64,000 bases of DNA, taken from the NCBI GenBank assembly GCA_028704945.1, contig JAQWEL010000001.1, forward strand, positions 62,001-126,000, read 5' to 3'. This document shows positions 1-64,000 of this stretch, one piece after another (position 1 is the first letter of the stretch; the number at the start of each line of letters is the position of its first letter). Made by a program: the position numbers and the translations under genes. The notes under the pieces were generated by a model. That model did not search any database. It was not told the DNA's origin and worked only from the letters and a program-made list of their open reading frames with translations. Source of the DNA: Patescibacteria group bacterium. Its GTDB lineage: Bacteria > Patescibacteriota > Patescibacteriia > Patescibacteriales > Patescibacteriaceae.

Positions 1-1
1 G

Positions 2-976
2 GGTATAACTAGTATTGTTCGCGGTAAAATAGAAAAAGAAGGTTCACTAACCATTAATGCTAAAATTTTAGGCAGCTATATAAACCTATTACCAAATATT
101 AAAACCGAATTGTCTTTTGAAGGATCAAATTTAATTGTGGAAGCTGATAATTATAAAACTAAGATAAACGGAGAATTAGCTGATGATTATCCGTTAATAC
201 CTGATATTAATAGAGATGAATCTTATTTATTAAGCTTAAATGATTTTAAAAATGCAGTTAATTCAGTTATCTTTTCAGTTTCAGCTGATGAAAGTCGCCC
301 AGCTTTATCAGGTATATTTTTAGTAATTGAAGGAGATAAAATGGTTTTAGTCGGTACTGACAGTTATCGTTTAGCAGAAATATCTATTAAATTAAAAGAA
401 AATAATAATACTGGTGATGAAAAAAGGATTATTATACCACTTAAAACTTTAACTGAGTTAGCTAGAATTGCTGGCGGGGATTATTCTGATAATAAAGATA
501 ATGATGACTTAAAAATAATTTTAAATGATAATCAAATAGTTTTTGTTTTTGATAATATTGAAATAGTGTCAAGATTAATCGATGAACGATATCCAGATTA
601 TAAACAGATTATCCCCAATAATAAAAAAACAACCATCTTGATAGATAAAGATGAATTAATGAGAGCAGTTAAAACAAGCGCTATTTTTTCTAAGTCTGGT
701 ATTAATGATGTTATTTTGGATATTAATAGTGAAACTAATGAGTTAACTATTTCGGCTGGGTCAGGCCAAACCGGTGAAAATACTACTAAATTGAAAGTTA
801 AAGTCGATGGTGAAAATAATAGCGTAACTATTAACCATCGTTATTTAATTGATGGTTTAAATAATTTACATTCTTCTATAGTTAAGTTGGAAATTACCGA
901 CTCTAATACTCCTTGTATCTTAAAATCTAATGATATTGAAAATTATTTATACATCATGATGCCAATTAAAAGATAA
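2..976 (+). CDS. dnaN: DNA polymerase III sliding clamp (beta subunit), 5' truncated
   Basis: The beta clamp is the ring-shaped processivity factor that holds the replicative polymerase on DNA. The frame is open from base 2, so the start lies outside the window; the first in-frame TTG at 110 is not the real start. Visible residues cover the end of domain 1 and domains 2 and 3. Family-like patterns are RPALSGIFL and GTDSYRLAE in the middle domain, the stretch SRLIDERYPDYKQIIP, and the C-terminal YLYIMMPIKR, which corresponds to the usual MPxR(L) end that closes the protein-binding pocket. It is followed at once by a strong hairpin, so it ends its transcription unit. The identity is secure from the motifs; the missing N-terminal part cannot be judged. 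Confidence 0.93.
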   Translation, partial: GITSIVRGKIEKEGSLTINAKILGSYINLLPNIKTELSFEGSNLIVEADNYKTKINGELADDYPLIPDINRDESYLLSLNDFKNAVNSVIFSVSADESRPALSGIFLVIEGDKMVLVGTDSYRLAEISIKLKENNNTGDEKRIIIPLKTLTELARIAGGDYSDNKDNDDLKIILNDNQIVFVFDNIEIVSRLIDERYPDYKQIIPNNKKTTILIDKDELMRAVKTSAIFSKSGINDVILDINSETNELTISAGSGQTGENTTKLKVKVDGENNSVTINHRYLIDGLNNLHSSIVKLEITDSNTPCILKSNDIENYLYIMMPIKR

Positions 977-994
977 TTATTTTTAAAATACAGT

Positions 995-1042
995 GATAAT
1001 AAAAGTAGATAGTAATTTAAATTATTATCTACTTTTATTATC
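995..1042. terminator. long hairpin after dnaN
   Basis: A nearly perfect 24-base stem (995-1018 against 1019-1042, with one G-T pair) starts GATAATAAAAGTAG. It is AT-rich and has a T-rich 3' arm. It probably terminates dnaN and isolates the hsp20 promoter that follows. Confidence 0.6.
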
Positions 1043-1070
1043 ATAATAGACTTTGATTAGCTTTTAGGTA

Positions 1071-1081
1071 TGTGCTATAAT
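1071..1081 (+). promoter_or_regulatory. extended -10 promoter of the hsp20-vanW pair
   Basis: TGTGCTATAAT is an extended -10 box. No good -35 is seen. The same 11 bases occur before the genes at 41637 and 47165. Transcription should start near 1088, which makes a GTG start at 1086 unlikely. Confidence 0.65.
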
Positions 1082-1103
1082 ATTTGTGAACAGCAAATTA
1101 TTT

Positions 1104-1508
1104 ATGAGCCTATTTAAAAAAAATAAAGAATTAGATGACAATTTTAATAAATTAGAAAACCATTTGTCTGGTTTTAATTATGAAGAAGGCCAATTAGCCA
1201 TAGACGTATATCAAGCAGATAATAATTTAATTATTAAGTCCACTATTGCAGGAGCCAAGCCTGATGATATTGATATTACTTTATCAGGCGATATACTTAC
1301 TATTAAAGGGCGTCGCGACATGGATGAATATATTGATGCTGGAGATTATTTATATCGCGAGTGTTACTGGGGCCGTTTTTCTAGAACCATTATTTTGCCA
1401 TTTTTAGTTGATGAAGATAATATTAATGTGAAATTAGATCGAGGAGTCTTAACTTTAATTTTACCAAAAGCTGATAACCAAAAAGAGGTAAAGTTGAAAA
1501 TAGAATGA
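1104..1508 (+). CDS. hsp20: small heat shock protein, Hsp20/alpha-crystallin family
   Basis: Small heat shock proteins are ATP-independent chaperones that hold unfolding proteins. The product of about 134 residues has a short lysine- and asparagine-rich N-terminal arm. An alpha-crystallin domain follows from about residue 40 to the end, with the beta strands LAIDVYQADNNLIIKSTIAG and ILTIKGRR, the motif YLYRECYWGRFSRTIILP, and the closing GVLTLILPK pattern (the family's G-V-L hallmark). I chose ATG 1104 because the alternative GTG at 1086 lies where transcription should begin. No Shine-Dalgarno site is evident, in line with the short leaders elsewhere in this window. Its stop overlaps the next start (ATGA), so vanW is probably translationally coupled. 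Confidence 0.92.
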   Translation: MSLFKKNKELDDNFNKLENHLSGFNYEEGQLAIDVYQADNNLIIKSTIAGAKPDDIDITLSGDILTIKGRRDMDEYIDAGDYLYRECYWGRFSRTIILPFLVDEDNINVKLDRGVLTLILPKADNQKEVKLKIE

Positions 1509-3361
1509 GATTTATGATTGAAAAAACTAAACAAATAATTAAAAAAAATCCTATTTATTCAGCCTTGACTTTAAGCGGGATTTTTTTATTATTATTAATA
1601 ATTTTTTTTATTTTTCTTGGCTGGTGGTATGAAGACAAAATTTTTCCAGGAGTTATTTTAGGTAAAGATAAATACGGCGGCAAAATTTTAACTGACGCCC
1701 AATTTAATTTTAAAGAAAGAGCTTCTAATCTGCGTGTCGGTCTTGGAGTTGATTGTGGTGGTCGAAGGATTATAATTGAGCCGGTTGTTGCCAGTAAAGA
1801 TGGTATTGTGGCGGTTGAACTATATACTTTAAACGATCAGGCAACTTGGCAACAATTAATAAGTTTAGGACGTGATGGTAATTTTTTCCATCGTTTAAAA
1901 GAAAGAGTTGGCGGAGTTTTTTCTAATAATCATTTAGAATGGAATGTTAAGGTTAATGAAATAGCTATCGCCGATTATTTAAAAGAAAAATGTTCTGATT
2001 TAGAAAAGCCGGTCAAAGACGCTGATATTTTTTGGCAGGATAGTGGCTGGCAAATATCTGATGAAGTTATTGGCGAAACCTTTGATTATTTGACGGCTGC
2101 TAAAATAATAGCGAACAATTTAAGACAAGGAGAAGCTACGGTCGTTAAAATGGAATTAAGCAAAACCCAACCGCAAATAACCAAGACTGAGTTGGCAACG
2201 ATTCAACCTAGGGTAAATAAAAATGTTTTAGCTGAAAAAATTAACAATACTCAAACGGAGTCGCCTATTAAAAAAATTACGCTTAATTTCGAAGATAAAA
2301 AATGGGAATTATTTGAAAATAATATTAATAATTTTTTAAGCGCAAAATGGATTGATAATAAAATAGTTTTTGATTTTTCAAAAGATAAAATTAGTAGTTA
2401 TTTAAAAGAAAAGGTTTCGCCGCAAATAGATTATCAGGCCGAGCAGCCGAAATTTGAGATGAAAAATGGACGAGCAGCAACCTTTCAACCAGGAAAAAAT
2501 GGACGGGAATTAGATATTAGTTCTTCAACTGTTTCAATTTTAGAAGGACTAAATAATAACACCACTACTATAGATTTAATCGTTAAAGATATAATTGAGG
2601 AAAGTTATAACGAAGAGAGTTTATTAAATGGTATTAAGGAATTGATCGGTACCGGCATCTCGGATTTTTCTGGATCATCAAATAGCCGCCGTCATAATAT
2701 TAAAGTCGGAGCCAATACTATTAATGGTTTGATAATAAAACCGGATGAAGTTTTTTCTTTAGTCGGCGCGCTCGGTAAAATCGATGCCTCATCTGGCTAT
2801 CGGACTGAGCTGGTTATAAAAGAAAATAAAACCGTGCCAGAATATGGCGGTGGTCTTTGTCAAGTAGGCACTACTTTATTTAGAGCAGTTTTTAATTCCG
2901 GTTTACCTGTGATTGAGCGACGCAATCATTCTTATCGCGTTCAATATTATGAACCGGCCGGGACAGACGCCACTATTTACAGCCCATCACCTGATTTTAA
3001 GTTTAAAAACGATACTGGCAATAATTTATTAATTCAAACAAGAATAGAAGGCAACAAAGCTATTTTTGAGTTTTGGGGTACTAAAGACGGTCGCAAAGTA
3101 GAATACACCAAGCCAAAAATTTATAATATTGTCAGGCCACCAGCCGCTAAACTTATTGAAGTTGATACCTTAAAGCCGGGTGTAAAAAAATGCACTGAAA
3201 AAGCTCATAACGGAGCCGACGCTTTTTTTACCTATAAAGTAAGTTATTCAGATGGGAGTGTTAAAGATAAAACTTTTTACTCACACTATGTTCCTTGGCA
3301 AGAAGTTTGTTTAATTGGTAAGGCGCTTGCTAGTACAACGATAGAGATAAAAACAGAGTAA
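1505..3361 (+). CDS. VanW-family cell-envelope protein
   Basis: This 618-residue protein is anchored by one N-terminal membrane helix (about residues 16-42); the rest should be extracytoplasmic. The middle part resembles the repeated putative peptidoglycan-binding domains that usually precede VanW. The VanW domain lies at about residues 395-520, with the recognisable stretches NTINGLIIKPDEVFSLVGAL, YGGGLCQVGTTLFRA, RRNHSYRVQYYEP and GTDATIY. A short strand-rich G5-like tail follows. VanW was first seen in vancomycin-resistance clusters but its reaction is unknown; no vanA-type genes are here, so a general wall role is more likely. It overlaps hsp20 by 4 bases and ends at a bidirectional terminator. 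The family is certain, the function is not. Confidence 0.88.
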   Translation: MRFMIEKTKQIIKKNPIYSALTLSGIFLLLLIIFFIFLGWWYEDKIFPGVILGKDKYGGKILTDAQFNFKERASNLRVGLGVDCGGRRIIIEPVVASKDGIVAVELYTLNDQATWQQLISLGRDGNFFHRLKERVGGVFSNNHLEWNVKVNEIAIADYLKEKCSDLEKPVKDADIFWQDSGWQISDEVIGETFDYLTAAKIIANNLRQGEATVVKMELSKTQPQITKTELATIQPRVNKNVLAEKINNTQTESPIKKITLNFEDKKWELFENNINNFLSAKWIDNKIVFDFSKDKISSYLKEKVSPQIDYQAEQPKFEMKNGRAATFQPGKNGRELDISSSTVSILEGLNNNTTTIDLIVKDIIEESYNEESLLNGIKELIGTGISDFSGSSNSRRHNIKVGANTINGLIIKPDEVFSLVGALGKIDASSGYRTELVIKENKTVPEYGGGLCQVGTTLFRAVFNSGLPVIERRNHSYRVQYYEPAGTDATIYSPSPDFKFKNDTGNNLLIQTRIEGNKAIFEFWGTKDGRKVEYTKPKIYNIVRPPAAKLIEVDTLKPGVKKCTEKAHNGADAFFTYKVSYSDGSVKDKTFYSHYVPWQEVCLIGKALASTTIEIKTE

Positions 3362-3405
3362 AAAAAGAACCTCACGAAATCAGTAATACTATCGTGAGGT
3401 TTTTA
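3361..3405. terminator. bidirectional terminator between vanW and the minus-strand tiny-ORF unit
   Basis: A 10-bp stem (AACCTCACGA at 3368-3377 against TCGTGAGGTT at 3392-3401) is flanked by a T run on the plus strand and an A run (T run on the minus strand). It fits both converging units. Confidence 0.8.
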
Positions 3406-3407
3406 TT

Positions 3408-3440
3408 TTATTGCCAAGGTGAAGCCCTGTTGCGCAACAT
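3408..3440 (-). CDS. tiny ORF MLRNRASPWQ at the end of element 1
   Basis: A fair Shine-Dalgarno site (GAAAGG, 3449-3454) stands 8 bases before the ATG, and the stop lies just ahead of the terminator stem. Ten residues, with SPW near the end. Low certainty. Confidence 0.28.
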   Translation of the reverse strand: MLRNRASPWQ

Positions 3441-3594
3441 AACGGAAACCTTTCGTTGGTTTGGAGTTATTTTAATATCGATTAATTCGCAATTAATTTG
3501 CTTAATTAATACAGACTAATTAATAGGGTTTAGCAAAGAGCCGGTTCGAATTTGTATACCGAAGTTATTTGTAAACCCATCGGTTGCCGGATTG

Positions 3595-3660
3595 TCAATC
3601 GATAATACTGTGTTTCTCTGTGAAAGCGGAAATTGCTCCGGGTGGCCAGATATTTTTCAT
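3595..3660 (-). CDS. small ORF beginning MKNIWPPG (21 residues)
   Basis: GGAGT (Shine-Dalgarno, 3666-3670) is well placed before the ATG. The peptide again has an aromatic residue followed by Pro-Pro (IWPPG), then a polar C-terminal part ending SIID. No membrane segment is present. Product unknown. Confidence 0.4.
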   Translation of the reverse strand: MKNIWPPGAISAFTEKHSIID

Positions 3661-3812
3661 GGTATACTCCATTAAGAAAATTGATAAGAGGTTATTTATA
3701 AGAAGTTTTGAAAAATAGTAACTTAATGACAAGTAAATTTTTTTGTGGCGTTTTATTGGTTTGTTTTTATATTAATAGTCAAGACGCCTTACTTGTGTGT
3801 TTATCTGTTTAT

Positions 3813-3839
3813 TTAAGGTGGTCTGGTCCAGTAATACAT
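3813..3839 (-). CDS. tiny ORF MYYWTRPP with a Shine-Dalgarno site
   Basis: GGAGG (3844-3848) lies 4 bases before the ATG. Like the ORF at 3946-3972 it has exactly 8 sense codons, is rich in aromatic residues and ends Pro-Pro-stop. The parallel length and ending argue against chance. An 8-bp hairpin lies just upstream. Confidence 0.42.
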   Translation of the reverse strand: MYYWTRPP

Positions 3840-3945
3840 GATGCCTCCAAGCTACGATTTTGGAAGTTTTTTCGCATAAGCACAATTAAAGCATATGCGA
3901 ATATTCGGGAGTTGGAATAACCGTAAAACGAGATTCTCGTGTCAG

Positions 3946-3972
3946 TCAGGGTGGGTAGTTGATATAAGGCAT
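3946..3972 (-). CDS. tiny ORF MPYINYPP with a perfect Shine-Dalgarno site
   Basis: AGGAGG (3980-3985 on the minus strand) stands 7 bases before the ATG, which is ideal spacing. The ORF has only 8 codons and ends Pro-Pro-stop, a sequence known to slow termination and to recruit tmRNA in E. coli. Such a site for such a short ORF suggests a regulatory or stalling peptide. A small hairpin, ACGAG/CTCGT, follows the stop. Confidence 0.45.
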   Translation of the reverse strand: MPYINYPP

Positions 3973-4017
3973 AATAAAACCTCCTAAAGTTGTTAATGGG
4001 TAAAATCGGGTAATTAA

Positions 4018-4080
4018 TTATAAATGAACTAAAATCAATCCAAGAGATCGATTTAAGCGGGTAGGCAAGAAAATTTTCAT
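4018..4080 (-). CDS. possible 20-residue ORF coupled to the leader peptide
   Basis: The ATG overlaps the leader stop codon (TGATG), an arrangement typical of termination-reinitiation. The peptide starts MKIFLPTRLNRSLG and ends in a hydrophobic stretch. It overlaps the 3' arm of the leader's closing stem (TGCCT, CCCGCT), so translating it would open that structure. There is no other support, and it may be chance. Confidence 0.22.
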   Translation of the reverse strand: MKIFLPTRLNRSLGLILVHL

Positions 4081-4130
4081 CAGAAATTGTCTAGTCGTAA
4101 CCGGACGTAATCTGACGATAAAATCCCCAT
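4080..4130 (-). CDS. leader peptide of element 1 (16 residues)
   Basis: The ORF reads MGILSSDYVRLRLDNF. The codons TTA CGA CTA for Leu-Arg-Leu match, in the same frame, those of the leader ORFs at 38527-38580 and 41271-41330 (WLRL). The shared frame is the best evidence for translation. No good Shine-Dalgarno site precedes it; the GGGA that serves the other copies lies farther upstream here. RLR resembles the basic-x-basic ribosome-arrest motif of some macrolide leader peptides, but no resistance gene follows, so this is only a lead. Confidence 0.4.
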   Translation of the reverse strand: MGILSSDYVRLRLDNF

Positions 4131-4189
4131 GCTTGTCGTGCCTATCCCGCTAAAAGCGACCTTTTAAATAATTTAAAAAACAATAGATG

Positions 4190-4218
4190 AATATATCATA
4201 TATTTAGAGTATTGTCAA
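4190..4218 (-). promoter_or_regulatory. promoter of element 1
   Basis: TTGACA (4213-4218), a 17-base spacer ending ATATATGA, and TATATT (4190-4195). It belongs to a promoter family seen repeatedly here (TTGAC, then AWATATG next to the -10). The start should be near 4183. Confidence 0.8.
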
Positions 4219-4245
4219 GAGTATTTCTTTGTTAATAAAAAAATA

Positions 4246-4258
4246 GGCTAATTTTAAA
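4246..4258 (-). promoter_or_regulatory. TTTAAAATTAGCC box upstream of element 1
   Basis: On the minus strand this reads TTTAAAATTAGCC and ends 27 bases before the -35. The boxes at 38693 and 41144 have the same spacing to the homologous elements. Candidate operator. Confidence 0.5.
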
Positions 4259-4260
4259 CA

Positions 4261-4290
4261 AAAAACTTCTTATTTTATAAAGAAGTTTTT
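4261..4290. terminator. terminator of uvrA
   Basis: AAAAACTTCTT (4261-4271) pairs with AAGAAGTTTTT (4280-4290). The minus-strand 3' arm is followed by T residues, right after the uvrA stop. Confidence 0.75.
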
Positions 4291-4299
4291 TATATAGTA

Positions 4300-7164
4300 T
4301 TATTTAATTTCCAAGACGTTTTTTAAAAATTTAGCAGTATAGCCTTTACCAGCTTTAGCAAGCTCATGTGGCGTCCCTATGGCCATTATTTCGCCACCAG
4401 CTGCCCCGCCATCAGGCCCAAGATCAATTACCCAATCAACGGACTTAATAACATCTAAGTTGTGTTCGATGATTAGAATAGAGTTACCTTTATCAACTAA
4501 TTTATTTAAAACAGATAATAAACGTTTAATATCTTCAAAGTGAAGGCCTGTTGTTGGTTCATCTAAGATATATAAAGTTTTGCCAGTGGCGCGGCGTGAT
4601 AATTCGGTTGCTAACTTAATACGCTGAGCTTCGCCACCAGAAAGAGTGGTAGCTGATTGGCCGAGTTTAATATAGTTCAAACCGACTTCTGATAAGGCTA
4701 CAAGTTTGGTTGATATGGCTGGAATGTTTTTAAAAAAAGCAGCCGCTTCTTCCACCGTCATAGCTAAAACATCAGCAATAGATTTTTCTTTATAATGGAT
4801 TTCAAGTGTTTCTTTATTATAGCGTTGGCCATGACAAACATCGCATTCAACAAAAACGTCAGGTAAAAACTGCATTTCAATTTTTATCATACCATCACCG
4901 GAACAAGCTTCACAACGTCCGCCAACGACGTTAAAAGAAAATCGACCGGATTGATAACCCTTTAATTTAGCTTCAGGCAAGCTGGCGAATAAGTCTCTAA
5001 TCGGAGTAAACGCTCCGGTGTAAGTGGCTGGATTAGAGCGAGGAGTGCGGCCAATTGGCGATTGATCTATTTCAATGACTTTATCAATATGACTTAAGCC
5101 TTCGATAGATTGATGTTTGCCTGGATTGTCTTTGGCGCGATAAAAATGTTTAGCTAAAGCTTTAGCTAAAATATCAGTCATCAAGGTTGATTTGCCAGAG
5201 CCAGAAACACCAGTGATGGCGACAAATTTTCCTAGCGGTATCTCGACATCGATATTTTTTAAATTATGTTCAGAGGCTCCTAAAATTTTAATTGATTTGC
5301 CATTACCCGGACGATATTTTTTTGGTAAATCTATTTTTTTGGCGCCACTGAGGTATTGACCGGTTAACGAAGCTGGATTTTTCTTTATTTCAGCTGGTGT
5401 GCCTTGGGCGATAATTTTTCCACCGTGTTCTCCGGCGCCTGGTCCGACGTCAATAATATAATCAGATGCTAGCATAGTAGCATCATCATGCTCAACAACG
5501 ATTACAGTATTACCAAGATCGCGTAAATTTTTTAACGAGTCAATTAACTTCGCGTTATCTTTGGAATGAAGGCCAATAGAAGGTTCATCTAAAATGTATA
5601 GAACACCCATTAACGATGAGCCGATTTGGGTGGCTAATCTGATGCGCTGAGCTTCACCGCCTGATAAGGAATTTGATTGGCGATCAAGCGTTAGATAATC
5701 AAGCCCGACATCAGATAAGAATTTTAATCTAGTATTTATTTCTCTTAAGATAGGAGCGGAAATTTTAGTTTGTTTGGCGGTTAAATCGTTTTTAACAGAA
5801 AATTTTTCGAAAAAAATCTTTAAATCGCCGATAGATAATTTAACGACGTCAGCAATCGATTGATTGAATATTTTAACAGCTAAGATTTCAGGCTTTAATC
5901 TTTGTCCAAGACAAATCGGACAAATTAATTCGCGCATATAATCTTCTATCTCACGACGGATATAATCCGAATCTGTTTCACGATAGCGTCTTTCTAAATT
6001 AGAAATAACGCCCTCATAATTTCTGGTTAAAGCGCCTGAGAATTTTGCCGTATCCATATCGAGCGTAAATTCTTTATCGCCAGAACCATAGAGAATAATA
6101 TCTAATTGTTTTTGAGTTAGATTATTAATCGGTGTATTCAAATCAAAGCCATAGTGTGCGGCGACTGCGCCCAATGTTTTTAGACGCCACATTTGGCTAT
6201 TCATATTATTATGCACCCAGGGCTTGATAGCGCCTTGAGCGATAGTCAACTTGCGGTTTAAAATTAAATCAGGATCAATCACTAATTTCAAACCAAGGCC
6301 GGAACATTCTGGGCAAGCGCCGTGCGGGCTATTAAAAGAAAAATTTCTCGGTTCTATTTCCGGTAAAGTTATTTCACATTTTGGACAAGCTAAAAGTTTT
6401 GAAAATATTTTTGTCTTTTTATTTTTTTCTAAAATCATTACTAAACCGTCAGCTAAATCAACGGCTTTTTCAATCGATTCAGTTAATCTAGCCAAGTCAT
6501 CTTTATCTGAGCCGACAACCAAGCGATCAATTACTATTTCCAAGTTGTGTTTTTTTTGTTTATCAATTGCCTTGTCTTCGAATTCTTCCAAAGTTAAAAT
6601 ATCGCCGTCTAAGCGCAGACGCGAAAAACCGGCGCGGATAACACCAGCGACAATTGATTTATGTTCACCTTTTTTGTCTTTAATTATCGGAGCTAAAATA
6701 ATAAGTTCTTCACCGAGGTAATCTTTTTTTATCTTTGAAACTATTTCATCAAGCGCGTAAGGACGGATAATTTGACCGCACTCTGGGCAATGAGGCGTAC
6801 CGACTCGAGCGAATAAGAGTCTGAGATAATCATAAATTTCCGTAACAGTGCCAACGGTTGAACGGGGATTATGAGAAGTTGATTTTTGATCAATGGAAAT
6901 AGCCGGTGATAAACCCTCGATTGAATCAACGTCAGGTTTATCAATCAAGCCGATGAATTGCCTGGCATAAGCAGACAGAGATTCAACATAACGACGTTGA
7001 CCTTCGGCATAGATGGTGTCAAAAGCTAATGATGATTTACCCGAACCTGATAAGCCGGTTATAACAACCAGCTGATCACGAGGAATATCGATATTTATGT
7101 TTTTTAAATTGTGGACTCTAGCTCCGCGGACGCGGATCATAGATTGGTCTATTTTTTTAGCCAT
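4300..7164 (-). CDS. uvrA: excinuclease ABC subunit A
   Basis: UvrA is the ATP-dependent damage-recognition subunit of nucleotide excision repair and works with UvrB and UvrC. At 954 residues it has the family's full length. Two ABC ATPase modules are visible. The first has GLSGSGKSS near residue 40, zinc pairs (HCPECG, CPKCE, CPECSG) and the LSGGEAQRIRLATQIG signature. The second has GVSGSGKST, the zinc finger CEACSGDG...CDVCHG and another LSGGEAQRIKLATE. The UvrA hallmark RYVESLSAYARQFI is present. It stands alone with its own terminator, and the start ATG sits close to the head-to-head ATP synthase region. Nothing is missing. Confidence 0.98.
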   Translation of the reverse strand: MAKKIDQSMIRVRGARVHNLKNINIDIPRDQLVVITGLSGSGKSSLAFDTIYAEGQRRYVESLSAYARQFIGLIDKPDVDSIEGLSPAISIDQKSTSHNPRSTVGTVTEIYDYLRLLFARVGTPHCPECGQIIRPYALDEIVSKIKKDYLGEELIILAPIIKDKKGEHKSIVAGVIRAGFSRLRLDGDILTLEEFEDKAIDKQKKHNLEIVIDRLVVGSDKDDLARLTESIEKAVDLADGLVMILEKNKKTKIFSKLLACPKCEITLPEIEPRNFSFNSPHGACPECSGLGLKLVIDPDLILNRKLTIAQGAIKPWVHNNMNSQMWRLKTLGAVAAHYGFDLNTPINNLTQKQLDIILYGSGDKEFTLDMDTAKFSGALTRNYEGVISNLERRYRETDSDYIRREIEDYMRELICPICLGQRLKPEILAVKIFNQSIADVVKLSIGDLKIFFEKFSVKNDLTAKQTKISAPILREINTRLKFLSDVGLDYLTLDRQSNSLSGGEAQRIRLATQIGSSLMGVLYILDEPSIGLHSKDNAKLIDSLKNLRDLGNTVIVVEHDDATMLASDYIIDVGPGAGEHGGKIIAQGTPAEIKKNPASLTGQYLSGAKKIDLPKKYRPGNGKSIKILGASEHNLKNIDVEIPLGKFVAITGVSGSGKSTLMTDILAKALAKHFYRAKDNPGKHQSIEGLSHIDKVIEIDQSPIGRTPRSNPATYTGAFTPIRDLFASLPEAKLKGYQSGRFSFNVVGGRCEACSGDGMIKIEMQFLPDVFVECDVCHGQRYNKETLEIHYKEKSIADVLAMTVEEAAAFFKNIPAISTKLVALSEVGLNYIKLGQSATTLSGGEAQRIKLATELSRRATGKTLYILDEPTTGLHFEDIKRLLSVLNKLVDKGNSILIIEHNLDVIKSVDWVIDLGPDGGAAGGEIMAIGTPHELAKAGKGYTAKFLKNVLEIK

Positions 7165-7314
7165 AAAATATTATTAATCCAACATAGTATATGCTATTTT
7201 TGCGATTTTGTCGAGTTTGGCAGCTTATTTTTATTATTAGGAAATAAATATTATTACTTTCGTGTATTAATGTATTTCTTGTTAAGAGGATTATTTAATT
7301 TTTATTTTCAAAGG

Positions 7315-7342
7315 TTGACTTTTTAAAAATATTGGATTATAA
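7315..7342 (+). promoter_or_regulatory. promoter of the ATP synthase operon
   Basis: TTGACT (7315-7320), 16-base spacer, TTATAA (7337-7342), about 50 bases before the first gene of the operon. Confidence 0.6.
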
Positions 7343-7391
7343 AAAATAGTAGATAACTAAGGATTTTATCGCCTTAGATTGTTTTTGCACT

Positions 7392-7676
7392 ATGCTTAAA
7401 AATTCCGATGAAAAAAATCCAGCTTGGTGGGTAGAACCGATGGGAATTGCTTATCGCTTGTCCGGATGGTTGATTTTTCCGATTTTGATGGGAATTTTTG
7501 TTGGTAAGTGGTTAGACAAAAAAATGTCTGCAGAACCATGGGGTTTTTTAGGCATGATGGGTTTTTCTTTTATTATAACTATGACAGGGTTAATTTATCA
7601 ATCTTCAAAAGAATTTGCTAAGTTTAGCCAAAAAAATGATAAAAAAGTAGAACCTGATAAATCGGTTAAGGACTAA
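7392..7676 (+). CDS. AtpZ/AtpI-like small membrane protein
   Basis: This 94-residue protein has two membrane helices (about 22-42 and 52-72) and a charged tail. The GLxWxxG-like context with GKWLDKK between the helices matches the small proteins that open many atp operons and are thought to help c-ring assembly or magnesium handling. Position directly before atpB is the strongest evidence. The N-terminus (KNPAWWVEPMG after a few residues) lacks a cleavable signal. Only 6 bases separate it from atpB, so the two are likely cotranslated. Confidence 0.75.
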   Translation: MLKNSDEKNPAWWVEPMGIAYRLSGWLIFPILMGIFVGKWLDKKMSAEPWGFLGMMGFSFIITMTGLIYQSSKEFAKFSQKNDKKVEPDKSVKD

Positions 7677-7682
7677 AAAAAT

Positions 7683-8558
7683 ATGACAACCGAACAGGCT
7701 GAAACGGTCCAACAAGTGGAAAATGTTGAAGCTACTAAAACTGACAATAACCATGAATTAATTCATGAACATACTTTATATGCTGAACCAATTGGCCACA
7801 TTGGCGGTTTAGCTATTACCAATTCTTTGTTAATGTCTTGGTTGGCATTAATCATTATTTTTGTTTTAGCAGTCAAAGTTGGCGCGAAAATTAAATTGAT
7901 ACCTGGGAAAATACAATCCGCAGCTGAAATGATTATCGAGGGGCTAATGTCCGTTTTTGACGGTGTGACTGGCAGTCGCGCCAAAACGGTTAAATTCGCT
8001 CCTTTTATTTTTACTTTTTTCTTTTTCATATTATTCAATAACTGGCTAGGACTTTTGCCTGGCGTCGGGTCAATCGGACAGGTAATAGAAGCGCATGGCG
8101 AGAAAATATTTGTTCCTTATTTAAGAGGTGGCACAGCTGATTATAATACCACCTTAGCCTTAGCTATTATCGGTATAGTAGCCAGCCATATTTTTGGAGT
8201 AATAGCTATCGGCGCCTGGAAACACTTTAATAAATTTATCAACATACAAGCTATTTTGGATATACCTAGAAAAATTAAAAAAGATTGGACAGTAATCATG
8301 GTCAATCCAATTAAATTTTTTATCGGAATTATTGAATTAATCAGTGAATTCGCTAAAATTGCCTCTTTATCTTTGAGGTTGTTCGGCAATGTTTTTGCTG
8401 GTGAAGTCTTGTTGGCTTCAATTTCAGCCATGTTAGCTTTTGTGGTTCCAATTCCTTTTATGTTTCTAGAAATTTTTGTCGGTTTAGTTCAGGCGTTTAT
8501 TTTTTCTGTCTTGATCCTTGTCTATATTTCTTTAAACACGACAGCGGAAGAACATTAA
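7683..8558 (+). CDS. atpB: F1Fo ATP synthase subunit a
   Basis: Subunit a forms the ion half-channels of the membrane sector. The 291 residues include a hydrophilic N-terminal extension and about five to six membrane helices. The essential arginine sits in SLSLRLFGNVFAGEVLL near residue 237, the family signature. A second signature region is VQAFIFSVLILVYISL near the C-terminus. It follows the AtpZ/I-like gene and precedes atpE, the standard order. Confidence 0.97.
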   Translation: MTTEQAETVQQVENVEATKTDNNHELIHEHTLYAEPIGHIGGLAITNSLLMSWLALIIIFVLAVKVGAKIKLIPGKIQSAAEMIIEGLMSVFDGVTGSRAKTVKFAPFIFTFFFFILFNNWLGLLPGVGSIGQVIEAHGEKIFVPYLRGGTADYNTTLALAIIGIVASHIFGVIAIGAWKHFNKFINIQAILDIPRKIKKDWTVIMVNPIKFFIGIIELISEFAKIASLSLRLFGNVFAGEVLLASISAMLAFVVPIPFMFLEIFVGLVQAFIFSVLILVYISLNTTAEEH

Positions 8559-8582
8559 TTAATTTAATATAAAAAATTGTAA

Positions 8583-8825
<243 letters not shown>

Positions 8826-8845
8826 TAGCCATTCAACCCGCTGTT

Positions 8846-8865
8846 CAGGTGGTTTTAGCTACCTG
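8846..8865 (+). promoter_or_regulatory. intercistronic hairpin between atpE and atpF
   Basis: CAGGT (8846-8850) pairs with ACCTG (8861-8865) in the 65-base gap. Hairpins here often stabilise the c-subunit message; that role is inference. Confidence 0.35.
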
Positions 8866-8890
8866 GGTGGGGGCTGAATTGTTAAAAAAT

Positions 8891-9382
8891 ATGCAAACAC
8901 TTATTGAAACGTTTCATCTTGATTGGAAATTATTAATTGCCCAGCTTATTAATTTTAGTTTGGTTTTTGGCGTGTTGTATTTTTTTGTTTTTAAAAATTT
9001 GTTTAAAACAATTGGTGAACGCAACACTAAGATTGAAAAAGGATTAAAAGATGCAGAGGTCGCTGTGCTTAAATTAGAAGAAGCTGCTCAAGAAAAAGAA
9101 GCTATTATTATTGCTGCCAGAAAAGAAGCAAATGAGATAATGAAGCAAGCTAAAGAATTAGCCGAAAAAAAGAAAGCCGAAACAGTTGTCGCCGCTAAAC
9201 TCGAAATCGGCAAAGTTATAACCGAAGAAAAAGAAAGAATGCGACAGGAAAAAGCAGTTGTTTTGGAAGAGATTAGACAAGAATCGGTTGATTTGATAAT
9301 GAGTGTGGCTGAAAAAATTATTGCCACTAAATTAGATGATAATCATGATCAGGAAATTATTAAAAAAATGATAAAGCAATAA
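8891..9382 (+). CDS. atpF: F1Fo ATP synthase subunit b
   Basis: Subunit b is the peripheral stalk. I chose ATG 8891 (about 163 residues, MQTLIETFHLDWKLL). An upstream GTG at 8849 would place the intercistronic hairpin inside the gene. One membrane helix (about 15-40, containing NFSLVFGVLYFFVF) is followed by a long charged helix rich in Ala, Glu and Lys, which forms the dimeric coiled coil; this fits the usual length of 155-175. It lies between atpE and atpH. Confidence 0.93.
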   Translation: MQTLIETFHLDWKLLIAQLINFSLVFGVLYFFVFKNLFKTIGERNTKIEKGLKDAEVAVLKLEEAAQEKEAIIIAARKEANEIMKQAKELAEKKKAETVVAAKLEIGKVITEEKERMRQEKAVVLEEIRQESVDLIMSVAEKIIATKLDDNHDQEIIKKMIKQ

Positions 9383-9387
9383 GCGCT

Positions 9388-9789
9388 ATGAAAGTTTCTG
9401 ACTCACAATATGCTATCAGCTTGTTCGAAGCGACTGTCGGCAAAAGCAAAAAAGATTTAAATAAAGTTGTCGATAATTTTTTTAATATTTTAGCGACTGA
9501 TAATGTGCTTAATCATTGGCCTAAGATCGCAGCGGAATTTAGAAAAAAATATAATCAAGCTAATAAAATTATTGAAGTCGAAGTAATTAGCGCTAAAAAG
9601 ATGGACAGTGAAACCAAAGCAGCGATTGAAGACCGGATTAAAAATGATTACCCCGACGCAACGCTTGAATGGTCTGAGAAAATTAAAAAAAGTCTGATTG
9701 GTGGCGCAATTATCCGCTATAATGGTCAAGAAATAAATTTAAGCATTGAAAATAATCTAAAAAAAATGTCTAAACATTTGGTAAGTTAA
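9388..9789 (+). CDS. atpH: F1Fo ATP synthase subunit delta (short)
   Basis: Delta joins the top of F1 to the stalk. The product is 133 residues, shorter than the common 170-180, with the shortening in the N-terminal helical domain. The C-terminal pattern EWSEKIKKSLIGGAIIRYNG matches the conserved DxSIIGGxxIxxG stretch of the family. It starts five bases after the atpF stop and precedes atpA by ten bases. Position and the C-terminal motif make the call firm; a reduced delta is common in small genomes. Confidence 0.88.
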   Translation: MKVSDSQYAISLFEATVGKSKKDLNKVVDNFFNILATDNVLNHWPKIAAEFRKKYNQANKIIEVEVISAKKMDSETKAAIEDRIKNDYPDATLEWSEKIKKSLIGGAIIRYNGQEINLSIENNLKKMSKHLVS

Positions 9790-9799
9790 TTAGAAAAAT

Positions 9800-11314
9800 A
9801 TGTCTAATACGAAGGATTATATCATTGAAGCAATCAAAGAAAAAATAGAAAACTTTGAAGCCGAAGCCAAAATAGAATCAGTTGGACGAGTTTTAAAAGT
9901 GTCTGACGGCATCGCCTTGGTAAGCGGTTTGTCTGACGTGATGATGTCGGAAATTTTAGAATTTTCAACTGACCAGGGGATTGTAAAAGGTGTGGCTTTA
10001 AATTTAGAAGAAACACAAATCGGCGTTATTATTTTAGGCGATTATATTTTAGTTAAAGAAGGCGCTGAAGTAAAAGGCACTGGCAGAATTTTAGAGGTCC
10101 CGGTCGGTGAAGCTATGATTGGCAGAGTTGTGAATGCTTTGGGCGAGCCGCTTGACGGTCAAGGAACCATAAAAGCAACCGCATATTATCCGGTTGAAAA
10201 AATCGCTCCTGGAGTTATCGCTCGACAGTCAGTCCATGAACCAGTCCAAACCGGTATCAAAGCTATCGACTCAATGATTCCGATTGGTCGCGGTCAACGC
10301 GAATTGATTATCGGTGATCGCCAAATCGGCAAGACAGCCATCGCTATCGACACTATTATCAATCAGAAAGGCCAAAACATGAAATGCGTTTATGTTGCCA
10401 TTGGTCAAAAAGAATCAAAAATTGCTAATATCGTCGCTAAATTGGAAGAAGCTGGCGCTATGGAATATACCACTGTTGTTTTAGCCGGCTCAAGTCACCC
10501 AGCGCCACTTTTATATATCGCCCCTTACACTGGATCAGCTATCGCTGAATATTTTTTGGATAAAGGTGAAGACGTCTTGATTATTTATGATGATTTATCT
10601 AAGCACGCGAATGCTTACCGTGAAATATCATTATTACTCCGCCGCCCACCAGGACGAGAAGCTTATCCTGGAGACGTTTTTTATTTACACTCTCGCCTCT
10701 TGGAAAGAGCCTGTAAATTAAATAAAGATTTTGGCGGTGGTTCGATTACCGCTTTGCCAATTATTGAAACCCAAGCCGGCGATGTTTCGGCTTATATCCC
10801 AACTAACGTTATCTCTATTACTGACGGTCAAATTTATCTTGAACCGGACTTATTCTATCAAGGTAATCGCCCTGCTGTTAATGCTGGTTTGTCAGTTTCA
10901 CGCGTCGGCTCATCCGCTCAAATCAAAGCTATGAAAAAGGTAGCTGGTAAGTTGCGTATTGAAGCGGCTCAGTATAGAGAATTGGCTGCTTTTGCCCAAT
11001 TTGGTTCAGATTTAGACGAAGAAACTAAGAAAAAATTGGAACGCGGCAAGCGTTTGTATGAAATATTCAAGCAAGAACAATACTCTCCGTTAGCTGTTGA
11101 AAACCAAGTATTAGTTTTTTATGCTTTGATTTCTGGTTTGCTTGATGACGTAGAAGTTAAAGAGATTATTAATTTTGAAAAAGATTTAGTAAACTATGTC
11201 AGCCTCGGACAATATGATGTTTTAGAAAAAATTAAGACATCAGGCGATTGGAATGAAGAAATAGAAAAAAGTTTAGCCGAATTGATTAATAATTTTAAAA
11301 AATCCAGAGCCTAA
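9800..11314 (+). CDS. atpA: F1 ATP synthase subunit alpha
   Basis: Alpha forms the non-catalytic nucleotide sites of the F1 head. Full length at 504 residues. The P-loop reads [14 protein letters not shown] near residue 170, with isoleucine where threonine is more usual. Other family stretches are [34 protein letters not shown] and [19 protein letters not shown]. It sits in standard atp order between atpH and atpG. Confidence 0.98.
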
Positions 11315-11335
11315 CAACTGTAATAAAATTGGCTT

Positions 11336-12304
11336 ATGGCAAAAACAAGAGATATCCAACGCAGAATAAAATCTGTTAATAATATAAAAAAAATAACTAA
11401 AGCAATGGAAATGGTAGCCGCCGCTAAAATGAGGCGCGCCATCGAAGCTGTTTTAAAAACAAGAACCTATGCAAATTTGAGCTGGGAAACTGTTTTGAAT
11501 ATTGCCAAAGCTAGTTTGAATGAGGGTAAAGCGCCTCATCCGCTATTATCAAAAAGATTAAAAGTTAATCGAGTCGGTATTATTTTGATAAGTTCTAACC
11601 GCGGTTTATGTGGAGGCTTTAATACTCAGCTGCTTAGCAAAGTGCGCGAGTCAATTCGCAAGTATCATCTTTCTGGTAATGATGAATTAGTTGAGACAGA
11701 GTTTATTTTGTTAGGTAAAAAAGGCGATATCGTTGAGCGTCTAGGTTATAAAGTGGCGGCTGATTTTCCTAAAGCCGAAGTATCTTTTGAAGTTTCTGAA
11801 ATTGTGCCTTTATCAAAACTGATTATGGATGAATTTTTAAGCGGCTATTATGATAAAATTATGGTTGCTTATACCGACTTCGTTAATGCCGCCAAACAAG
11901 TGCCTCATGTTAAACAGCTTTTGCCAGTTGATGTTAGCACTATTGATCATTATTTGGGTGTCGTCGGTAAAAATCCAAAATTAACAACCAGTGTTGAATA
12001 TATAGAAGAAAAAACCAAGAAGCATTTATCTGATAACGGTTATAAATTTGAGTATACGTTTGAACCGAATCGTGATGAAGTCTTGGAAAAAATGTTGCCC
12101 AAGCTAATTGAAGTTCAGTTGTTTCAGGCCTTATTAGAATCTAATGCGTCTGAGCATAGCGCCAGAATGAGCTCCATGCATCAGGCTAATGACGCTGCTG
12201 GTGATATGGTAGAAGAGTTAGTTTTAACTTATAATAAAGCGCGTCAAGGCAGTATTACAGCCGAAATTGCTGAAATTTCTGCTGGCGCTAATGCTTTAGA
12301 ATAA
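11336..12304 (+). CDS. atpG: F1 ATP synthase subunit gamma
   Basis: Gamma is the central rotating shaft. The 322-residue protein shows the N-terminal helix pattern RDIQRRIKSVNNIKKITKAM with MVAAAKMRRA. The C-terminal helix is ASEHSARMSSMHQANDAAGD followed by YNKARQGSITAEIAEI. It is about 30 residues longer than the usual 285-295 because of a larger central region. A terminator-like hairpin follows it and a minus-strand gene separates it from atpD, which is unusual. Confidence 0.96.
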   Translation: MAKTRDIQRRIKSVNNIKKITKAMEMVAAAKMRRAIEAVLKTRTYANLSWETVLNIAKASLNEGKAPHPLLSKRLKVNRVGIILISSNRGLCGGFNTQLLSKVRESIRKYHLSGNDELVETEFILLGKKGDIVERLGYKVAADFPKAEVSFEVSEIVPLSKLIMDEFLSGYYDKIMVAYTDFVNAAKQVPHVKQLLPVDVSTIDHYLGVVGKNPKLTTSVEYIEEKTKKHLSDNGYKFEYTFEPNRDEVLEKMLPKLIEVQLFQALLESNASEHSARMSSMHQANDAAGDMVEELVLTYNKARQGSITAEIAEISAGANALE

Positions 12305-12305
12305 T

Positions 12306-12335
12306 AAAAAAAGGAAGACAAATGCTTCCTTCTTA
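12306..12335. terminator. hairpin after atpG
   Basis: AAGGAAG (12311-12317) pairs with CTTCCTT (12325-12331); an A run lies on one side and TTCTT on the other. It may end the small minus-strand gene and attenuate the operon before atpD. Confidence 0.5.
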
Positions 12336-12336
12336 A

Positions 12337-12534
12337 TTAGTCAGATTTTTTTAGAAAAAATTTTTTAGAATAATAACCCCTTTCGAGGTTGATTGGCTCC
12401 ATATTGAATTTTTTAGCAAATTGCCTTACTAACTCCTCGTCGGATATTTCGTTATTATCAAGCAGGTTCAATGCGGCCAGCATTTCTATGCGGCTATAGC
12501 TGTAGGTTTTTTCTCCAAAAGTTTCTTTTTCCAT
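12337..12534 (-). CDS. small hypothetical protein inserted in the atp operon
   Basis: About 65 residues from the ATG at 12534, preceded by AAGG at suitable spacing; a longer in-frame start (12564) adds ten residues but lacks a site. The sequence (SRIEMLAALNLLDN, ISDEELVRQFAKKFN) looks like a small helical protein with no membrane segment or zinc motif. I do not recognise it. It runs against the operon between atpG and atpD, with its own terminator, and so splits a normally continuous gene order. It could be a late insertion or a local regulator. Confidence 0.55.
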   Translation of the reverse strand: MEKETFGEKTYSYSRIEMLAALNLLDNNEISDEELVRQFAKKFNMEPINLERGYYSKKFFLKKSD

Positions 12535-12570
12535 GGTATCTGCCTTAAAATTTATAAAGAACAAAAATAG

Positions 12571-13962
<1,392 letters not shown>

Positions 13963-13967
13963 AATTT

Positions 13968-14405
13968 ATGTCAAAACATGATTTTATAAATTTTGAAATT
14001 GTTACTCCTGAGAAAATTGTTTTACGAGAACAAGTTATTGGTGTAACTGTTCCAACTGAGTCTGGTGAGATTACTATTTTGCCCGGCCATGTGCCATTGA
14101 TTAGTGTTTTGAAACCAGGCGTAATTGAACTGCATAAAGCCGATGGACAAGATAAAGAAATTTTAGCTGTTTCCGGTGGTTTTATCGAAGTATTGGAGGG
14201 CAAAGTTGTTGTCTTAGCTAATACGGCAGAGATTGCCAGAGAATTAGATGAGGAAAGAATTAAAGAAGCTAGACGTCGCGCTGAAGAATTGAAAAAACAA
14301 GCAGCCAATAGCGATGATGTCGATTTTGCCGAAGCGGCCGCCATGCTGGAAAAAGAGTTGGCCAGATCTAAGGCGATTGGCAGATTAAAACATAGGTCAC
14401 GATAG
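13968..14405 (+). CDS. atpC: F1 ATP synthase subunit epsilon
   Basis: Epsilon links the rotor to the head and regulates ATP hydrolysis. The 145-residue protein has the N-terminal beta sandwich (TPEKIVLREQVIGVTVPTES, EITILPGHVPLISVLKPG) and a C-terminal helical hairpin with EEAR-like repeats that is longer than average. It begins five bases after the atpD stop and ends the ATP synthase genes. Confidence 0.95.
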   Translation: MSKHDFINFEIVTPEKIVLREQVIGVTVPTESGEITILPGHVPLISVLKPGVIELHKADGQDKEILAVSGGFIEVLEGKVVVLANTAEIARELDEERIKEARRRAEELKKQAANSDDVDFAEAAAMLEKELARSKAIGRLKHRSR

Positions 14406-14417
14406 TTCATTAATATT

Positions 14418-15479
14418 ATGTTGAAAAAGTTAGCAGTCGCTCCAGTTGAAGAGCGGTATCAATGGCTTAGAGAGCGTAACGAAGAGTTTGCCGCAAAGTT
14501 TAGCGCGGATTGGAGTGCTCGCCATCTCTATCGCCGGAGACATCCAACCGAAATAATGGCTTTTAAGTGCATGGATGGCAGAATACATTTACCGCACATG
14601 ACTGGTTTGCCAGCTGGCATTATCCAACCAATGAGGAATCTCGGCGGAATATTTGATTTGGGTTGGCCGTTGTTGAATGAATTAGTTTGGGAGTGGTATA
14701 AATATTCCCTAAGCCATAAGAGTAAATGCTTAGTTGTTATCACTTACCATTATTCGGCTGGAGACCATCATCGAGGTTGTGCTGGCTTTAACCATGATAC
14801 TGAAGCTGCCTTTGCTTTTACAAAAAGATTTAAAGAGCAGTTTGAAAGAGTTTTTGGCAAAGAACATGCCACCCTTTATCCAATCATTATCGGTATTGAA
14901 ACCGACGAAGAATCTTTTGTTTTGCATGGAGAAAATGATGATAAGTTGGCTTTGGTTGATAGTTTAGAATTGCCAGGCGAAGAATTAGAGCACAAGTTGA
15001 CGAACCTTTTTCCAGACATGGATAGAGAAATAGTCAGGGATTTATTACCTTTGGTTTACGGCAATATCAACCACATTAAACAAATCAGGTTAAGCGGACG
15101 TTCAATCGTTGAGACTGAACACAATGAATGGATGATTGGTATCGGTCGAGGTTTTGATTGGCTTCATGAACCCAATGTAGCTTTAATTATTGGTCCCTTT
15201 GATATCGACTTATATGTAGCTATTAAAAAAGCTCTCAGCATAATCCAACATAATTTGGAAGAAGACAAAATCGGGAAGGATGGATTTGTCCTAATGAGTT
15301 CAGCTTTTCATCGGCAAAATATCGGACCAGATGTTAACAGAATAGTCGAAAAAGCCGTCTTTTTAAATAAGTTTGCTCAATCAATTGCCAGAGAAGAATT
15401 TCCTGACTTGGCTAAGATTATGAAACCGATGACGGTTACTATTGATGCTAACACCAGAAAATTCTCCCACATAATTTAA
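14418..15479 (+). CDS. carbonic anhydrase-like zinc protein (CsoSCA-like)
   Basis: This 353-residue protein has the beta-carbonic-anhydrase pattern Cys-x-Asp-x-Arg (CMDGR, Cys51/Asp53/Arg55). A later His and Cys ten residues apart (HYSAGDHHRGC, His111/Cys121) complete a likely zinc site. The layout recalls the carboxysomal enzyme CsoSCA, which hydrates CO2. No shell protein or Rubisco gene is in the window, so a carboxysome role is not supported here. The gene follows atpC by 12 bases and shares its transcript up to the terminator at 15486. The family call is likely; activity is unproven. Confidence 0.6.
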   Translation: MLKKLAVAPVEERYQWLRERNEEFAAKFSADWSARHLYRRRHPTEIMAFKCMDGRIHLPHMTGLPAGIIQPMRNLGGIFDLGWPLLNELVWEWYKYSLSHKSKCLVVITYHYSAGDHHRGCAGFNHDTEAAFAFTKRFKEQFERVFGKEHATLYPIIIGIETDEESFVLHGENDDKLALVDSLELPGEELEHKLTNLFPDMDREIVRDLLPLVYGNINHIKQIRLSGRSIVETEHNEWMIGIGRGFDWLHEPNVALIIGPFDIDLYVAIKKALSIIQHNLEEDKIGKDGFVLMSSAFHRQNIGPDVNRIVEKAVFLNKFAQSIAREEFPDLAKIMKPMTVTIDANTRKFSHII

Positions 15480-15485
15480 GATTAT

Positions 15486-15525
15486 AAATCCGCTAATAAA
15501 ATAATGTTTTAAAGCGGATTTTTAT
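15486..15525 (+). terminator. terminator of the atp/carbonic-anhydrase unit
   Basis: AAATCCGCT (15486-15494) pairs with AGCGGATTT (15513-15521), followed by T residues. Confidence 0.75.
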
Positions 15526-15554
15526 TTGCTAAAAAAAGATTATACTCTTATAAT
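15526..15554 (+). promoter_or_regulatory. promoter of the EndoQ-like gene, giving a nearly leaderless message
   Basis: TTGCTA (15526-15531), 17-base spacer, TATAAT (15549-15554). The start should be near 15561, one base before the ATG at 15562. This rules out the longer reading from 15526. Confidence 0.7.
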
Positions 15555-15561
15555 ATTTTAT

Positions 15562-16797
15562 ATGAAATATATTGCCGATTTACATATTCATTCTAAATAT
15601 TCTCGAGCTTGTTCAAAAGATTTAATACCGGAAAAAATTGCTCAAACTTGTGTTAGGAAAGGTATTGATTTGATTGCTAGCGGAGACTTCACTCATCCAA
15701 CTTGGTTTAACTTACTAAAAAATAGTTTTGAAGAGGATGGATCAGGTTTTTATAGTTTAAAAAATAGTCACAATAAAGTTAAGTTTATTTTGTCATCAGA
15801 AGTTGCCTTGATTTATAAAGACACAGAAAGAGTCAGACGAATACATTTAGTTATTCATGCGCCAAGCTTGGCCGCGGTTGAAAAGTTAAATAAAGTTTTA
15901 GGCGATAAATTTAATTTAAAAAGCGACGGGCGACCAATCTTAGGCATTAGCGCGCCCAACTTAGTTAAATTAATTTTAGAGGTTGATGAAAAATTTATAA
16001 TTTATCCAGCCCACATCTGGACGCCGTGGTTTTCTGTTTTTGGCTCCAAATCTGGATTTGATCATTTAGCTGATTGTTTCAAAGATGAAGTAAATAATAT
16101 TTTTGCTTATGAAACTGGTTTATCTAGCGATCCGGAAATGAATTGGCGTATTTCGGAATTAGACAACTTGGTCATGCTATCGAATTCCGATGCTCATTCT
16201 TTAGCTAATTTAGCTCGAGAGGCCAATATAATCGATTTAGAAGATTATACTTACGATTGCTTTTACCAGCTTTTAAAAACTGGACGAAAAGATTTGATTT
16301 CAACGATAGAATTTTTTCCTGAAGAAGGGATGTATCATTGGGACGGCCATCGAGATTGCTCTTTTTCTTGCCCACCCGAAGAAACTAAAAAATTAAAAGG
16401 TATTTGCCCTAAGTGCGCTAAGCCACTAATTATTGGAGTTGATTATCGAGTACAAGAATTAGCTGACAGGCCAGTAGGCTTCAAGCCGACTAATGTTTCT
16501 GATTTTATTAAATTAGTTGAGCTTGATAAGATAATCGCCGAAGCCTTTGATATTAAATCAAGAAGTAGTAAAGCAGTCCAAGCTGAATATAACAGTATGA
16601 TTGATAAATTTGGTCCAGAGTTAAAAATTTTAAGGGAAACGCCATTAGTCGATTTAAAAGATGTTGAACCAAGAATTGTTGAGGGAATTAAAAGAGTCCG
16701 CGAAGGCAGACTTCATGTTAAGCCGGGCTTTGACGGTCAATATGGGCAAGTAAAGATTTTTGCTGATGACGAAAAAAGACAAAAAAAATTAATTTAA
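15562..16797 (+). CDS. PHP-domain endonuclease Q-like protein
   Basis: EndoQ cuts DNA 5' of deaminated bases such as uracil and hypoxanthine. The 411-residue protein opens with the PHP motif DLHIHSKYSRAC and has further metal ligands in SGDFTHP, SSEVALIY, HLVIHAP, PAHIWTPW and SNSDAHSLAN. A zinc finger follows near residues 270-300 (CSFSCPPEETKK...CPKCAKP). The C-terminal helical part ends HVKPGFDGQYGQ. This order matches the archaeal and sporadic bacterial EndoQ family. ATG 15562 is chosen because the upstream start overlaps the promoter. The phosphodiesterase gene follows four bases later. Confidence 0.8.
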   Translation: MKYIADLHIHSKYSRACSKDLIPEKIAQTCVRKGIDLIASGDFTHPTWFNLLKNSFEEDGSGFYSLKNSHNKVKFILSSEVALIYKDTERVRRIHLVIHAPSLAAVEKLNKVLGDKFNLKSDGRPILGISAPNLVKLILEVDEKFIIYPAHIWTPWFSVFGSKSGFDHLADCFKDEVNNIFAYETGLSSDPEMNWRISELDNLVMLSNSDAHSLANLAREANIIDLEDYTYDCFYQLLKTGRKDLISTIEFFPEEGMYHWDGHRDCSFSCPPEETKKLKGICPKCAKPLIIGVDYRVQELADRPVGFKPTNVSDFIKLVELDKIIAEAFDIKSRSSKAVQAEYNSMIDKFGPELKILRETPLVDLKDVEPRIVEGIKRVREGRLHVKPGFDGQYGQVKIFADDEKRQKKLI

Positions 16798-16801
16798 AAA
16801 A

Positions 16802-17302
16802 ATGAAATTAGCCATAATCTCAGACATACATGACAATCTATCTAATTTAGACAAGACTTTAAAATGGTGTAAAGAAAATGCGGTTGAAGCTTTATTGATT
16901 TGCGGTGATTTAACCAGCAATGAAACGGTTGATTATTTAGTTGAATATTGGCCTTGGCCGATTTATATTGTGCAAGGCAATGGCTGTTTTTATGACCGAA
17001 AAAAGTTTAAAGAAAAAAAGGATAATTTGATTGATTTAGGACGCTATGGTGGGGTAACAGACATCGGTAGTTTAAAAATCGGTTTAGTTCACGAACCGAA
17101 ATTAATAGAAAATTTATTAAAATTAAAGCCAGAGATTATTTTTTACGGACATACTCATAAACCCTGGACAGAAAAGACGGCTGACGGAGTAGAATTGGTT
17201 AACCCCGGCAATCTTGATGGTAGCCGTTACCCAGCCACCTTCGCAACTTTTAGCACCCTGTCGCAATCTCTAAAGCTTATTAGATTGGATGAAATAAAAT
17301 AA
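16802..17302 (+). CDS. YfcE/MJ0936-type metallophosphoesterase
   Basis: This 166-residue calcineurin-like phosphoesterase has all the metal-binding motifs: SDIHDN (Asp8, His10), CGDLTS (Asp36), VQGNGC (Asn60, in place of the usual GNCD), LVHEP and GHTHKP. Related proteins hydrolyse phosphodiesters in vitro, and their cell substrate is often unknown. It follows the EndoQ-like gene with a 4-base gap and shares its transcript, which hints at nucleic-acid or nucleotide turnover. It ends at the terminator at 17308. Confidence 0.85.
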   Translation: MKLAIISDIHDNLSNLDKTLKWCKENAVEALLICGDLTSNETVDYLVEYWPWPIYIVQGNGCFYDRKKFKEKKDNLIDLGRYGGVTDIGSLKIGLVHEPKLIENLLKLKPEIIFYGHTHKPWTEKTADGVELVNPGNLDGSRYPATFATFSTLSQSLKLIRLDEIK

Positions 17303-17307
17303 TTATA

Positions 17308-17337
17308 AAAAAACAACACTTTGGAGTGTTGTTTTTA
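17308..17337. terminator. bidirectional terminator
   Basis: AACAACACT (17312-17320) pairs with AGTGTTGTT (17325-17333), with A and T runs on the two sides. It serves the converging phosphoesterase and translin-like genes. Confidence 0.8.
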
Positions 17338-17340
17338 TGT

Positions 17341-17919
17341 TCATTTGTTGAGAGCTAATTTTATTTCGTAAGCCATCTGTTCTATTTTTCTTAAATTGCT
17401 TCTGGCTTGGTCGTATTTAGTGCGTTGATAACCAGTTAAATCCATTTGGACCAATTCAGCCATAACTTCATTAATCAACTTGTGACAAATTTTAGTTTGT
17501 TCAAAATTTCCAGTAGCGGCCGAATTAGTGGCTAAGCGGACTAATTCTCCAGTAACATCAGACAAGCCACCTAAATAAGAGTCGGCTGATATTTTTAGTT
17601 TAGGAATTTTAGTAATAGTTTGATTAGTGGCAGCTAAGTAAAATAACTTTGCCTCCACATATTCTTCTATGGCGGCGGTATAGGCGCCTTCTTCAGATAA
17701 GCGATGATAGCCAAAATCAAGCTGCATTTTTTCTAAACGCTTGTCTAAGCTGCTTAAAATAGTGGAAGCAGTTATTAAATCATTTCTGTGGATAGAAAAG
17801 ATGGCGCGCTTTGATTCATGTAAGACATCGTTAGAAGCCGAAATAATCTTGCGGCGTTCAATTGATGATGCCGCATAATCCTTTTTAATAGTTCCAATAA
17901 ATTTTTTATTTAATGACAT
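17341..17919 (-). CDS. translin-like protein
   Basis: The 192-residue all-helical protein carries ESKRAIFSIHRND near residue 35, EEYVEAKLFY in the middle and YLGGLSDVTGELVRLATNSA near residue 115. The last stretch is the typical translin signature (GxxDxTGELxRxAxN). Translin proteins form ring multimers that bind or cut RNA and single-stranded DNA; archaeal and CPR members are poorly studied. It lies 10 bases after the tandem PilB gene on the same strand, so it may be the second gene of that operon, though no functional link is obvious. Confidence 0.75.
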   Translation of the reverse strand: MSLNKKFIGTIKKDYAASSIERRKIISASNDVLHESKRAIFSIHRNDLITASTILSSLDKRLEKMQLDFGYHRLSEEGAYTAAIEEYVEAKLFYLAATNQTITKIPKLKISADSYLGGLSDVTGELVRLATNSAATGNFEQTKICHKLINEVMAELVQMDLTGYQRTKYDQARSNLRKIEQMAYEIKLALNK

Positions 17920-17929
17920 ATTTTATCTT

Positions 17930-20900
17930 TTACCCAATTACTCTAAACACTTCTTCTAAGGTCGTCAAGCCTTCAATAGCTTTTAAAACTCCATCCAAGG
18001 TCATAGTGACAAAACCCTCCTCAATCGCTTTAGCTTCTATTTCCGTGTCAGTTATTTTTTCGGACATAATTAATTTTTGAATTTCCGGCGTGACACTAAT
18101 TGCTTCATATAAGCCGACACGCCCTTTATAACCGATACCGCTACAATGTTCACAGCCTTTGCCTCGTTTAAATGAGTAATTTTGTGGAATTGTTATGCCA
18201 GATTTGGGATTGATATTCTCGAGGATTTTAGTCGCTTGAGCCAATAAACTTGCTTCAGGCTCATAAGGCTCGGCACAGTATTGGCAGATGCGGCGAACCA
18301 AGCGTTGGCCGATAGAACATTCCATCGAACCGGACAAAAAGCTTCTCTCTACCCCTAATTCAGCTAAGCGATTGATAGCGCCAGCAGCCGAATTAGCATG
18401 AACGGTTGATAAGACTAAATGTCCTGAGAGAGCGGCTTCAATGGCGGTTTTAGCTGTTTCAGCGTCTCTGATTTCACCAATCATGATAATATTAGGATTT
18501 TGACGCATCAGTGATCTCATGGCGTTAGAAAAAGTATAGCCGCCTTTTTCGTCTATTTGAGTTTGCATAACACCTGCCAAGTTGTATTCAATCGGATCTT
18601 CAATGGTTATTACTTTTATATCAGGCTGGTTTAAGCGATTAAGCAAAGAATAAAGAGTCGTGGTTTTACCAGAGCCAGTCGGCCCAGTATTAATGATAAT
18701 TCCTTTGGTTTTTTTAATGGCGCCTAAAACAACATTTAAAGTATTGCCTCGCATACCCAAGGTTTCAATTTCCAAAGCAGAAGCTTGTTGAGATAGTATT
18801 CTGATAACGGCTGTTTCGCCATAACCACCAGTAATGATAGAGACACGAGCATCCATTCTATCCATGCCAGGTAAATAAATAGCGAAGCGTCCTTCATAGG
18901 TTGGTTGGCGATCATTCATCTCATAGCCAATTAGATTTTTTATTTCAGCTAATATTGGAATATTGTATTCGGCTGATAGACTGGCAATATCATGCAAGAT
19001 GCCGTCAATGCGCAAGCGGATACGCACGCCTTGATCGGTTGGATCAACGTGGACATCGCCAGCTTCAGCCTTAACCGCAATAGCGATAATAGCTTGAAGC
19101 ATCTCAGTCGATTTTATACTTTTAATAGTTTCTTCGACTTGAGTAAGGTTAGCAGCTGATTCCTCGGCAAATTTTACTTGCTCGGCTGATATTTTTAAGC
19201 CACGACCGATGGTTTTTGACATAAAACTGTCATATAAAGCGTCGACATAATCCATTTTTCCAACCGCTTGATAAACTTCGTCTAAGGAAGTAATTCCATC
19301 CATTGCTTTTAAAACTCCATCTTGAAGCATGGTAATCATGCCAGAATCAATTGCTTTTTCTAGGATTTTAAAGGCTGGGGCATTTTCAGCGGTCAATTCT
19401 TTAATGTCGTTATTCATGGTAAAAATTTCGTAGATACCAACGCGACCTTTATAACCTAAGCCTTGGCAGAAAGAACATTCTTTATTTTCACCTGATTTAT
19501 ATATGGTTGGTAATTTAGGTGAGATATTAATTCCAGCCTTAGGGCTCATGACGGATAATATTTTTTTGACTCGTTCAGTTTCCGTTTCTGTTAAGACATG
19601 CTCAATTTTACAGGCCGGGCAAAGTTTGCGGACTAAACGCTGACCAATAACGGCATTGAGTGAAGGCGTTAATAAAAATGGCTTAATGCCTAAATCTAAC
19701 AAACGGGGAATAACGCCAGCAGCGTCATTGGTGTGTAAGGTTGATAAGACTAAATGGCCAGTTAAGGATGACTGGATAGAAATCTCCGCTGTTTCTAAAT
19801 CACGGATTTCTCCGACCATAACAATATCAGGATCTTGACGTAGAATTGAGCGCAAACCTTTAGCAAAGGTATAGCCTTTACTTTCGTCAATTTGGCTTTG
19901 ATTGATGCCTTTAAGGTGATATTCAACTGGGTCTTCTAATGTAATAATTTTTGTTCCGGGTCGATTTAAGCGATTTAAAATGCCATATAAAGTGGTGGTT
20001 TTGCCAGAACCGGTCGGTCCAGTCGTTAAAATCATACCGTTAGGCTTTTCAATTTCCGCTAATAAAATTTTTTCCGCCTGAGGATACATGCCCAACGATT
20101 CAATATTCAAACCCTCGACGTTAGCCATTAATAAGCGCATTACGACTGATTCGCCTTTAGATGTTGGTAAGAATGAAACGCGGACGTCGATATTTGACTC
20201 AGATAAAAAGATAGTAAAACGGCCATCCTGCGGTTTGTCTGATATATTAATTTTAACCTTAGAAATAACTTTTAAGCGACTAACTACTTCTCGCCAACGT
20301 TTAATGTCGATATTAGCAGCTATTTGTAAAACGCCATCGACTCGAAAGCGGATAACAATGTCTTCTTCAGCGGCTTCAATGTGGATATCAGATGAACCTA
20401 AACGCATAGCCGCCGCAATAATCATAGTCATCACCTCAGAAACATTGGCTTTATTGATTTTTATCCTAAATATTTCTAAATTATCAAGTTCATTTTTGAA
20501 TTTTAATAAGTCAGCTTCAGTTATTTCGATTCCCCAACGAGGTTCGGTTACTTTGGGCAGGGTTTTATACATTTTTAAGCCATAATCAAAGCTGACTTGG
20601 CTAATTTGATAAATATCGGCGCTGGTAAAAAAATATTTTTCTTTTAATTCTTTGAGTTTTTGATTCACTCTGTCGTCTTTAGGATCAAGCGCAGCCATTC
20701 TGACGTTTTCTTGATCACGATAAAAACAAAAAGCGCCCAAAAGAATAGCCTCTTTTTCCTCTATTAAAGACAAACTTTCTGGAGAAATTGGAAAACCGCT
20801 TAAATTGATATAGGAAAAACCAGCCTGAGCTGCTTGAGACGCAATAGAACTTTCTAATTCTTTTAGTTTTATATCACCTATACCTTTAGATAGCTTTCCT

Positions 20901-20971
20901 TGCGATGTTTCATCATCAAGGATTGCTTCTTCTGACAAAAGGTCTTCAATTGAAGGTAAATTATTTTCCAT
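17930..20971 (-). CDS. pilB: tandem PilB/GspE ATPase (two ATPase units in one chain)
   Basis: This protein of about 1013 residues is two type II/IV secretion ATPases joined head to tail. After an N-terminal domain, unit 1 has SSDIHIEAAEEDIVIRFRVD, the P-loop GPTGSGKTTT near residue 320, the histidine box LSTLHTNDA and the zinc pairs CPAC and CSFC. Unit 2 repeats all of this (AGDVHVDPTDQGVRIRLRID, a second GPTGSGKTTT near 765, STVHANSA, CQYC, CEHC). Such ATPases power pilus assembly or DNA uptake. ATG 20971 is chosen because a good promoter (20991-21019) lies just behind it; a longer reading would start at the -35. Only one PilB normally makes one hexamer subunit, so the fusion is unusual. Confidence 0.9.
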   Translation of the reverse strand: MENNLPSIEDLLSEEAILDDETSQGKLSKGIGDIKLKELESSIASQAAQAGFSYINLSGFPISPESLSLIEEKEAILLGAFCFYRDQENVRMAALDPKDDRVNQKLKELKEKYFFTSADIYQISQVSFDYGLKMYKTLPKVTEPRWGIEITEADLLKFKNELDNLEIFRIKINKANVSEVMTMIIAAAMRLGSSDIHIEAAEEDIVIRFRVDGVLQIAANIDIKRWREVVSRLKVISKVKINISDKPQDGRFTIFLSESNIDVRVSFLPTSKGESVVMRLLMANVEGLNIESLGMYPQAEKILLAEIEKPNGMILTTGPTGSGKTTTLYGILNRLNRPGTKIITLEDPVEYHLKGINQSQIDESKGYTFAKGLRSILRQDPDIVMVGEIRDLETAEISIQSSLTGHLVLSTLHTNDAAGVIPRLLDLGIKPFLLTPSLNAVIGQRLVRKLCPACKIEHVLTETETERVKKILSVMSPKAGINISPKLPTIYKSGENKECSFCQGLGYKGRVGIYEIFTMNNDIKELTAENAPAFKILEKAIDSGMITMLQDGVLKAMDGITSLDEVYQAVGKMDYVDALYDSFMSKTIGRGLKISAEQVKFAEESAANLTQVEETIKSIKSTEMLQAIIAIAVKAEAGDVHVDPTDQGVRIRLRIDGILHDIASLSAEYNIPILAEIKNLIGYEMNDRQPTYEGRFAIYLPGMDRMDARVSIITGGYGETAVIRILSQQASALEIETLGMRGNTLNVVLGAIKKTKGIIINTGPTGSGKTTTLYSLLNRLNQPDIKVITIEDPIEYNLAGVMQTQIDEKGGYTFSNAMRSLMRQNPNIIMIGEIRDAETAKTAIEAALSGHLVLSTVHANSAAGAINRLAELGVERSFLSGSMECSIGQRLVRRICQYCAEPYEPEASLLAQATKILENINPKSGITIPQNYSFKRGKGCEHCSGIGYKGRVGLYEAISVTPEIQKLIMSEKITDTEIEAKAIEEGFVTMTLDGVLKAIEGLTTLEEVFRVIG

Positions 20972-20990
20972 AAAGTCTAAATTCTTTTTT

Positions 20991-21019
20991 ATTTTACACC
21001 AAAAGACTATATTTAACAA
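20991..21019 (-). promoter_or_regulatory. promoter of the tandem pilB gene
   Basis: On the minus strand: TTGTTA (21014-21019), 17-base spacer, TAAAAT (20991-20996). The expected 5' leader is about 13 bases. Confidence 0.65.
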
Positions 21020-21101
21020 ATTTTATTTTTTTGTTTTCTTGAAAGCTTTGTGATACAATAAATTTAAATTATTATAAAATTTAGTATAGATTGATATATA
21101 T

Positions 21102-23609
21102 ATGAGTAAAAAAGCAAAAAAGGAGGATCCGTTAGATTATTTAAGTTTACCAGCAATTGACATTGACCCAGAGATTAAAAAGGGTATTTTTGCCTTAATT
21201 TTGATGTTAATTGCCATTGTTAGCGCTTTAGGCCTTTTTAACGCTTCTGGAGCTTTTGGTTCTTATCTCAATAAGGGTTTAACTTGGTCTTTTGGCTGGG
21301 GTAGATGGCTGGCGCCGATATTATTTTTGGCCTGGGCTATTTTTATTTTTTTTAAAGAAAAATTAGAGATTAAATTGATTAATTACACTGGATTATTTTT
21401 AAATTTTTTGGCAATTGAAATATTTTTACAGTTAATCGTTGATCAAACTACTTGGGACACTGTTTTGTTGGCCGGAGGCGGCGGTGGTCACTTGGGTTGG
21501 ATTTTAGCGCTCGGCTTAATCAAAGCAATTGGCATGATTGCCGCTTTTGTAGCTATAGTTATCTTGTTGTTAATCGGTTTTATGTTTATGTTCAATACAA
21601 CTCTGGCTCACTTGTTTCATAAAGGTTCTGCTCCAGCTCGCTTTCTCTTAAATCTTGGTGGGAAAAATAAAGATAAGAAAAACGATAATGATGATAATGA
21701 CAAAGATGATAAGGAAGATTGTGATGAGAATGAAGAAGAAAACGAAGAGTCAGAGGAAGAGGAAAATGAAGATAACGAAGAAGAATCTGAAAATGAAGAC
21801 AATAATGAAGACGAAAATGATGAAGAGGAAGATAAATTTGAACCAACAGCCCCTTTAAAATCCTTAGTTAAAAATAAGAATAATGATAATGCCAATTTAA
21901 ATATTTGGAAACCGACTAATATTGATATTGATTTGCCGATTGAGCTTTTGTCTAAAAAAATTGGCAAGCCTAACTCCGGTGATATTAAAGCAAATAAAGA
22001 GATAATCAAGAACACATTTGAGAATTTTGGTATTGAAGTTGAAATGGGGGAAGTAGCGGTTGGTCCGACAGTTGCTCAATACACTTTGAAGCCAGCTGAA
22101 GGAGTAAAGCTTTCTAAAATTACTACCTTAAATAGTGATTTAGCTATGGCTTTAGCTGCTCACCCGATACGTATTGAAGCGCCAATCCCAGGCAAATCAT
22201 TAGTCGGTATTGAGGTGCCAAATAAAGCGATTGCTACAGTCGGGCTAAGAGAAGTCTTGGGAAGCAAGGAGTTTGCTGAGCGCAAAAAGAACACCATGAT
22301 TTCGCTCGGTAAGGATGTGGCTGGCAAGGTCTGGTTAACTGATTTGACTCGAATGCCACACTTATTAGTCGCTGGTCAAACTGGATCAGGCAAGTCAGTT
22401 ATGCTTAACACTTTAATTGTCAGTTTGCTTTATCAGAATAATCCGGATGATCTAAGATTAATTATGGTTGACCCGAAAAGGGTAGAACTTACCATGTATG
22501 ATGGTATCCCTCATTTATTAACGCCAGTTATCACAGAAGTGTCTAAAACTGTTAATGCCTTGAAGTGGTCATTGAATGAACTTGATCGTCGTTTGCGTTT
22601 ATTGCAATCAGCTAAGAAAAAAGATATTTTAAGCTATAATGCTACTGCTAAGCAAAAATTACCTTATATAGTATTTATTATTGATGAATTAGCAGATTTA
22701 ATGATTGTGGCCGGCAAAGAAGTCGAAACAGGTATTGTTAGGTTGGCTCAGTTAGCTCGCGCCGTCGGTATACATTTGGTTTTAGCGACCCAGCGACCGA
22801 GTGTCAATGTTATTACTGGCACGATTAAGGCTAATATGCCCGCCCGTATTGCTTTTGCGGTTGCTTCCGGCATAGATTCAAGAACTATTTTAGACGGCCC
22901 CGGAGCCGAAAAACTGTTAGGAAAAGGTGATATGTTATTTTCCGACCCATCAATGTCAAAGCCGAAGCGTATCCAGGGCGCTTATGTTAGCGAATTAGAA
23001 ATCAAACGCATTGTCAATCATATAAAATCAAATTCAGAGGAAATTGAATATATGGAAGAAATTACCGAACGCCAGAAGGTTATTGGTATGGCTGGTGTCG
23101 GGATTGATGGCGGTTCGGATGATGACGATGACGTTGTTACTCAGTCAATTGAGATTGTCCTTTCAGCTGGTAGAGCCTCAACTACTTTTTTGCAAAGAAA
23201 ATTATCAATTGGTTATCCTCGAGCAGCCAAGCTGATGGATCAGCTTGAAGAAATGGGTATAATCGGTCCGGGACAAGGCGCTAAACCAAGAGAGATTTTA
23301 ATCACTCGGGATCAGTGGGAAAGAATGCAATCAGGTACAGTTGCTCAAGCATCAATTCATAATCAAGCTACATTTGAAGCTCCACAAAATTATTTAGATA
23401 ATGAAAATGAAGAAGAGTCCGAAACTGAAGATGAAAATAATGAGGACGATGAGGAAGAATTTGAAGAAGAAAACGAAGCTGATAGCGATAATGAGATTGA
23501 TGACGATGATAATAATGACGAGGAAGAGACTGAGGCCGAAGAAGATTTGAAAGATATTAAAAAACCCAAAAAGACTTTAGACGATTTTGATCATTATTTT
23601 TCAAGATAA
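21102..23609 (+). CDS. ftsK: FtsK/SpoIIIE DNA translocase with acidic linker and tail
   Basis: FtsK pumps chromosome DNA at the division septum. The 835-residue protein has four N-terminal membrane helices (about 25-170) and a very acidic linker (about 185-245, Asp/Glu/Asn runs). A motor domain follows with TVAQYTLKPAEGVKLSKI, P-loop LLVAGQTGSGKSVMLN, VDPKRVELTMY, IVFIIDELADLM and LATQRPSVNVITG. A winged-helix gamma domain comes next (SAGRASTTFLQRKLSIGYPR). After it comes a second acidic tail of about 65 residues, which the family normally lacks. The acidic codon-repetitive tracts read as low complexity in all frames. It stands alone behind a weak promoter. Confidence 0.95.
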   Translation: MSKKAKKEDPLDYLSLPAIDIDPEIKKGIFALILMLIAIVSALGLFNASGAFGSYLNKGLTWSFGWGRWLAPILFLAWAIFIFFKEKLEIKLINYTGLFLNFLAIEIFLQLIVDQTTWDTVLLAGGGGGHLGWILALGLIKAIGMIAAFVAIVILLLIGFMFMFNTTLAHLFHKGSAPARFLLNLGGKNKDKKNDNDDNDKDDKEDCDENEEENEESEEEENEDNEEESENEDNNEDENDEEEDKFEPTAPLKSLVKNKNNDNANLNIWKPTNIDIDLPIELLSKKIGKPNSGDIKANKEIIKNTFENFGIEVEMGEVAVGPTVAQYTLKPAEGVKLSKITTLNSDLAMALAAHPIRIEAPIPGKSLVGIEVPNKAIATVGLREVLGSKEFAERKKNTMISLGKDVAGKVWLTDLTRMPHLLVAGQTGSGKSVMLNTLIVSLLYQNNPDDLRLIMVDPKRVELTMYDGIPHLLTPVITEVSKTVNALKWSLNELDRRLRLLQSAKKKDILSYNATAKQKLPYIVFIIDELADLMIVAGKEVETGIVRLAQLARAVGIHLVLATQRPSVNVITGTIKANMPARIAFAVASGIDSRTILDGPGAEKLLGKGDMLFSDPSMSKPKRIQGAYVSELEIKRIVNHIKSNSEEIEYMEEITERQKVIGMAGVGIDGGSDDDDDVVTQSIEIVLSAGRASTTFLQRKLSIGYPRAAKLMDQLEEMGIIGPGQGAKPREILITRDQWERMQSGTVAQASIHNQATFEAPQNYLDNENEEESETEDENNEDDEEEFEEENEADSDNEIDDDDNNDEEETEAEEDLKDIKKPKKTLDDFDHYFSR

Positions 23610-23655
23610 TAAATTTAATAATTAAATATATTTAAAACTTAAGGAGGATAATTTT

Positions 23656-23886
23656 ATGAAAGATTTTACTAAGGTTATTGACCAAAAATTAAAACACGTA
23701 ATGGTCAACATGATTTTTACCGGCACACTTTTGCTTATTTTGGCTATCTTTGTAGCCGCCAGTGATTTTATGGCTAGACTGCTTTTATCTGTTGCTGTTA
23801 TCGTTATCGCCTATTCTTTTTATTATGCGGCTTATAAGTTGCACACCATTAAAAAGATTATTGCTGGCAAGCATTGGTTCGAATAA
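23656..23886 (+). CDS. small two-helix membrane protein
   Basis: This 76-residue protein has a near-perfect Shine-Dalgarno site (AAGGAGG, 8 bases before ATG). A short basic N-terminus precedes two membrane helices (about 17-36 and 41-60) and a lysine-rich end, KLHTIKKIIAGKHWF. I do not recognise a family. It lies between ftsK and ftsH and is closed by a terminator, so it may be cotranscribed with ftsK. Confidence 0.7.
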   Translation: MKDFTKVIDQKLKHVMVNMIFTGTLLLILAIFVAASDFMARLLLSVAVIVIAYSFYYAAYKLHTIKKIIAGKHWFE

Positions 23887-23913
23887 AATTATATTCGGTA
23901 TTAAAAAATACAT

Positions 23914-23957
23914 AAAAACAATGGCAAGTGAATTAAATTTACTGGCCATTGTTTTTA
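23914..23957 (+). terminator. terminator after the small membrane protein gene
   Basis: AAAACAATGGC pairs with GCCATTGTTTTT around an 18-base loop that has further internal pairing (AGT/ACT). Confidence 0.7.
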
Positions 23958-23995
23958 TGTATTTAAATAATTTAGCTCGGATTTATTTTATCAAG

Positions 23996-24024
23996 TTGAA
24001 ATTTTAAGCCAAATAGTCTATAAT
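23996..24024 (+). promoter_or_regulatory. promoter of ftsH
   Basis: TTGAAA (23996-24001), 17-base spacer, TATAAT (24019-24024), 30 bases before the start codon. Confidence 0.8.
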
Positions 24025-24054
24025 ATTTACGAAATTAAGCTAATTGTAAAGAAT

Positions 24055-25896
24055 ATGAAAAAAGGAAAAAAGAATAAGAATAATATCGCTAAGAATATAC
24101 TAATTTTTATTTTAGTATTTTTTATCTTGGCAGCCATGTTGAGCTGGTCTAGTAAAAATAGTTCAAAAAGCTCAGTTGTCGGATTAAGTTCTGTCGCCTT
24201 AGATATTAATAATGAAAAAATTGAATCGATTCAGGTTGAAGGGTCTAAGATGGCTGTTAAATATAAAGATGGCCATGAAGCCAAGGCAATTAAGGAAGTA
24301 AATCAATCTTTGTCACAGGCTTTAAGTGATTTTGGTGTTGATAAGAATAAGATGTCAAATGTTAAAATTGATATTAAAGACAGTTCGGAGTCTGATGTTT
24401 GGATGACTATTATTTTGCCTTTTTTGGTGCCGCTTGTTTTGATTGGGGTGATGCTTTGGTTTATGATGCGAGGCGTACAAGGCGCTAACAACAAAGCCAT
24501 GATGTTCGGCCAGTCGGGCGCGCGTGAAGCTAATCCTGATAATCAGGTTAAGACAACTTTTGCTGACGTGGCTGGAGCTAAAGAAGCTAAAGAAGAGTTA
24601 ATGGAAGTGGTCGAGTTTTTAAAAGCGCCAAAAAAGTTTGCCGATTTAGGCGCGCGTATACCGCGAGGTGTTTTATTGCTTGGCGGACCTGGTTTGGGTA
24701 AAACATTATTAGCTAAGGCTGTCGCCGGTGAAGCGGCTGTGCCTTTTTTCTCAATTTCTGGTTCCGAATTCGTAGAAATGTTTGTTGGTGTCGGCGCTAG
24801 TCGTGTCCGTGATTTATTCGCTAAAGCTAAGAAACGCGCTCCTTGCATAGTTTTTATTGATGAAATTGACGCTGTCGGTCGCCGCCGCGGCACCGGTTTA
24901 GGCGGATCACATGATGAACGCGAACAGACTTTAAATCAAATTTTAGTTGAAATGGATGGCTTTGAACCTAACTCAGGCGTAATTGTTATTGCCGCCACCA
25001 ATCGTCCAGACGTTTTGGACCCAGCTTTGTTAAGGCCAGGCCGTTTTGACAGGCAAGTGATGTTAGATGCACCTGACATCGCTGATCGCGAAGCTATCTT
25101 AAAGATTCATGCTCGTCAAAAACCGTTGGCGGACGGAGTCGAATTAAGAAGAGTTGCTGAACGCACGCCTGGTTTTAGCGGCGCTGATTTAGCTAACGTC
25201 TTAAATGAAGGAGCAATCTTAGCTGCCCGACATAATAAGAAAAAAATCGATAGTCAGGAATTATTTGATGCCATTGAAAAAGTAATTTTAGGCCCAGAAA
25301 GGAAATCAAGAATCATTACTGATAAAGAAAAAAAGACGGTGGCCTATCATGAAGCTGGTCATGCAGTGTTATCTTATTTTTTGGGTGATGCTAATCAGAC
25401 CCATAAAGTTTCCATTATTAGCCGTGGCCAAGCCGGCGGTTATACTCTGCGTCTGCCTACCGAAGACAAACATTTACATTCCAGAAGCGAATATTTTGAT
25501 GAATTAGGCGTGATGTTAGGTGGCTATTTAGCCGAGATTGAAGTTTTTGGCGAGATGACCACTGGCGCTTCATCTGATTTGCAGAGGGTGACGGAGTTGG
25601 CTAAAAATATGGTTACCCAGTTCGGTATGTCTGATAATTTGGGGCCAAGAACTTTTGGCAAGCGCGATGATATGATTTTTTTAGGCAAAGAGATTCATGA
25701 AGAAAGAGATTATTCGGAAAAATTAGCTGAAACAATAGATAGTGAAGTGGCGAGCGTTATTAAACAGGCTCAAGAAAAAGCTAAAGGTATTTTAATCAAT
25801 AAACGCGCTGCTTTGGAAAAAGTCGTTGCTGTATTATTGGAAAAAGAAACGATTGAAAAAGATGAATTTGCGGAATTAATGAAAGAATTTAGTTAA
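24055..25896 (+). CDS. ftsH: ATP-dependent membrane zinc protease FtsH
   Basis: FtsH extracts and degrades membrane and unstable proteins. The 613 residues show a membrane helix near 14-32, a small periplasmic domain, a second helix near 120-142, and an AAA+ module. That module has P-loop [17 protein letters not shown] (Gly-Leu where Pro-Thr is usual), [13 protein letters not shown] and [20 protein letters not shown] with arginine fingers. The protease motif HEAGH lies near 430, with the third ligand region [16 protein letters not shown]. Length and order match the family. A strong promoter and a terminator make it monocistronic. Confidence 0.98.
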
Positions 25897-25911
25897 AATA
25901 ATTTTTAGTAA

Positions 25912-25948
25912 TAAAAAAACTACCGGACATATACCGGTAGTTTTTTTA
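25912..25948. terminator. bidirectional terminator between ftsH and the PBP gene
   Basis: AAACTACCGG pairs with CCGGTAGTTT around ACATATA; A and T runs flank it. Confidence 0.85.
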
Positions 25949-25960
25949 TTTAGCTAAGAT

Positions 25961-28876
25961 TTAGTTTTTCTTTTCTGGCTGATAGACAAGAGTGGTCTTG
26001 GCGGTTGATAGTTTTTGTCCTTGCCAATTTTCAGCTTCGGCATAAATTGTAATATTACCAGGCAATTCAGTCTTATCAAAGTTCCATTTAATACTCTCGA
26101 TATCTTGACGGACAATTTTTTTAGTGCCGATTAATTCGGCTTTATCACCTCGCAGTCGATAAAATTTTATAGCGGCGATGTTTGATGGATTTAAGATATT
26201 AACCTTTAAATCAAGAGGAATGTTTGACTCTTTAAAGACGAAATTATTGGCTGGTCCAGCCCAAGAGATGCTGAATTTTTCGTTTTTAGATTCGCCGCCA
26301 GCTAATTGCAGAGTGATGTTATAATCAATGGCGGTGCAATTATAAATATCATCACAAGCTTTGATGGTTAATTTATAGTTTCCATTAACTAAAGAATCTA
26401 ATGAACGATTCAGTCCGAATGGCTCTGAACCATTAGCTGTAAAAAGATTGTTATTGATATAATATTCAACTAATTTTAAACCCCTGACAGATGAGCCATA
26501 AACAGTGACTGGCAAATTAGGGTTATCAATAATTTGATTGTCAGCTACGCCGCTAACCGTAAAGGTAGGTTTGTTGGTTATAATATGAAGATTATCTGAT
26601 TCGGTTGGTGGTTGAGCAACTGAAAAGTTCGGATCTTTTTTCTTTTTATTTTCTATCCAATTAGCCACGCCTTTTTCCCAACCAACGAACTGCGGATCAG
26701 AGCTTGGATTTTTAGGAGCATCTCCATTAGGATTGTTTTTGTCCACATAGTATAAAATATCATGAGTTTGAGCGTAGGTTTTTTCTTCAATCATTTCTGT
26801 CGGTGTTTGATCTGTTGCCAATAAACCAGAAGCTTTATCAATTTTTATTTTTTGTTCCGCAAAACCTTTGCCTAAAAGAATAGAACGGGTGTTGTCTGGG
26901 ATCTTATAACCAGTAAAGCTTTCAATCGGTGAATTTCCTAAAGCTTCACGCATAAAACGATTCCAGATTGGCGCCGCTATGATTGACCCGTCAGCGCCTC
27001 TTTTCATTTCGCTATTATCATTGTTACCAACCCAAACACCAGCTACTAAAGATGGAGTATAACCCAATGTCCAGGCATCACGGTAATCATTGGTAGTGCC
27101 AGTCTTAGCAGCGACTGGACGATTGGCTAAATTCAAATAATTGTTAGAAGTAAAAATAAAAGAGCGAGCATTGTTGTCTGACAAAATTGAAGTTGTCATG
27201 TTGGCGATATTAGCATCAATTACCCGAGTGATTTTTGGCTCTTTAAATTCTTCTAAAATTTTGCCATCCTTATCTTCAATTTTTTTAATAAAGATTATCT
27301 CCGGTTCTTCGCCAGAGCGAGCTAAAGCAGCATAAGCGCGAACGTGCTCAATTAATTTTACTTCACCTCCGCCCAATACTAAGGATAGACCAAAACGATC
27401 TTTATCATTAAGCGTAGTGTAACCCAAGTTTTTAGCTAATTCCAAAACATTATCAATGCCAGCTAAATACATGGTTTTTACCGCCGGAGTATTTAAGGAG
27501 CCGGCTAAAGCCATTCTAAGAGATATAGGACCATATTCATTACCGTTGTAGTTTCTCGGTTCATAAGTCTTAGCTGGATCAGTGGAAAAATTAGTATTGG
27601 TATCATAAACCATAGTTTCCGGTAAAAATCCTTTTTGGAAAGCAGCTGTATAGACTATTGGTTTAAACGATGAACCAGGTTGCCTTGCCTTTAAGGCCAC
27701 ATTAACTTGTCCATCAATTGTTTCATCAAAGTAATCTCGTGAACCAACCATGGCGAGAACTTCCCCGGTTTTTGGATCCATCGCCACTAAGGCAGCATTT
27801 GAAGCATTATAATTTGCTTGATTTTTTAACGACTGTTCTTTGACGATGCGTTCAGCAATTTGCTGCTTGTTGACATCTAACGTGGTGCAGATTTTGAAAC
27901 CGCTCGATTCAGCTGTTTTCTCGCCATATTTTTCAGCAATTAATTCTTTAATATACATGACAAAATGAGGTGCGGACATATTTTCAATTCTTTGTTGAAA
28001 TTTAAGCGCAGTTTTTTTCGCGGTTTCAGCTTCTTCTTTTTTGATATAGCCTTGTTCAGCCATCAAGTCCAAAACGTATTGTTGACGTTGGATTAGTAAA
28101 TCCTTGTTCGGACCATAAGGAGAGTAACGGCTTGGTGCTTGGACAATAGCCGCTAAAGCAGCAGCTTCAGCTAAATTCGTGTCTTTAACATTTTTGCCGA
28201 AATAAAATTGGCTAGCCGCCTCCACGCCATAAGTATTCGATCCATAAGGAATTTCATTCAAATACATCTGGAGTATTTGGTCTTTATTGAATTTTTTTTC
28301 GATGCGATAAGCTAAAATTACTTCTTTTAATTTTCTGGTATAGGTTTTTTCATTTGTTAGAATAGCATTTTTAACAAATTGTTGAGTCAAAGTCGATCCG
28401 CCTGCTTTTTTGTGGAAAACAACATTAGTGACAACAGTACGGAAAATTGACCACAGAGAAAAACCGCCATGTTCACGGAAATTTTTATCCTCAATAGCGA
28501 TAGTGGCGTTTTGGACATCAGTCGGGATGTCTTTTAATTCAACCAAGGTTCTTTTTTGATTGCCGGCAATTTCATAAAGAAGGGTTTTACATTCTCGATC
28601 ATAAATTTTAGTCGATTCAGCTATTTGTCTTTCTTGCAATTTGTTAGGATTGGGCAAGGTTAAAGACAGGAAAAAGACATAAATAAAACCGATAAGCAAA
28701 AGGCAAATAAAAATATAAATTCCTTTTTTAATCAAGCTCGCTTTGTTAAATTTATTTCTAGCGCGTTCAGCTTGATGTCTGATTTCTTTAAGCGGTTTTT
28801 TAATTTTTTTAGCTGGCGTTTTGTCGCGCCAGTGTTGCGGTGACTGGATATTGCTTGGTATCTGTGGAATAGGCAT
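25961..28876 (-). CDS. class A penicillin-binding protein (glycosyltransferase/transpeptidase)
   Basis: This 971-residue enzyme polymerises and crosslinks peptidoglycan outside the membrane. A basic N-terminus precedes one membrane helix (about 48-70). The GT51 domain shows IAIEDKNFREHGGFS, GGSTLTQQFVKN and KLKEVILAYRIEKKF. The transpeptidase domain carries the nucleophile motif RQPGSSFKPIVY, SLNTPAVK and AAKTGTTNDYRDAWT. The C-terminal 250 residues hold two Ig-like beta domains (for example near FTVSGVADNQIIDNP). Length is at the upper end for PBP1A because of these domains. It is the only gene of its transcript in the window. Confidence 0.95.
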   Translation of the reverse strand: MPIPQIPSNIQSPQHWRDKTPAKKIKKPLKEIRHQAERARNKFNKASLIKKGIYIFICLLLIGFIYVFFLSLTLPNPNKLQERQIAESTKIYDRECKTLLYEIAGNQKRTLVELKDIPTDVQNATIAIEDKNFREHGGFSLWSIFRTVVTNVVFHKKAGGSTLTQQFVKNAILTNEKTYTRKLKEVILAYRIEKKFNKDQILQMYLNEIPYGSNTYGVEAASQFYFGKNVKDTNLAEAAALAAIVQAPSRYSPYGPNKDLLIQRQQYVLDLMAEQGYIKKEEAETAKKTALKFQQRIENMSAPHFVMYIKELIAEKYGEKTAESSGFKICTTLDVNKQQIAERIVKEQSLKNQANYNASNAALVAMDPKTGEVLAMVGSRDYFDETIDGQVNVALKARQPGSSFKPIVYTAAFQKGFLPETMVYDTNTNFSTDPAKTYEPRNYNGNEYGPISLRMALAGSLNTPAVKTMYLAGIDNVLELAKNLGYTTLNDKDRFGLSLVLGGGEVKLIEHVRAYAALARSGEEPEIIFIKKIEDKDGKILEEFKEPKITRVIDANIANMTTSILSDNNARSFIFTSNNYLNLANRPVAAKTGTTNDYRDAWTLGYTPSLVAGVWVGNNDNSEMKRGADGSIIAAPIWNRFMREALGNSPIESFTGYKIPDNTRSILLGKGFAEQKIKIDKASGLLATDQTPTEMIEEKTYAQTHDILYYVDKNNPNGDAPKNPSSDPQFVGWEKGVANWIENKKKKDPNFSVAQPPTESDNLHIITNKPTFTVSGVADNQIIDNPNLPVTVYGSSVRGLKLVEYYINNNLFTANGSEPFGLNRSLDSLVNGNYKLTIKACDDIYNCTAIDYNITLQLAGGESKNEKFSISWAGPANNFVFKESNIPLDLKVNILNPSNIAAIKFYRLRGDKAELIGTKKIVRQDIESIKWNFDKTELPGNITIYAEAENWQGQKLSTAKTTLVYQPEKKN

Positions 28877-28946
28877 AGTAGTTTTTAGTTATTGAAAATA
28901 CACTTTAATAAAAAAGTCTTTTTTAAGCAAGTTTATTTTAGCATAT

Positions 28947-28975
28947 TTGCTCCTCTTTTTAAATTATGGTATTAT
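28947..28975 (+). promoter_or_regulatory. candidate promoter of the pilin-like array
   Basis: TTGCTC (28947-28952), 17-base spacer, TATTAT (28970-28975), about 35 bases before the leader ORF at 29011. Confidence 0.5.
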
Positions 28976-29010
28976 TGAATTAATAATTAGACAATTTAAA
29001 CAAGAAAGCA

Positions 29011-29067
29011 ATGCTTTCAACAAAGAAAGGGGGTGAAATTGAATTAACAGTTCAAAAATTTATATGA
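29011..29067 (+). CDS. possible 18-residue leader ORF overlapping the first pilin-like gene
   Basis: The ORF MLSTKKGGEIELTVQKFI ends in a stop that overlaps the next start (ATGA). Its own ATG lies in a small hairpin (GAAAGC/GCTTTC, 29004-29018). Inside it is AAGAAAGGGGGTGA, nearly the full complement of the usual 16S rRNA 3' end, yet 28 bases before the gene it should serve. Either it is a coupled leader peptide or the site acts as a ribosome standby site. Translation of the short ORF is unproven. Confidence 0.3.
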   Translation: MLSTKKGGEIELTVQKFI

Positions 29068-29525
29068 TTAAAGAAAAATTAGTTAAATACACTTCTATTG
29101 GTTTAATGACTTTAAGCCTTTTTGGCGCCGGCGCATTAGTCAATAATGTTCACGCTGAAGATGTCGGAACCGGTAAAGTAGATTTGTGGAGCGACCCTTA
29201 TTCAGATGCGGAAATTGGTTATAACGCTTTTACCGAAATTGGTATGGGTAAACGTGATCCAAGAAGAATTATTGCTGCCGCTATTAATACGTTATTAGGC
29301 TTTTTAGGCGTAATAGCTATAATTTTGATTATGGCCGGTGGTTTTAAGTGGATGACTGCTCAAGGTAATGACGCTAAGGTAGACGCCGCCAGGAAATTAA
29401 TGGTTTCAGGCGTAGTCGGCTTATTAATAGTCTTAGCCTCTTTTGCTGTTTCGATTTATGTCACCCGTGTTCTTTTGGGTATTACTAGTGCGGAATCACA
29501 AAACACTTACCAGAACGCAGACTAA
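29064..29525 (+). CDS. pilin-like/TrbC-VirB2-like small exported protein 1
   Basis: First of six paralogues (153 residues). An N-terminal signal helix ends near VHA-ED. A spacer of about 45 residues precedes two membrane helices (about 76-96 and 115-136) separated by the shared motif KWMTAQGNDAKVDAARKL. The layout recalls VirB2/TrbC major pilins, and the family is widespread in CPR genomes as putative T4SS-pilin-like proteins. Repeated copies in one operon suggest alternative subunits of a surface fibre or pore. It is followed by a 95-base gap with strong hairpins. Confidence 0.7.
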   Translation: MIKEKLVKYTSIGLMTLSLFGAGALVNNVHAEDVGTGKVDLWSDPYSDAEIGYNAFTEIGMGKRDPRRIIAAAINTLLGFLGVIAIILIMAGGFKWMTAQGNDAKVDAARKLMVSGVVGLLIVLASFAVSIYVTRVLLGITSAESQNTYQNAD

Positions 29526-29560
29526 GGATATTTTGGGATCCTACAAATGTCTTTATTTCA

Positions 29561-29626
29561 GATGTTTCCAATGAAAAATTGGAAGCATCTCTATTCTCTT
29601 AATCCGTTGAGAGAATAGAGATGCTT
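29561..29626 (+). promoter_or_regulatory. two mutually exclusive hairpins before pilin-like gene 2
   Basis: Hairpin 1 pairs GATGTTTCCAAT (29561-29572) with ATTGGAAGCATC (29578-29589). Hairpin 2 pairs AAGCATCTCTATTCTCT (29583-29599) perfectly with 29610-29626. Both need bases 29583-29589, so they cannot coexist. Hairpin 2 covers the ATG at 29621 and ends one base before the ATG at 29627. Confidence 0.6.
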
Positions 29627-30007
29627 ATGAGCTTTAGAAGAATAATTGTTTTTATTATTTTTACTGCCACATTGTTATCGACGGCTGTTTTTGGCGTTCA
29701 GGCAAAAAGTGATTACGGAGCGGATCAGACTAATACTGTTGCTGGCGATTTAATTCAATTGCGCGGTTCAGCCTCTGAAACTGTGCGTCAAATTACTGGA
29801 GAAATGGTGGGAAGACTTTTGTCTTTTTTGGGTATAGTTTTTTTGTTGTTAATTTTGATAGCTGGATTTATGTGGATGACAGCGGCTGGTAATGATGTTA
29901 AAGCTCAAAAAGCAAGAAAGGTGATGACCGCAGCGGTTATCGGTTTGATTATAATTTCCGCCGCTTATGCTATTACTGCTTTTATTGGTGATAGTCTACC
30001 TCAATAA
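29621..30007 (+). CDS. pilin-like/TrbC-VirB2-like small exported protein 2
   Basis: Second paralogue, 126-128 residues; ATG 29621 and ATG 29627 (MSFRRIIVF) are both possible. Signal helix (cleavage likely near VQA-KS), then helix 2 near 67-88, the motif FMWMTAAGNDVKAQKARKVM, and a final helix with IGLIIISAAYAITAF. The close match of the motif to its neighbours shows recent family duplication. Its start lies in the arm of a perfect 17-bp hairpin, so translation may be controlled. Confidence 0.7.
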   Translation: MLMSFRRIIVFIIFTATLLSTAVFGVQAKSDYGADQTNTVAGDLIQLRGSASETVRQITGEMVGRLLSFLGIVFLLLILIAGFMWMTAAGNDVKAQKARKVMTAAVIGLIIISAAYAITAFIGDSLPQ

Positions 30008-30009
30008 AT

Positions 30010-30351
30010 ATGTTTAAAAAATATTTATTAGCGTTAATTATTGGTTTCGGCTTACCTTGGCTGACGAGAGCAGAAAGGTTGGGCGGTTTAGATACTACTT
30101 CTGGAAAAATGGGCGTACCTAAAAAAAATATTTTAGAATTTACCAGTTTGATTGGCACGGCTATGACTTTTTTAGGTGTATTATTTTTGGGGTTGGCTCT
30201 TTACGCTGGTTTTTTGTGGATGACTGCTCAAGGTAATGAAGCTAAAGTTACTAAAGCTAAAGGTATTTTAATTATGGCCGTAATTGGTATTATAATAGTT
30301 ACATCAGCCTTCGCCATTACCGCGTTTCTTGGAGATAGTTTAGGTAAATAA
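30010..30351 (+). CDS. pilin-like/TrbC-VirB2-like small exported protein 3
   Basis: Third and shortest paralogue (113 residues). Signal helix KKYLLALIIGFGLPW, a short spacer with only about 25 residues, helix near 50-68, the shared FLWMTAQGNEAKVTKAKGIL motif and the last helix ending FAITAFLGDSLGK. The start lies two bases after the previous stop, so it is cotranslated. The C-terminal end (GDSL) is shared with paralogue 2, which suggests those two are closest relatives. Confidence 0.7.
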   Translation: MFKKYLLALIIGFGLPWLTRAERLGGLDTTSGKMGVPKKNILEFTSLIGTAMTFLGVLFLGLALYAGFLWMTAQGNEAKVTKAKGILIMAVIGIIIVTSAFAITAFLGDSLGK

Positions 30352-30362
30352 GTTTAATAGAT

Positions 30363-30743
30363 ATGTTTAGAAAACTTGCTAAATTAAATTTTATTTTTTT
30401 GTCATGGTGTATTGCGCTAAAAGCCAAGGCGGCAGGTTGGGGTGATGCCTTTGGTTCAAATTTAACCGACGTTGCTGGCCGAGCCGGGTTAAATACTAAG
30501 ACCAGGACAGTTGAGCCTACTATTCAAAATGCTATTAATGTCGGCCTGTCATTTTTAGGTATTATTTTTTTAGCACTCGCCTTATATGCCGGTTATAATT
30601 GGATGACAGCTCAAGGAGACAAAGCTAAAGTTGACAAAGCTCAGAAAATATTAGTTACAGCTGTTATCGGTTTAATTATTATCGTAGCGGTTTACGCGAT
30701 TACCTTCTTTGTTATGTCGCGTTTTACTAAAGAACTCGCTTAA
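30363..30743 (+). CDS. pilin-like/TrbC-VirB2-like small exported protein 4
   Basis: Fourth paralogue (126 residues). Signal region FIFLSWCIALKAKAAG. Helix FLGIIFLALALYAGYNWMT runs into the motif AQGDKAKVDKAQKILVTAVI, then IIIVAVYAITFFV. The helix and motif region is almost identical in paralogue 5, even at DNA level (around 30560-30700 and 30990-31130), pointing to a recent duplication or gene conversion. The spacer before helix 2 differs, so the exposed part varies while the membrane part is kept. Confidence 0.7.
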   Translation: MFRKLAKLNFIFLSWCIALKAKAAGWGDAFGSNLTDVAGRAGLNTKTRTVEPTIQNAINVGLSFLGIIFLALALYAGYNWMTAQGDKAKVDKAQKILVTAVIGLIIIVAVYAITFFVMSRFTKELA

Positions 30744-30744
30744 T

Positions 30745-31185
30745 ATGTTTAAACTTTTTGCAAAAAAAATAATTGTTACAACTTTTCTGCTTGGGCTGGC
30801 TTTGCCGGTTTTAGCTGCCGATGTTCCGGCTGATGGAAATAGTAGCACTTCTACTAATTCACAAGGAGCAGTAAAGGCTACTGCTTTTGATCGCTTAAAA
30901 TCAGTTACTGATAAAAATTGGAATGAAAATACTAATGAAGATACGGCCGTAGAATATGCTGGCTATTTAATAACAGTTTTTTTATCCTTGCTTGGTATTA
31001 TTTTTTTAGCGCTTGCTTTATATGCCGGTTACAATTGGATGACAGCTCAAGGAGACAAAGCTAAAGTTGATAAAGCTCAGAAAATATTAACAGCCGCAAT
31101 CATAGGGTTAATTATTATCGTAGCGGTTTACGCTCTCTGGCGATTTTTATTCGCTCGAGTTGTTTCAATCTCGCCTGATTTATAA
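30745..31185 (+). CDS. pilin-like/TrbC-VirB2-like small exported protein 5
   Basis: Fifth paralogue, about 146 residues from ATG 30745 (MFKLFAKKI), one base after the previous stop; an earlier in-frame ATG would overlap gene 4 for no reason. Signal helix ends near VLA-AD. The spacer is Ser/Thr/Asn-rich. The GYNWMTAQGDKAKVDKAQKI motif is shared with paralogue 4. Final helix followed by a short tail, RVVSISPDL. Confidence 0.7.
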   Translation: MFKLFAKKIIVTTFLLGLALPVLAADVPADGNSSTSTNSQGAVKATAFDRLKSVTDKNWNENTNEDTAVEYAGYLITVFLSLLGIIFLALALYAGYNWMTAQGDKAKVDKAQKILTAAIIGLIIIVAVYALWRFLFARVVSISPDL

Positions 31186-31187
31186 TT

Positions 31188-31604
31188 ATGAAAAAATATT
31201 TTTTTAAATTATTAAGCCTTTTGCCGGTTATCGGCCTTATTGTTAGCGCCCCAGTTTCTTTCGCTTTAACTAATGATCTGTTGCATCAAGATGTCTTGGA
31301 TAAAATGGATGAAGAATCAATGCGTTTAGCCGAACAAGGCTATAGTCCGGATACGACTGAAGATACTTTAATGGAATATATTGCCAACGTCATTAATGTT
31401 TTTTTAGGTTTATTAGCCACTATTTTTGTGATTTTAATAGTTTACGCCGGTTATAATTGGATGACAGCTCATGGTGAAAAAGCTAAAATTGATAAAGCGC
31501 AAAATATTATTCGAGCCGCTATAATTGGTTTGATAATTACCGTAGCCGCTTTCGCGATTACTTGGTGGGTTTTTGCCAGGATGCCTGATAATCAGGTCAG
31601 ATAA
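31188..31604 (+). CDS. pilin-like/TrbC-VirB2-like small exported protein 6
   Basis: Last paralogue (138 residues). Signal helix FKLLSLLPVIGLIVSAPVSF, then an acidic spacer with EDTLMEYIANVINVF (similar to EDTAVEYAGYLITVF in paralogue 5). The motif is YNWMTAHGEKAKIDKAQNII, and the final helix ends ITWWVFARMP. It closes the array and is followed by a weak terminator at 31622. Array order and near-zero gaps from genes 2 to 6 show one operon. Confidence 0.7.
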   Translation: MKKYFFKLLSLLPVIGLIVSAPVSFALTNDLLHQDVLDKMDEESMRLAEQGYSPDTTEDTLMEYIANVINVFLGLLATIFVILIVYAGYNWMTAHGEKAKIDKAQNIIRAAIIGLIITVAAFAITWWVFARMPDNQVR

Positions 31605-31621
31605 AATTTTTTAAAATAAAA

Positions 31622-31652
31622 ATAACTCCCGATTTTTGGTCGAGAGTTTTTT
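31622..31652. terminator. terminator between the array and the lipoprotein gene
   Basis: AACTC near 31623 pairs with GAGTT near 31645 around an AT-rich loop with further CGA/TCG pairing; T run follows on the plus strand. Confidence 0.5.
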
Positions 31653-31665
31653 GTTTGTCGAATTT

Positions 31666-32319
31666 TTAATTTTTGGTGAAATTAATCTTTGGGTCTTTAC
31701 GATCGAGAATAACGTTTTTCCAGTAGTGGCTATTAGAAGATCTGCTTCCAGAAGTGTCCCACCTAAGATTATAAACTCCTTCTTGGATAGAGAAATATTT
31801 TGTTTCCCCGGAGCGTAAAGTAATCGGCGCGTTGATGAAATTTTTTCTGGATTGTTTGATTTCACGAAGAATAATGTCGGAACCGCTGGAGTTAGTTAAA
31901 GTAACTTTTATCTTTCCGGCTGTAGTACCGTAGGAGCTTCCATTGCTTTGTCTATTACTGACGACAACTGATGAAAATTCCAGTTGATTGATAAGGTCTT
32001 GCCACTTTTGAGCTTCTTCGGCGGTACTGGCTGTTTGTCTTTTTTTTGCCCAAATTTCGAAAGTTTTCATATCTTCCTTATTTTTGAAGGTAAGAAATCT
32101 TCTGGTTTCTTTTTCGACCACCACCAATGTTTTGCTTTTTTCTTGGCGATCCATTATTTGGAAGTTGCCCATGGCGCTTGATTGGCCACCGACATCTTCA
32201 ACCACGATATTGCCGTCTTCGTCTTTGGTATGACGGACATAAGTTTGAGGCATGCAGCCGCTTAATAAGATTGCAATTATTATTGCAAAGCTGACAATGC
32301 TTGATAATGACTTTTTCAT
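31666..32319 (-). CDS. putative lipoprotein
   Basis: 217 residues. A type II signal peptide ends in the lipobox LLSGC (Cys22), so the protein should be lipid-anchored on the outer face of the membrane. A helical segment with EKETRRFLTFKNKEDMKTFE follows, then a Ser/Asn/Gly-rich linker (NRQSNGSSYGTT). The C-terminal beta-rich domain (KIKVTLTNSSGSDIILREI, GVYNLRWDTSG) resembles small beta-sandwich modules. AGGTGA precedes the ATG. No family recognised. It has its own TTGACT promoter of the type shared with the next gene. Confidence 0.65.
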   Translation of the reverse strand: MKKSLSSIVSFAIIIAILLSGCMPQTYVRHTKDEDGNIVVEDVGGQSSAMGNFQIMDRQEKSKTLVVVEKETRRFLTFKNKEDMKTFEIWAKKRQTASTAEEAQKWQDLINQLEFSSVVVSNRQSNGSSYGTTAGKIKVTLTNSSGSDIILREIKQSRKNFINAPITLRSGETKYFSIQEGVYNLRWDTSGSRSSNSHYWKNVILDRKDPKINFTKN

Positions 32320-32368
32320 TATTTCACCTGTTTGAATTTTTAAACAACAATTTAAAATAATTGTTCAT

Positions 32369-32397
32369 ATAATAGCATATATTTTGTAAAAAGTCAA
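32369..32397 (-). promoter_or_regulatory. promoter of the lipoprotein gene
   Basis: TTGACT (32392-32397), 17-base spacer ending ATATATGC, TATTAT (32369-32374). Confidence 0.75.
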
Positions 32398-32450
32398 TAG
32401 TTTTTAAACAGAAGATTAATTTTTGCGCTAAAATAACGTTTTTTATTAAA

Positions 32451-32492
32451 AAATACTCCCAAAACGAATTTTTCGCTTGGGAGTGTTGTTTT
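32451..32492 (-). terminator. terminator of the transglutaminase-like gene
   Basis: ACTCCCAA (32455-32462) pairs with TTGGGAGT (32477-32484); the minus-strand arm is followed by a T-rich stretch. Confidence 0.7.
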
Positions 32493-32496
32493 TTGC

Positions 32497-33366
32497 TTAT
32501 TTGTTAACAAAAATAGCAATTTCATTTTGTTTGTTGGTCTCAAATGAACGAAAGATATTGCCGGTAGTTGCTAATAAAATGGTTTCTTGTCCGTGAGCAA
32601 GCCTTACTTCTTTAATGGTTGGAACTTTTGTGTAACGGCTGTAAGTGCGATTGTTAGCGTCTTTTTTTAATGTTTTGGAAGCTATACCAATGGCAACTTT
32701 ATCGGTTGTTTCGATTAAACAATAGAAGTTACCATTATTTTTGATAGTTCCATATTGGTCAGTTGTTTGTAAACCAACCATGGTATGATTGGGAAAGTCT
32801 ACTAAACAGACGCCATAGCCAAGTCTTTTTAAGAAGTAATAAAGCAATAAAACTTTATCTTCGCAAAAACCTTTACCGTCAAGCAAAGTTTTGACCGGGT
32901 GTTTTAGGAAACGATCTTTACCAATCGCAGTTTTTTTGGAGTAATCGTAGGCAATGCCTTGTTGAACAAAGGCGGTAATAGCTTTAACAGCATCATCATT
33001 TGGTTCTTCCCAGTTAGACACAACGCGAGATCCGCAATAATCAACAAATTTGTTGAGCGTTTCGCAATTAAGTAACCCTTCGTAGCGATTTTGACCTTTT
33101 TTGTGCTCAGCTTTAAAGGTTTTTTCAAATAAACCATAGCTGTAAAGGCCATCTAAACAAAGGCTTGTTCCTTGAAAGCCAGAGCAACCCAAATTTATTT
33201 TGTAGCTGAGCGTGCAAGCTTTGACAGGTCTGTCTTGCAAAAGATTGGTGTAATCTTCGGCATTAAAACCAAATAGTTTAGCTATTTGTTCGTTGGTGGG
33301 GTTTTTGGCAGCAGCAATGTTAATAATTGTTGCGAAAGCAATAATGATAACAGTTAATGTTTTCAT
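32497..33366 (-). CDS. exported transglutaminase/cysteine-protease-like protein
   Basis: 289 residues with an N-terminal signal peptide (LTVIIIAFATIINIAAA). The second half has the transglutaminase-like core. Its elements are a helix with the candidate catalytic Cys in LLDGKGFCEDKVLLLYYFLKRLGYGVC, then DFPNHTMVGLQ (candidate His) and FYCLIETTD (candidate acidic residue). The first half has six cysteines (KACTLSYKINLGCSGF, SLCLDG, LLNCETLNKFVDYCG), which suggests disulfides in an exported protein. Substrate unknown; wall peptide or protein processing is possible. It has a strong promoter and an upstream TTAATATTAGCC box, and stands alone. Confidence 0.6.
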   Translation of the reverse strand: MKTLTVIIIAFATIINIAAAKNPTNEQIAKLFGFNAEDYTNLLQDRPVKACTLSYKINLGCSGFQGTSLCLDGLYSYGLFEKTFKAEHKKGQNRYEGLLNCETLNKFVDYCGSRVVSNWEEPNDDAVKAITAFVQQGIAYDYSKKTAIGKDRFLKHPVKTLLDGKGFCEDKVLLLYYFLKRLGYGVCLVDFPNHTMVGLQTTDQYGTIKNNGNFYCLIETTDKVAIGIASKTLKKDANNRTYSRYTKVPTIKEVRLAHGQETILLATTGNIFRSFETNKQNEIAIFVNK

Positions 33367-33412
33367 TGTTTGACCTTTATATTTAGTTGTTAATGTTCAA
33401 TTTTATAGCCAT

Positions 33413-33441
33413 ATTATATCATATATTTCTATAAAAGTCAA
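33413..33441 (-). promoter_or_regulatory. promoter of the transglutaminase-like gene
   Basis: TTGACT (33436-33441), 17-base spacer ending ATATATGA, TATAAT (33413-33418). Confidence 0.8.
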
Positions 33442-33458
33442 TAGATATTAGTTAAAAT

Positions 33459-33471
33459 GGCTAATATTAAA
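33459..33471 (-). promoter_or_regulatory. TTTAATATTAGCC box
   Basis: On the minus strand TTTAATATTAGCC, ending 17 bases before the -35, ten bases (one helical turn) closer than in the tiny-peptide elements. Part of the 33367-33708 intergenic stretch, which otherwise holds only the two promoters and the nusA leader. Confidence 0.5.
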
Positions 33472-33587
33472 CTAAAATTATGTATTTTATTTTAATTTAT
33501 ACATTTTTTTGACGTTTTCGTACATTAATTGCTAAATAGCTAAAGGTAAGTGAATTTTAGTGATTAAGTCATCGATCATCAATACTA

Positions 33588-33616
33588 TTGACTGGGTTGA
33601 TTTATAGTAGTATATT
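33588..33616 (+). promoter_or_regulatory. promoter of nusA
   Basis: TTGACT (33588-33593), 17-base spacer, TATATT (33611-33616). Confidence 0.75.
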
Positions 33617-33623
33617 ATGAATA

Positions 33624-33655
33624 TAGGCTAGTATTATTATACTGGCCTTTTTAAA
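33624..33655 (+). terminator. terminator-like hairpin in the nusA leader
   Basis: AGGC TAGTA pairs with TACT GGCCT around a short AT loop, followed by five T residues, directly at the expected transcript start. A candidate attenuator for nusA, which encodes a termination factor. Confidence 0.45.
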
Positions 33656-33708
33656 TATCAAATCTTTAGACTTTAATCTTTGTTAAGGTCTGGAAAAAGT
33701 TTAATTAT

Positions 33709-34950
33709 ATGAGTGAAATTATTAATGCGATTAAGCAGATTTGTGAAGAAAAAAGCTTGAGTTACGAATCCGTTATCATGACCATCGAGTCAGCTTTGGC
33801 GGCTGCTTATCGCAAAGATTATGGTGAAAAGAACCAAAATATTAAGGTTGAATATGATCCAGCGACTAATAAGAGCCGTGTATTTGACGTTAAGACAGTA
33901 GTTGAAGATTTACCGGAAGAGGTTTTAGCCGCCATGGCTGCCGCCGAAGCAGCTCGACTTGCTCGCGAAGCCGGTGAAGAAAAACCAGAAGAAGAAAAAA
34001 ATAACAAAATTGAAATTAAGGAAGATTTAGCTGAATCCGATGAAGATGATGAAGAAGTCCGTCGTTTTAACCCTAAAACAGAAATTCAAGAATCGGATGC
34101 TAAAATGATTAATCCCAAATTGTCCGTTGGCGATGAATTAAAAATAGAATTACCGACTCAGGAAGAATATGGCCGCATGGCTGCTCAAACCGCCAAGCAA
34201 GTTATTATTCAAAGATTACGTGAAGCTGAGCGTGATATGGTCTTTAGCGAATATAAAGACAAAGAACATGAAGTCGTGACTGGCGTTGTGCAAAGACGAG
34301 AAGGCCGGGTCGTTTTGGTTGATTTAGGTAAATCTGTCGGCATTATTTTACCTGATGACCAGGTGCGTGGTGAACGCTATAATCACAACGATCGCATCAG
34401 GGTTTATGTCAAAGAAGTTCGTTCAACTCCTAAGGGTCCAGAAATTCTTTTATCCAGGACTTCGGAAGAGATATTGAAAAAAATATTTGCTAACGAAATT
34501 CCCGAAGTAGCTAATGGTTTAATTGAAATAAAAAGTGTAGCCCGTGAAGCTGGTAACCGTTCTAAAGTCGCAGTTGAAGCGCATGGCGAAAACATTGATC
34601 CAATCGGATCATGCGTTGGCCAACGCGGCGCTCGCATCCAAACGATTATTCGCGAGCTTAGTGGAGAAAAAATTGACATCATTGAATATTCTGATGATCC
34701 GGCTGAATTTATCGCTAATGCTTTGTCGCCAGCTAAAATTGCCGGCATTGATATTAATGAAGAAGAACATCGCGCAGTTGTTAAAGTAGTGGAAGATCAG
34801 TTATCTTTAGCTATCGGCAAGAGCGGCCAGAATGTCCGCTTGGCTGCTTATCTGACTGGTTGGAAAATTGATATTTTAGAAGGCGAAAGCGGAGAAATTA
34901 AAGAATCAAGCGATGATTTGATTGTTGAAACCAATAACGAAGAGGAATAA
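33709..34950 (+). CDS. nusA: transcription termination/antitermination factor NusA
   Basis: NusA binds RNA polymerase and modulates pausing, termination and antitermination. The 413-residue protein has the N-terminal RNA polymerase-binding domain with an acidic insert (about 85-125, [11 protein letters not shown] and ESDEDDEE). An S1 domain follows ([20 protein letters not shown]), then KH domains with [20 protein letters not shown] and [20 protein letters not shown]. No C-terminal acidic repeats of the E. coli kind are present. A possible attenuator precedes it. Confidence 0.96.
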
Positions 34951-35003
34951 TTTATAAAATTAAAAATAAATTAAAAGCGCCTTGGAGGAGCGCAAAGAAA
35001 AGT

Positions 35004-36980
35004 ATGTTAAACACAATCCAATTGTTAATTTTGGGTTCAGCCGCCGTCGGCATTGCTTATGGGCTGTTTTACATTAAGTACATTTTATCATTACCAGCCG
35101 GTGATGAAAAAATGCAGAGCATTGCTAAAGCTATTCAGGAAGGCGCCAGCGCTTACTTGAACAAGCAGTATCAGACCATCTTAATGGTCGCCGTCGTTCT
35201 TTTTGGACTTATCGGTTTTGGCATGGGTTGGAATATCGCCACCGGTTTTATTTTAGGAGCCGCTTTGTCAGCTGCTGCCGGTTATATCGGTATGAATATT
35301 TCGGTTAGAGCCAATGTTCGTACCACCGAAGCCGCTAAAGGCGGGATGAAAAAAGCTTTGGGTGTTGCCGTTAAGGGTGGGTCTATCACTGGTATGTTAG
35401 TGGTCGGTTTAGCTCTTTTAGGCACTGCCGGTTTTTATTTCGCTTATGGCGATGTCCAAGCTTTGATCGGTTTGGGTTTCGGCGCCTCTTTAATCTCTAT
35501 TTTTGCTCGCTTGGGCGGAGGAATTTTTACTAAGGCGGCTGATGTCGGAGCTGATTTGGTCGGGAAAGTTGAAGCTGGTATCCCAGAAGACGATCCAAGA
35601 AATCCAGCAGTTATTGCTGATAATGTCGGCGATAATGTCGGTGATTGTTCTGGCATGGCGGCTGATTTGTTTGAAACTTATGTTGTTACTTCTGTTGCCG
35701 CTATGATGCTTGGACACTTATTACTCGGAGGCAATTCAGTTATTTATCCGTTAGTCTTGGGTGCTGTTTCAATTATCGCTTCAATTATCGGTATTTATTT
35801 TATTCGTTTGGGCAAAAAACAAAATATCATGGGCGCTTTATATAAAGGTTTAATCGCCTCAGGTGTTTTGTCGGCCATTGCTTTTTATCCAATCACTAAA
35901 ATGTTGATGGGTGAAAATTATTTAAATATTTATTTTGCCACTTTAGTCGGTTTAGTTCTTACCGGTTTAGTCGTTATTATTACTGAATATTATACTTCAA
36001 CTAAATATAAACCAGTTAGAGATATTGCCAAAGCTTCAACTACCGGACATGGTACCAATATTATTACCGGCTTAGCTGTTTCTATGAAGTCGACCGCTTT
36101 GCCAGTCTTGGCGATTGTTGGCGCTATTGGAGCCGCTTATTATTTTGCTGGAATTTATGGTATCGCTATCGCTGCCGTTTCTATGTTATCTATGGCCGGT
36201 ATCATTATTACTATTGATGCCTATGGTCCGATTACTGATAATGCTGGCGGTATCGCTGAAATGGCTGAATTAGATTCTTCTGTCCGCGACGTGACTGATC
36301 CGTTAGATGCTGTTGGCAACACTACCAAGGCCGTTACCAAGGGTTATGCTATCGCTTCAGCCGCTTTAGCCACACTCGCCTTATTTGCTGATTTTACTCA
36401 CAATGCTGGCAATGGTTTAGTCTTTGATATTTCTAATCCAAAAGTTTTAATCGGCTTGTTGATTGGTGGTTTATTACCTTATTATTTTGGCGCTTTATCT
36501 ATGGAGGCCGTTTCTAAAACCGCTGGAGCAGTTGTGGAAAATGTCCGTAAACAATTTAAAGCTAAACCAGGCATTATGACTGGCACTGAAAAACCAGACT
36601 ATGGTGAAACCGTCAGTATCGTTACCTCAGCTGCTATTCATGAAATGATTTTACCGGCTTTGATCCCAGTGCTGGCTCCAACTATTGTTGGTGTTTGTTT
36701 TGGAGTTCAAGCTTTGGGCGGTTTGCTTATTGGTTCAATTGTTACCGGTATCTTTGTGGCTATCTCAATGACCTCTGGTGGAGGCGCGTGGGACAATGCC
36801 AAGAAGTATATCGAGCTCGGTAACTATGGCGGTAAAGGCTCAGAGGCTCACAAGGCTGCTGTCACCGGAGATACTGTTGGCGATCCTTATAAGGATACTG
36901 CCGGCCCAGCTATCAATCCGATGATTAAGATTGTTAATATTATCGCCATCCTTCTTTTGATTGCTGGCTTAGTTAGTTAA
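35004..36980 (+). CDS. hppA: membrane pyrophosphatase, K+-independent proton-pumping type
   Basis: This enzyme couples pyrophosphate hydrolysis to proton export. The 658 residues form about 16 membrane helices. The active-site loops are [40 protein letters not shown] and, near the end, [17 protein letters not shown]. The stretch [13 protein letters not shown] has lysine where potassium-dependent enzymes have alanine, which marks the potassium-independent subfamily. A GGAGG site lies in the upstream sequence CTTGGAGGAGCGC. With ATP synthase it gives this cell two proton-coupled phosphoanhydride machines. Confidence 0.97.
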
Positions 36981-36985
36981 ACAAC

Positions 36986-37048
36986 TCAGGCTGCTTTAAT
37001 TAGCAGCCAGTTGTCCAAAATTGCTAAAAACTTTGGCGATTTTGGATA
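36986..37048 (+). promoter_or_regulatory. two hairpins between hppA and tig
   Basis: GGCTGCT/AGCAGCC (36988-37007) is followed by TCCAAAATTGC/GCGATTTTGGA (37015-37047). Neither has a T run, so they are more likely message-stabilising or processing sites than terminators. Confidence 0.4.
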
Positions 37049-37067
37049 GCTAATATAAAATTATTAT

Positions 37068-38402
37068 ATGATTACAAACAAAGAAAAAACTGATAATGGA
37101 CAAGAAGTCATTACCGTCGAAATCCCTTTTGATGATTTCAAAAAATATTTTGACCGCGCCGCTGAGAATATGTCTAAGGATATGAAAATTGAAGGCTTCC
37201 GACCAGGTAAAGTTCCTTTTGATATTTTACGCGCCCGAGTCGGCGATATGGTTATTTTAGAAGAAGCTGCCAGACTTTTGATTATGAAAGAAGCTGATGA
37301 TATTTTAAATCAAGAGACCTCCGCGGTTATTGTCGGGCAACCTCAGATTTCAATCACTAAATTAGTTTATGGAGAGCCGTTGGAATATAAGATAGCTGCT
37401 GATTTATTGCCAGAAGCCAAGTTAGCCAACTACAAAGGACGCGGTTTAAAAATGGAAAAGGCCGAAGTGACTGAAGTCGAAATCGAAAAAATCTTAGCCG
37501 ATTTAGCTGACAGCCGAGTTAAGGAAGTGTCGGTTGACCGAGAGATTAAAATAACTGATAAGGCGATTGTCGATATTAAAATGTTTTTGGACAATGTGCC
37601 GGTTGATGGTGGCCAATCAAAGGGTGTCGCTATTATTTTAGGTAAGGATTATATTATCCCGGGTTTTGATAAGGAATTAGTCGGACTTAAAAATAATGAA
37701 ACTAAGGAATTTTCTTTAGTTTTCCCAGCTGATCATTATCAGAAAAATTTAGCTGGCAAAAAAGTTGAATTTGTGGTTGATGTTAAAAGTATTTTTGAAC
37801 GAGAAATTCCGACAATTAACGATGAGTTTGCCAAGACTTTCGACATTGATACTTTGGAAGAAATGAAAAAGAATATCTTAGAAAATGTTAAGCAAGAAAA
37901 AAATAGTAAAAATAAGGATAAGGTTGAATTAGAATTATTAGAAGCCTTGGTAAAAGAAACCGAGTTTGGCCCAATTCCGGAAAGTTTAATCAAGGGAGAA
38001 AAGGAATTAATGATCCGAGAGTTAAGACGTAATATTGAAATGTATGGCGGCAAATTTGAAGATTATTTATTGTCGATTAAAAAGTCGGTTGATAATTTAT
38101 TGGAAGAATTTACTCCAGAAGCCGTTAAAAGAGTTAAGAGCGCGATTATTATGCGCCGAATAATTGAAGCCGAGGGAATTAAACCAACTGAAGAAAAGAT
38201 TGATTACGAAATTAAGCATCTTTTGGAGCATTATGGCAATAATGTCGAGGCTGTTAAAAAAATTAAAACACCTGCTTATCGTACTGAATTGGCTAATAAT
38301 TTAGCTATTCACATGGGTGTTGATAAATTGCATGAATGGAACATTGAGGGTTTTGAACCTCATAATCATGAATGTGGCGACGAATGTGACCACGAACACT
38401 AA
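37068..38402 (+). CDS. tig: trigger factor with histidine-rich C-terminus
   Basis: Trigger factor is the ribosome-bound folding chaperone and prolyl isomerase. The 444-residue protein has the ribosome-binding loop GFRPGKVPFDILRARVG (the usual GFRxGKxP signature) near residue 45. A PPIase domain covers about 150-240 (KAIVDIKMFLDNVPVDG, IPGFDKELVGLKNNETKEFSL), followed by the long helical C-terminal arms. The last residues HNHECGDECDHEH are rich in His, Cys and acidic residues, a possible metal-binding tail that the family usually lacks. Confidence 0.95.
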   Translation: MITNKEKTDNGQEVITVEIPFDDFKKYFDRAAENMSKDMKIEGFRPGKVPFDILRARVGDMVILEEAARLLIMKEADDILNQETSAVIVGQPQISITKLVYGEPLEYKIAADLLPEAKLANYKGRGLKMEKAEVTEVEIEKILADLADSRVKEVSVDREIKITDKAIVDIKMFLDNVPVDGGQSKGVAIILGKDYIIPGFDKELVGLKNNETKEFSLVFPADHYQKNLAGKKVEFVVDVKSIFEREIPTINDEFAKTFDIDTLEEMKKNILENVKQEKNSKNKDKVELELLEALVKETEFGPIPESLIKGEKELMIRELRRNIEMYGGKFEDYLLSIKKSVDNLLEEFTPEAVKRVKSAIIMRRIIEAEGIKPTEEKIDYEIKHLLEHYGNNVEAVKKIKTPAYRTELANNLAIHMGVDKLHEWNIEGFEPHNHECGDECDHEH

Positions 38403-38423
38403 GTAAAAAATTTTTTGGTAAAG

Positions 38424-38462
38424 AAAAAAGAGGATTGTCATTTATTGACTTTCCTCTTTTTT
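38424..38462. terminator. shared terminator of tig and element A
   Basis: AAAAAAGAGGA...GTCA pairs with TGAC...TCCTCTTTTTT; T runs on both strands. It ends tig on the plus strand and the small RNA on the minus strand, and matches the terminator at 41549-41590. Confidence 0.75.
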
Positions 38463-38526
38463 AATTATTCATATTAATCCGGAAAAGAGAGTAAAGCGAT
38501 TGAGCTAGTCTTTTAGCTCTTGAGCT

Positions 38527-38580
38527 TTAATAGAAATAGCCGCAGGCGTAAACGAGTCGTAACCAGTTAACGATTGACAT
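38527..38580 (-). CDS. leader peptide of element A (17 residues)
   Basis: MSIVNWLRLVYACGYFY, with AAGGGA four bases before the ATG. Element B encodes the same peptide except Ser to Leu at position 2 and two extra residues. Element 1 shares the LRL codons. The peptide is hydrophobic and aromatic with one Cys. Direct translation evidence is lacking; the conserved frame and the site support it. Confidence 0.5.
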   Translation of the reverse strand: MSIVNWLRLVYACGYFY

Positions 38581-38636
38581 GCTATCCCTTTGTTTTCCTT
38601 CCCGAGTTAATAAGAATAATTTTAAAACAATATAGA

Positions 38637-38665
38637 AGTATAGCATATTTATACTAATTTGTCAA
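38637..38665 (-). promoter_or_regulatory. promoter of element A
   Basis: TTGACA (38660-38665), 17-base spacer ending AAATATGC, TATACT (38637-38642). Confidence 0.82.
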
Positions 38666-38692
38666 GAAATATAGGCTATCTTAGGTATATTT

Positions 38693-38706
38693 GGGCTAAT
38701 ATTAAG
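38693..38706. promoter_or_regulatory. CTTAATATTAGCCC box between element A and the SDR gene
   Basis: Read on the minus strand it ends 27 bases before the element A -35; on the plus side it is 35 bases before the SDR -35. The core TAATATTA is palindromic, so it could act on both divergent promoters. Confidence 0.55.
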
Positions 38707-38741
38707 TAAATAAAGTAAAAACATTAATTTAAACAATAATC

Positions 38742-38770
38742 TTGACTAAATTAGATTAAATTGGTATACA
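38742..38770 (+). promoter_or_regulatory. promoter of the SDR gene
   Basis: TTGACT (38742-38747), 17-base spacer, TATACA (38765-38770). Confidence 0.7.
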
Positions 38771-38813
38771 TAACAAAAGTTATTTTAAAATTAAATAGTT
38801 GAAGGATTAAAAA

Positions 38814-39659
38814 ATGAAGGCAACAGAAAGTTCCTTAATAGTCGTTTCTTCTGACGGTCAAAATTCAGAAGCTAAACAAATGATCTTAGATCACAAAGTG
38901 GTTCTAATTTCTGGTGGTACGGGGTCGTTAGGTAGCTCTTTAGTTAAAAAGCTACTGCAAACAAACGTTAAAAAAATCATAGTTTATTCAAGAGACGAAT
39001 ATAAACAATCTGAATTACGAGAAGAACTTAACGACAAACGAGTTATATTTTTTTTAGGAGATATAACAAATATTGGAAGATTAAAGGAGGCTTGCGAAAA
39101 TGTGGATATAATAATTCACACGGCCGCATTTAAAAGAGTAGATCAGGCTGCCCATAATTACTTTATTATGGCCAATACAAATATCAACGGAACCAACAAT
39201 ATCATTACCGCCGGTAAAAAATGTGAAAAAATAATTTTTGTTGGCACTGATAAAAGCTTTAAGCCAACCACAATCTATGGTGCCAGCAAAATGATAGCCG
39301 AGTCTCTTGTTTTGGCAGCTGGGAATGGAATCGTTTGGAGATTTGGCAACTTCATAAAATCAAGAGGATCTGTTTGGGAGATATTTGAAAAACAAAAAGC
39401 GAGGGGCGAGCCATTTACCATTACTGATCCAAGATGTACCAGATTTGTCATTGACATAAATGACGTCTGTGATTATGTTCTATCAGATGTTAAAAACGGC
39501 TTTATCTATCGGCCAAAAAAACTAAAAACTATGACTGTTATGGAAATAGCACAATCAATAGACCCGAATCATCCTTACCTAATTACAGGATTAAGAAATG
39601 AGGAAAAAATTTCCGATGGTTTTTCTGATGATGTTCAAAGTGATTCAAAAGTTGCTTAA
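38814..39659 (+). CDS. SDR-family nucleotide-sugar dehydratase/epimerase-like protein
   Basis: 281 residues with the Rossmann motif SGGTGSLGSSLVKKLL near residue 35, DITN and HTAAFKRVDQAAHN in the cofactor and substrate region, and the catalytic Tyr-x-x-x-Lys in IYGASKMIAES near 165. FKRVD and the order of motifs resemble UDP-N-acetylglucosamine 4,6-dehydratases of the PseB/CapD group. It is shorter than those (about 330), and the C-terminal substrate part looks reduced. GAAGGA precedes the ATG. It lies inside the inverted-repeat block and is alone on its transcript. Exact substrate unknown. Confidence 0.75.
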   Translation: MKATESSLIVVSSDGQNSEAKQMILDHKVVLISGGTGSLGSSLVKKLLQTNVKKIIVYSRDEYKQSELREELNDKRVIFFLGDITNIGRLKEACENVDIIIHTAAFKRVDQAAHNYFIMANTNINGTNNIITAGKKCEKIIFVGTDKSFKPTTIYGASKMIAESLVLAAGNGIVWRFGNFIKSRGSVWEIFEKQKARGEPFTITDPRCTRFVIDINDVCDYVLSDVKNGFIYRPKKLKTMTVMEIAQSIDPNHPYLITGLRNEEKISDGFSDDVQSDSKVA

Positions 39660-39692
39660 TTTTAATCAAACAATTTTGTATTTACAGAAATA

Positions 39693-39726
39693 CAAAAAAG
39701 AACTGCAAAACACAGTTCTTTTTTAT
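39693..39726 (+). terminator. terminator of the SDR gene
   Basis: AAAAGAACTG (39696-39705) pairs with CAGTTCTTTT (39713-39722), followed by T residues. Confidence 0.8.
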
Positions 39727-39729
39727 TTG

Positions 39730-39946
39730 GAGCGGGTAACGGGAATTATGCTCTCGACTATAGCTTTGCTATCACGTCTCGTTTGTCCGGAGTTGGCATC
39801 CAAACTGCCTTTATGGCAGTTTGTCTGACGTTCACTGCATTATTTTTGCTCACACGCAAAAATAATTAGTTCTCTTCCAACTTGTTCGATTCCCTTTTTT
39901 CAACTCATAACAAAAACAGACCTTTTTGAAGGTCTGTTTTTGTTAT
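39730..39946 (-). mobile_element. 217-bp tRNA-Gly-linked insertion-like segment
   Basis: Seen on the minus strand, the tRNA-Gly gene is followed by a 19-bp perfect terminator stem and then an inverted T-arm fragment (GGGAATCGAAC near 39893-39883). Next come hairpins (TTATTTTTGC/GCAAAAATAA, AAACTGCC/GGCAGTTT) and finally a second copy of the tRNA 3' end (39730-39746, identical over 17 bases to 39947-39963). The direct repeat at offset 217 resembles the product of an insertion at a tRNA 3' end. No ORF is inside. The same design is found after tRNA-Asp. Confidence 0.5.
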
Positions 39947-39949
39947 GAG
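39904..39949 (-). terminator. terminator of the tRNA-Gly gene
   Basis: Perfect 19-bp stem, CTCATAACAAAAACAGACC with its complement at 39931-39949, loop of 8. Confidence 0.75.
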
Positions 39950-40019
39950 CGGGTAACGGGAATCGAACCCGTATCTCTGCCTTGGCAAGGCAATGTAATA
40001 GCCATTATACGATACCCGC
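39948..40019 (-). tRNA. tRNA-Gly (GCC)
   Basis: Minus-strand acceptor arms GCGGGTA and TACCCGC pair; anticodon loop TTGCCAA gives GCC; T-arm ACGGG TTCGATT CCCGT. CCA is not encoded. Confidence 0.95.
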
Positions 40020-40091
40020 AAATTATTAAATACTAATCTATCTTAAATATTTTTATAATAAATGTCAATATTCTAAAAATACCTAAAAAGG

Positions 40092-40174
40092 TGCCCCGAG
40101 AGGGACTCGAACCCTCACTCCGTCGCCGGAGGCAGATTTTAAGTCTGCTGCGTCTACCATTCCGCCATCAGGGC
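40092..40174 (-). tRNA. tRNA-Leu (UAA)
   Basis: Class II tRNA with long variable arm (CCTCCGGCGACGGAG region). Acceptor GCCCTGA with TCGGGGC; anticodon TAA in ACTTAAAAT; T-arm GAGGG TTCGAGT CCCTC. Followed by ACCT, so a complete CCA is not encoded. Confidence 0.95.
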
Positions 40175-40215
40175 TTATTAATCTTAATTAATAAGCTTTT
40201 TAATTAAAACAAAAG

Positions 40216-40602
40216 TGGAGATGAGGAGAGTCGAACTCCTGTCCAGCAAGAAATTGAATAGCCGTCTACCAAACATAGCCTAAGTTAATTTACGAACAAT
40301 AATTTTAAAAACCCAGGCAAAACAAATTAAAGTCGATCGTAATTAAGCTTAAATTTCAACCCTTACGACAAAAATTGAAATTGAAATAGCAGTCTCGTTA
40401 ATAACACCACTTAACCCGATCCGAGACAATCGGAAGTGATGGTTGCGGCACTAATTAGGCGGCAACAAAAGCCGGAACCTTCCAAGCGAAGGCTGGCTTG
40501 CCAGTATTGGCGTTTATAGTTTTGGCTAATTTTAAGGCACACTGCCAGTGCCGTTTGGCAGGATAGACAATTTGACCTTGTTGTCAAAGCCAATCCATCC
40601 CC
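40216..40602 (-). ncRNA. ssrA: transfer-messenger RNA (tmRNA)
   Basis: tmRNA rescues stalled ribosomes and tags their products for degradation. The 5' end GGGGATG pairs with CATCTCC at the 3' end. The T-arm GGAG TTCGACT CTCC is standard, and the usual 5' GGCTTTGAC is present. The tag frame (40455-40526) starts at GCC and runs 23 codons, ending KVPAFVAA and TAA. This is longer than the common 8-15 residue tags but keeps the degradation-type Ala-Ala end. CCA is not encoded. It lies directly upstream of tRNA-Leu and tRNA-Gly and downstream of smpB, all on the same strand. Confidence 0.95.
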
Positions 40603-40619
40603 ATTTAAAAATAAAATGA

Positions 40620-41075
40620 TTATTTATTTGTTAAGGTTCTTTTCATTTGTCGGTCTAAATCTTTGCGCTTAATATCTTCTCGTTTGTCGTATTTCTTTTT
40701 ACCGCGCGCAACCGCAAACTCTAATTTTATATAATCTTTAACAGTATATAGTTTAGTAGCCACTAAAGTCAAGCCCTTTTCCTGAGCTTTACCAACCAAA
40801 TGAGCTATTTCTTTTTTATTAAGTAATAGCTGTCTTGAGCGCTTATTGTCGTATTTCTCTTGATTAGCGCATTTATAAGGTGAAATAACAGCGTTAGTTA
40901 AATAAAATTGCGGTTTCAAAATACCACCCTTAAGAGTAACAAAGGACGACTTTAAACTAACCTGCCCTAATTTAGCAGATTTTACTTCCGGCCCGGTTAA
41001 AACCAAACCAGCTTGAAAAGTTTCTAAAAGCTCATAATCAAAGCGAGCTTTCTTGTTGACTGCTAAAACAGACAT
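40620..41075 (-). CDS. smpB: SsrA-binding protein SmpB
   Basis: SmpB binds the tRNA-like part of tmRNA and carries it into stalled ribosomes. At 151 residues it has normal length. Family patterns are NKKARFDYELLETFQAGLVL, GPEVKSAKLGQVSLKSSFV, and the basic C-terminal tail ARGKKKYDKREDIKRKDLDR that enters the decoding channel. It lies 18 bases before tmRNA, so the partners are likely cotranscribed. Its promoter (41098-41125) diverges from element B and shares the TTAATATTAGCCC box. Confidence 0.97.
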   Translation of the reverse strand: MSVLAVNKKARFDYELLETFQAGLVLTGPEVKSAKLGQVSLKSSFVTLKGGILKPQFYLTNAVISPYKCANQEKYDNKRSRQLLLNKKEIAHLVGKAQEKGLTLVATKLYTVKDYIKLEFAVARGKKKYDKREDIKRKDLDRQMKRTLTNK

Positions 41076-41097
41076 AAATTTAAGGGTTAGTGATTAC

Positions 41098-41125
41098 AGA
41101 TTAACATAAATTAAGAATTTGTCAA
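41098..41125 (-). promoter_or_regulatory. promoter of smpB
   Basis: TTGACA (41120-41125), 16-base spacer, TAATCT (41098-41103) with TG-T before it. Confidence 0.6.
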
Positions 41126-41143
41126 AGTTTTTTACTTTATTTA

Positions 41144-41157
41144 CTTAATATTAGCCC
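41144..41157. promoter_or_regulatory. CTTAATATTAGCCC box between smpB and element B
   Basis: It ends 27 bases before the element B -35 and lies 18 bases upstream of the smpB -35. Identical to the box at 38693. Confidence 0.55.
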
Positions 41158-41184
41158 AAATATACCTAAGATAGCCTATATCTC

Positions 41185-41213
41185 TTGACAAATTAGCATA
41201 AATATGCTATACT
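41185..41213 (+). promoter_or_regulatory. promoter of element B
   Basis: TTGACA (41185-41190), 17-base spacer ending AAATATGC, TATACT (41208-41213). Confidence 0.85.
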
Positions 41214-41270
41214 TTTACATTACTTTTAAAATTGTTCCTATTAATTCGGGAAAGAAAACAAAGGGATAGC

Positions 41271-41330
41271 ATGTTAATCGTTAACTGGTTACGACTCGTT
41301 TACGCCTGCGGCTATTTCTATCAAGGTTGA
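41271..41330 (+). CDS. leader peptide of element B (19 residues)
   Basis: MLIVNWLRLVYACGYFYQG with AAGGGA four bases before ATG. Differs from the element A peptide by one substitution and a read-on of two residues (TAA in A is CAA in B). Confidence 0.5.
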   Translation: MLIVNWLRLVYACGYFYQG

Positions 41331-41438
41331 GGTTTATATCTATATAGATCTATATAACCAATCACCTTACTCTCTCTTTTCCGTATTAATACGAATAATT
41401 CGTAAAACTGTTATTTAAAAATATATTAGGAGTTTATC

Positions 41439-41546
41439 ATGTCTAACCCCAATCCATTCGGACAAATTATCCGTTTACTGCTTGACGCTATTGAATCCGC
41501 TCTACAAAACATTCGATCCCACCAAAAGAAACTCCGCAGTAATTAA
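41439..41546 (+). CDS. 35-residue amphipathic cationic peptide
   Basis: A strong Shine-Dalgarno site (TTAGGAG, 6 bases before ATG) starts a peptide opening MSNPNPFGQIIRLLLDAIES. A likely amphipathic helix covers residues 8-25, and the tail RSHQKKLRSN is basic. No signal peptide or known family. Such features fit a membrane-active peptide (toxin, bacteriocin-like or surface-active), or a small regulator; none can be proven here. It is the downstream gene of the element B leader and is missing from element A. Confidence 0.6.
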   Translation: MSNPNPFGQIIRLLLDAIESALQNIRSHQKKLRSN

Positions 41547-41548
41547 AA

Positions 41549-41590
41549 CAAAAGAGGAAAGTCAACAAATGACAATCATCTTTTTTCTTT
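41549..41590 (+). terminator. terminator of element B
   Basis: AAAGA...GTCA pairs with TGAC...TCTTT followed by TTTT; homologous to 38424-38462. Confidence 0.65.
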
Positions 41591-41618
41591 TGCAAAAAAT
41601 TTTTAGTCGAAATGATTT

Positions 41619-41629
41619 TGTGCTATAAT
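41619..41629 (+). promoter_or_regulatory. extended -10 promoter of the sensor kinase gene
   Basis: TGTGCTATAAT ends 7 bases before the ATG, so the message should be leaderless. Confidence 0.7.
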
Positions 41630-41636
41630 TGAGTGG

Positions 41637-43784
41637 ATGAAAAATTGGAAAAAACATATTTGGCTTTTTTTAATCATCATTTCGACCGGAGTGCTGATTT
41701 TGTATTGGCTTTATGATAATTATCGAGTCCGACGTTTAGAAATTCTTTCATCCGAACAAGAAAGTATCCAAAACCAATATGCCTCGGTTATCAATTCATA
41801 TCGTTTGGTTTCACAAACGGTTTATGACGAAGTTTTAAATAGCAAATCAGTTGTTCAAAATTTGGAAAGAGCATCATCGGCTAACGCTAATGAAAAAGTA
41901 AAAATTAGAAGTGAAATCAGCAAAGAACTTCAGCCTGTTTATAATCGTTTGATCAAGAAAAATTTTAAACAACTTAATTTGTTTTTAGCCGACACCACAA
42001 GCTTTATTAATATGTATAAACCATCTGACGTCGGTGAAAGCGCCGGTTATAGCCGCGCCTCTATCGCTCAGGCAGCTGCCAGTAAGCAGTATGTTGATGG
42101 TTTTGAAGAAGGCAAGACCTTTAACGGCTATCGTTATATTTTTCCGTTATTTACGGAAAAAGAAAAATTTGCCGGCTTGGCCGAAGTAAGTGTTTCTTTC
42201 GGAACTTTGCAGAAAGAAATGAACAGTCTCTTTCCTTATGCCGCGCAATTTTTATTAAAGAAAAATGTGGTTCAAGACTCTGTCTTTTCCGGCGATGTTA
42301 GAAATTTCAGCATCAGCACAATTAACAAGGATTATTTTTATGAGAAAGAGCCGGAGATGTCAAAAAGAGTTGATTTAATTTCTTTTGATACGATTGAAAG
42401 AATTAATCGACTTTTAAAAACCAAGGCAGAACAAAAAATGGCTGACTCCAACTTATTTTCCGATGACCTTAATGTAAATTCAATCAGCTATATTGTTACT
42501 TTAATTCCTATCAGCAATATCGAGGGCAAACAGGTCGCTTATTTAGCGGCTTATCGTCAATCCGACTCCATTTATTTTCTTAAAAACGATTTTTATACCC
42601 GGGTTATTTTTTTAGTCGCCTTACTCATTATTATAGTCTTACTAACTTTTTATATTTATGATCGCCAACGCCGGTTATTGGAAATAGGCGAGCGTTTACA
42701 AATTATTACTACCTCAATGAGCGAGGGCATTATTTATGCTGATAAGGATAAGCGCGTTGTTTTTTATAACCCAGCTGCTGAAAATATAACCGGTTATCCG
42801 TTAAAAGAAGCAATTGGTCATAAATTGATTAGTTTTATGCGTTTAACCGACGAAATGGGAAAACGGAGTCGTTTAGATATCGTTAATAATGTTTTTAAAA
42901 CCGGCCAGCGGCAATCTGAAAATAAGGATATTTTTGTAATCCAAAAAGACGGCGACCGCATCCCCTTGGCTTTAACCGCCACGCCGTTGATGCTTGGTTC
43001 GGAGAAAGGTTGTTTGTTGGTTTTTAGAGATATAACGGTTGAGCGTGATATTGATAAAGCAAAAACCGAATTTGTTTCTTTAGCCAGTCATCAATTAAAA
43101 ACACCTTTATCAGCTATCAACTGGTATACTGAAATGCTGATGGATGGAGATGTCGGGGTCTTAAATGATCATCAAAAAGATTTTGTAAAAGAAATTTTGG
43201 CTGGTAATCAACGCATGGTAAAATTAGTCAATTCATTGTTGAATGTTTCCCGTATTGATATGGGCACATTATCAGTTATTCCAGAATTAGTCGATTTAAA
43301 AGAGATGGTTAAGTCAGTGGTTAGTGAACAAGAATTTTCTTACAAAGCTAAAAATCAAAAATTAGATCTAAAGATTGACGAAACTTTGCCGCAAATTAAT
43401 TTAGATCCTAATTTAATGCGTATTGTTATCCAGAATTTAATTTCTAACGCTATCAAATATACCAGAGAAGAAGGGCAAATTGAGGTCAAATTATTGAAGC
43501 AAGGTGTTGATGTCTATATGCAAGTAAGCGATAACGGCTATGGTATTCCAAAGAAAGAACAGCCATATATCTTCACCAAGCTGTTTAGAGCTGATAATGT
43601 TAAGTCTAAAAAAGTTGAAGGCACTGGTCTTGGTCTTTATGTGGCTAAAGCGGTTATCGAAGCCTTTGGCGGTAAAATTTGGTTTGAATCGATTGAAGAT
43701 AAAGGCACAACTTTTTATTTAACCATACCATTAGCCGGAGTAAAAAAAGTTGAGGGGACTAAGGGCTTAGAATCTAATACTTAA
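41637..43784 (+). CDS. membrane sensor histidine kinase with PAS domain
   Basis: 715 residues. One N-terminal membrane helix (about 9-27), a large extracytoplasmic sensor region of about 290 residues (dCACHE-like by size and layout) and a second helix (about 321-343). A PAS domain (GIIYADKDKRVVFYNPAAEN) is followed by the HisKA box SLASHQLKTPLSAINWYTEM (phospho-accepting His near 485). The ATPase has N box NLISNAIKYT, G1 DNGYGIP, F box and G2 GTGLGLYVAKAVIEAFGG. No response regulator gene lies next to it, so the partner is elsewhere. Its -10 box is 7 bases before the ATG, indicating a leaderless message. Confidence 0.95.
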   Translation: MKNWKKHIWLFLIIISTGVLILYWLYDNYRVRRLEILSSEQESIQNQYASVINSYRLVSQTVYDEVLNSKSVVQNLERASSANANEKVKIRSEISKELQPVYNRLIKKNFKQLNLFLADTTSFINMYKPSDVGESAGYSRASIAQAAASKQYVDGFEEGKTFNGYRYIFPLFTEKEKFAGLAEVSVSFGTLQKEMNSLFPYAAQFLLKKNVVQDSVFSGDVRNFSISTINKDYFYEKEPEMSKRVDLISFDTIERINRLLKTKAEQKMADSNLFSDDLNVNSISYIVTLIPISNIEGKQVAYLAAYRQSDSIYFLKNDFYTRVIFLVALLIIIVLLTFYIYDRQRRLLEIGERLQIITTSMSEGIIYADKDKRVVFYNPAAENITGYPLKEAIGHKLISFMRLTDEMGKRSRLDIVNNVFKTGQRQSENKDIFVIQKDGDRIPLALTATPLMLGSEKGCLLVFRDITVERDIDKAKTEFVSLASHQLKTPLSAINWYTEMLMDGDVGVLNDHQKDFVKEILAGNQRMVKLVNSLLNVSRIDMGTLSVIPELVDLKEMVKSVVSEQEFSYKAKNQKLDLKIDETLPQINLDPNLMRIVIQNLISNAIKYTREEGQIEVKLLKQGVDVYMQVSDNGYGIPKKEQPYIFTKLFRADNVKSKKVEGTGLGLYVAKAVIEAFGGKIWFESIEDKGTTFYLTIPLAGVKKVEGTKGLESNT

Positions 43785-43848
43785 ACAAAGAGTGTCATTG
43801 TAAAACAATCTAACTATAATTTGATAAATAATAATAGTGGTTCGTTCA

Positions 43849-43886
43849 AAAAAACTCGCCGAACTGAGGTTCGGCGAGTTTTTTTG
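43849..43886. terminator. bidirectional terminator
   Basis: AAAACTCGCCGAAC pairs with GTTCGGCGAGTTTT around TGAG, with A and T runs. Confidence 0.88.
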
Positions 43887-43920
43887 ATTCACTCATCGCT
43901 ATTATTTGTCAAAATATTAT

Positions 43921-44925
43921 TTACCAATGCAGTGTTTTTGCCAAGTCCCAATATTGAGTATTGCCACGTTTTTTTTCCATATACCACCACTCAGCGCCCC
44001 AAAGCCAGACTTGACCGAAGCCAGTGTCAGCCGCGTATTGAAGATTTGATTTGAAGTTGTTTATAGTAAACGATTTTTTTGATTCTTGCGGGTCAAGCTG
44101 ATCAAGTGTCGTATTTGGCGCCCATGGTTCAGCTTGTAACTCGGCGATAATAGCATCTTCTGACTTTAAACCGACTTGTTTGGCTTTAGAACTATAAAGA
44201 TACGGTGGCCAAGGATAATGAATATAACCAAAAAAAGGACTCCAAACTGTGCGATATAATGTTGTTCCGAATTTATCACCCAAAACAGTTTCTTTTAGCC
44301 AACTAGATAGTTCGCCTGATCCAGTGATTATAATTGGTCGCTTGTCTAACGTTTTAACTGTTTTAAATTCAGAGGCTAAAAATTTGTAATCTCCAGGCGG
44401 ACATTCTCCGAATGAATCAAGCAGTGGTTCGTTTTCTAACTGCCAAGCGATTATTTCGCTTCGGCCGCGATAATGTTTGATTGCGCTTCTAAGCATTCTT
44501 TCGATGCGAACTTTAATTTCTGTCTCGTTGTAGTTTTTAACCCATTCTGGCGAATGACATTCTGGCCAGCGAGGCAGGCGTCGTCCGATGGCGACAATAA
44601 ATTTCACATCACGTTTATTGCCCTCATCCAAAATCCAATCATAGTCGACATAATTATAATGTCCTTCTTCGTTTTCAATGTTGTCCCAATAAATCGGCAG
44701 ACGAATTGTTTTGACTTTTAAATCGTCAATCAGGGCTAAATAAGTTTCTTTCCAATCAAGTCCGATAGATGAGGCGAATTTTTTAGAATAGGTGATGCCC
44801 CAATAATTATTTTTTTCAGGCAACTTAATATTTTGTGGTGATGGCAGAGAAAATTTAAATAAGGTTAAGCTAACCAAGAACATTAAGAAAATAATTAACA
44901 GGGTTACTTTTAATTTAGAAAACAT
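43921..44925 (-). CDS. membrane-anchored glycoside hydrolase-like protein (clan GH-A fold)
   Basis: 334 residues. An N-terminal membrane anchor (about 7-27) precedes a TIM-barrel-like domain. TIRLPIYWDNIENEEGHYNY is typical of GH5/GH39/GH42 barrels. The candidate acid/base Glu lies in IAWQLENEPLL near residue 167 and the candidate nucleophile Glu in IIAELQAEPW near 260. Substrate unknown; a wall or capsule glycan is plausible. Its neighbours on the same strand are a DMT-type transporter and a GT-like protein with gaps of a few bases, so it ends a three-gene operon. Confidence 0.7.
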   Translation of the reverse strand: MFSKLKVTLLIIFLMFLVSLTLFKFSLPSPQNIKLPEKNNYWGITYSKKFASSIGLDWKETYLALIDDLKVKTIRLPIYWDNIENEEGHYNYVDYDWILDEGNKRDVKFIVAIGRRLPRWPECHSPEWVKNYNETEIKVRIERMLRSAIKHYRGRSEIIAWQLENEPLLDSFGECPPGDYKFLASEFKTVKTLDKRPIIITGSGELSSWLKETVLGDKFGTTLYRTVWSPFFGYIHYPWPPYLYSSKAKQVGLKSEDAIIAELQAEPWAPNTTLDQLDPQESKKSFTINNFKSNLQYAADTGFGQVWLWGAEWWYMEKKRGNTQYWDLAKTLHW

Positions 44926-44931
44926 ACAGCA

Positions 44932-45867
44932 TTATGAGGTCGCCAGAACAAATAAGCTTAAGCCTATCAAAGTAATCGCAATCAATTTTTGAATAATTAT
45001 AGTGGTAGAAATATTTTCTTTTATTACTTTTGGAGCGAAGATAGTTAAGGTTGCTCCTAAAATTAATAGAAAGGCGTATTGGACTCCCTGCATGGAATTG
45101 ACAATAGCAGCTGATCCGAGGTAGAGAGCGTAATTTTGCAAACCAAAACCGATGGCGGCAACACTCTGATTAGCAAAAAATAGTCCGGCTTTGCCACCGT
45201 GTAGATTTTTTAATGATTTAAAAATTTCTCGTCTGCTTGCTTTATGCACTAAGAATAATAGCGCTACCAGCACAGCACCTAATCTTAACCAGATAAAAGC
45301 GCTAAAAAAACTTTGGGCAGTGTAGAGAAATTTACTGGCTGTAAAAAAAATGGCAAATAATAGACCCGCTCCGACTGCCTCAGCAATGCCTACGGCTTGA
45401 TCGGCTGCGCCAAAACCGAGCCAATGAGAAACCCTTTTAATCCAGTTTTCTTTAGCCGGCAGCCAAGCAATAATCGCTGTGCCGACTATTAGGCCAGTAA
45501 TTCCTAACCATTGATGAAAATTAAATCTTTCACCTAAAAAAAAGTAAGCCATAACGACGGTGAAAATCGGCACGCTTGATCCGGAAATAACCAATATTTT
45601 AGAAGCTTCGCCGGTTTTAAGAGCTTGGTATAAAAGTAAAAGTCCTAGCGGGAAAATCGCTCCGACTAAGATATTAATAAAAAACAAAGACCAACCTGGC
45701 CAAGCGCCATACCAAGGATAAGCCACAAAGACAGCCCCGCCCAATAAACTGACTAAAAAAGTATAAGTTTTACTTGAGGGTAAGACTTTATCTAATAATG
45801 CTTTGTCGGCTAAGTTGACTAAGGCCAAAATTAGATAGGCAATAATTGCCAAATAAATATAAGACAT
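44932..45867 (-). CDS. EamA/DMT-superfamily transporter
   Basis: 311 residues with about ten membrane helices in two halves, the EamA layout. Motif-like segments are LVNLADKALLDKVLPSSKTY at the start and SSVPIFTVVMAYFFLGERFN in the first half (the PxxxxxxxxxxxGE pattern typical of the family). Members move metabolites, amino acids or undecaprenyl-linked sugars; the substrate cannot be told. It sits between the GH-like and GT-like genes (gaps of 6 and 2 bases), so transport of a sugar or lipid-linked sugar is a reasonable guess. Confidence 0.8.
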   Translation of the reverse strand: MSYIYLAIIAYLILALVNLADKALLDKVLPSSKTYTFLVSLLGGAVFVAYPWYGAWPGWSLFFINILVGAIFPLGLLLLYQALKTGEASKILVISGSSVPIFTVVMAYFFLGERFNFHQWLGITGLIVGTAIIAWLPAKENWIKRVSHWLGFGAADQAVGIAEAVGAGLLFAIFFTASKFLYTAQSFFSAFIWLRLGAVLVALLFLVHKASRREIFKSLKNLHGGKAGLFFANQSVAAIGFGLQNYALYLGSAAIVNSMQGVQYAFLLILGATLTIFAPKVIKENISTTIIIQKLIAITLIGLSLFVLATS

Positions 45868-45869
45868 AT

Positions 45870-47165
45870 TTAGTGGTGATCATTTAAATATTTTTCGATA
45901 TTATAAGTTCCCATGTTTTCAGCTTCAAAATAACCCATAAAAGCGGCCTTAGCCAACTTGTCTTCTTTGATCATGTCATCAAGCCATTCGTGAGCGAAAT
46001 CCCAATTTAACGCGTCAAGGCCGGCTCCGACTGAAATTAACCAATCACGGTTGGAAAATTCTTGCGCTCCGACCGGTTCAGTCATTATGATTGGCAAACC
46101 CAGCCCAGCATAAAAGGATAATTCTGATGGTTTGGTAATCAGTATATCGGCCTCGCGTATAGTTTTGTTAAAAACGGTAAAATAGGCGGGTTTAGTTTTT
46201 TGATATAATATCGAAACCTCGTCTTTGTCGAGGCCAAGTTTTTCAATCTCTTGTTCAAAAGTATTTTTAATATTTTCTCTTACGCCAGCTACTAAGACAA
46301 GTGAATATTTTTTTTGTTTTAAATCATTAGTAATTGATTTTAGAAATCTAATGGCAATTTCAGCTTGAGCACCAGCCCCGCCAATGGCAAAAACGATTTT
46401 TAATGGTCGGTTAAGCTTATTTTTATTAGGTTCTGGCAATTCTTCGGCCAGCAAACCAGCGTATTTATTGCGAAAACTATTATTCTTATCAAGTCTCGCC
46501 AAACGATTAGCTAAGTCTGCTCGCAAGATGGGTTTGGTTTCTCCGCCAATGTTTTCTTTTGGTAAAGGAAAACCGGTTAGAATTATGTTTTGTCTATTAA
46601 CGCCATATTCAGCTAAACGGTTGGCCGCGCGCCGCGTTGAAGCGAAGTATTTAGTTTTGGATTTTTTAGGATTAATCGGCGCCCAAAAGCGACTGACGTC
46701 AGTATCACAGATAACGCAATAAATCTGATTTTTAAATTTCCAGTATTCACCGAAGTAAACTGGCACAGGGAAAGTTGCGACAATAGGCAAATTGTTTTTA
46801 TTTAATTGTTTAATCAAATTACGGCCGACACCTTGTTTTATTTTTTTAAAAAAGAAATGTTGTTGCAGGGTTTTTCGTCTCAAATCTTTAACCGGATAGT
46901 AACTGGGTATTTGCTGAAAGCGATCCATTACCCAAAAAATGGCTTCGCCCAAGAGCGGTATTTTTTTTAAATAAGAAACATATTCATAAGAGCCGCGTTG
47001 CTGTTTCCAAACATTTTTTTCCCATTCAGATATGCCCTTATATTCATTGGCGTTAATAACTCCTTCAAGGCTGATGTCAACCAAGGGGTCAGCGGCGCGT
47101 TGATGCCCGTAGCCCATATCCACTGCAATCAAATTAACTTTGGTTATTTTTTTATTTTCCTCCAT
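45870..47165 (-). CDS. MurG/MGDG-synthase-like glycosyltransferase
   Basis: About 431 residues from ATG 47165 (MEENKKITKVN). An earlier in-frame ATG at 47189 must be rejected because its codons 2-4 (TGC TAT AAT) are the -10 box. A GT-B-like layout is seen: the N-terminal strand VNLIAVDMGYGHQRAADPL, the C-terminal nucleotide-sugar half with IVFAIGGAGAQAEIAIRFL, and ADILITKPSELSFYAGLGLPIIMTEPVGAQEFSNRDWL, which resembles the donor-binding region of MurG and diacylglycerol glycosyltransferases. First gene of the operon with the transporter and hydrolase. Donor and acceptor unknown. Confidence 0.65.
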   Translation of the reverse strand: MEENKKITKVNLIAVDMGYGHQRAADPLVDISLEGVINANEYKGISEWEKNVWKQQRGSYEYVSYLKKIPLLGEAIFWVMDRFQQIPSYYPVKDLRRKTLQQHFFFKKIKQGVGRNLIKQLNKNNLPIVATFPVPVYFGEYWKFKNQIYCVICDTDVSRFWAPINPKKSKTKYFASTRRAANRLAEYGVNRQNIILTGFPLPKENIGGETKPILRADLANRLARLDKNNSFRNKYAGLLAEELPEPNKNKLNRPLKIVFAIGGAGAQAEIAIRFLKSITNDLKQKKYSLVLVAGVRENIKNTFEQEIEKLGLDKDEVSILYQKTKPAYFTVFNKTIREADILITKPSELSFYAGLGLPIIMTEPVGAQEFSNRDWLISVGAGLDALNWDFAHEWLDDMIKEDKLAKAAFMGYFEAENMGTYNIEKYLNDHH

Positions 47166-47177
47166 AATTTTTTCTTT

Positions 47178-47188
47178 ATTATAGCACA
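47178..47188 (-). promoter_or_regulatory. extended -10 promoter of the glycosyltransferase operon
   Basis: TGTGCTATAAT on the minus strand; the transcript should start about 6 bases before the ATG at 47165. Confidence 0.7.
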
Positions 47189-47189
47189 A

Positions 47190-47453
47190 ATTTTATTAGA
47201 ATAAAAAACATTTTTATTAATAGTTTAAAACTATTATTGTTACTCCAAACCGCCAAGGGCGGAGAGGAATCGCTCTTGATGTAAAAAAGGATAATAAATC
47301 AACTAAAGTTTATTAAAAGTATTTACTGCAAAGAGGGATCTCTTTCTGCGTTCAAGATGACAACAAGGGGGGCTAGAAATAAAAAAGAGATATTTGTATT
47401 TATAAAATTGATTTTATTGCTTTTAGATGCTAATCTGAGATAAAAATAAGCAT
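47190..47453. other. 264-base gap with degenerate repeat-like sequence
   Basis: No gene is seen. It holds CCGCC/GGCGG (47250-47263), and two partial copies of a GAGGAATC..TTGATG / GAGGGATC..AAGATG sequence (47260-47282 and 47333-47361) that look like remnants of a dispersed repeat. Confidence 0.35.
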
Positions 47454-50357
47454 ATGTCTAAATATTTGGAAGAACTTAATGATCATCAAAAAATAGCCGT
47501 CGAACATGAAGACGGCCCAATGTTGATTGTGGCCGGCGCCGGAACTGGTAAAACCAAAGTTTTAATCAATCGTTTTGCCAGATTGGTGGAAAAAGGTGTT
47601 GATCAGAATAAAATTTTAGTGGTTACTTTTACTGAAAAAGCCGCCAATGAACTAGAAGAAAGAGCTGATAAATTATTGCCGATGGGTGCGGTTAATCTTT
47701 GGATTAGGACTTTTCACGGCTTGGCTAATGATATTTTAAAAAGGCATGCTTTGGATATCGGCTTATCGCCTGATAATCGAGTTTTGAGCGAAGCCGAAGC
47801 TTGGATTTTGGTTAAAAAGAATTTAAGTCGCTTTAAATTGGATTATTATAAACCGCTCGGTAATCCCAATAAATTTATCAACGCTTTATTGAAACATTTT
47901 TCTCGGCTTAAAGATGAAAATATCAGCTCAGTAGAGTATTTGGAATATGCCGAAAATTTAAAAGCTGATGAAGATAATATTTTGTCCGGTTCCGATGAGG
48001 AAAAATTAACGGTCAGTCGAATTCGTGAGTTAGCTGAAGCTTATCATGTTTATAATCAATTGTTACTCGAGAATGGCGTGATTGATTATGCCGATATGAT
48101 TTGTTTTGCTATTAAGCTTTTTAAAGAGCGACCAAATATTTTAGCCCAATATCAAAAACAATTTCAGTATATCATGGTTGATGAATTTCAGGATACTAAT
48201 TTAGCCCAATATCAATTAATTAAGCTGTTGGTTAATGCTCAACAATCAGTGGTGGTGGTGGGTGATGATGATCAGGCTATTTATAAATTTCGTGGCGCTT
48301 CTTTATCTAATATTTTACAATTTAGGACTGATTATCCCGAAGCTAAAGCAGTCGTTTTAAATGATAATTATCGTAGCGGACAAAATATTTTAGATGCTGC
48401 TTACGGTTTTATTAATCATAACAATCCCAATCGTTTAGAAATTAAAGAAAATTTAGATAAGCGCTTAAAGTCTCATAATGAAAGCGTCGGTTCAGTCGAG
48501 CATTGGAGCTTGCCAGACCAAGCAGCTGAAGTTACGGCCGTGGCTAAGAAAATCATTGATCTTCAGGCCAACGGTTTGGCTGATTGGTCGGAAATCGCTG
48601 TCTTAGCGCGAGCCAACAATTCTTCGGATAGATTTGTTAGAGAATTTATGCGTCAAAATATTCCATTTGAGCATTTATCCAGAAAGGGCTTGTATTATAA
48701 GCCGATTATTTTAGACATTTGCGCTTACTTAAGATTACTTGATAATTATCATGAGTCTTCGGCTGTTTTTAGAGTTTTGGCAACCCCAGCTTTTAAAATG
48801 AGTCACGCTGACATGGTCGAACTAATTAGAGAAAATAATGCCCGCTATTATTCTTTATATGAAGGTCTTAAAGAAATAAATTCCATTACTAAAGTTTCAC
48901 CCGAAGGTGTGGCCGTAGCTAATAAATTGGTAAGTTCAGTAGCTAAGCATGCGGAATTAGCTAAAACGAAATCAGCCGCAGAAATTATTGTCAGCGTGGC
49001 TAACGACATTTTTTATCCCTATTTAGATCGAGATCGTAATATCGAAGATTTTAGACTTTTGTCAGAACTTTATAAAAAAGCGCTTAAATTAGAAAATGAT
49101 TTAGGCATCAGCCAAATAAGAGATTTGATGGATTATATCGATCTTGAATTAGAAGCTGGAGAATCAGGCGCCATGCCAATCGAGGCCAGTGATTTTGATA
49201 CCGTAAAAATTTCCACCGTTCATTCCTCAAAAGGTTTGGAATTTAAATATGTTTTTGTGGTTGATTTGGTTGATCGTCGTTTTCCTTCAAGCGCTAAAAG
49301 CGATTTGATACCAGTGCCAGATGGTTTGGCTAAAGAAAATTTGCCTGACAAAGATATGCATCTTGAAGAAGAGCGTCGTCTTTTTTACGTAGCGATGACC
49401 AGGGCTAAAGAGGGTTTGTTTTTAACCGGCGCTCGCGATGCTGGCGGCAAAACAGAAAAAAAACCGTCTAAATTTATTGCCGAAGCAGAAGTGCCGACCT
49501 TGGTTTTTAATTTATTGACCGAGGGTACAGAATTAGACAGAGCGATTGAAAGAGTTGAGGTACCTTTTGTTTTGCAGCTGGAAAAATATTTACCCAAACA
49601 CTTTTCTTTTACCGCTTTAGAAAGCTATAAGAATTGTCCGTTACAATATCAATACGCTCAAGTTTTGCGTTTGCCGATTTTAAAACAAGGCGCTAATAAT
49701 TTTGGTCAGTTGTTGCATAAAGTTTTATATGAATTTTTATTGCCGCTGTTACCGGGTAGCGTTAAACAAACCGATTTGTTTGGTAACGAAATCAATCAAC
49801 GCCAGGAAATTTCTTTTGAACGTTTAAAAGATATTTATGAGAAAAATTGGAGCGAACGGGGCTATGATTCAAAAGAAGATGCTTTAAAATTTTACGCTCA
49901 AGGCAAACAGTTTATCAAGTTTTTTTATGATGATTTAGTAGCCGGCAAGAATCTTAAAATCTTTGGCTTAGAGCATAATTTTAAGATGCCATTCAGCGAA
50001 GCTTTTTTAAAGGGTAGTATTGATTTCGTGGAAGAACTGCCAGACGGCAGTCTGGCTATTATGGATTATAAGAGCGGGAAGCCTAAAGATAAACTTGATT
50101 ATCAGTCTAAACGTCAGTTAATTTTATACAAAATTGCTTTGGAAAACCAAACTAATAAAAAGGTTTCCAAATTAGCTTATTATTTTTTTCAGTCTGGCAA
50201 TAAAGTTGAATTTGAAACTAAGCCGGCCGAAGAAGAAAAGTTGTTAGCCGAAGCGAAGGAAACCATTGAAAGTGTTAGAAGAATGGATTTTCATCCCACG
50301 CCCGGAGAAAATTGCCGCTGGTGTGATTTTCGCACTATTTGTCAGTTTAGAAAATAA
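47454..50357 (+). CDS. UvrD/AddA-like helicase fused to a PD-(D/E)XK nuclease
   Basis: 967 residues. The superfamily 1 helicase has P-loop IVAGAGTGKTKVLINR near residue 30, TFTEKAANELEER, DEFQDTNLAQ (Walker B), VGDDDQAIYKFRGAS and HSSKGLEFKYVFVV, ending with VAMTRAKEGLF. The C-terminal quarter has the nuclease pattern GSIDFVEELPDG...AIMDYKSG. A four-cysteine set is formed by NCPLQYQYA plus CRWCDFRTIC, as in the iron-sulfur nuclease domains of AddB and Cas4. The architecture points to double-strand break processing. It stands alone with a plausible promoter. Confidence 0.92.
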   Translation: MSKYLEELNDHQKIAVEHEDGPMLIVAGAGTGKTKVLINRFARLVEKGVDQNKILVVTFTEKAANELEERADKLLPMGAVNLWIRTFHGLANDILKRHALDIGLSPDNRVLSEAEAWILVKKNLSRFKLDYYKPLGNPNKFINALLKHFSRLKDENISSVEYLEYAENLKADEDNILSGSDEEKLTVSRIRELAEAYHVYNQLLLENGVIDYADMICFAIKLFKERPNILAQYQKQFQYIMVDEFQDTNLAQYQLIKLLVNAQQSVVVVGDDDQAIYKFRGASLSNILQFRTDYPEAKAVVLNDNYRSGQNILDAAYGFINHNNPNRLEIKENLDKRLKSHNESVGSVEHWSLPDQAAEVTAVAKKIIDLQANGLADWSEIAVLARANNSSDRFVREFMRQNIPFEHLSRKGLYYKPIILDICAYLRLLDNYHESSAVFRVLATPAFKMSHADMVELIRENNARYYSLYEGLKEINSITKVSPEGVAVANKLVSSVAKHAELAKTKSAAEIIVSVANDIFYPYLDRDRNIEDFRLLSELYKKALKLENDLGISQIRDLMDYIDLELEAGESGAMPIEASDFDTVKISTVHSSKGLEFKYVFVVDLVDRRFPSSAKSDLIPVPDGLAKENLPDKDMHLEEERRLFYVAMTRAKEGLFLTGARDAGGKTEKKPSKFIAEAEVPTLVFNLLTEGTELDRAIERVEVPFVLQLEKYLPKHFSFTALESYKNCPLQYQYAQVLRLPILKQGANNFGQLLHKVLYEFLLPLLPGSVKQTDLFGNEINQRQEISFERLKDIYEKNWSERGYDSKEDALKFYAQGKQFIKFFYDDLVAGKNLKIFGLEHNFKMPFSEAFLKGSIDFVEELPDGSLAIMDYKSGKPKDKLDYQSKRQLILYKIALENQTNKKVSKLAYYFFQSGNKVEFETKPAEEEKLLAEAKETIESVRRMDFHPTPGENCRWCDFRTICQFRK

Positions 50358-50445
50358 AAAATATATAAATATTTTAAAATAAATACCAATAGGAAAATCG
50401 GTATTTATTTTAATTAACATTTTTGTTATAATAAAAGCATAAATT

Positions 50446-50832
50446 ATGACTCTTAAGAATTATCTTACATTAATGATTGTCAGTACCTTAGCCGCCGCTA
50501 TTTGTTTTGGTTTGGTTATTAATTTAGTTGATCCTTATAAAACTAATCAACTTGGTTTTTGGATGTTTTACGGATCATTTTTTGCCACCATCTTGGGGAT
50601 AGCTTCTATTTTTGGTTTTATTTTACGATTTGTAATTTTAAGAAAAGTCTTGGCAACTAAGGCAGTCATTGTTTCTTTTAGACAAGCCTTTTTAATGTCA
50701 TTTTTGGTTATCGCTGTTTTTGCTATGTTTGCTAAAGATGTTTTTAGTTGGCTTAATTTTTTATTAATGGTGATCGGTTTTTCCGCCTTAGAATTTTTTC
50801 TTTTAAGCTTAACGACCGAAAAATTAAAGTAA
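50446..50832 (+). CDS. small membrane protein (three to four helices)
   Basis: 128 residues, mostly hydrophobic, with helices near 8-28, 40-60, 80-100 and 105-122; a short polar loop (DPYKTNQLG) and a basic loop (RKVLATKA) lie between. TATAAT ends 13 bases before the ATG, giving a very short leader. No family recognised. It begins a run of closely spaced genes (gaps of 4 bases) with the tRNA-binding-domain protein and another membrane protein. Confidence 0.65.
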   Translation: MTLKNYLTLMIVSTLAAAICFGLVINLVDPYKTNQLGFWMFYGSFFATILGIASIFGFILRFVILRKVLATKAVIVSFRQAFLMSFLVIAVFAMFAKDVFSWLNFLLMVIGFSALEFFLLSLTTEKLK

Positions 50833-50836
50833 TTAT

Positions 50837-51256
50837 ATGATTAATTTTTTTAAGAAAATTTTTGGCTTAAATTCTAAGGAGATTGATGAGGTTTTACATG
50901 CTTGTCCGGTAAGTCGCTTTCCAAATGTGGTTGTGGGAGAGATAAAAGTAATAAATAAGCATCCTAATGCTGATAAATTGCGTTTGGCAAAAGTTAATAT
51001 CGGTGATAATAAAGTTTTAGATATCGTTTGCGGCGCGCCCAATATTGAAGTTGGTCAAAAAGTGCCCTGCGCGTTAATTGGGGCCAGACTGCCTAACGGG
51101 ATAGAAATTAAAGAAGCTTCGATTAGAGGTGAAAAATCTTTCGGGATGCTATGCGCTGAAGATGAGCTTGGGCTTGGTTCTGATCATGCTGGTATATTGA
51201 TTTTGCCTAACAACGCTAAAGTCGGAGATGAGATTGATAAATATTTAAAAAAATAA
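50837..51256 (+). CDS. tRNA-binding domain protein (Trbp111/CsaA/PheT-N-like)
   Basis: 139 residues. An EMAP/OB-type tRNA-binding domain covers about 30-135, with VVVGEIKVINKHPNADKLRLAKVN, DIVCGAPNIEVGQKVPCALI and EASIRGEKSFGMLCAEDELGL, which are the hallmark stretches of this domain in PheT, MetG and free-standing Trbp111. The N-terminal 30 residues are short and helical. It could be a tRNA chaperone or a stand-alone YtpR-like protein. It lies four bases after a membrane protein gene and four before another. Confidence 0.85.
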   Translation: MINFFKKIFGLNSKEIDEVLHACPVSRFPNVVVGEIKVINKHPNADKLRLAKVNIGDNKVLDIVCGAPNIEVGQKVPCALIGARLPNGIEIKEASIRGEKSFGMLCAEDELGLGSDHAGILILPNNAKVGDEIDKYLKK

Positions 51257-51260
51257 TTAT

Positions 51261-51617
51261 ATGTTTTTACTTGTTCATAGTAAAGAAATTTGGTACTTGA
51301 TTTTATCAATCGGTTTTTTAACGCTTATCGGTTTTTTGTGCGCTTTGCTATATAATTTTATTTTAGCTGCCAAGGATGTCCGAGAAGCAGCGGAGAGTGT
51401 TAAAAGACAAATTGACGATATTGAGCAAACCATCAAAACAATCAAAAAAAGATTAAGTTTTGGTTCTTATGCTATAATGGCTGGCAACATTTTTAAAAAA
51501 ATGTCAAAAATTTTTAATGAAGATAAGGCCGGCACTCGGAAGTATGCTAAAGAAAATTTTAAGAATAAGGCTAAAAATTCAAGAAAATCAAGTGATTTTA
51601 TGCAAGAAGAACTGTAG
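51261..51617 (+). CDS. membrane protein with coiled coil
   Basis: 118 residues: one or two closely packed N-terminal helices (about 10-38, LILSIGFLTLIGFLCALLY), a coiled-coil segment (AAESVKRQIDDIEQTIKTIK) and a very basic C-terminus. No family recognised; the layout resembles small YtxH-like or envelope-tether proteins. It ends the short operon before the M23 gene. Confidence 0.6.
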   Translation: MFLLVHSKEIWYLILSIGFLTLIGFLCALLYNFILAAKDVREAAESVKRQIDDIEQTIKTIKKRLSFGSYAIMAGNIFKKMSKIFNEDKAGTRKYAKENFKNKAKNSRKSSDFMQEEL

Positions 51618-51623
51618 TTTATG

Positions 51624-51635
51624 TTTAATATTAGC
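51624..51635 (+). promoter_or_regulatory. TTTAATATTAGC box upstream of the M23 gene
   Basis: Ends 20 bases before the -35 at 51656. Same 11-base core as the other boxes. Confidence 0.45.
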
Positions 51636-51655
51636 TAAAAAATTATAGTTATATA

Positions 51656-51684
51656 TTGACCAGGCGCAGCTTTAATGATACTAT
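51656..51684 (+). promoter_or_regulatory. promoter of the M23 endopeptidase gene
   Basis: TTGACC (51656-51661), 17-base spacer, TACTAT (51679-51684). A GCGCAG/CTGCGC stem followed by TTTTA overlaps it and may terminate the upstream operon. Confidence 0.6.
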
Positions 51685-51711
51685 TTAAACTGCGCTTTTA
51701 TTGTTTAAATA

Positions 51712-53079
51712 ATGAAAAAAATAACTCAAATATTAGTTAATTTGGCGCTTTTCCTGATGAACGCTTTAAGAATAAGCTGGCTTGCTATATCAGGCTTGTT
51801 TGTGTTCGCTTACAAGCCGGTCAGGCTTATCTTAAAATTTTTTTATCATCTCTTTATTTTGCCGGTTTATCGTTTTTATTTGTTAGTTACTAAAAGGTCC
51901 GGCTTAGGAAAGGATCGAGGGCAAAAATTAGTTAAGTTTTTGTTATTAAACAAACGGTTGCTGCATATTTTGGTTGTCGGTTTATTTGTTATTATGATTT
52001 ATAACAATTTGACCATGGCTAATAGTGATTTGTCCGCTGAAGATGTTGTGGGCAAAACTATGTTAGCTAAGCTTGTTTCAGATGAATTCTTGACTGCTGA
52101 TGAAATGATTGAAGAAACTAGACCGACTATAAACATTGCTAAACATAATTATTTTGATAAAAGGATGGTTACTTCCGCCAAAGGAAGTATTCATACCAAA
52201 ACTAATCCTGAAGAAGACATTTTGATTGATTCCGTGTTTGTGCTTGATGGAGACGACACTAATATTAGAAATACTGAAAGAACTATTCCAACCAGAACTG
52301 AAACTATTAATTATGAAGTAGCGGCTGGAGATACACTAAGCTCAATCGCCAATAAATTTGGTATTTCTATTAGTACAATTTTATGGGAAAACAGTTTGAC
52401 AGCGAAAAGCTATATCCGGCCAGGTGATAAATTGGCAATTTTGCCTGTATCAGGCATTAGCCATAAGATTGTCCGCGGGGAAAGTTTGAAGTCAATTGCT
52501 AAAAAATATGGTGTTGATGAAGAAGACTTGTTAGTAATAAATAAAGTCGGCGCTAATATAAAAATTGGTAAAACGCTTATTATCCCTGGAGGACGGCCGT
52601 TGTCTGAAGGTGTTTCTATTGCCAGGACAACAACTCCGACTCGTCGCGCTGATGCTGGACGCGTCAGTACCGCTAATTTATCAGAGCCCAAAGAATCGGC
52701 CGGCAGAGTTAGCGGCGCTAAAATGAATTGGCCGACTACTGGTTATCGCATCACTCAATATTATTCTTGGCGTCATAATGGTTTGGATATAGCTAACAAA
52801 GTCGGGACACCGATTTATGCCGCTGATGATGGTGTAGTTGAAACCGCTGGTTGGAATAGTGGTGGTTATGGCAATCAGATTGTTATTAACCATGGCGGTG
52901 GTAAAAAGACTCGTTACGCTCATTTATCCGCTTTTTCTGTTCGCGCTGGCCAAGAGGTTGAAAAGGGTCAATATATAGCTGCTATGGGTTCAACTGGTCG
53001 TTCAACTGGCCCTCATATCCACTTTGAAATTATGTTTAGTGGTCGCCGTTATAATCCTTTAAACTATGTCGCCTATTAG
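51712..53079 (+). CDS. LysM and M23-domain peptidoglycan endopeptidase
   Basis: 455 residues. N-terminal hydrophobic segments (about 10-30 and 75-95) suggest membrane anchoring. A spacer leads to two LysM modules (YEVAAGDTLSSIANKFGISI near 205 and HKIVRGESLKSIAKKYGVDE near 255), which bind peptidoglycan. A Ser/Thr/Arg-rich linker is followed by the M23 metallopeptidase with HNGLDIANKVGTPIYAADDG, RYAHLSAFSV and GRSTGPHIHFEI (zinc His and Asp residues present). It probably cuts wall crosslinks during growth or contact with a host cell. A TTTAATATTAGC box and promoter precede it. Confidence 0.92.
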   Translation: MKKITQILVNLALFLMNALRISWLAISGLFVFAYKPVRLILKFFYHLFILPVYRFYLLVTKRSGLGKDRGQKLVKFLLLNKRLLHILVVGLFVIMIYNNLTMANSDLSAEDVVGKTMLAKLVSDEFLTADEMIEETRPTINIAKHNYFDKRMVTSAKGSIHTKTNPEEDILIDSVFVLDGDDTNIRNTERTIPTRTETINYEVAAGDTLSSIANKFGISISTILWENSLTAKSYIRPGDKLAILPVSGISHKIVRGESLKSIAKKYGVDEEDLLVINKVGANIKIGKTLIIPGGRPLSEGVSIARTTTPTRRADAGRVSTANLSEPKESAGRVSGAKMNWPTTGYRITQYYSWRHNGLDIANKVGTPIYAADDGVVETAGWNSGGYGNQIVINHGGGKKTRYAHLSAFSVRAGQEVEKGQYIAAMGSTGRSTGPHIHFEIMFSGRRYNPLNYVAY

Positions 53080-53122
53080 GTTAGTTTACTAAAGTTGGTT
53101 TTTAAAGTAAGATGTATTTTAT

Positions 53123-53398
53123 ATGATAATTAGAATAATTTTAGGTATAGTTTTTATTGCTATTGGTATCTTTTTGAACGTCAAGACAGAGTCTATGCTA
53201 CAGTCTTTCGGACGGATGGCTTGGTTTGAAATGAAATTGGGAGTAGAGGGAGGTTCTCGACTTGGTTATCGTTTAATCGGTATAATTTTGATATTTTTAG
53301 GCGTCCTAATTGCTTTTGGAATGATTGATGGTTTTATTATGTGGATTTTATCTCCTTTATTAAATTATGGTGCGCCATCAGCTGCTATAACTCCTTAA
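53123..53398 (+). CDS. small two-helix membrane protein
   Basis: 91 residues: a first helix (about 2-19, IRIILGIVFIAIGIFLNV), a short amphipathic loop (LQSFGRMAWFEMKLG), a second helix (about 51-76) and a short tail. I do not recognise a family, although similar short proteins are common beside wall genes in CPR genomes. It lies 43 bases after the M23 gene. Confidence 0.6.
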   Translation: MIIRIILGIVFIAIGIFLNVKTESMLQSFGRMAWFEMKLGVEGGSRLGYRLIGIILIFLGVLIAFGMIDGFIMWILSPLLNYGAPSAAITP

Positions 53399-53400
53399 TA

Positions 53401-53428
53401 TTGACAACTAACTTATTTTATATAAGAT
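53401..53428 (+). promoter_or_regulatory. candidate promoter of tRNA-Ala
   Basis: TTGACA (53401-53406), 16-base spacer, TAAGAT (53423-53428). Confidence 0.45.
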
Positions 53429-53440
53429 AAATTAGTCTTT

Positions 53441-53516
53441 GGGGATATAGCTCAGTTGGTAGAGCACCTGCTTTGCAAGCAGGGGGTCAGGAGTTCGAAT
53501 CTCCTTATCTCCACCA
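53441..53516 (+). tRNA. tRNA-Ala (UGC)
   Basis: Acceptor GGGGATA with TATCTCC; anticodon TGC in CTTTGCAAG; T-arm CAGGAG TTCGAAT CTCCTT. CCA follows the discriminator A, unlike the other tRNA genes here. Confidence 0.97.
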
Positions 53517-53524
53517 GTTTTTAT

Positions 53525-53552
53525 AAAATCACGAATTTTCGTGGTTTTTTTG
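53525..53552 (+). terminator. terminator of tRNA-Ala
   Basis: AAAATCACGAA pairs with TTCGTGGTTTT, followed by T residues. Confidence 0.8.
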
Positions 53553-53592
53553 CATTAGACTAATTATTTCTTTCCCTATATAATTAAAGTAT

Positions 53593-54102
53593 ATGAGAAT
53601 ATCAAAAGATCAATATTACATGAATATTGCTAAAGAAGTGGCTGGTCGCTCGACTTGTTTTCGCGCCAGACACGGGGCCGTGGTGGTTTTAAACGATCAA
53701 ATAGTTGCTACTGGCTATGTTGGTTCACCTCGAAAGACCAAGGATTGTTTTGAGCGGGGAAACTGCTTACGCACGGAGTTGAATATTCCGTCTGGCCAAC
53801 GCTATGAACTTTGCCGTAGTGTCCACGCCGAACAAAATGCTTTAATCAATGCCGCTCGGGCTGGCGTGAGTTTGCTGGGCGGGGTGATTTATCTTTATTC
53901 CGAAAGATTGATTGACAACAATTTTAAAATAGTCGAAGCTTTGCCTTGTTTTATCTGTAAGAAAATGATTATTAACGCCGGTATTACTGATTTAGTAAGT
54001 TTGCAAGTTGATGGTAGCCTAAAAAAATATAGTATTGAAGACTGGATTAATGATTGGCAAGAAAAAGACATTATTGATGACAAGGACCAATATGGCAAAT
54101 AG
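53593..54102 (+). CDS. deoxycytidylate deaminase (ComEB-like)
   Basis: dCMP deaminase converts dCMP to dUMP, the precursor for dTMP. The 169 residues contain the zinc site: VHAEQNAL (His and catalytic Glu) and LPCFICKKMI (two Cys). The sequence FRARHGAVVVLNDQIVATGY and the insert CFERGNCLRTELNIPSG are typical of this subfamily. Two genes downstream lies tmk, which phosphorylates dTMP, so the operon fits thymidine nucleotide supply. Confidence 0.92.
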   Translation: MRISKDQYYMNIAKEVAGRSTCFRARHGAVVVLNDQIVATGYVGSPRKTKDCFERGNCLRTELNIPSGQRYELCRSVHAEQNALINAARAGVSLLGGVIYLYSERLIDNNFKIVEALPCFICKKMIINAGITDLVSLQVDGSLKKYSIEDWINDWQEKDIIDDKDQYGK

Positions 54103-54124
54103 CTAATTAAATATTTTAAAATAT

Positions 54125-54592
54125 ATGGAACAAGAAAAAATTAATTCAACCAATGATATTGAAAAGCCAGTTGAAAGAAAAGATGAAAAGACTCCAGAAA
54201 CCTACACTGAAGAACTATCTAACCTGATTGATAAAAAATATAAAGAAAAACTTTTTAAAGCTATCAAAGCTAATTATCCTAACACTATAAAAGTGCTGGA
54301 TTTTTGCAAAAGCCTATCTGATCCTTTGAAAAATGAAGATTTAGCTAATGGAGAATATTCCGTTGAAGATTTAAAGTCTAATCCGTATTATCATCTTCTT
54401 ATGGGCAGCACGCCCCACCCAGGCCTGGAAATTAAGGAAAATAAATTAATTCAAGAGAAGATTAAAGATTTTATTAAAGAGTTGGCTGGTGAAAGTGAAG
54501 AAACTAAAGAAGCTTTAGCCGATGGAGAAAAAGAAGAAGATTTAAGCGATAGCGAAAATGAAGAAGAAAAATCCACTGATCAAGCGGCTTAA
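54125..54592 (+). CDS. acidic hypothetical protein
   Basis: 155 residues with no membrane segment. A charged N-terminus (KPVERKDEKTPETYTEELSN) precedes a predicted helical core with NPYYHLLMGSTPHPGLEIKE. The Glu-rich tail reads EKEEDLSDSENEEEKS. I do not recognise it. It sits between the dCMP deaminase and tmk genes with gaps of 22 and 11 bases, so it is cotranscribed; a link to nucleotide metabolism is only positional. Confidence 0.6.
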   Translation: MEQEKINSTNDIEKPVERKDEKTPETYTEELSNLIDKKYKEKLFKAIKANYPNTIKVLDFCKSLSDPLKNEDLANGEYSVEDLKSNPYYHLLMGSTPHPGLEIKENKLIQEKIKDFIKELAGESEETKEALADGEKEEDLSDSENEEEKSTDQAA

Positions 54593-54603
54593 AATTTAAT
54601 TTT

Positions 54604-55275
54604 ATGGCAGGTAAATTTATTGTTATTGATGGGACTGACGGTTCTGGCAAAACCACCCAATTAGAAATTTTAGCCGAATATTTGCGTGGACAAGGCCATC
54701 AAATCGAAACAGTTGATTTTCCGCAATATAATACCAAGGCGGCTGGTTTGGTTGAAGAATATTTATCTGGCAAATATGGTTCGGCGCAAGAAGTCGGACC
54801 ATATCGAGCCTCTATTTTTTACGCCGCCGATCGTTATGATGCCAGTTTCAAAATTAAGACTTGGCTTAATGAGGGTAAAATTATTTTAGCCAACAGATAC
54901 GTTTCTTCTAATATGGGGCATCAAGGTGGTAAGATTTTAGATTCAGCCGAGAGGACTAAATTTTTTGAATGGCTTTATGATTTGGAATATAATCTGTTTG
55001 TCGTGCCTAAACCCGATGCATCTTTAATACTTCATGTTGAAGCCGAAATTGCTCAACAATTAGCTTTAAAACGAGAGCGTGAAGACTGGCAAGGGAAAAT
55101 TAAAGACATTCATGAGGCTGACTTGAATCATTTAAAACAAGCCGAGAAAGCTTATTTAGAGATTTCCAAAATGCCAGGCTTTACTTTAATTGAATGCACT
55201 GAGAATGGAAATATTTTAGATCGTCCCACAATCGCCAAAAAGATTTGGCAAGAAGTAGAGAAAATTTTATTTTAA
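54604..55275 (+). CDS. tmk: thymidylate kinase
   Basis: Tmk converts dTMP to dTDP. The 223-residue protein has P-loop IDGTDGSGKTTQLE near residue 10, the base-recognition region YAADRYDAS, the lid region LKREREDWQGK with several arginines, and RYVSSNMGHQGGK in the dTMP site. Length is normal. Third gene of the deaminase operon and followed by a strong terminator. Confidence 0.95.
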   Translation: MAGKFIVIDGTDGSGKTTQLEILAEYLRGQGHQIETVDFPQYNTKAAGLVEEYLSGKYGSAQEVGPYRASIFYAADRYDASFKIKTWLNEGKIILANRYVSSNMGHQGGKILDSAERTKFFEWLYDLEYNLFVVPKPDASLILHVEAEIAQQLALKREREDWQGKIKDIHEADLNHLKQAEKAYLEISKMPGFTLIECTENGNILDRPTIAKKIWQEVEKILF

Positions 55276-55298
55276 ATTGAACAGAAAAATTGCAATAA

Positions 55299-55328
55299 TA
55301 AAAGAGCCTTTTTCTCGGCTCTTTTTTT
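55299..55328. terminator. bidirectional terminator
   Basis: AAAGAGCC (55301-55308) pairs with GGCTCTTT (55317-55324), T run after. Confidence 0.85.
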
Positions 55329-55331
55329 GGT

Positions 55332-56519
55332 TTATTTTAATACTATTAATTTTCGTAACAGACTTTCGGTTGTTTCTACTTCTGGTACAAAAAGATAATT
55401 GGTATATTCTTTGGTTTGCTTTTTGAAAGACTCGTCCGTATCGGTTATCATTTTTAATAGTTTGCTAATTTCCTTTTTTTCTGACGGATTGATGTCGTCG
55501 GCTTTTATCAGCGCTCTTAAACCGATAAATAAATCTTTGCTATGCTTTTGATAAAGTTGCAAAGGATGTTCGGCGATTATTTTGAGTAAGCTTTTTAAAA
55601 CTTCGGCCAAGCTATTTTTTCCATCGCCGACAGAGGCCATATATTTTTCGAAGACCCTGTCGTAATATGATTTTTGGCAGTGGATTAATATAGTCGCCCA
55701 TTCTTCTGGTGACTGAATATGGTTCGAAGTCATAATGATATCCATGAGCAGATATTTAGTCGAATTAGGTCCGCCGACAAAAGCAGCTAAAATGTTTTTG
55801 TTATTCAAGCTGGTGTGATTCTTTAAGACTTCAATTGTTCTTGATTTGTAGGTTCCGTCAAAATCGGTCGGAACTTTCAATATCAACAATAAATCTTGAA
55901 CGTTGGTTGTCGTGTTATTCAGTAGCATCACAGCTGCTTGTTCTTGGGGTGGTAAGTTTATTTCCGAATATTTTCCCTCGATATAGCCATGTTTAACCAT
56001 TAGTTGCAAACGATAATGGTTTGACAAGCCATTTTTTTCTTGGCCATTGTCGCTTCGCTTGGATAGAATTTCAAGAGCTTGCTGGCGTAGATTTGAATAG
56101 GCGGGACAATCGGCTGGATTTTTTTCTAAGATTAAACCCAACTCGTTGTCTGCCGGATCTTTTTTTAAGATTTTTTTAGCAGCCCTTAGGATAAGCTGGC
56201 TGTCATCGGAATGATTAATGACGAAAGCCCAATAATATCTCGCTTTTGATTTTAAAAGCATCTTTAAGATTTTTTTCTTAAGAAGACTTTCTTGAGTTTT
56301 TCCGAATAATCCTTTTAAGAATTCATCGAGCGCATCTTCGGTAAGATTTTTTTCGGCGTAAATGATTAAATCTTTAGCCAAAAAATGATGCGCAATGACA
56401 ATGTCAAGTAAATGTTCGCCCGAAACGATTTTTGATTCCGAGGCCGCCTTGCTTAGTAGCTCTTGAAGATACTCTTTGGCTGTTTGGGATAGACTTTTGT
56501 CTACTATTTTCTTGTTCAT
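55332..56519 (-). CDS. hypothetical helical protein
   Basis: About 395 residues from ATG 56519, which has GGAG seven bases upstream; the longer in-frame start at 56666 would add a hydrophobic tail read from the promoter region and is unlikely. The sequence is nearly all helical with regular Leu/Ile spacing (for example RAAKKILKKDPADNELGLIL and LIHCQKSYYDRVFEKYMASV), suggesting HEAT-like repeats, but I see no clear family or active-site motif. It has no signal peptide. A TTTAATATTAGC box lies upstream, shared with the divergent exported-protein gene. Confidence 0.6.
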   Translation of the reverse strand: MNKKIVDKSLSQTAKEYLQELLSKAASESKIVSGEHLLDIVIAHHFLAKDLIIYAEKNLTEDALDEFLKGLFGKTQESLLKKKILKMLLKSKARYYWAFVINHSDDSQLILRAAKKILKKDPADNELGLILEKNPADCPAYSNLRQQALEILSKRSDNGQEKNGLSNHYRLQLMVKHGYIEGKYSEINLPPQEQAAVMLLNNTTTNVQDLLLILKVPTDFDGTYKSRTIEVLKNHTSLNNKNILAAFVGGPNSTKYLLMDIIMTSNHIQSPEEWATILIHCQKSYYDRVFEKYMASVGDGKNSLAEVLKSLLKIIAEHPLQLYQKHSKDLFIGLRALIKADDINPSEKKEISKLLKMITDTDESFKKQTKEYTNYLFVPEVETTESLLRKLIVLK

Positions 56520-56587
56520 GATAAGCTCCAAAGTAATGTATAATATTTTTAAAAAACTGATGTTATTTAAGTATATTTTTTGTTTTT

Positions 56588-56593
56588 TGTCAA
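56588..56593 (-). promoter_or_regulatory. -35 element for the gene at 55332
   Basis: TTGACA; the matching -10 at 17 bases is weak (TTAAAT, 56565-56570). Confidence 0.35.
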
Positions 56594-56618
56594 TAAAAAT
56601 ATTAATTTTTATAAAAAT

Positions 56619-56631
56619 AGCTAATATTAAA
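56619..56631. promoter_or_regulatory. TTTAATATTAGCT box between divergent genes
   Basis: Lies 25 bases from the minus-strand -35 (56588) and 28 bases from the plus-strand -35 (56660). Confidence 0.5.
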
Positions 56632-56659
56632 TAAAAAATAGTATTGTTAGTAAGCACTA

Positions 56660-56688
56660 TTGACAATTATATTAAAATATGATATAAT
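56660..56688 (+). promoter_or_regulatory. promoter of the gene at 56735
   Basis: TTGACA (56660-56665), 17-base spacer ending AATATGA, TATAAT (56683-56688). Confidence 0.88.
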
Positions 56689-56734
56689 ATAGAAATAATA
56701 AAAATAGCCCCTTACAATTTAAAAAGGATATATC

Positions 56735-57064
56735 ATGAAAACCTTGGCCATTATAGTTTCGACAATAATTGCAATGACAGTTATCGCAATTATTTGCCTA
56801 ACCGCACTTGTTAGCGTTGCTAATGTTACCTTTACTGAAGTAAATGTCGAAGATCTTGGCAATGGATTTCAAAAAGTCACAACCATTACCAGCGTTTATG
56901 ACGATGTCAAAGAAGATTATGTTAATGACACCACCTGTGTTGTCATTGATAAAAGAACAGGTTCAAAAACCATTAATCAAATAAGCGCTGACGAACAAGT
57001 AATCGTTAATATACTTGTCGACGCAACTTCTGAAAACAGGACTAATCGCACAACGCATCGCTAA
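56735..57064 (+). CDS. small exported or membrane-anchored protein
   Basis: 109 residues. A long N-terminal hydrophobic helix (about 4-29) acts as signal or anchor. The rest is a short beta-prone domain, with FTEVNVEDLGNGFQKVTTIT and a single Cys in NDTTCVVID, then a Thr/Arg/Asn-rich end. AAGGA stands before the ATG and a consensus promoter further upstream, so it should be well expressed. No family recognised. It is divergent from the 55332 gene across a shared TTAATATTAGC box and ends at a terminator. Confidence 0.6.
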   Translation: MKTLAIIVSTIIAMTVIAIICLTALVSVANVTFTEVNVEDLGNGFQKVTTITSVYDDVKEDYVNDTTCVVIDKRTGSKTINQISADEQVIVNILVDATSENRTNRTTHR

Positions 57065-57081
57065 TCCTGGTAAAATAAAAT

Positions 57082-57118
57082 TTAAAATCCGCTACACAAT
57101 GTCAGCGGATTTTTATTT
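57082..57118. terminator. bidirectional terminator
   Basis: AAAATCCGCT pairs with AGCGGATTTT, T run after. Confidence 0.8.
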
Positions 57119-57121
57119 TTA

Positions 57122-58174
57122 TTAACTGTTAAAATCTATGCCGTACCTACTTTCAACCAATTTTACAAATTTTTTAACGTCAAGAGTCTTTAGGGTTTCC
57201 AGATCAGCTATTTCTTGATTATATTTTTTCATTGATCTTTGGTAGCCGATACCTTGTTCTTGCTTTTGACTTGGTATTAATTTTTTTGACAATCCTTCAA
57301 AAACTTCATCAATTCTTTTTTTATCACGCAATGATAAATTTTCGTAGCGAATCGGCGCTTCTGTTTCTTTTTCTGTTTTATATTTACTTTTTTCGTTCAT
57401 TATATCGTCCCTGAAACGTTCAACATCAAGATCTTTAATAGCGCTATATTCTTCCATTAGTTCTTTTTGAGCTTTTAGGGCTTTTTCTAAATCTTCAGGA
57501 GTATAATTACCTTGTTCGTAGGCTTGTCTTATTGAGATTAAGGAATCTTCGTTCATGCGTCTAAAAGCGTCGTTGATTTCGTATTGCTCGTTTGGTGGAA
57601 GATCTTGAAGATATATTTTTTCTCTTTTTGCCGGATTGTTGTCGAAAGAAACTTCTTGATTTGGTTGCGCCTCATCTTTAGTTTTTTTCTTAAACCAGCC
57701 TGTAAAAAGATTTTTAACAAAATCTTTCACTTCATTGCTCGCTAGTTTGCCAACACCGGTGATTGAATTTTTTAACTCCGTTGAAGTCGCTTGGATTTCT
57801 TTTCTTGTTTTTTCTAGTTCCTTTCCGGTCTTTCCAACTTCTTCTCTAGCATCGGCTAAATTAGTGAAAAATCGGTTATCCTTTACGCTAGTTTTTGGTG
57901 GTTCGTAGGGTGTAGTTCCAAAAAAATTCATTAAATTTTCACCTAAATCCGCCTTTTTGCTATTAACAGATCTATCTTGAATAGATCTGTTAATCGGCCG
58001 TCGCTCTGTTTCTTTTAATAAGTTTTTTTCTGGTTGAACATTTTTTATGGTTGATTCAGTTGATAAGCGCGTTGGCTGTTGTTTACCATAAGCCTCCACG
58101 GCGCGTCTTCTGGTTTCGACTGAAATTTGCGCATTATTCGACCCCTTTGTTGCGTGAGAATTTTCAAAACTCAT
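57122..58174 (-). CDS. hypothetical protein with two degenerate J-domain-like repeats
   Basis: 350 residues without signal peptide. The N-terminal half is polar with a central helix (EVGKTGKELEKTRKEIQATS) that may form a coiled coil. The C-terminal half holds two similar segments: LPPNEQYEINDAFRRMNEDS...LKDLDVERF-like near 205-270, and YENLSLRDKKRIDEVFEGLSKKL...LKTLDVKKF near 275-345. Both resemble the segment in the protein at 60301, which retains a J-domain-type His-Pro-Asp; here that tripeptide is replaced (for example IPS). I infer a common ancestral module that lost its DnaK-stimulating motif. Function unknown. Confidence 0.6.
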   Translation of the reverse strand: MSFENSHATKGSNNAQISVETRRRAVEAYGKQQPTRLSTESTIKNVQPEKNLLKETERRPINRSIQDRSVNSKKADLGENLMNFFGTTPYEPPKTSVKDNRFFTNLADAREEVGKTGKELEKTRKEIQATSTELKNSITGVGKLASNEVKDFVKNLFTGWFKKKTKDEAQPNQEVSFDNNPAKREKIYLQDLPPNEQYEINDAFRRMNEDSLISIRQAYEQGNYTPEDLEKALKAQKELMEEYSAIKDLDVERFRDDIMNEKSKYKTEKETEAPIRYENLSLRDKKRIDEVFEGLSKKLIPSQKQEQGIGYQRSMKKYNQEIADLETLKTLDVKKFVKLVESRYGIDFNS

Positions 58175-58249
58175 ATCATTATTGATAAAATATTTTAAGT
58201 TTAGTTTAATTTAATTATAATCTTTTTAATATAGTTTTTGCAATAAAAT

Positions 58250-58278
58250 TTAAAACGCCCATTTCCGAGCGTTTTAAG
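58250..58278 (-). terminator. terminator of the SdpI-like gene
   Basis: AAAACGC pairs with GCGTTTT around a 10-base loop. Confidence 0.5.
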
Positions 58279-58282
58279 GGGT

Positions 58283-58945
58283 TTATTTTTTATTACCTTT
58301 GAGGTAAATATAATAGGAGTAAAAACAAGTGGTAACCATTAGCAGTATAAAGGCTGCAAACATGATTATTTTAGTCGGTGTTCCTTTAAAGAAGCCAGAG
58401 ATTGCCAAGAGGAGCCCGCCTAAAAAGAACATTTTGCCGCCAAATTTGTGAGTTCTGTCCCAATTATTAGCGTTGGCTAAGGTCCAGGGCAGGCGAATGC
58501 CGAAAGTGTAATTTTGTTTTACTTTGGAAAGAGTTAGACCCATCAACATAATACCGACACCGATTAAAAAGGGCATATAAAAATCAATCGGTACTCTGAT
58601 GTCCATGCCGTTTAAGCCAGTAATCAAGTACATTGCCGCCATGAATACCAATAAGCCTGATTTAAAATAATGATATTGTTTAGCAAAAATTTTAAAATTT
58701 TCTTTATTAGGATCAATGTTCGGTATAAATAAGAATAAAGCATAGAGCCCAACTGTCAGACAAGGTATAAAGAAGGCGCCAAAGGTTCTACCCGACCAAC
58801 CATCAGCTTGCCCAGCTAAATTCCAGTGCACAGGGACTGTTTCCGGAAATGAATTGTAAAAGATAATTGAAGCGACAAACATAAAGGCGATAACCAAAAA
58901 AGGTATCGTTTCTGTTTTCCAAGAGATTTGTAAATAGTTTTTCAT
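58283..58945 (-). CDS. SdpI/DUF1648-family membrane protein
   Basis: 220 residues with six or so membrane helices. The N-terminal DUF1648 pattern FPETVPVHWNLAGQADGW is followed by the SdpI-type stretch NYTFGIRLPWTLANANNWDRTHKFGG. SdpI gives Bacillus immunity to the SdpC killing peptide and acts as a signal receptor; most homologues have unknown roles. In this window with several candidate membrane-active small peptides, an immunity function is tempting but there is no direct link. Confidence 0.85.
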   Translation of the reverse strand: MKNYLQISWKTETIPFLVIAFMFVASIIFYNSFPETVPVHWNLAGQADGWSGRTFGAFFIPCLTVGLYALFLFIPNIDPNKENFKIFAKQYHYFKSGLLVFMAAMYLITGLNGMDIRVPIDFYMPFLIGVGIMLMGLTLSKVKQNYTFGIRLPWTLANANNWDRTHKFGGKMFFLGGLLLAISGFFKGTPTKIIMFAAFILLMVTTCFYSYYIYLKGNKK

Positions 58946-59001
58946 AATAGTCTTGTTTTAAATTTAATAGTATTATAACATTAAATCGTTTTTCAAACAA
59001 T

Positions 59002-60102
59002 ATGAATTTATCAGATTTTAATTACAATTTGCCGACGGAATTAATTGCTATTGAGCCAGCTAATCCAAGGGATAGCGCTAAACTTTTAGTCGTGCATAAA
59101 GAAAATAAAAATTTTGAACACAAGCTTTTTAGCGATTTGATAGATTATTTAAATCAAGGCGATGTTTTGGTTTTAAATAATTCAAAAGTTATTCCCGCTC
59201 GCTTGATAGTGGAAAGGTTAGATAAAAATAGCCAACCGACTGGTGGCAAGGGTGAAGTTTTTTTGTGTTCCAGGCAATCAAATTTAAGCAGTGGCGCTAA
59301 AGATGTTTGGCAAGTTTTAATTAAGGGCCGAACTAAGCCGGGTAGTTTATTTCATGTCGGCAAACTAATAATAGAAGCAATCAGTGATTGCGGCGATGGT
59401 ACTTGGATGGCTGGTTTTAATTTAGGTGGAGAAGATTTTATGAGTGAAATAAGACGAATTGGTACTGTGCCTTTACCACCTTATATTGAAAAGCGTCGCC
59501 ATGATTTGGGTAAGGCAGAGTCAGACAGTAGTGATTTGCGAGAATATCAAACTGTTTTCGCCGGAGAACAGAATAATGGTTCAGTCGCTGCGCCAACGGC
59601 TGGATTGCATTTTACTCCAGAACTTTTAGAAAAAATTAAAGCTAAGGGTATAAAGATTTGTTTTGTTACTTTACATGTTGGATTAGGAACATTTTTGCCG
59701 GTTAAAGTGGATAAGATTGAAAATCATAAAATGCATGCTGAATGGGCTGAAGTACCAACTGCTGTTATTAGCACTATTAATGAAGCTAAAAATAATAATA
59801 AGAAAATAATTGCTGTCGGCACGACTTCGGCCAGAACTATTGAAGCTTGCTTTAAGGCGATGGCTGATAAAAAAATTGAGCCAAACAATGATTTTTCCGG
59901 CTGGGTAGATATTTTTATTTATCCTGGCTACGAATGGCTGGCGCTCGACGGTTTGGTCACTAATTTTCATTTGCCAAAATCAACCTTAATGATGCTTGTT
60001 TCAGCTATGGCTGGTCGTGATAAAATTATGTCGGCTTATCAATTAGCTATTGAAAATAGTTATCGTTTTTACAGCTACGGCGATGCTATGTTAATAATTT
60101 GA
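59002..60102 (+). CDS. queA: tRNA preQ1(34) S-adenosylmethionine ribosyltransferase-isomerase
   Basis: QueA makes epoxyqueuosine in the wobble base of certain tRNAs. The 366-residue protein starts with the signature DFNYNLPTELIAIEPANPRD and has GDVLVLNNSKVIPARL. Further hallmarks are EYQTVFAGEQNNGSVAAPTAGLHF, LHVGLGTFLPV, the HxMHAEW pattern, and DIFIYPGYEWLALDGLVTNFHLPKSTL at the end. Full length. A one-helix small ORF follows 13 bases later before the terminator. Confidence 0.97.
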   Translation: MNLSDFNYNLPTELIAIEPANPRDSAKLLVVHKENKNFEHKLFSDLIDYLNQGDVLVLNNSKVIPARLIVERLDKNSQPTGGKGEVFLCSRQSNLSSGAKDVWQVLIKGRTKPGSLFHVGKLIIEAISDCGDGTWMAGFNLGGEDFMSEIRRIGTVPLPPYIEKRRHDLGKAESDSSDLREYQTVFAGEQNNGSVAAPTAGLHFTPELLEKIKAKGIKICFVTLHVGLGTFLPVKVDKIENHKMHAEWAEVPTAVISTINEAKNNNKKIIAVGTTSARTIEACFKAMADKKIEPNNDFSGWVDIFIYPGYEWLALDGLVTNFHLPKSTLMMLVSAMAGRDKIMSAYQLAIENSYRFYSYGDAMLII

Positions 60103-60115
60103 TATTTATAAATAT

Positions 60116-60202
60116 ATGAGTATGCTTATAATTTCCATTATCGTAGTCGCTTTAATTATTTCATTTTTTGTAATCGGCCTTGCTAATGATTTACGGAAAT
60201 AA
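60116..60202 (+). CDS. 28-residue single-helix membrane peptide
   Basis: Short ORF reading MSMLIISIIVVALIISFF and then VIGLANDLRK: one hydrophobic helix of about 20 residues with a charged end. It starts 13 bases after queA and is followed at 60211 by a terminator, so it is probably the last gene of that transcript. No Shine-Dalgarno site is evident. Similar one-helix peptides can stabilise or regulate membrane proteins; nothing more specific can be said. Confidence 0.4.
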   Translation: MSMLIISIIVVALIISFFVIGLANDLRK

Positions 60203-60210
60203 ATTCAAAC

Positions 60211-60238
60211 AAAAAACCCGCATAAAGCGGGGTTTTCT
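60211..60238 (+). terminator. terminator after queA and the small ORF
   Basis: AAAACCCGC pairs with GCGGGGTTTT around ATAAA. Confidence 0.85.
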
Positions 60239-60300
60239 ATTTTATTCGACAAAAATTTATTTTTCCGATGAAGGAAGTTAAGTTTTTGTCGTGGATCCGG

Positions 60301-60828
60301 CTAAGATGTGTGATGTGATAGCTTATCTAATTTAAGACCATGATGCTGCGCTAAATCTTTAAACCAATTCACATCGTAGTTTTTGGCAATTTCTAAATCA
60401 TTCATTATCTTGTCAAAATCTTCTCTTTTTTCATATTGGCAATGATCTGGATGCAAGCGATGTTGTAATTTTTTATAAATTTCATCTATTTCGGATTTTT
60501 CTAAAGCCGACAATTCGTCGTAGCGGATTCTTTTATGCCCCGGTTTTTCAAGGTGATGCTTGTTTTGTTCTTCAATTTTATCAAACAAGGCATGCTGGGC
60601 AGCTTCCTCTTTTAAAATCGCTTGTTTTTCTTTAGGTGAGGAAAAAAATTTTTTTATTTTTGCCAATCTTTCTTTAACAGTTAATTTTTCTATTTTTATT
60701 TTTTTAAAAGAAGCCGTTTTGCGGACAGCTGGATGCTTGTCAATATAATCCTCTAATTCTTGTTCAGTCGCCTCGATAGACTCCTCTATCTGTTCGGGAA
60801 TGACGCCTTTTTTTATTTTTAACGGCAT
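60301..60828 (-). CDS. J-domain-like protein
   Basis: 175 residues. The C-terminal part (about 100-165) resembles a J domain: helix SALEKSEIDEIYKKLQHRL, the tripeptide His-Pro-Asp (LHPDHC) and a helix DFDKIMNDLEIAKNYD followed by VNWFKDL. J domains stimulate the ATPase of DnaK. The N-terminal 95 residues are charged and helical, without the Gly/Phe or zinc region of DnaJ. It is related to the repeats in the 57122 protein. No dnaK is in the window. A co-chaperone role is inferred from HPD only. Confidence 0.6.
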   Translation of the reverse strand: MPLKIKKGVIPEQIEESIEATEQELEDYIDKHPAVRKTASFKKIKIEKLTVKERLAKIKKFFSSPKEKQAILKEEAAQHALFDKIEEQNKHHLEKPGHKRIRYDELSALEKSEIDEIYKKLQHRLHPDHCQYEKREDFDKIMNDLEIAKNYDVNWFKDLAQHHGLKLDKLSHHTS

Positions 60829-60894
60829 ACTTTTTGTTTAAGTTTATCTAAAGTATAAACCTTTTATAAATATTTGCAATATTTTGTTTTAGTA

Positions 60895-60923
60895 TTGATT
60901 TTTTTATAAAAATATGCTAAAAA
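60895..60923 (+). promoter_or_regulatory. promoter of the gene at 60965
   Basis: TTGATT (60895-60900), 17-base spacer ending AAATATGC, TAAAAA (60918-60923); same promoter style as the tiny-peptide elements. Confidence 0.5.
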
Positions 60924-60964
60924 TTGGCATTAGTTCATTTAACAATTTTTATTAAGGAGTGGTT

Positions 60965-61762
60965 ATGTGCAAGCAGAAAAATTTTCTCGATAGCATCGGA
61001 ATGGCGCTCGAAAAAATAGACTTTATTAGAAGTTTATTATTTCTCTATTCAACAAAAGTAACTGCCGCGAAAAAATGTATTAATTTTTTGGTAGTTATAA
61101 GAGATAAAGCTGATCATAACTTTAATGTTATCAGTCGATCTTTGCAGGTGGCGTTGAAGCAAGAAATTGTTACTGATTGGCAGTATGATAAAGTCGAAAA
61201 TTTTATCACTGCAACGATAAAAGATTTTCCTGTTTGTTTCACTATAATAAGCGCCAGCTCTTTCTTAAGAAAGGCTCAAGACTTGGAAGATGGTAAAAAT
61301 TTAAATCCAGTCCTCAGGCCGTTTATGATTGGTCCATTTTTTCCGGAAAATTTTGCTTATCGTCTGTCTAAGGCGGAGATTGTTTTTGAAAAAAAATATT
61401 CCAGTAAACAAATATCAGATTGGGTAGCTTATTTTTCGAAAAGTTACTCGCATAAGCTAAGAGAAAATATTTGCAAGGTCTGCAAGGCTAGTCTTAAAAG
61501 CAAAGTGAGTCAGTTTAAGGATTCGGCCGGAAAATCTTTGGAGAAAGCGGCGCTTTTGAGAGAAATTGGCTTTGCTTTGATTCGCTTAGCCTATGCTGAA
61601 AATTATCTGTTTTTTCCTGGCTTTGATAATTTATCATTATCAGCTGTTAGAAAGTTACAATTTTCTGATTCAAGTAAAAATTATTTTTTAACCGGTTATG
61701 ATTGTTTGTCTGGCGACACCGAAAAGGTTGGAAAAATAGGTTTATTTAGCCTTAAATTTTAA
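60965..61762 (+). CDS. hypothetical protein
   Basis: 265 residues from ATG 60965, which has AAGGAG five bases upstream; the GTG at 60959 overlaps that site. The sequence is soluble-looking and helical, with KKCINFLVVIRDKADHNFNV early, a Cys pair in NICKVCKASLK in the middle and FIRSLLFLYS near the start. No family recognised. It is monocistronic, with a promoter of the TTGAC...ATATG class and a terminator. Confidence 0.6.
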   Translation: MCKQKNFLDSIGMALEKIDFIRSLLFLYSTKVTAAKKCINFLVVIRDKADHNFNVISRSLQVALKQEIVTDWQYDKVENFITATIKDFPVCFTIISASSFLRKAQDLEDGKNLNPVLRPFMIGPFFPENFAYRLSKAEIVFEKKYSSKQISDWVAYFSKSYSHKLRENICKVCKASLKSKVSQFKDSAGKSLEKAALLREIGFALIRLAYAENYLFFPGFDNLSLSAVRKLQFSDSSKNYFLTGYDCLSGDTEKVGKIGLFSLKF

Positions 61763-61767
61763 ATTTT

Positions 61768-61806
61768 GCCTCTTTTAGCGAAAAATTCGTTGAAAGAGGT
61801 ATTTTG
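61768..61806 (+). terminator. terminator of the gene at 60965
   Basis: GCCTCTTT...GAA pairs with TTC...AAAGAGGT, then ATTTTG. Confidence 0.6.
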
Positions 61807-61872
61807 TTGCAAAATAGTTGACTCTTTAAGAAATTAATGTTAATATCGTTTTTGTTATTATATTTATAATTT

Positions 61873-61926
61873 GGAGCGGTAGTTTCCGCCAAAGGCGGAC
61901 AGGCAGTTAGTCATTTTGCCTGTCAT
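61873..61926 (+). pseudogene. degenerate tRNA-Asp 5' copy
   Basis: GGAGCGGTAGTT repeats the first 12 bases of the tRNA-Asp gene 74 bases further on, and GCCTGTCA repeats its anticodon arm. Between them a CCGCC/GGCGG hairpin replaces the D arm. Not a functional tRNA. Confidence 0.55.
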
Positions 61927-61946
61927 GTAGATAAAAAAATAAATTT

Positions 61947-62020
61947 GGAGCGGTAGTTCAGTTGGTTAGAACGCTTGCCTGTCACGCAAGAGGTCGCGGG
62001 TTCGAGTCCCGTTCGCTCCG
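61947..62020 (+). tRNA. tRNA-Asp (GUC)
   Basis: Acceptor GGAGCGG with TCGCTCC, discriminator G; anticodon GTC in CCTGTCACG; T-arm GCGGG TTCGAGT CCCGT. CCA is not encoded. Confidence 0.96.
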
Positions 62021-62023
62021 CAT

Positions 62024-62068
62024 ATAAATAAAAGAAGCCTGTCCGAATGGACAGGCTTCTTTTATTTA
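62024..62068 (+). terminator. terminator of tRNA-Asp
   Basis: AAAGAAGCCTGTCC pairs with GGACAGGCTTCTTT around GAAT; pairing extends through the flanking AT bases. Confidence 0.85.
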
Positions 62069-62224
62069 TATGTAGATAGCTGAAAGGGACTCGAACAGGT
62101 TTGAAGCAAGCTATCGCAACGAGCGTCATACAAGGCTTTGGGGAAGCCTTGTATGCCAACCCTGGACAAGTAAGGCGTTATGGCGAAGCCGTAGCCGAGC
62201 GCGGAAGTCCCGTTCGCTCCGCAT
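62024..62224 (+). mobile_element. 201-bp tRNA-Asp-linked insertion-like segment
   Basis: After the tRNA come a strong terminator hairpin (62024-62068), then an inverted T-arm fragment (GGGACTCGAAC, 62086-62096) and a perfect hairpin ATACAAGGCTT/AAGCCTTGTAT. Last is a second copy of the tRNA 3' end (AGTCCCGTTCGCTCCGCAT, 62206-62224, identical to 62005-62023). Same order of parts as after tRNA-Gly. No ORF inside; the minus-strand reading frame across it is a translated tRNA. Confidence 0.5.
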
Positions 62225-62249
62225 CAAACAGCTTAACATTAAACATAAC

Positions 62250-62279
62250 TTGACATATTTAAGTTTAAGGGCTAAACTT
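62250..62279 (+). promoter_or_regulatory. promoter and candidate operator of the Fic gene
   Basis: TTGACA (62250-62255), 17-base spacer, TAAACT (62273-62278). The inverted repeat AAGTTTA-agggc-TAAACTT (62261-62279) covers the -10, as expected of an autorepressor site. Confidence 0.55.
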
Positions 62280-62306
62280 TAAATATAAATATTTGTATTT
62301 AAACAT

Positions 62307-63443
62307 ATGGACAACTTGTACAAGTCTGGGATTTTTGAACAAAGAAACCAGTACAAAAGTTTTTTGCCAAGCTTTATTAATAAAGATTTTGTTTGGTATG
62401 ACAAAAAAATAAACATGCTTCTTGAAGAAGCGACTAGATGTTTGGGGGAATTGAATGCGTATTCTTCTTTGGTGCCTGATGTGAATTTTTTTATACAGAT
62501 GCACGTTTTTAAAGAGGCCGTATTGTCTAGTAGAATTGAGGGCACTAAAACAAACATGGATGAAGCTTTGTCTCCAAAGGAGGAAATTGATCCCGAGAAA
62601 AGAGACGACTGGCAAGAGGTTAGAAATTATGTAAAGGCAATAAATTTTGCTATAAAAAATTTAGATAAATTACCTTTGTCAATGAGATTGATAAGGCAGA
62701 CACACGGAATATTGCTTACAGGTTCTAGAGGAAAACATAAGACTCCTGGTGAAATAAGACATAGCCAAAATTGGATTGGCGGCTCTAGTTTGTCTGATGC
62801 CTTTTTTATACCCCCTCATCATGAACATTTAGATGTGTTGTTGAGCGATTTGGAAAAATTTTGGCATAACGACAGCTTAGAAATACCGAATCTAATAAAA
62901 ATAGCTATTAGTCATTATCAATTTGAAACAATTCATCCTTTTTTAGATGGTAATGGCAGAATTGGTAGGTTGTTAATTACTCTTCATTTAGTAAGTCTTG
63001 GTATTTTAAAAAAACCGACATTATATTTGTCATATTTTTTTGAAAAAAATAGAGCATCATATTATGATTCATTAACTGCTGTAAGAAAGTCAAATGAAAT
63101 AGAACACTGGATAAAGTTTTTTTTGACTGGTGTCATACAAACTTCAATAAACGGAATAAATACTTTTGAAAAAATAATTAAATTACGTGCGAAGTATGAA
63201 AGCGTTATCATTGAAAAATTAGGCAAGCGAAGCAAAATCGCAAGTGATTTATTGCTTTATTTATACACCGACCCAATGGTTACGGCTAGAGAAATTGAGA
63301 AGAAATTAAAAATAAGTCCACCTACCGCAAATGCACTATTAAAAGAGATGACAAAAGTGAATATTTTAAAAGAGAAAACAGGTTTTTCAAGAAATCGTGT
63401 ATTTATCCTTTGGGAATATTTTAATTGTTTTGACAAGCATTAA
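62307..63443 (+). CDS. Fic-domain protein with inhibitory helix and C-terminal HTH
   Basis: Fic enzymes transfer AMP or similar groups to protein hydroxyls. The 378-residue protein has an N-terminal helix with [15 protein letters not shown], matching the self-inhibitory (S/T)xxxE(G/N) motif. The Fic core is [14 protein letters not shown] near residue 213 with the full catalytic His and nucleotide-binding residues. A C-terminal winged helix ([20 protein letters not shown]) could bind DNA. An inverted repeat over the -10 box fits autoregulation. Such proteins are often mobile; the gene lies right behind the tRNA-Asp insertion-like segment. Target unknown. Confidence 0.93.
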
Positions 63444-63504
63444 TTTTTTTGACTCAAACAATATTAACTGCCTTGCTGTATAATAAAATAAGTATTAACA
63501 ATGT

Positions 63505-64000
63505 ATGAAGATTATAATTGCCAATCCGGAAAATTTTGAAAAATTCAAAACGCACATCAAGCAAGACGGCTTCCAAAGTTTGCATGTTTTATCTGATTTT
63601 GACAGAACAATCACTTACGGAGCGGTCGATGGGTTGAAGACCCCCTCGATTATTTCTATGCTTAGAGATGGGCATCATTTATCCGAGGGTTATGCCCAAA
63701 AAGCTCATGAGTTGTTTGATAAATATCACCCAATTGAAGTTGATGAGAATATCCCGACATCGGAAAAGAAAAGACTAATGCAAGAGTGGTGGGAAGCTCA
63801 CAACAAACTCCTGATCGACTCCGGATTATCTAAGGCAGACCTTAAAGACATTGTGGAAAATGGTCACATTAAATTTAGAGAAGGTGTTGCCGAATTTTTA
63901 GATTTTTTGCTGAACAAAAATATCCCGCTTATCATATTTTCGGCTAGCGGATGTGGTGATGCAATCCAACTGTATTTTGAGAAAATGGGCAAAAATTATC
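63505..64000 (+). CDS. UMPH-1-like pyrimidine 5'-nucleotidase, 3' truncated
   Basis: The frame is open to the end of the window (about 165 residues visible). HAD motif I is HVLSDFDRTITYG, followed by the cap region with ISMLRDGHHLSEGYAQKAHE and QEWWEAHNKLLIDSGLSKAD, as in eukaryotic-type pyrimidine 5'-nucleotidases (UMPH-1/cN-III). HAD motif II is IPLIIFSASGCGD. These enzymes dephosphorylate UMP or CMP. ATG 63505 is chosen; an ATG at 63501 is in another frame. TATAAT at 63479-63484 suits a promoter. Confidence 0.8.
   Translation, partial: MKIIIANPENFEKFKTHIKQDGFQSLHVLSDFDRTITYGAVDGLKTPSIISMLRDGHHLSEGYAQKAHELFDKYHPIEVDENIPTSEKKRLMQEWWEAHNKLLIDSGLSKADLKDIVENGHIKFREGVAEFLDFLLNKNIPLIIFSASGCGDAIQLYFEKMGKNY

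Follow-up and report, generated by a model that had tools for sequence, protein, structure and literature searches.

For Patescibacteria, 441 arrays of VirB2-like pilin genes with 2–11 genes each have been reported, and one pilin array is reported as essential for epibiotic growth (PMC12102498); the genes considered here form the same kind of array, and the words "intergenic" and "hairpin" are absent from the main text of that paper. How the ratios of the pilins are set in such minimal genomes is the question addressed below. Among described RNA structures, the closest are the 3′-protective hairpins of the malE-malF type (also puf), which, like the element of this locus, are stable, lack a U tract and stand within an operon after the cistron wanted in excess; in a survey of E. 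coli, 26 of 34 protected 3′ ends were reported as a stable hairpin without a U tract (PMC5927463). The pilin operon papBA of E. coli likewise has an intercistronic hairpin (PMC5927463), and terminator/antiterminator and start-codon switches likewise have one strand common to two hairpins. A literature search among open-licence PMC texts, judged mostly from the listed entries, showed no prior description of the element.

Hairpins in the gap between the first two pilin genes

The window, that is, the whole analysed stretch of 64,000 nt, contains six tandem pilin-like genes at positions 29064–31604, the first of which is referred to as the lead pilin (gene 1; Table 1). All six matched the Pfam family PF18895 (T4SS_pilin) with E-values from 1e-3 to 1e-7, the curated cut-off being passed by gene 3 only, and gene 1 was aligned with the gene-1 proteins of relatives (16-sequence alignment). 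The gap between genes 1 and 2 is 95 nt, and the gaps among genes 2–6 are 2, 11, 1 and 2 nt; genes 3–6 start close to the previous stop, as the initial annotation had noted, and the gap between genes 1 and 2 is the only sizeable one in the array. The Shine-Dalgarno-like sequence AAAGGGGGTGA is 27 nt from the ATG of gene 1 (29026–29064), and in four relatives (L077, L079, L128 and L136) it stands directly before the ATG, a difference that would fit an insertion of about 20 nt in the window. Gene-1-like pilin domains (56–57% identity) were also detected elsewhere in the same genome, at G000:C2:44402-44749 and 47003-47413, within open frames of 894 and 1854 aa, and similar large frames are present in many relatives.

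Table 1. Positions of the pilin genes and of the RNA features around the gap between genes 1 and 2 in the window.
Feature	Position	Strand	Basis
Shine-Dalgarno-like AAAGGGGGTGA, upstream of pilin gene 1	29026–29036	+	Sequence; relatives L077, L079, L128, L136
Pilin gene 1 (lead pilin, 153 aa)	29064–29525	+	19.6 bits to PF18895, a weak match below the cut-off of 26.6
H0, weak hairpin starting at the gene 1 stop codon	29523–29555	+	−8.8 kcal/mol
H1, hairpin of 13 pairs with 5-nt loop	29560–29590	+	−16.8 kcal/mol alone
Shared arm (H1 3′ arm and base of H2 5′ arm)	29583–29590	+	Folding
H2, hairpin of 20 pairs with 4-nt loop	29583–29626	+	−28.1 kcal/mol alone
Pilin gene 2 (ATG 29621 or 29627)	29621–30007	+	PF18895, 23.9 bits (cut-off 26.6)
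Pilin gene 3	30010–30351	+	PF18895, 32.2 bits, exceeds cut-off
Pilin gene 4	30363–30743	+	PF18895
Pilin gene 5	30745–31185	+	PF18895
Pilin gene 6	31188–31604	+	PF18895

The segment 29540–29680 folds at −43.2 kcal/mol, compared with a mean of −21.65 kcal/mol (sd 3.26) for 200 dinucleotide shuffles, none of which folded as well (z = −6.6). The arms of H1 are AGATGTTTCCAAT and ATTGGAAGCATCT, and those of H2 are 20 nt long and 95% complementary. When the window sequence was folded with its flanks, the minimum was full H2 with a short H1 (−39.9 kcal/mol) and the alternative was full H1 with a short H2 (−37.8 kcal/mol), so that the H2-full state was favoured by about 2 kcal/mol and the outer H1 pairs had probabilities of 0.02–0.09. 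The two candidate start codons of gene 2 are in the same frame, and the bases of the upstream one (29621–29623) had an unpaired probability of 0.01–0.07. The weak hairpin H0, overlooked by the initial annotation, has a counterpart in the nearest relative, which belongs to the same genus (G001), and none in part of the order.

Much of what had been proposed for this gap is consistent with these data: H1 and H2 are both present and overlap in a common arm, ATG 29621 is buried in the 3′ arm of H2 while ATG 29627 abuts it, and no Shine-Dalgarno site for gene 2 is visible in the window sequence. The second stem, described as a perfect one of 17 bp, does exist; its length requires correction, since it folds as 20 bp. 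Loss of both stems was not seen in the close relatives, as G001 and a member of the same family (G012) retain the stems and the shared arm although the letters differ.

Distribution in the order and selection on the RNA

With gene 1 as the query, matches were obtained in 100 of the 111 genomes of the order, and 80 fetched regions, together with the window and L033, gave 82 regions with 76 arrays of at least two pilin ORFs. In a separate search, the named loci belonged mostly to Falkowbacteria, Parcubacteria, Magasanikbacteria, Uhrbacteria and Komeilibacteria. The first gap measured 45–399 nt in 64 of the 76 arrays, and 51 of 337 later gaps were of that size. A gap of 45–399 nt was present in 70 arrays, and the minimum-energy fold contained two neighbouring hairpins in 61; a size filter (H1 of at least 7 pairs, H2 of 14–26) left 47 elements, which are the basis of the sharing, Shine-Dalgarno and distance counts given below. 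Among the arrays left out in these steps are several in which an element is visible but shorter or differently folded (L082, L083, L096) and some that have no similar structure (L092, L154), and the assignments of L110, L112, L122 and L147 among the 47 are doubtful. It should be noted that the elements share descent, and the counts are therefore not independent trials. In nearly all 47 elements the hairpin pair spans about 65–85 nt despite widely differing letters (for the shared arm, CATCT in the window, GCGTT in G001, CGCGT in G012 and TCAC in G088), and the first paired base of the gap lies at a median of 3 nt past the stop of the upstream gene.

In the 27-sequence alignment of elements (A2), 18 of the 19 consensus pairs of H2 had at least one two-sided change that preserved pairing. 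When G-T and A-C mismatches were scored alike, G-U outnumbered A-C on the pilin strand by 152 to 59, a ratio that may be somewhat inflated by the folding program that chose the gaps, as it allows G-U; under symmetric scoring, G-U was in the majority in 49 gaps and A-C in 4. Such an excess is expected when selection acts on the pilin-strand RNA. The RNAalifold analysis of A2 covers H2 only, because the 5′ arms of H1 were out of register; variation in H1 was tabulated by anchoring, with pairs preselected by folding, so that nothing beyond the variety of pair types can be read from it. Apart from one aligned T column, A2 contained no invariant loop or core, and thus no conserved ligand-binding core of the riboswitch kind. 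Rfam 15 gave no match on the element in the window (28900–31700) or in the loci of eight relatives, the matches with the lowest E-values lying elsewhere in those loci or far below the gathering score. Thus, the paired-hairpin element is a real RNA-level structure whose shape is kept more than its letters across the order, and it sits in the gap after the lead pilin as two adjacent hairpins, often with a shared arm.

A covariance model built from alignment A2 matched 60 of the 111 genomes of the order (E ≤ 0.01), most of them at a single element locus. In 51 fetched loci, 26 of which had provided training sequences, all 80 matches at this threshold (the window's own match excluded) lay within 140 nt past a pilin stop. 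Another 18 matches were outside all fetched regions; 17 of these sit 3–63 nt past a pilin stop, and the remaining one has its start at the edge of a contig and a pilin downstream. None of the 13 genomes of the window's own family was matched in the whole-genome run, which used stricter filters, although the same model does score the window, G001, G012, G006 and G007 when applied to loci. Across the 380 genomes of the class, 24 were matched at E ≤ 0.001, of which 21 belong to the order; the three out-of-order matches (28–29 bits) had no nearby pilin, and two of them resembled 16S rRNA by eye.

Several loci differ from this pattern. L153 (G109:C46, 3002–10127) has 13 pilin ORFs and no usual element after gene 1, and elsewhere in its family pilin ORFs reach 244 residues. 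In L075 (G002:C10), the place of H1 and H2 in the first gap is taken by one long hairpin built of repeated CAGATTTCAGATGTCGGATT-like units. In the first gaps of L088, L089, L094 and L099, long inverted-repeat inserts that resemble small mobile repeats (for example, GTCATTGCG...CGCAATGAC) adjoin the element. Another order of the class, whose named members include Komeilibacteria, has a letter-conserved single hairpin with the strand TAGTCTAGACTATAGTAGG after a Shine-Dalgarno-bearing pilin (L295 at 3676–3736, L301, L302, L303, L307, L314 and L322). A model of this hairpin (R2, seven sequences) matched 17 of the 380 class genomes; the motif was found 15–35 nt past the pilin stop in 15 of the 17 loci, and the pattern had no match in the other two.

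The gene served by the element and alternative readings

Of the 47 lead pilins, 38 are preceded by a Shine-Dalgarno match of at least 5; the same holds for 4 of the 47 second pilins and for 6 of the 196 pilins further along. Among gaps of at least 50 nt in the order, 58 of 67 were structured (z ≤ −3) after Shine-Dalgarno-bearing pilins and 22 of 43 after other genes, and the next gene also bore a Shine-Dalgarno site in 7 of the 58. In other orders of the class the proportions were 13 of 14 and 6 of 25, with 11 of 25 gaps after Shine-Dalgarno-bearing pilins falling outside the tested range of 50–350 nt; beyond the class, they were 1 of 3 and 1 of 4, a sample too small to be used. In 78 named loci, which overlap the first set, structured gaps made up 48 of 52 after Shine-Dalgarno-bearing pilins and 27 of 67 otherwise. 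The window, G001 and G012 run counter to this association, given the distant site in the window and the absence of a visible one in the two relatives.

The distance from the end of H2 to the next ATG had a median of 21 nt and a range of −3 to 205 nt in the 47 elements, being at least 10 nt in 39, with H2 ending within 2 nt of the ATG in only two, and copies of the element follow further lead-pilin genes in L085, L091, L118 and G061. The steady neighbour of the element is thus the end of the lead pilin, and its placement at the start of gene 2 in the initial annotation is not supported across the order. Two facts limit this argument: the element of most arrays precedes gene 2 as well, so that position alone cannot separate the roles, and the window is itself a weak case, with its distant Shine-Dalgarno site and with H2 overlapping an ATG.

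The likeliest reading of these data, and on balance a probable one, is that the element at the 3′ end of the lead-pilin cistron (29523–29626) protects and insulates the lead-pilin mRNA and thereby sets pilin ratios. According to this model, endonucleolytic cleavage would occur downstream of H2, after which the hairpins would block 3′-to-5′ exonucleases and stabilise the lead-pilin message, while H2 would also restrict the access of ribosomes to the next cistron; combined with the strong Shine-Dalgarno sites of many lead pilins, this protection would yield a high ratio of the lead pilin to pilins 2–6. Through the shared arm, H1 and H2 would be able to trade basal pairs without a single-stranded gap, and H2 opened from the 3′ side would close H1, presumably forming a two-stage barrier. 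A stable hairpin just after the presumably favoured cistron and, in 44 of 47 elements, the lack of a uridine tract after H2 are both observed; against this reading, a shared arm is not in itself required for protection.

The less likely of the two live options, and an unlikely one, is translational control of gene 2, in which H2 would hide the start and full H1 would open the base of H2 and expose it, the exchange being biased by ribosomes ending gene 1, by an RNA-binding protein or by a ligand. Arm sharing counts in its favour. Sharing of at least 3 nt was found in 28 of the 47 elements, compared with 3.1 or 2.6 expected when one flank was shuffled at a time, and sharing of at least 5 nt in 18, compared with 0.3 expected; in roughly two fifths of the elements, contiguous sharing is almost absent. 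The 28 sharing elements contain 23 different shared sequences, which indicates a concerted change of three strands. The energies of the two branch states were within 2 kcal/mol in 23 of the 28, and the H2-full state was favoured in the remaining five. The buried ATG of the window and the start of pairing close to the terminating ribosome also agree with such a switch. However, near-equal energies are partly automatic, because one shared strand pairs with two like strands; the H2–ATG distance, with an occluded start codon in the window, is not kept in relatives; copies follow other lead pilins; and A2 has no aptamer-like conserved loop. Moreover, a truncated-transcript test, which is looser in that every base of the H2 arm paired upstream is counted in transcripts ending short of the 3′ arm, gave 287 such bases against a shuffled-flank mean of 291.5 (maximum 353), and this lack of excess argues against a general upstream-pairing switch. 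Of the "bistable" character ascribed to the gap, arm sharing far above chance and near-equal branches are supported, whereas two mutually exclusive folds are not: the cores of both hairpins are present in either state, the exchange being confined to the basal pairs of the shared arm.

A further reading, speculative and unlikely in our estimation, regards the element as a new class of RNA, a dynamic three-strand exchange junction that would either report ribosome termination at the lead pilin or halt nucleases in two steps and so set pilin ratios. A strand X′ would pair with an upstream X (as H1) or a downstream X (as H2) at near-equal energy, and pairing would be kept while all three strands change. 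If this were true, the junction would set the pilin ratios of a secretion system that epibiotic Patescibacteria may use for host contact.

A partial transcription terminator or attenuator between genes 1 and 2 is improbable. A loose consensus scan did call H1 followed by CTATTCTCTT terminator-like, but 44 of the 47 elements have no TTTT-like U tract after H2 (at least 4 T in 8 nt, found in three; some of the tails spanned fewer than 8 nt, the ATG being reached first), and many have A-rich sequence there, so that H2 is not the hairpin followed by a U tract of an intrinsic terminator. Even less probable is that the element is processed to yield a small RNA or is a target of RNase III: the stems are long and perfect and most matched genomes have one locus, but loops and arms vary freely in sequence. 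A DNA palindrome acting as a mobile element, recombination site or protein-binding site, suggested by the inverted repeats and by the long repeat-like inserts in some gaps (L088, L089, L094), can hardly be upheld against the strand-asymmetric mismatches, the higher RNA-model score of the pilin strand in nearly all palindromic pairs and the lack of the dispersed copies of a REP-like or mobile palindrome, as the checked matches in the order sit in pilin arrays and the window's genome has one site, its only other weak copy being the antisense of that same site.

Significance and comparison with known systems

In most arrays examined, the lead pilin is marked by this RNA, which hints at the identity of the major subunit, can serve as a guide when searching for such arrays and opens the question of pilin ratios to testing. 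A design with a shared arm that survives changes in all three strands is unusual, even if its role is mRNA protection only.

Compared with terminator/antiterminator and start-codon switches, both hairpins of the element persist, there is no U tract, and the distance to the ATG is not constant. In papBA, the major pilin is reported to lie downstream of the cleaved site (PMC5927463), whereas here the lead pilin lies upstream of the element. Protection of the malE-malF and puf type is predicted here by analogy with those operons. The element differs from that type in that it is kept across an order with changing letters and consists of two hairpins of steady size that share an arm and are tied to one gene family.
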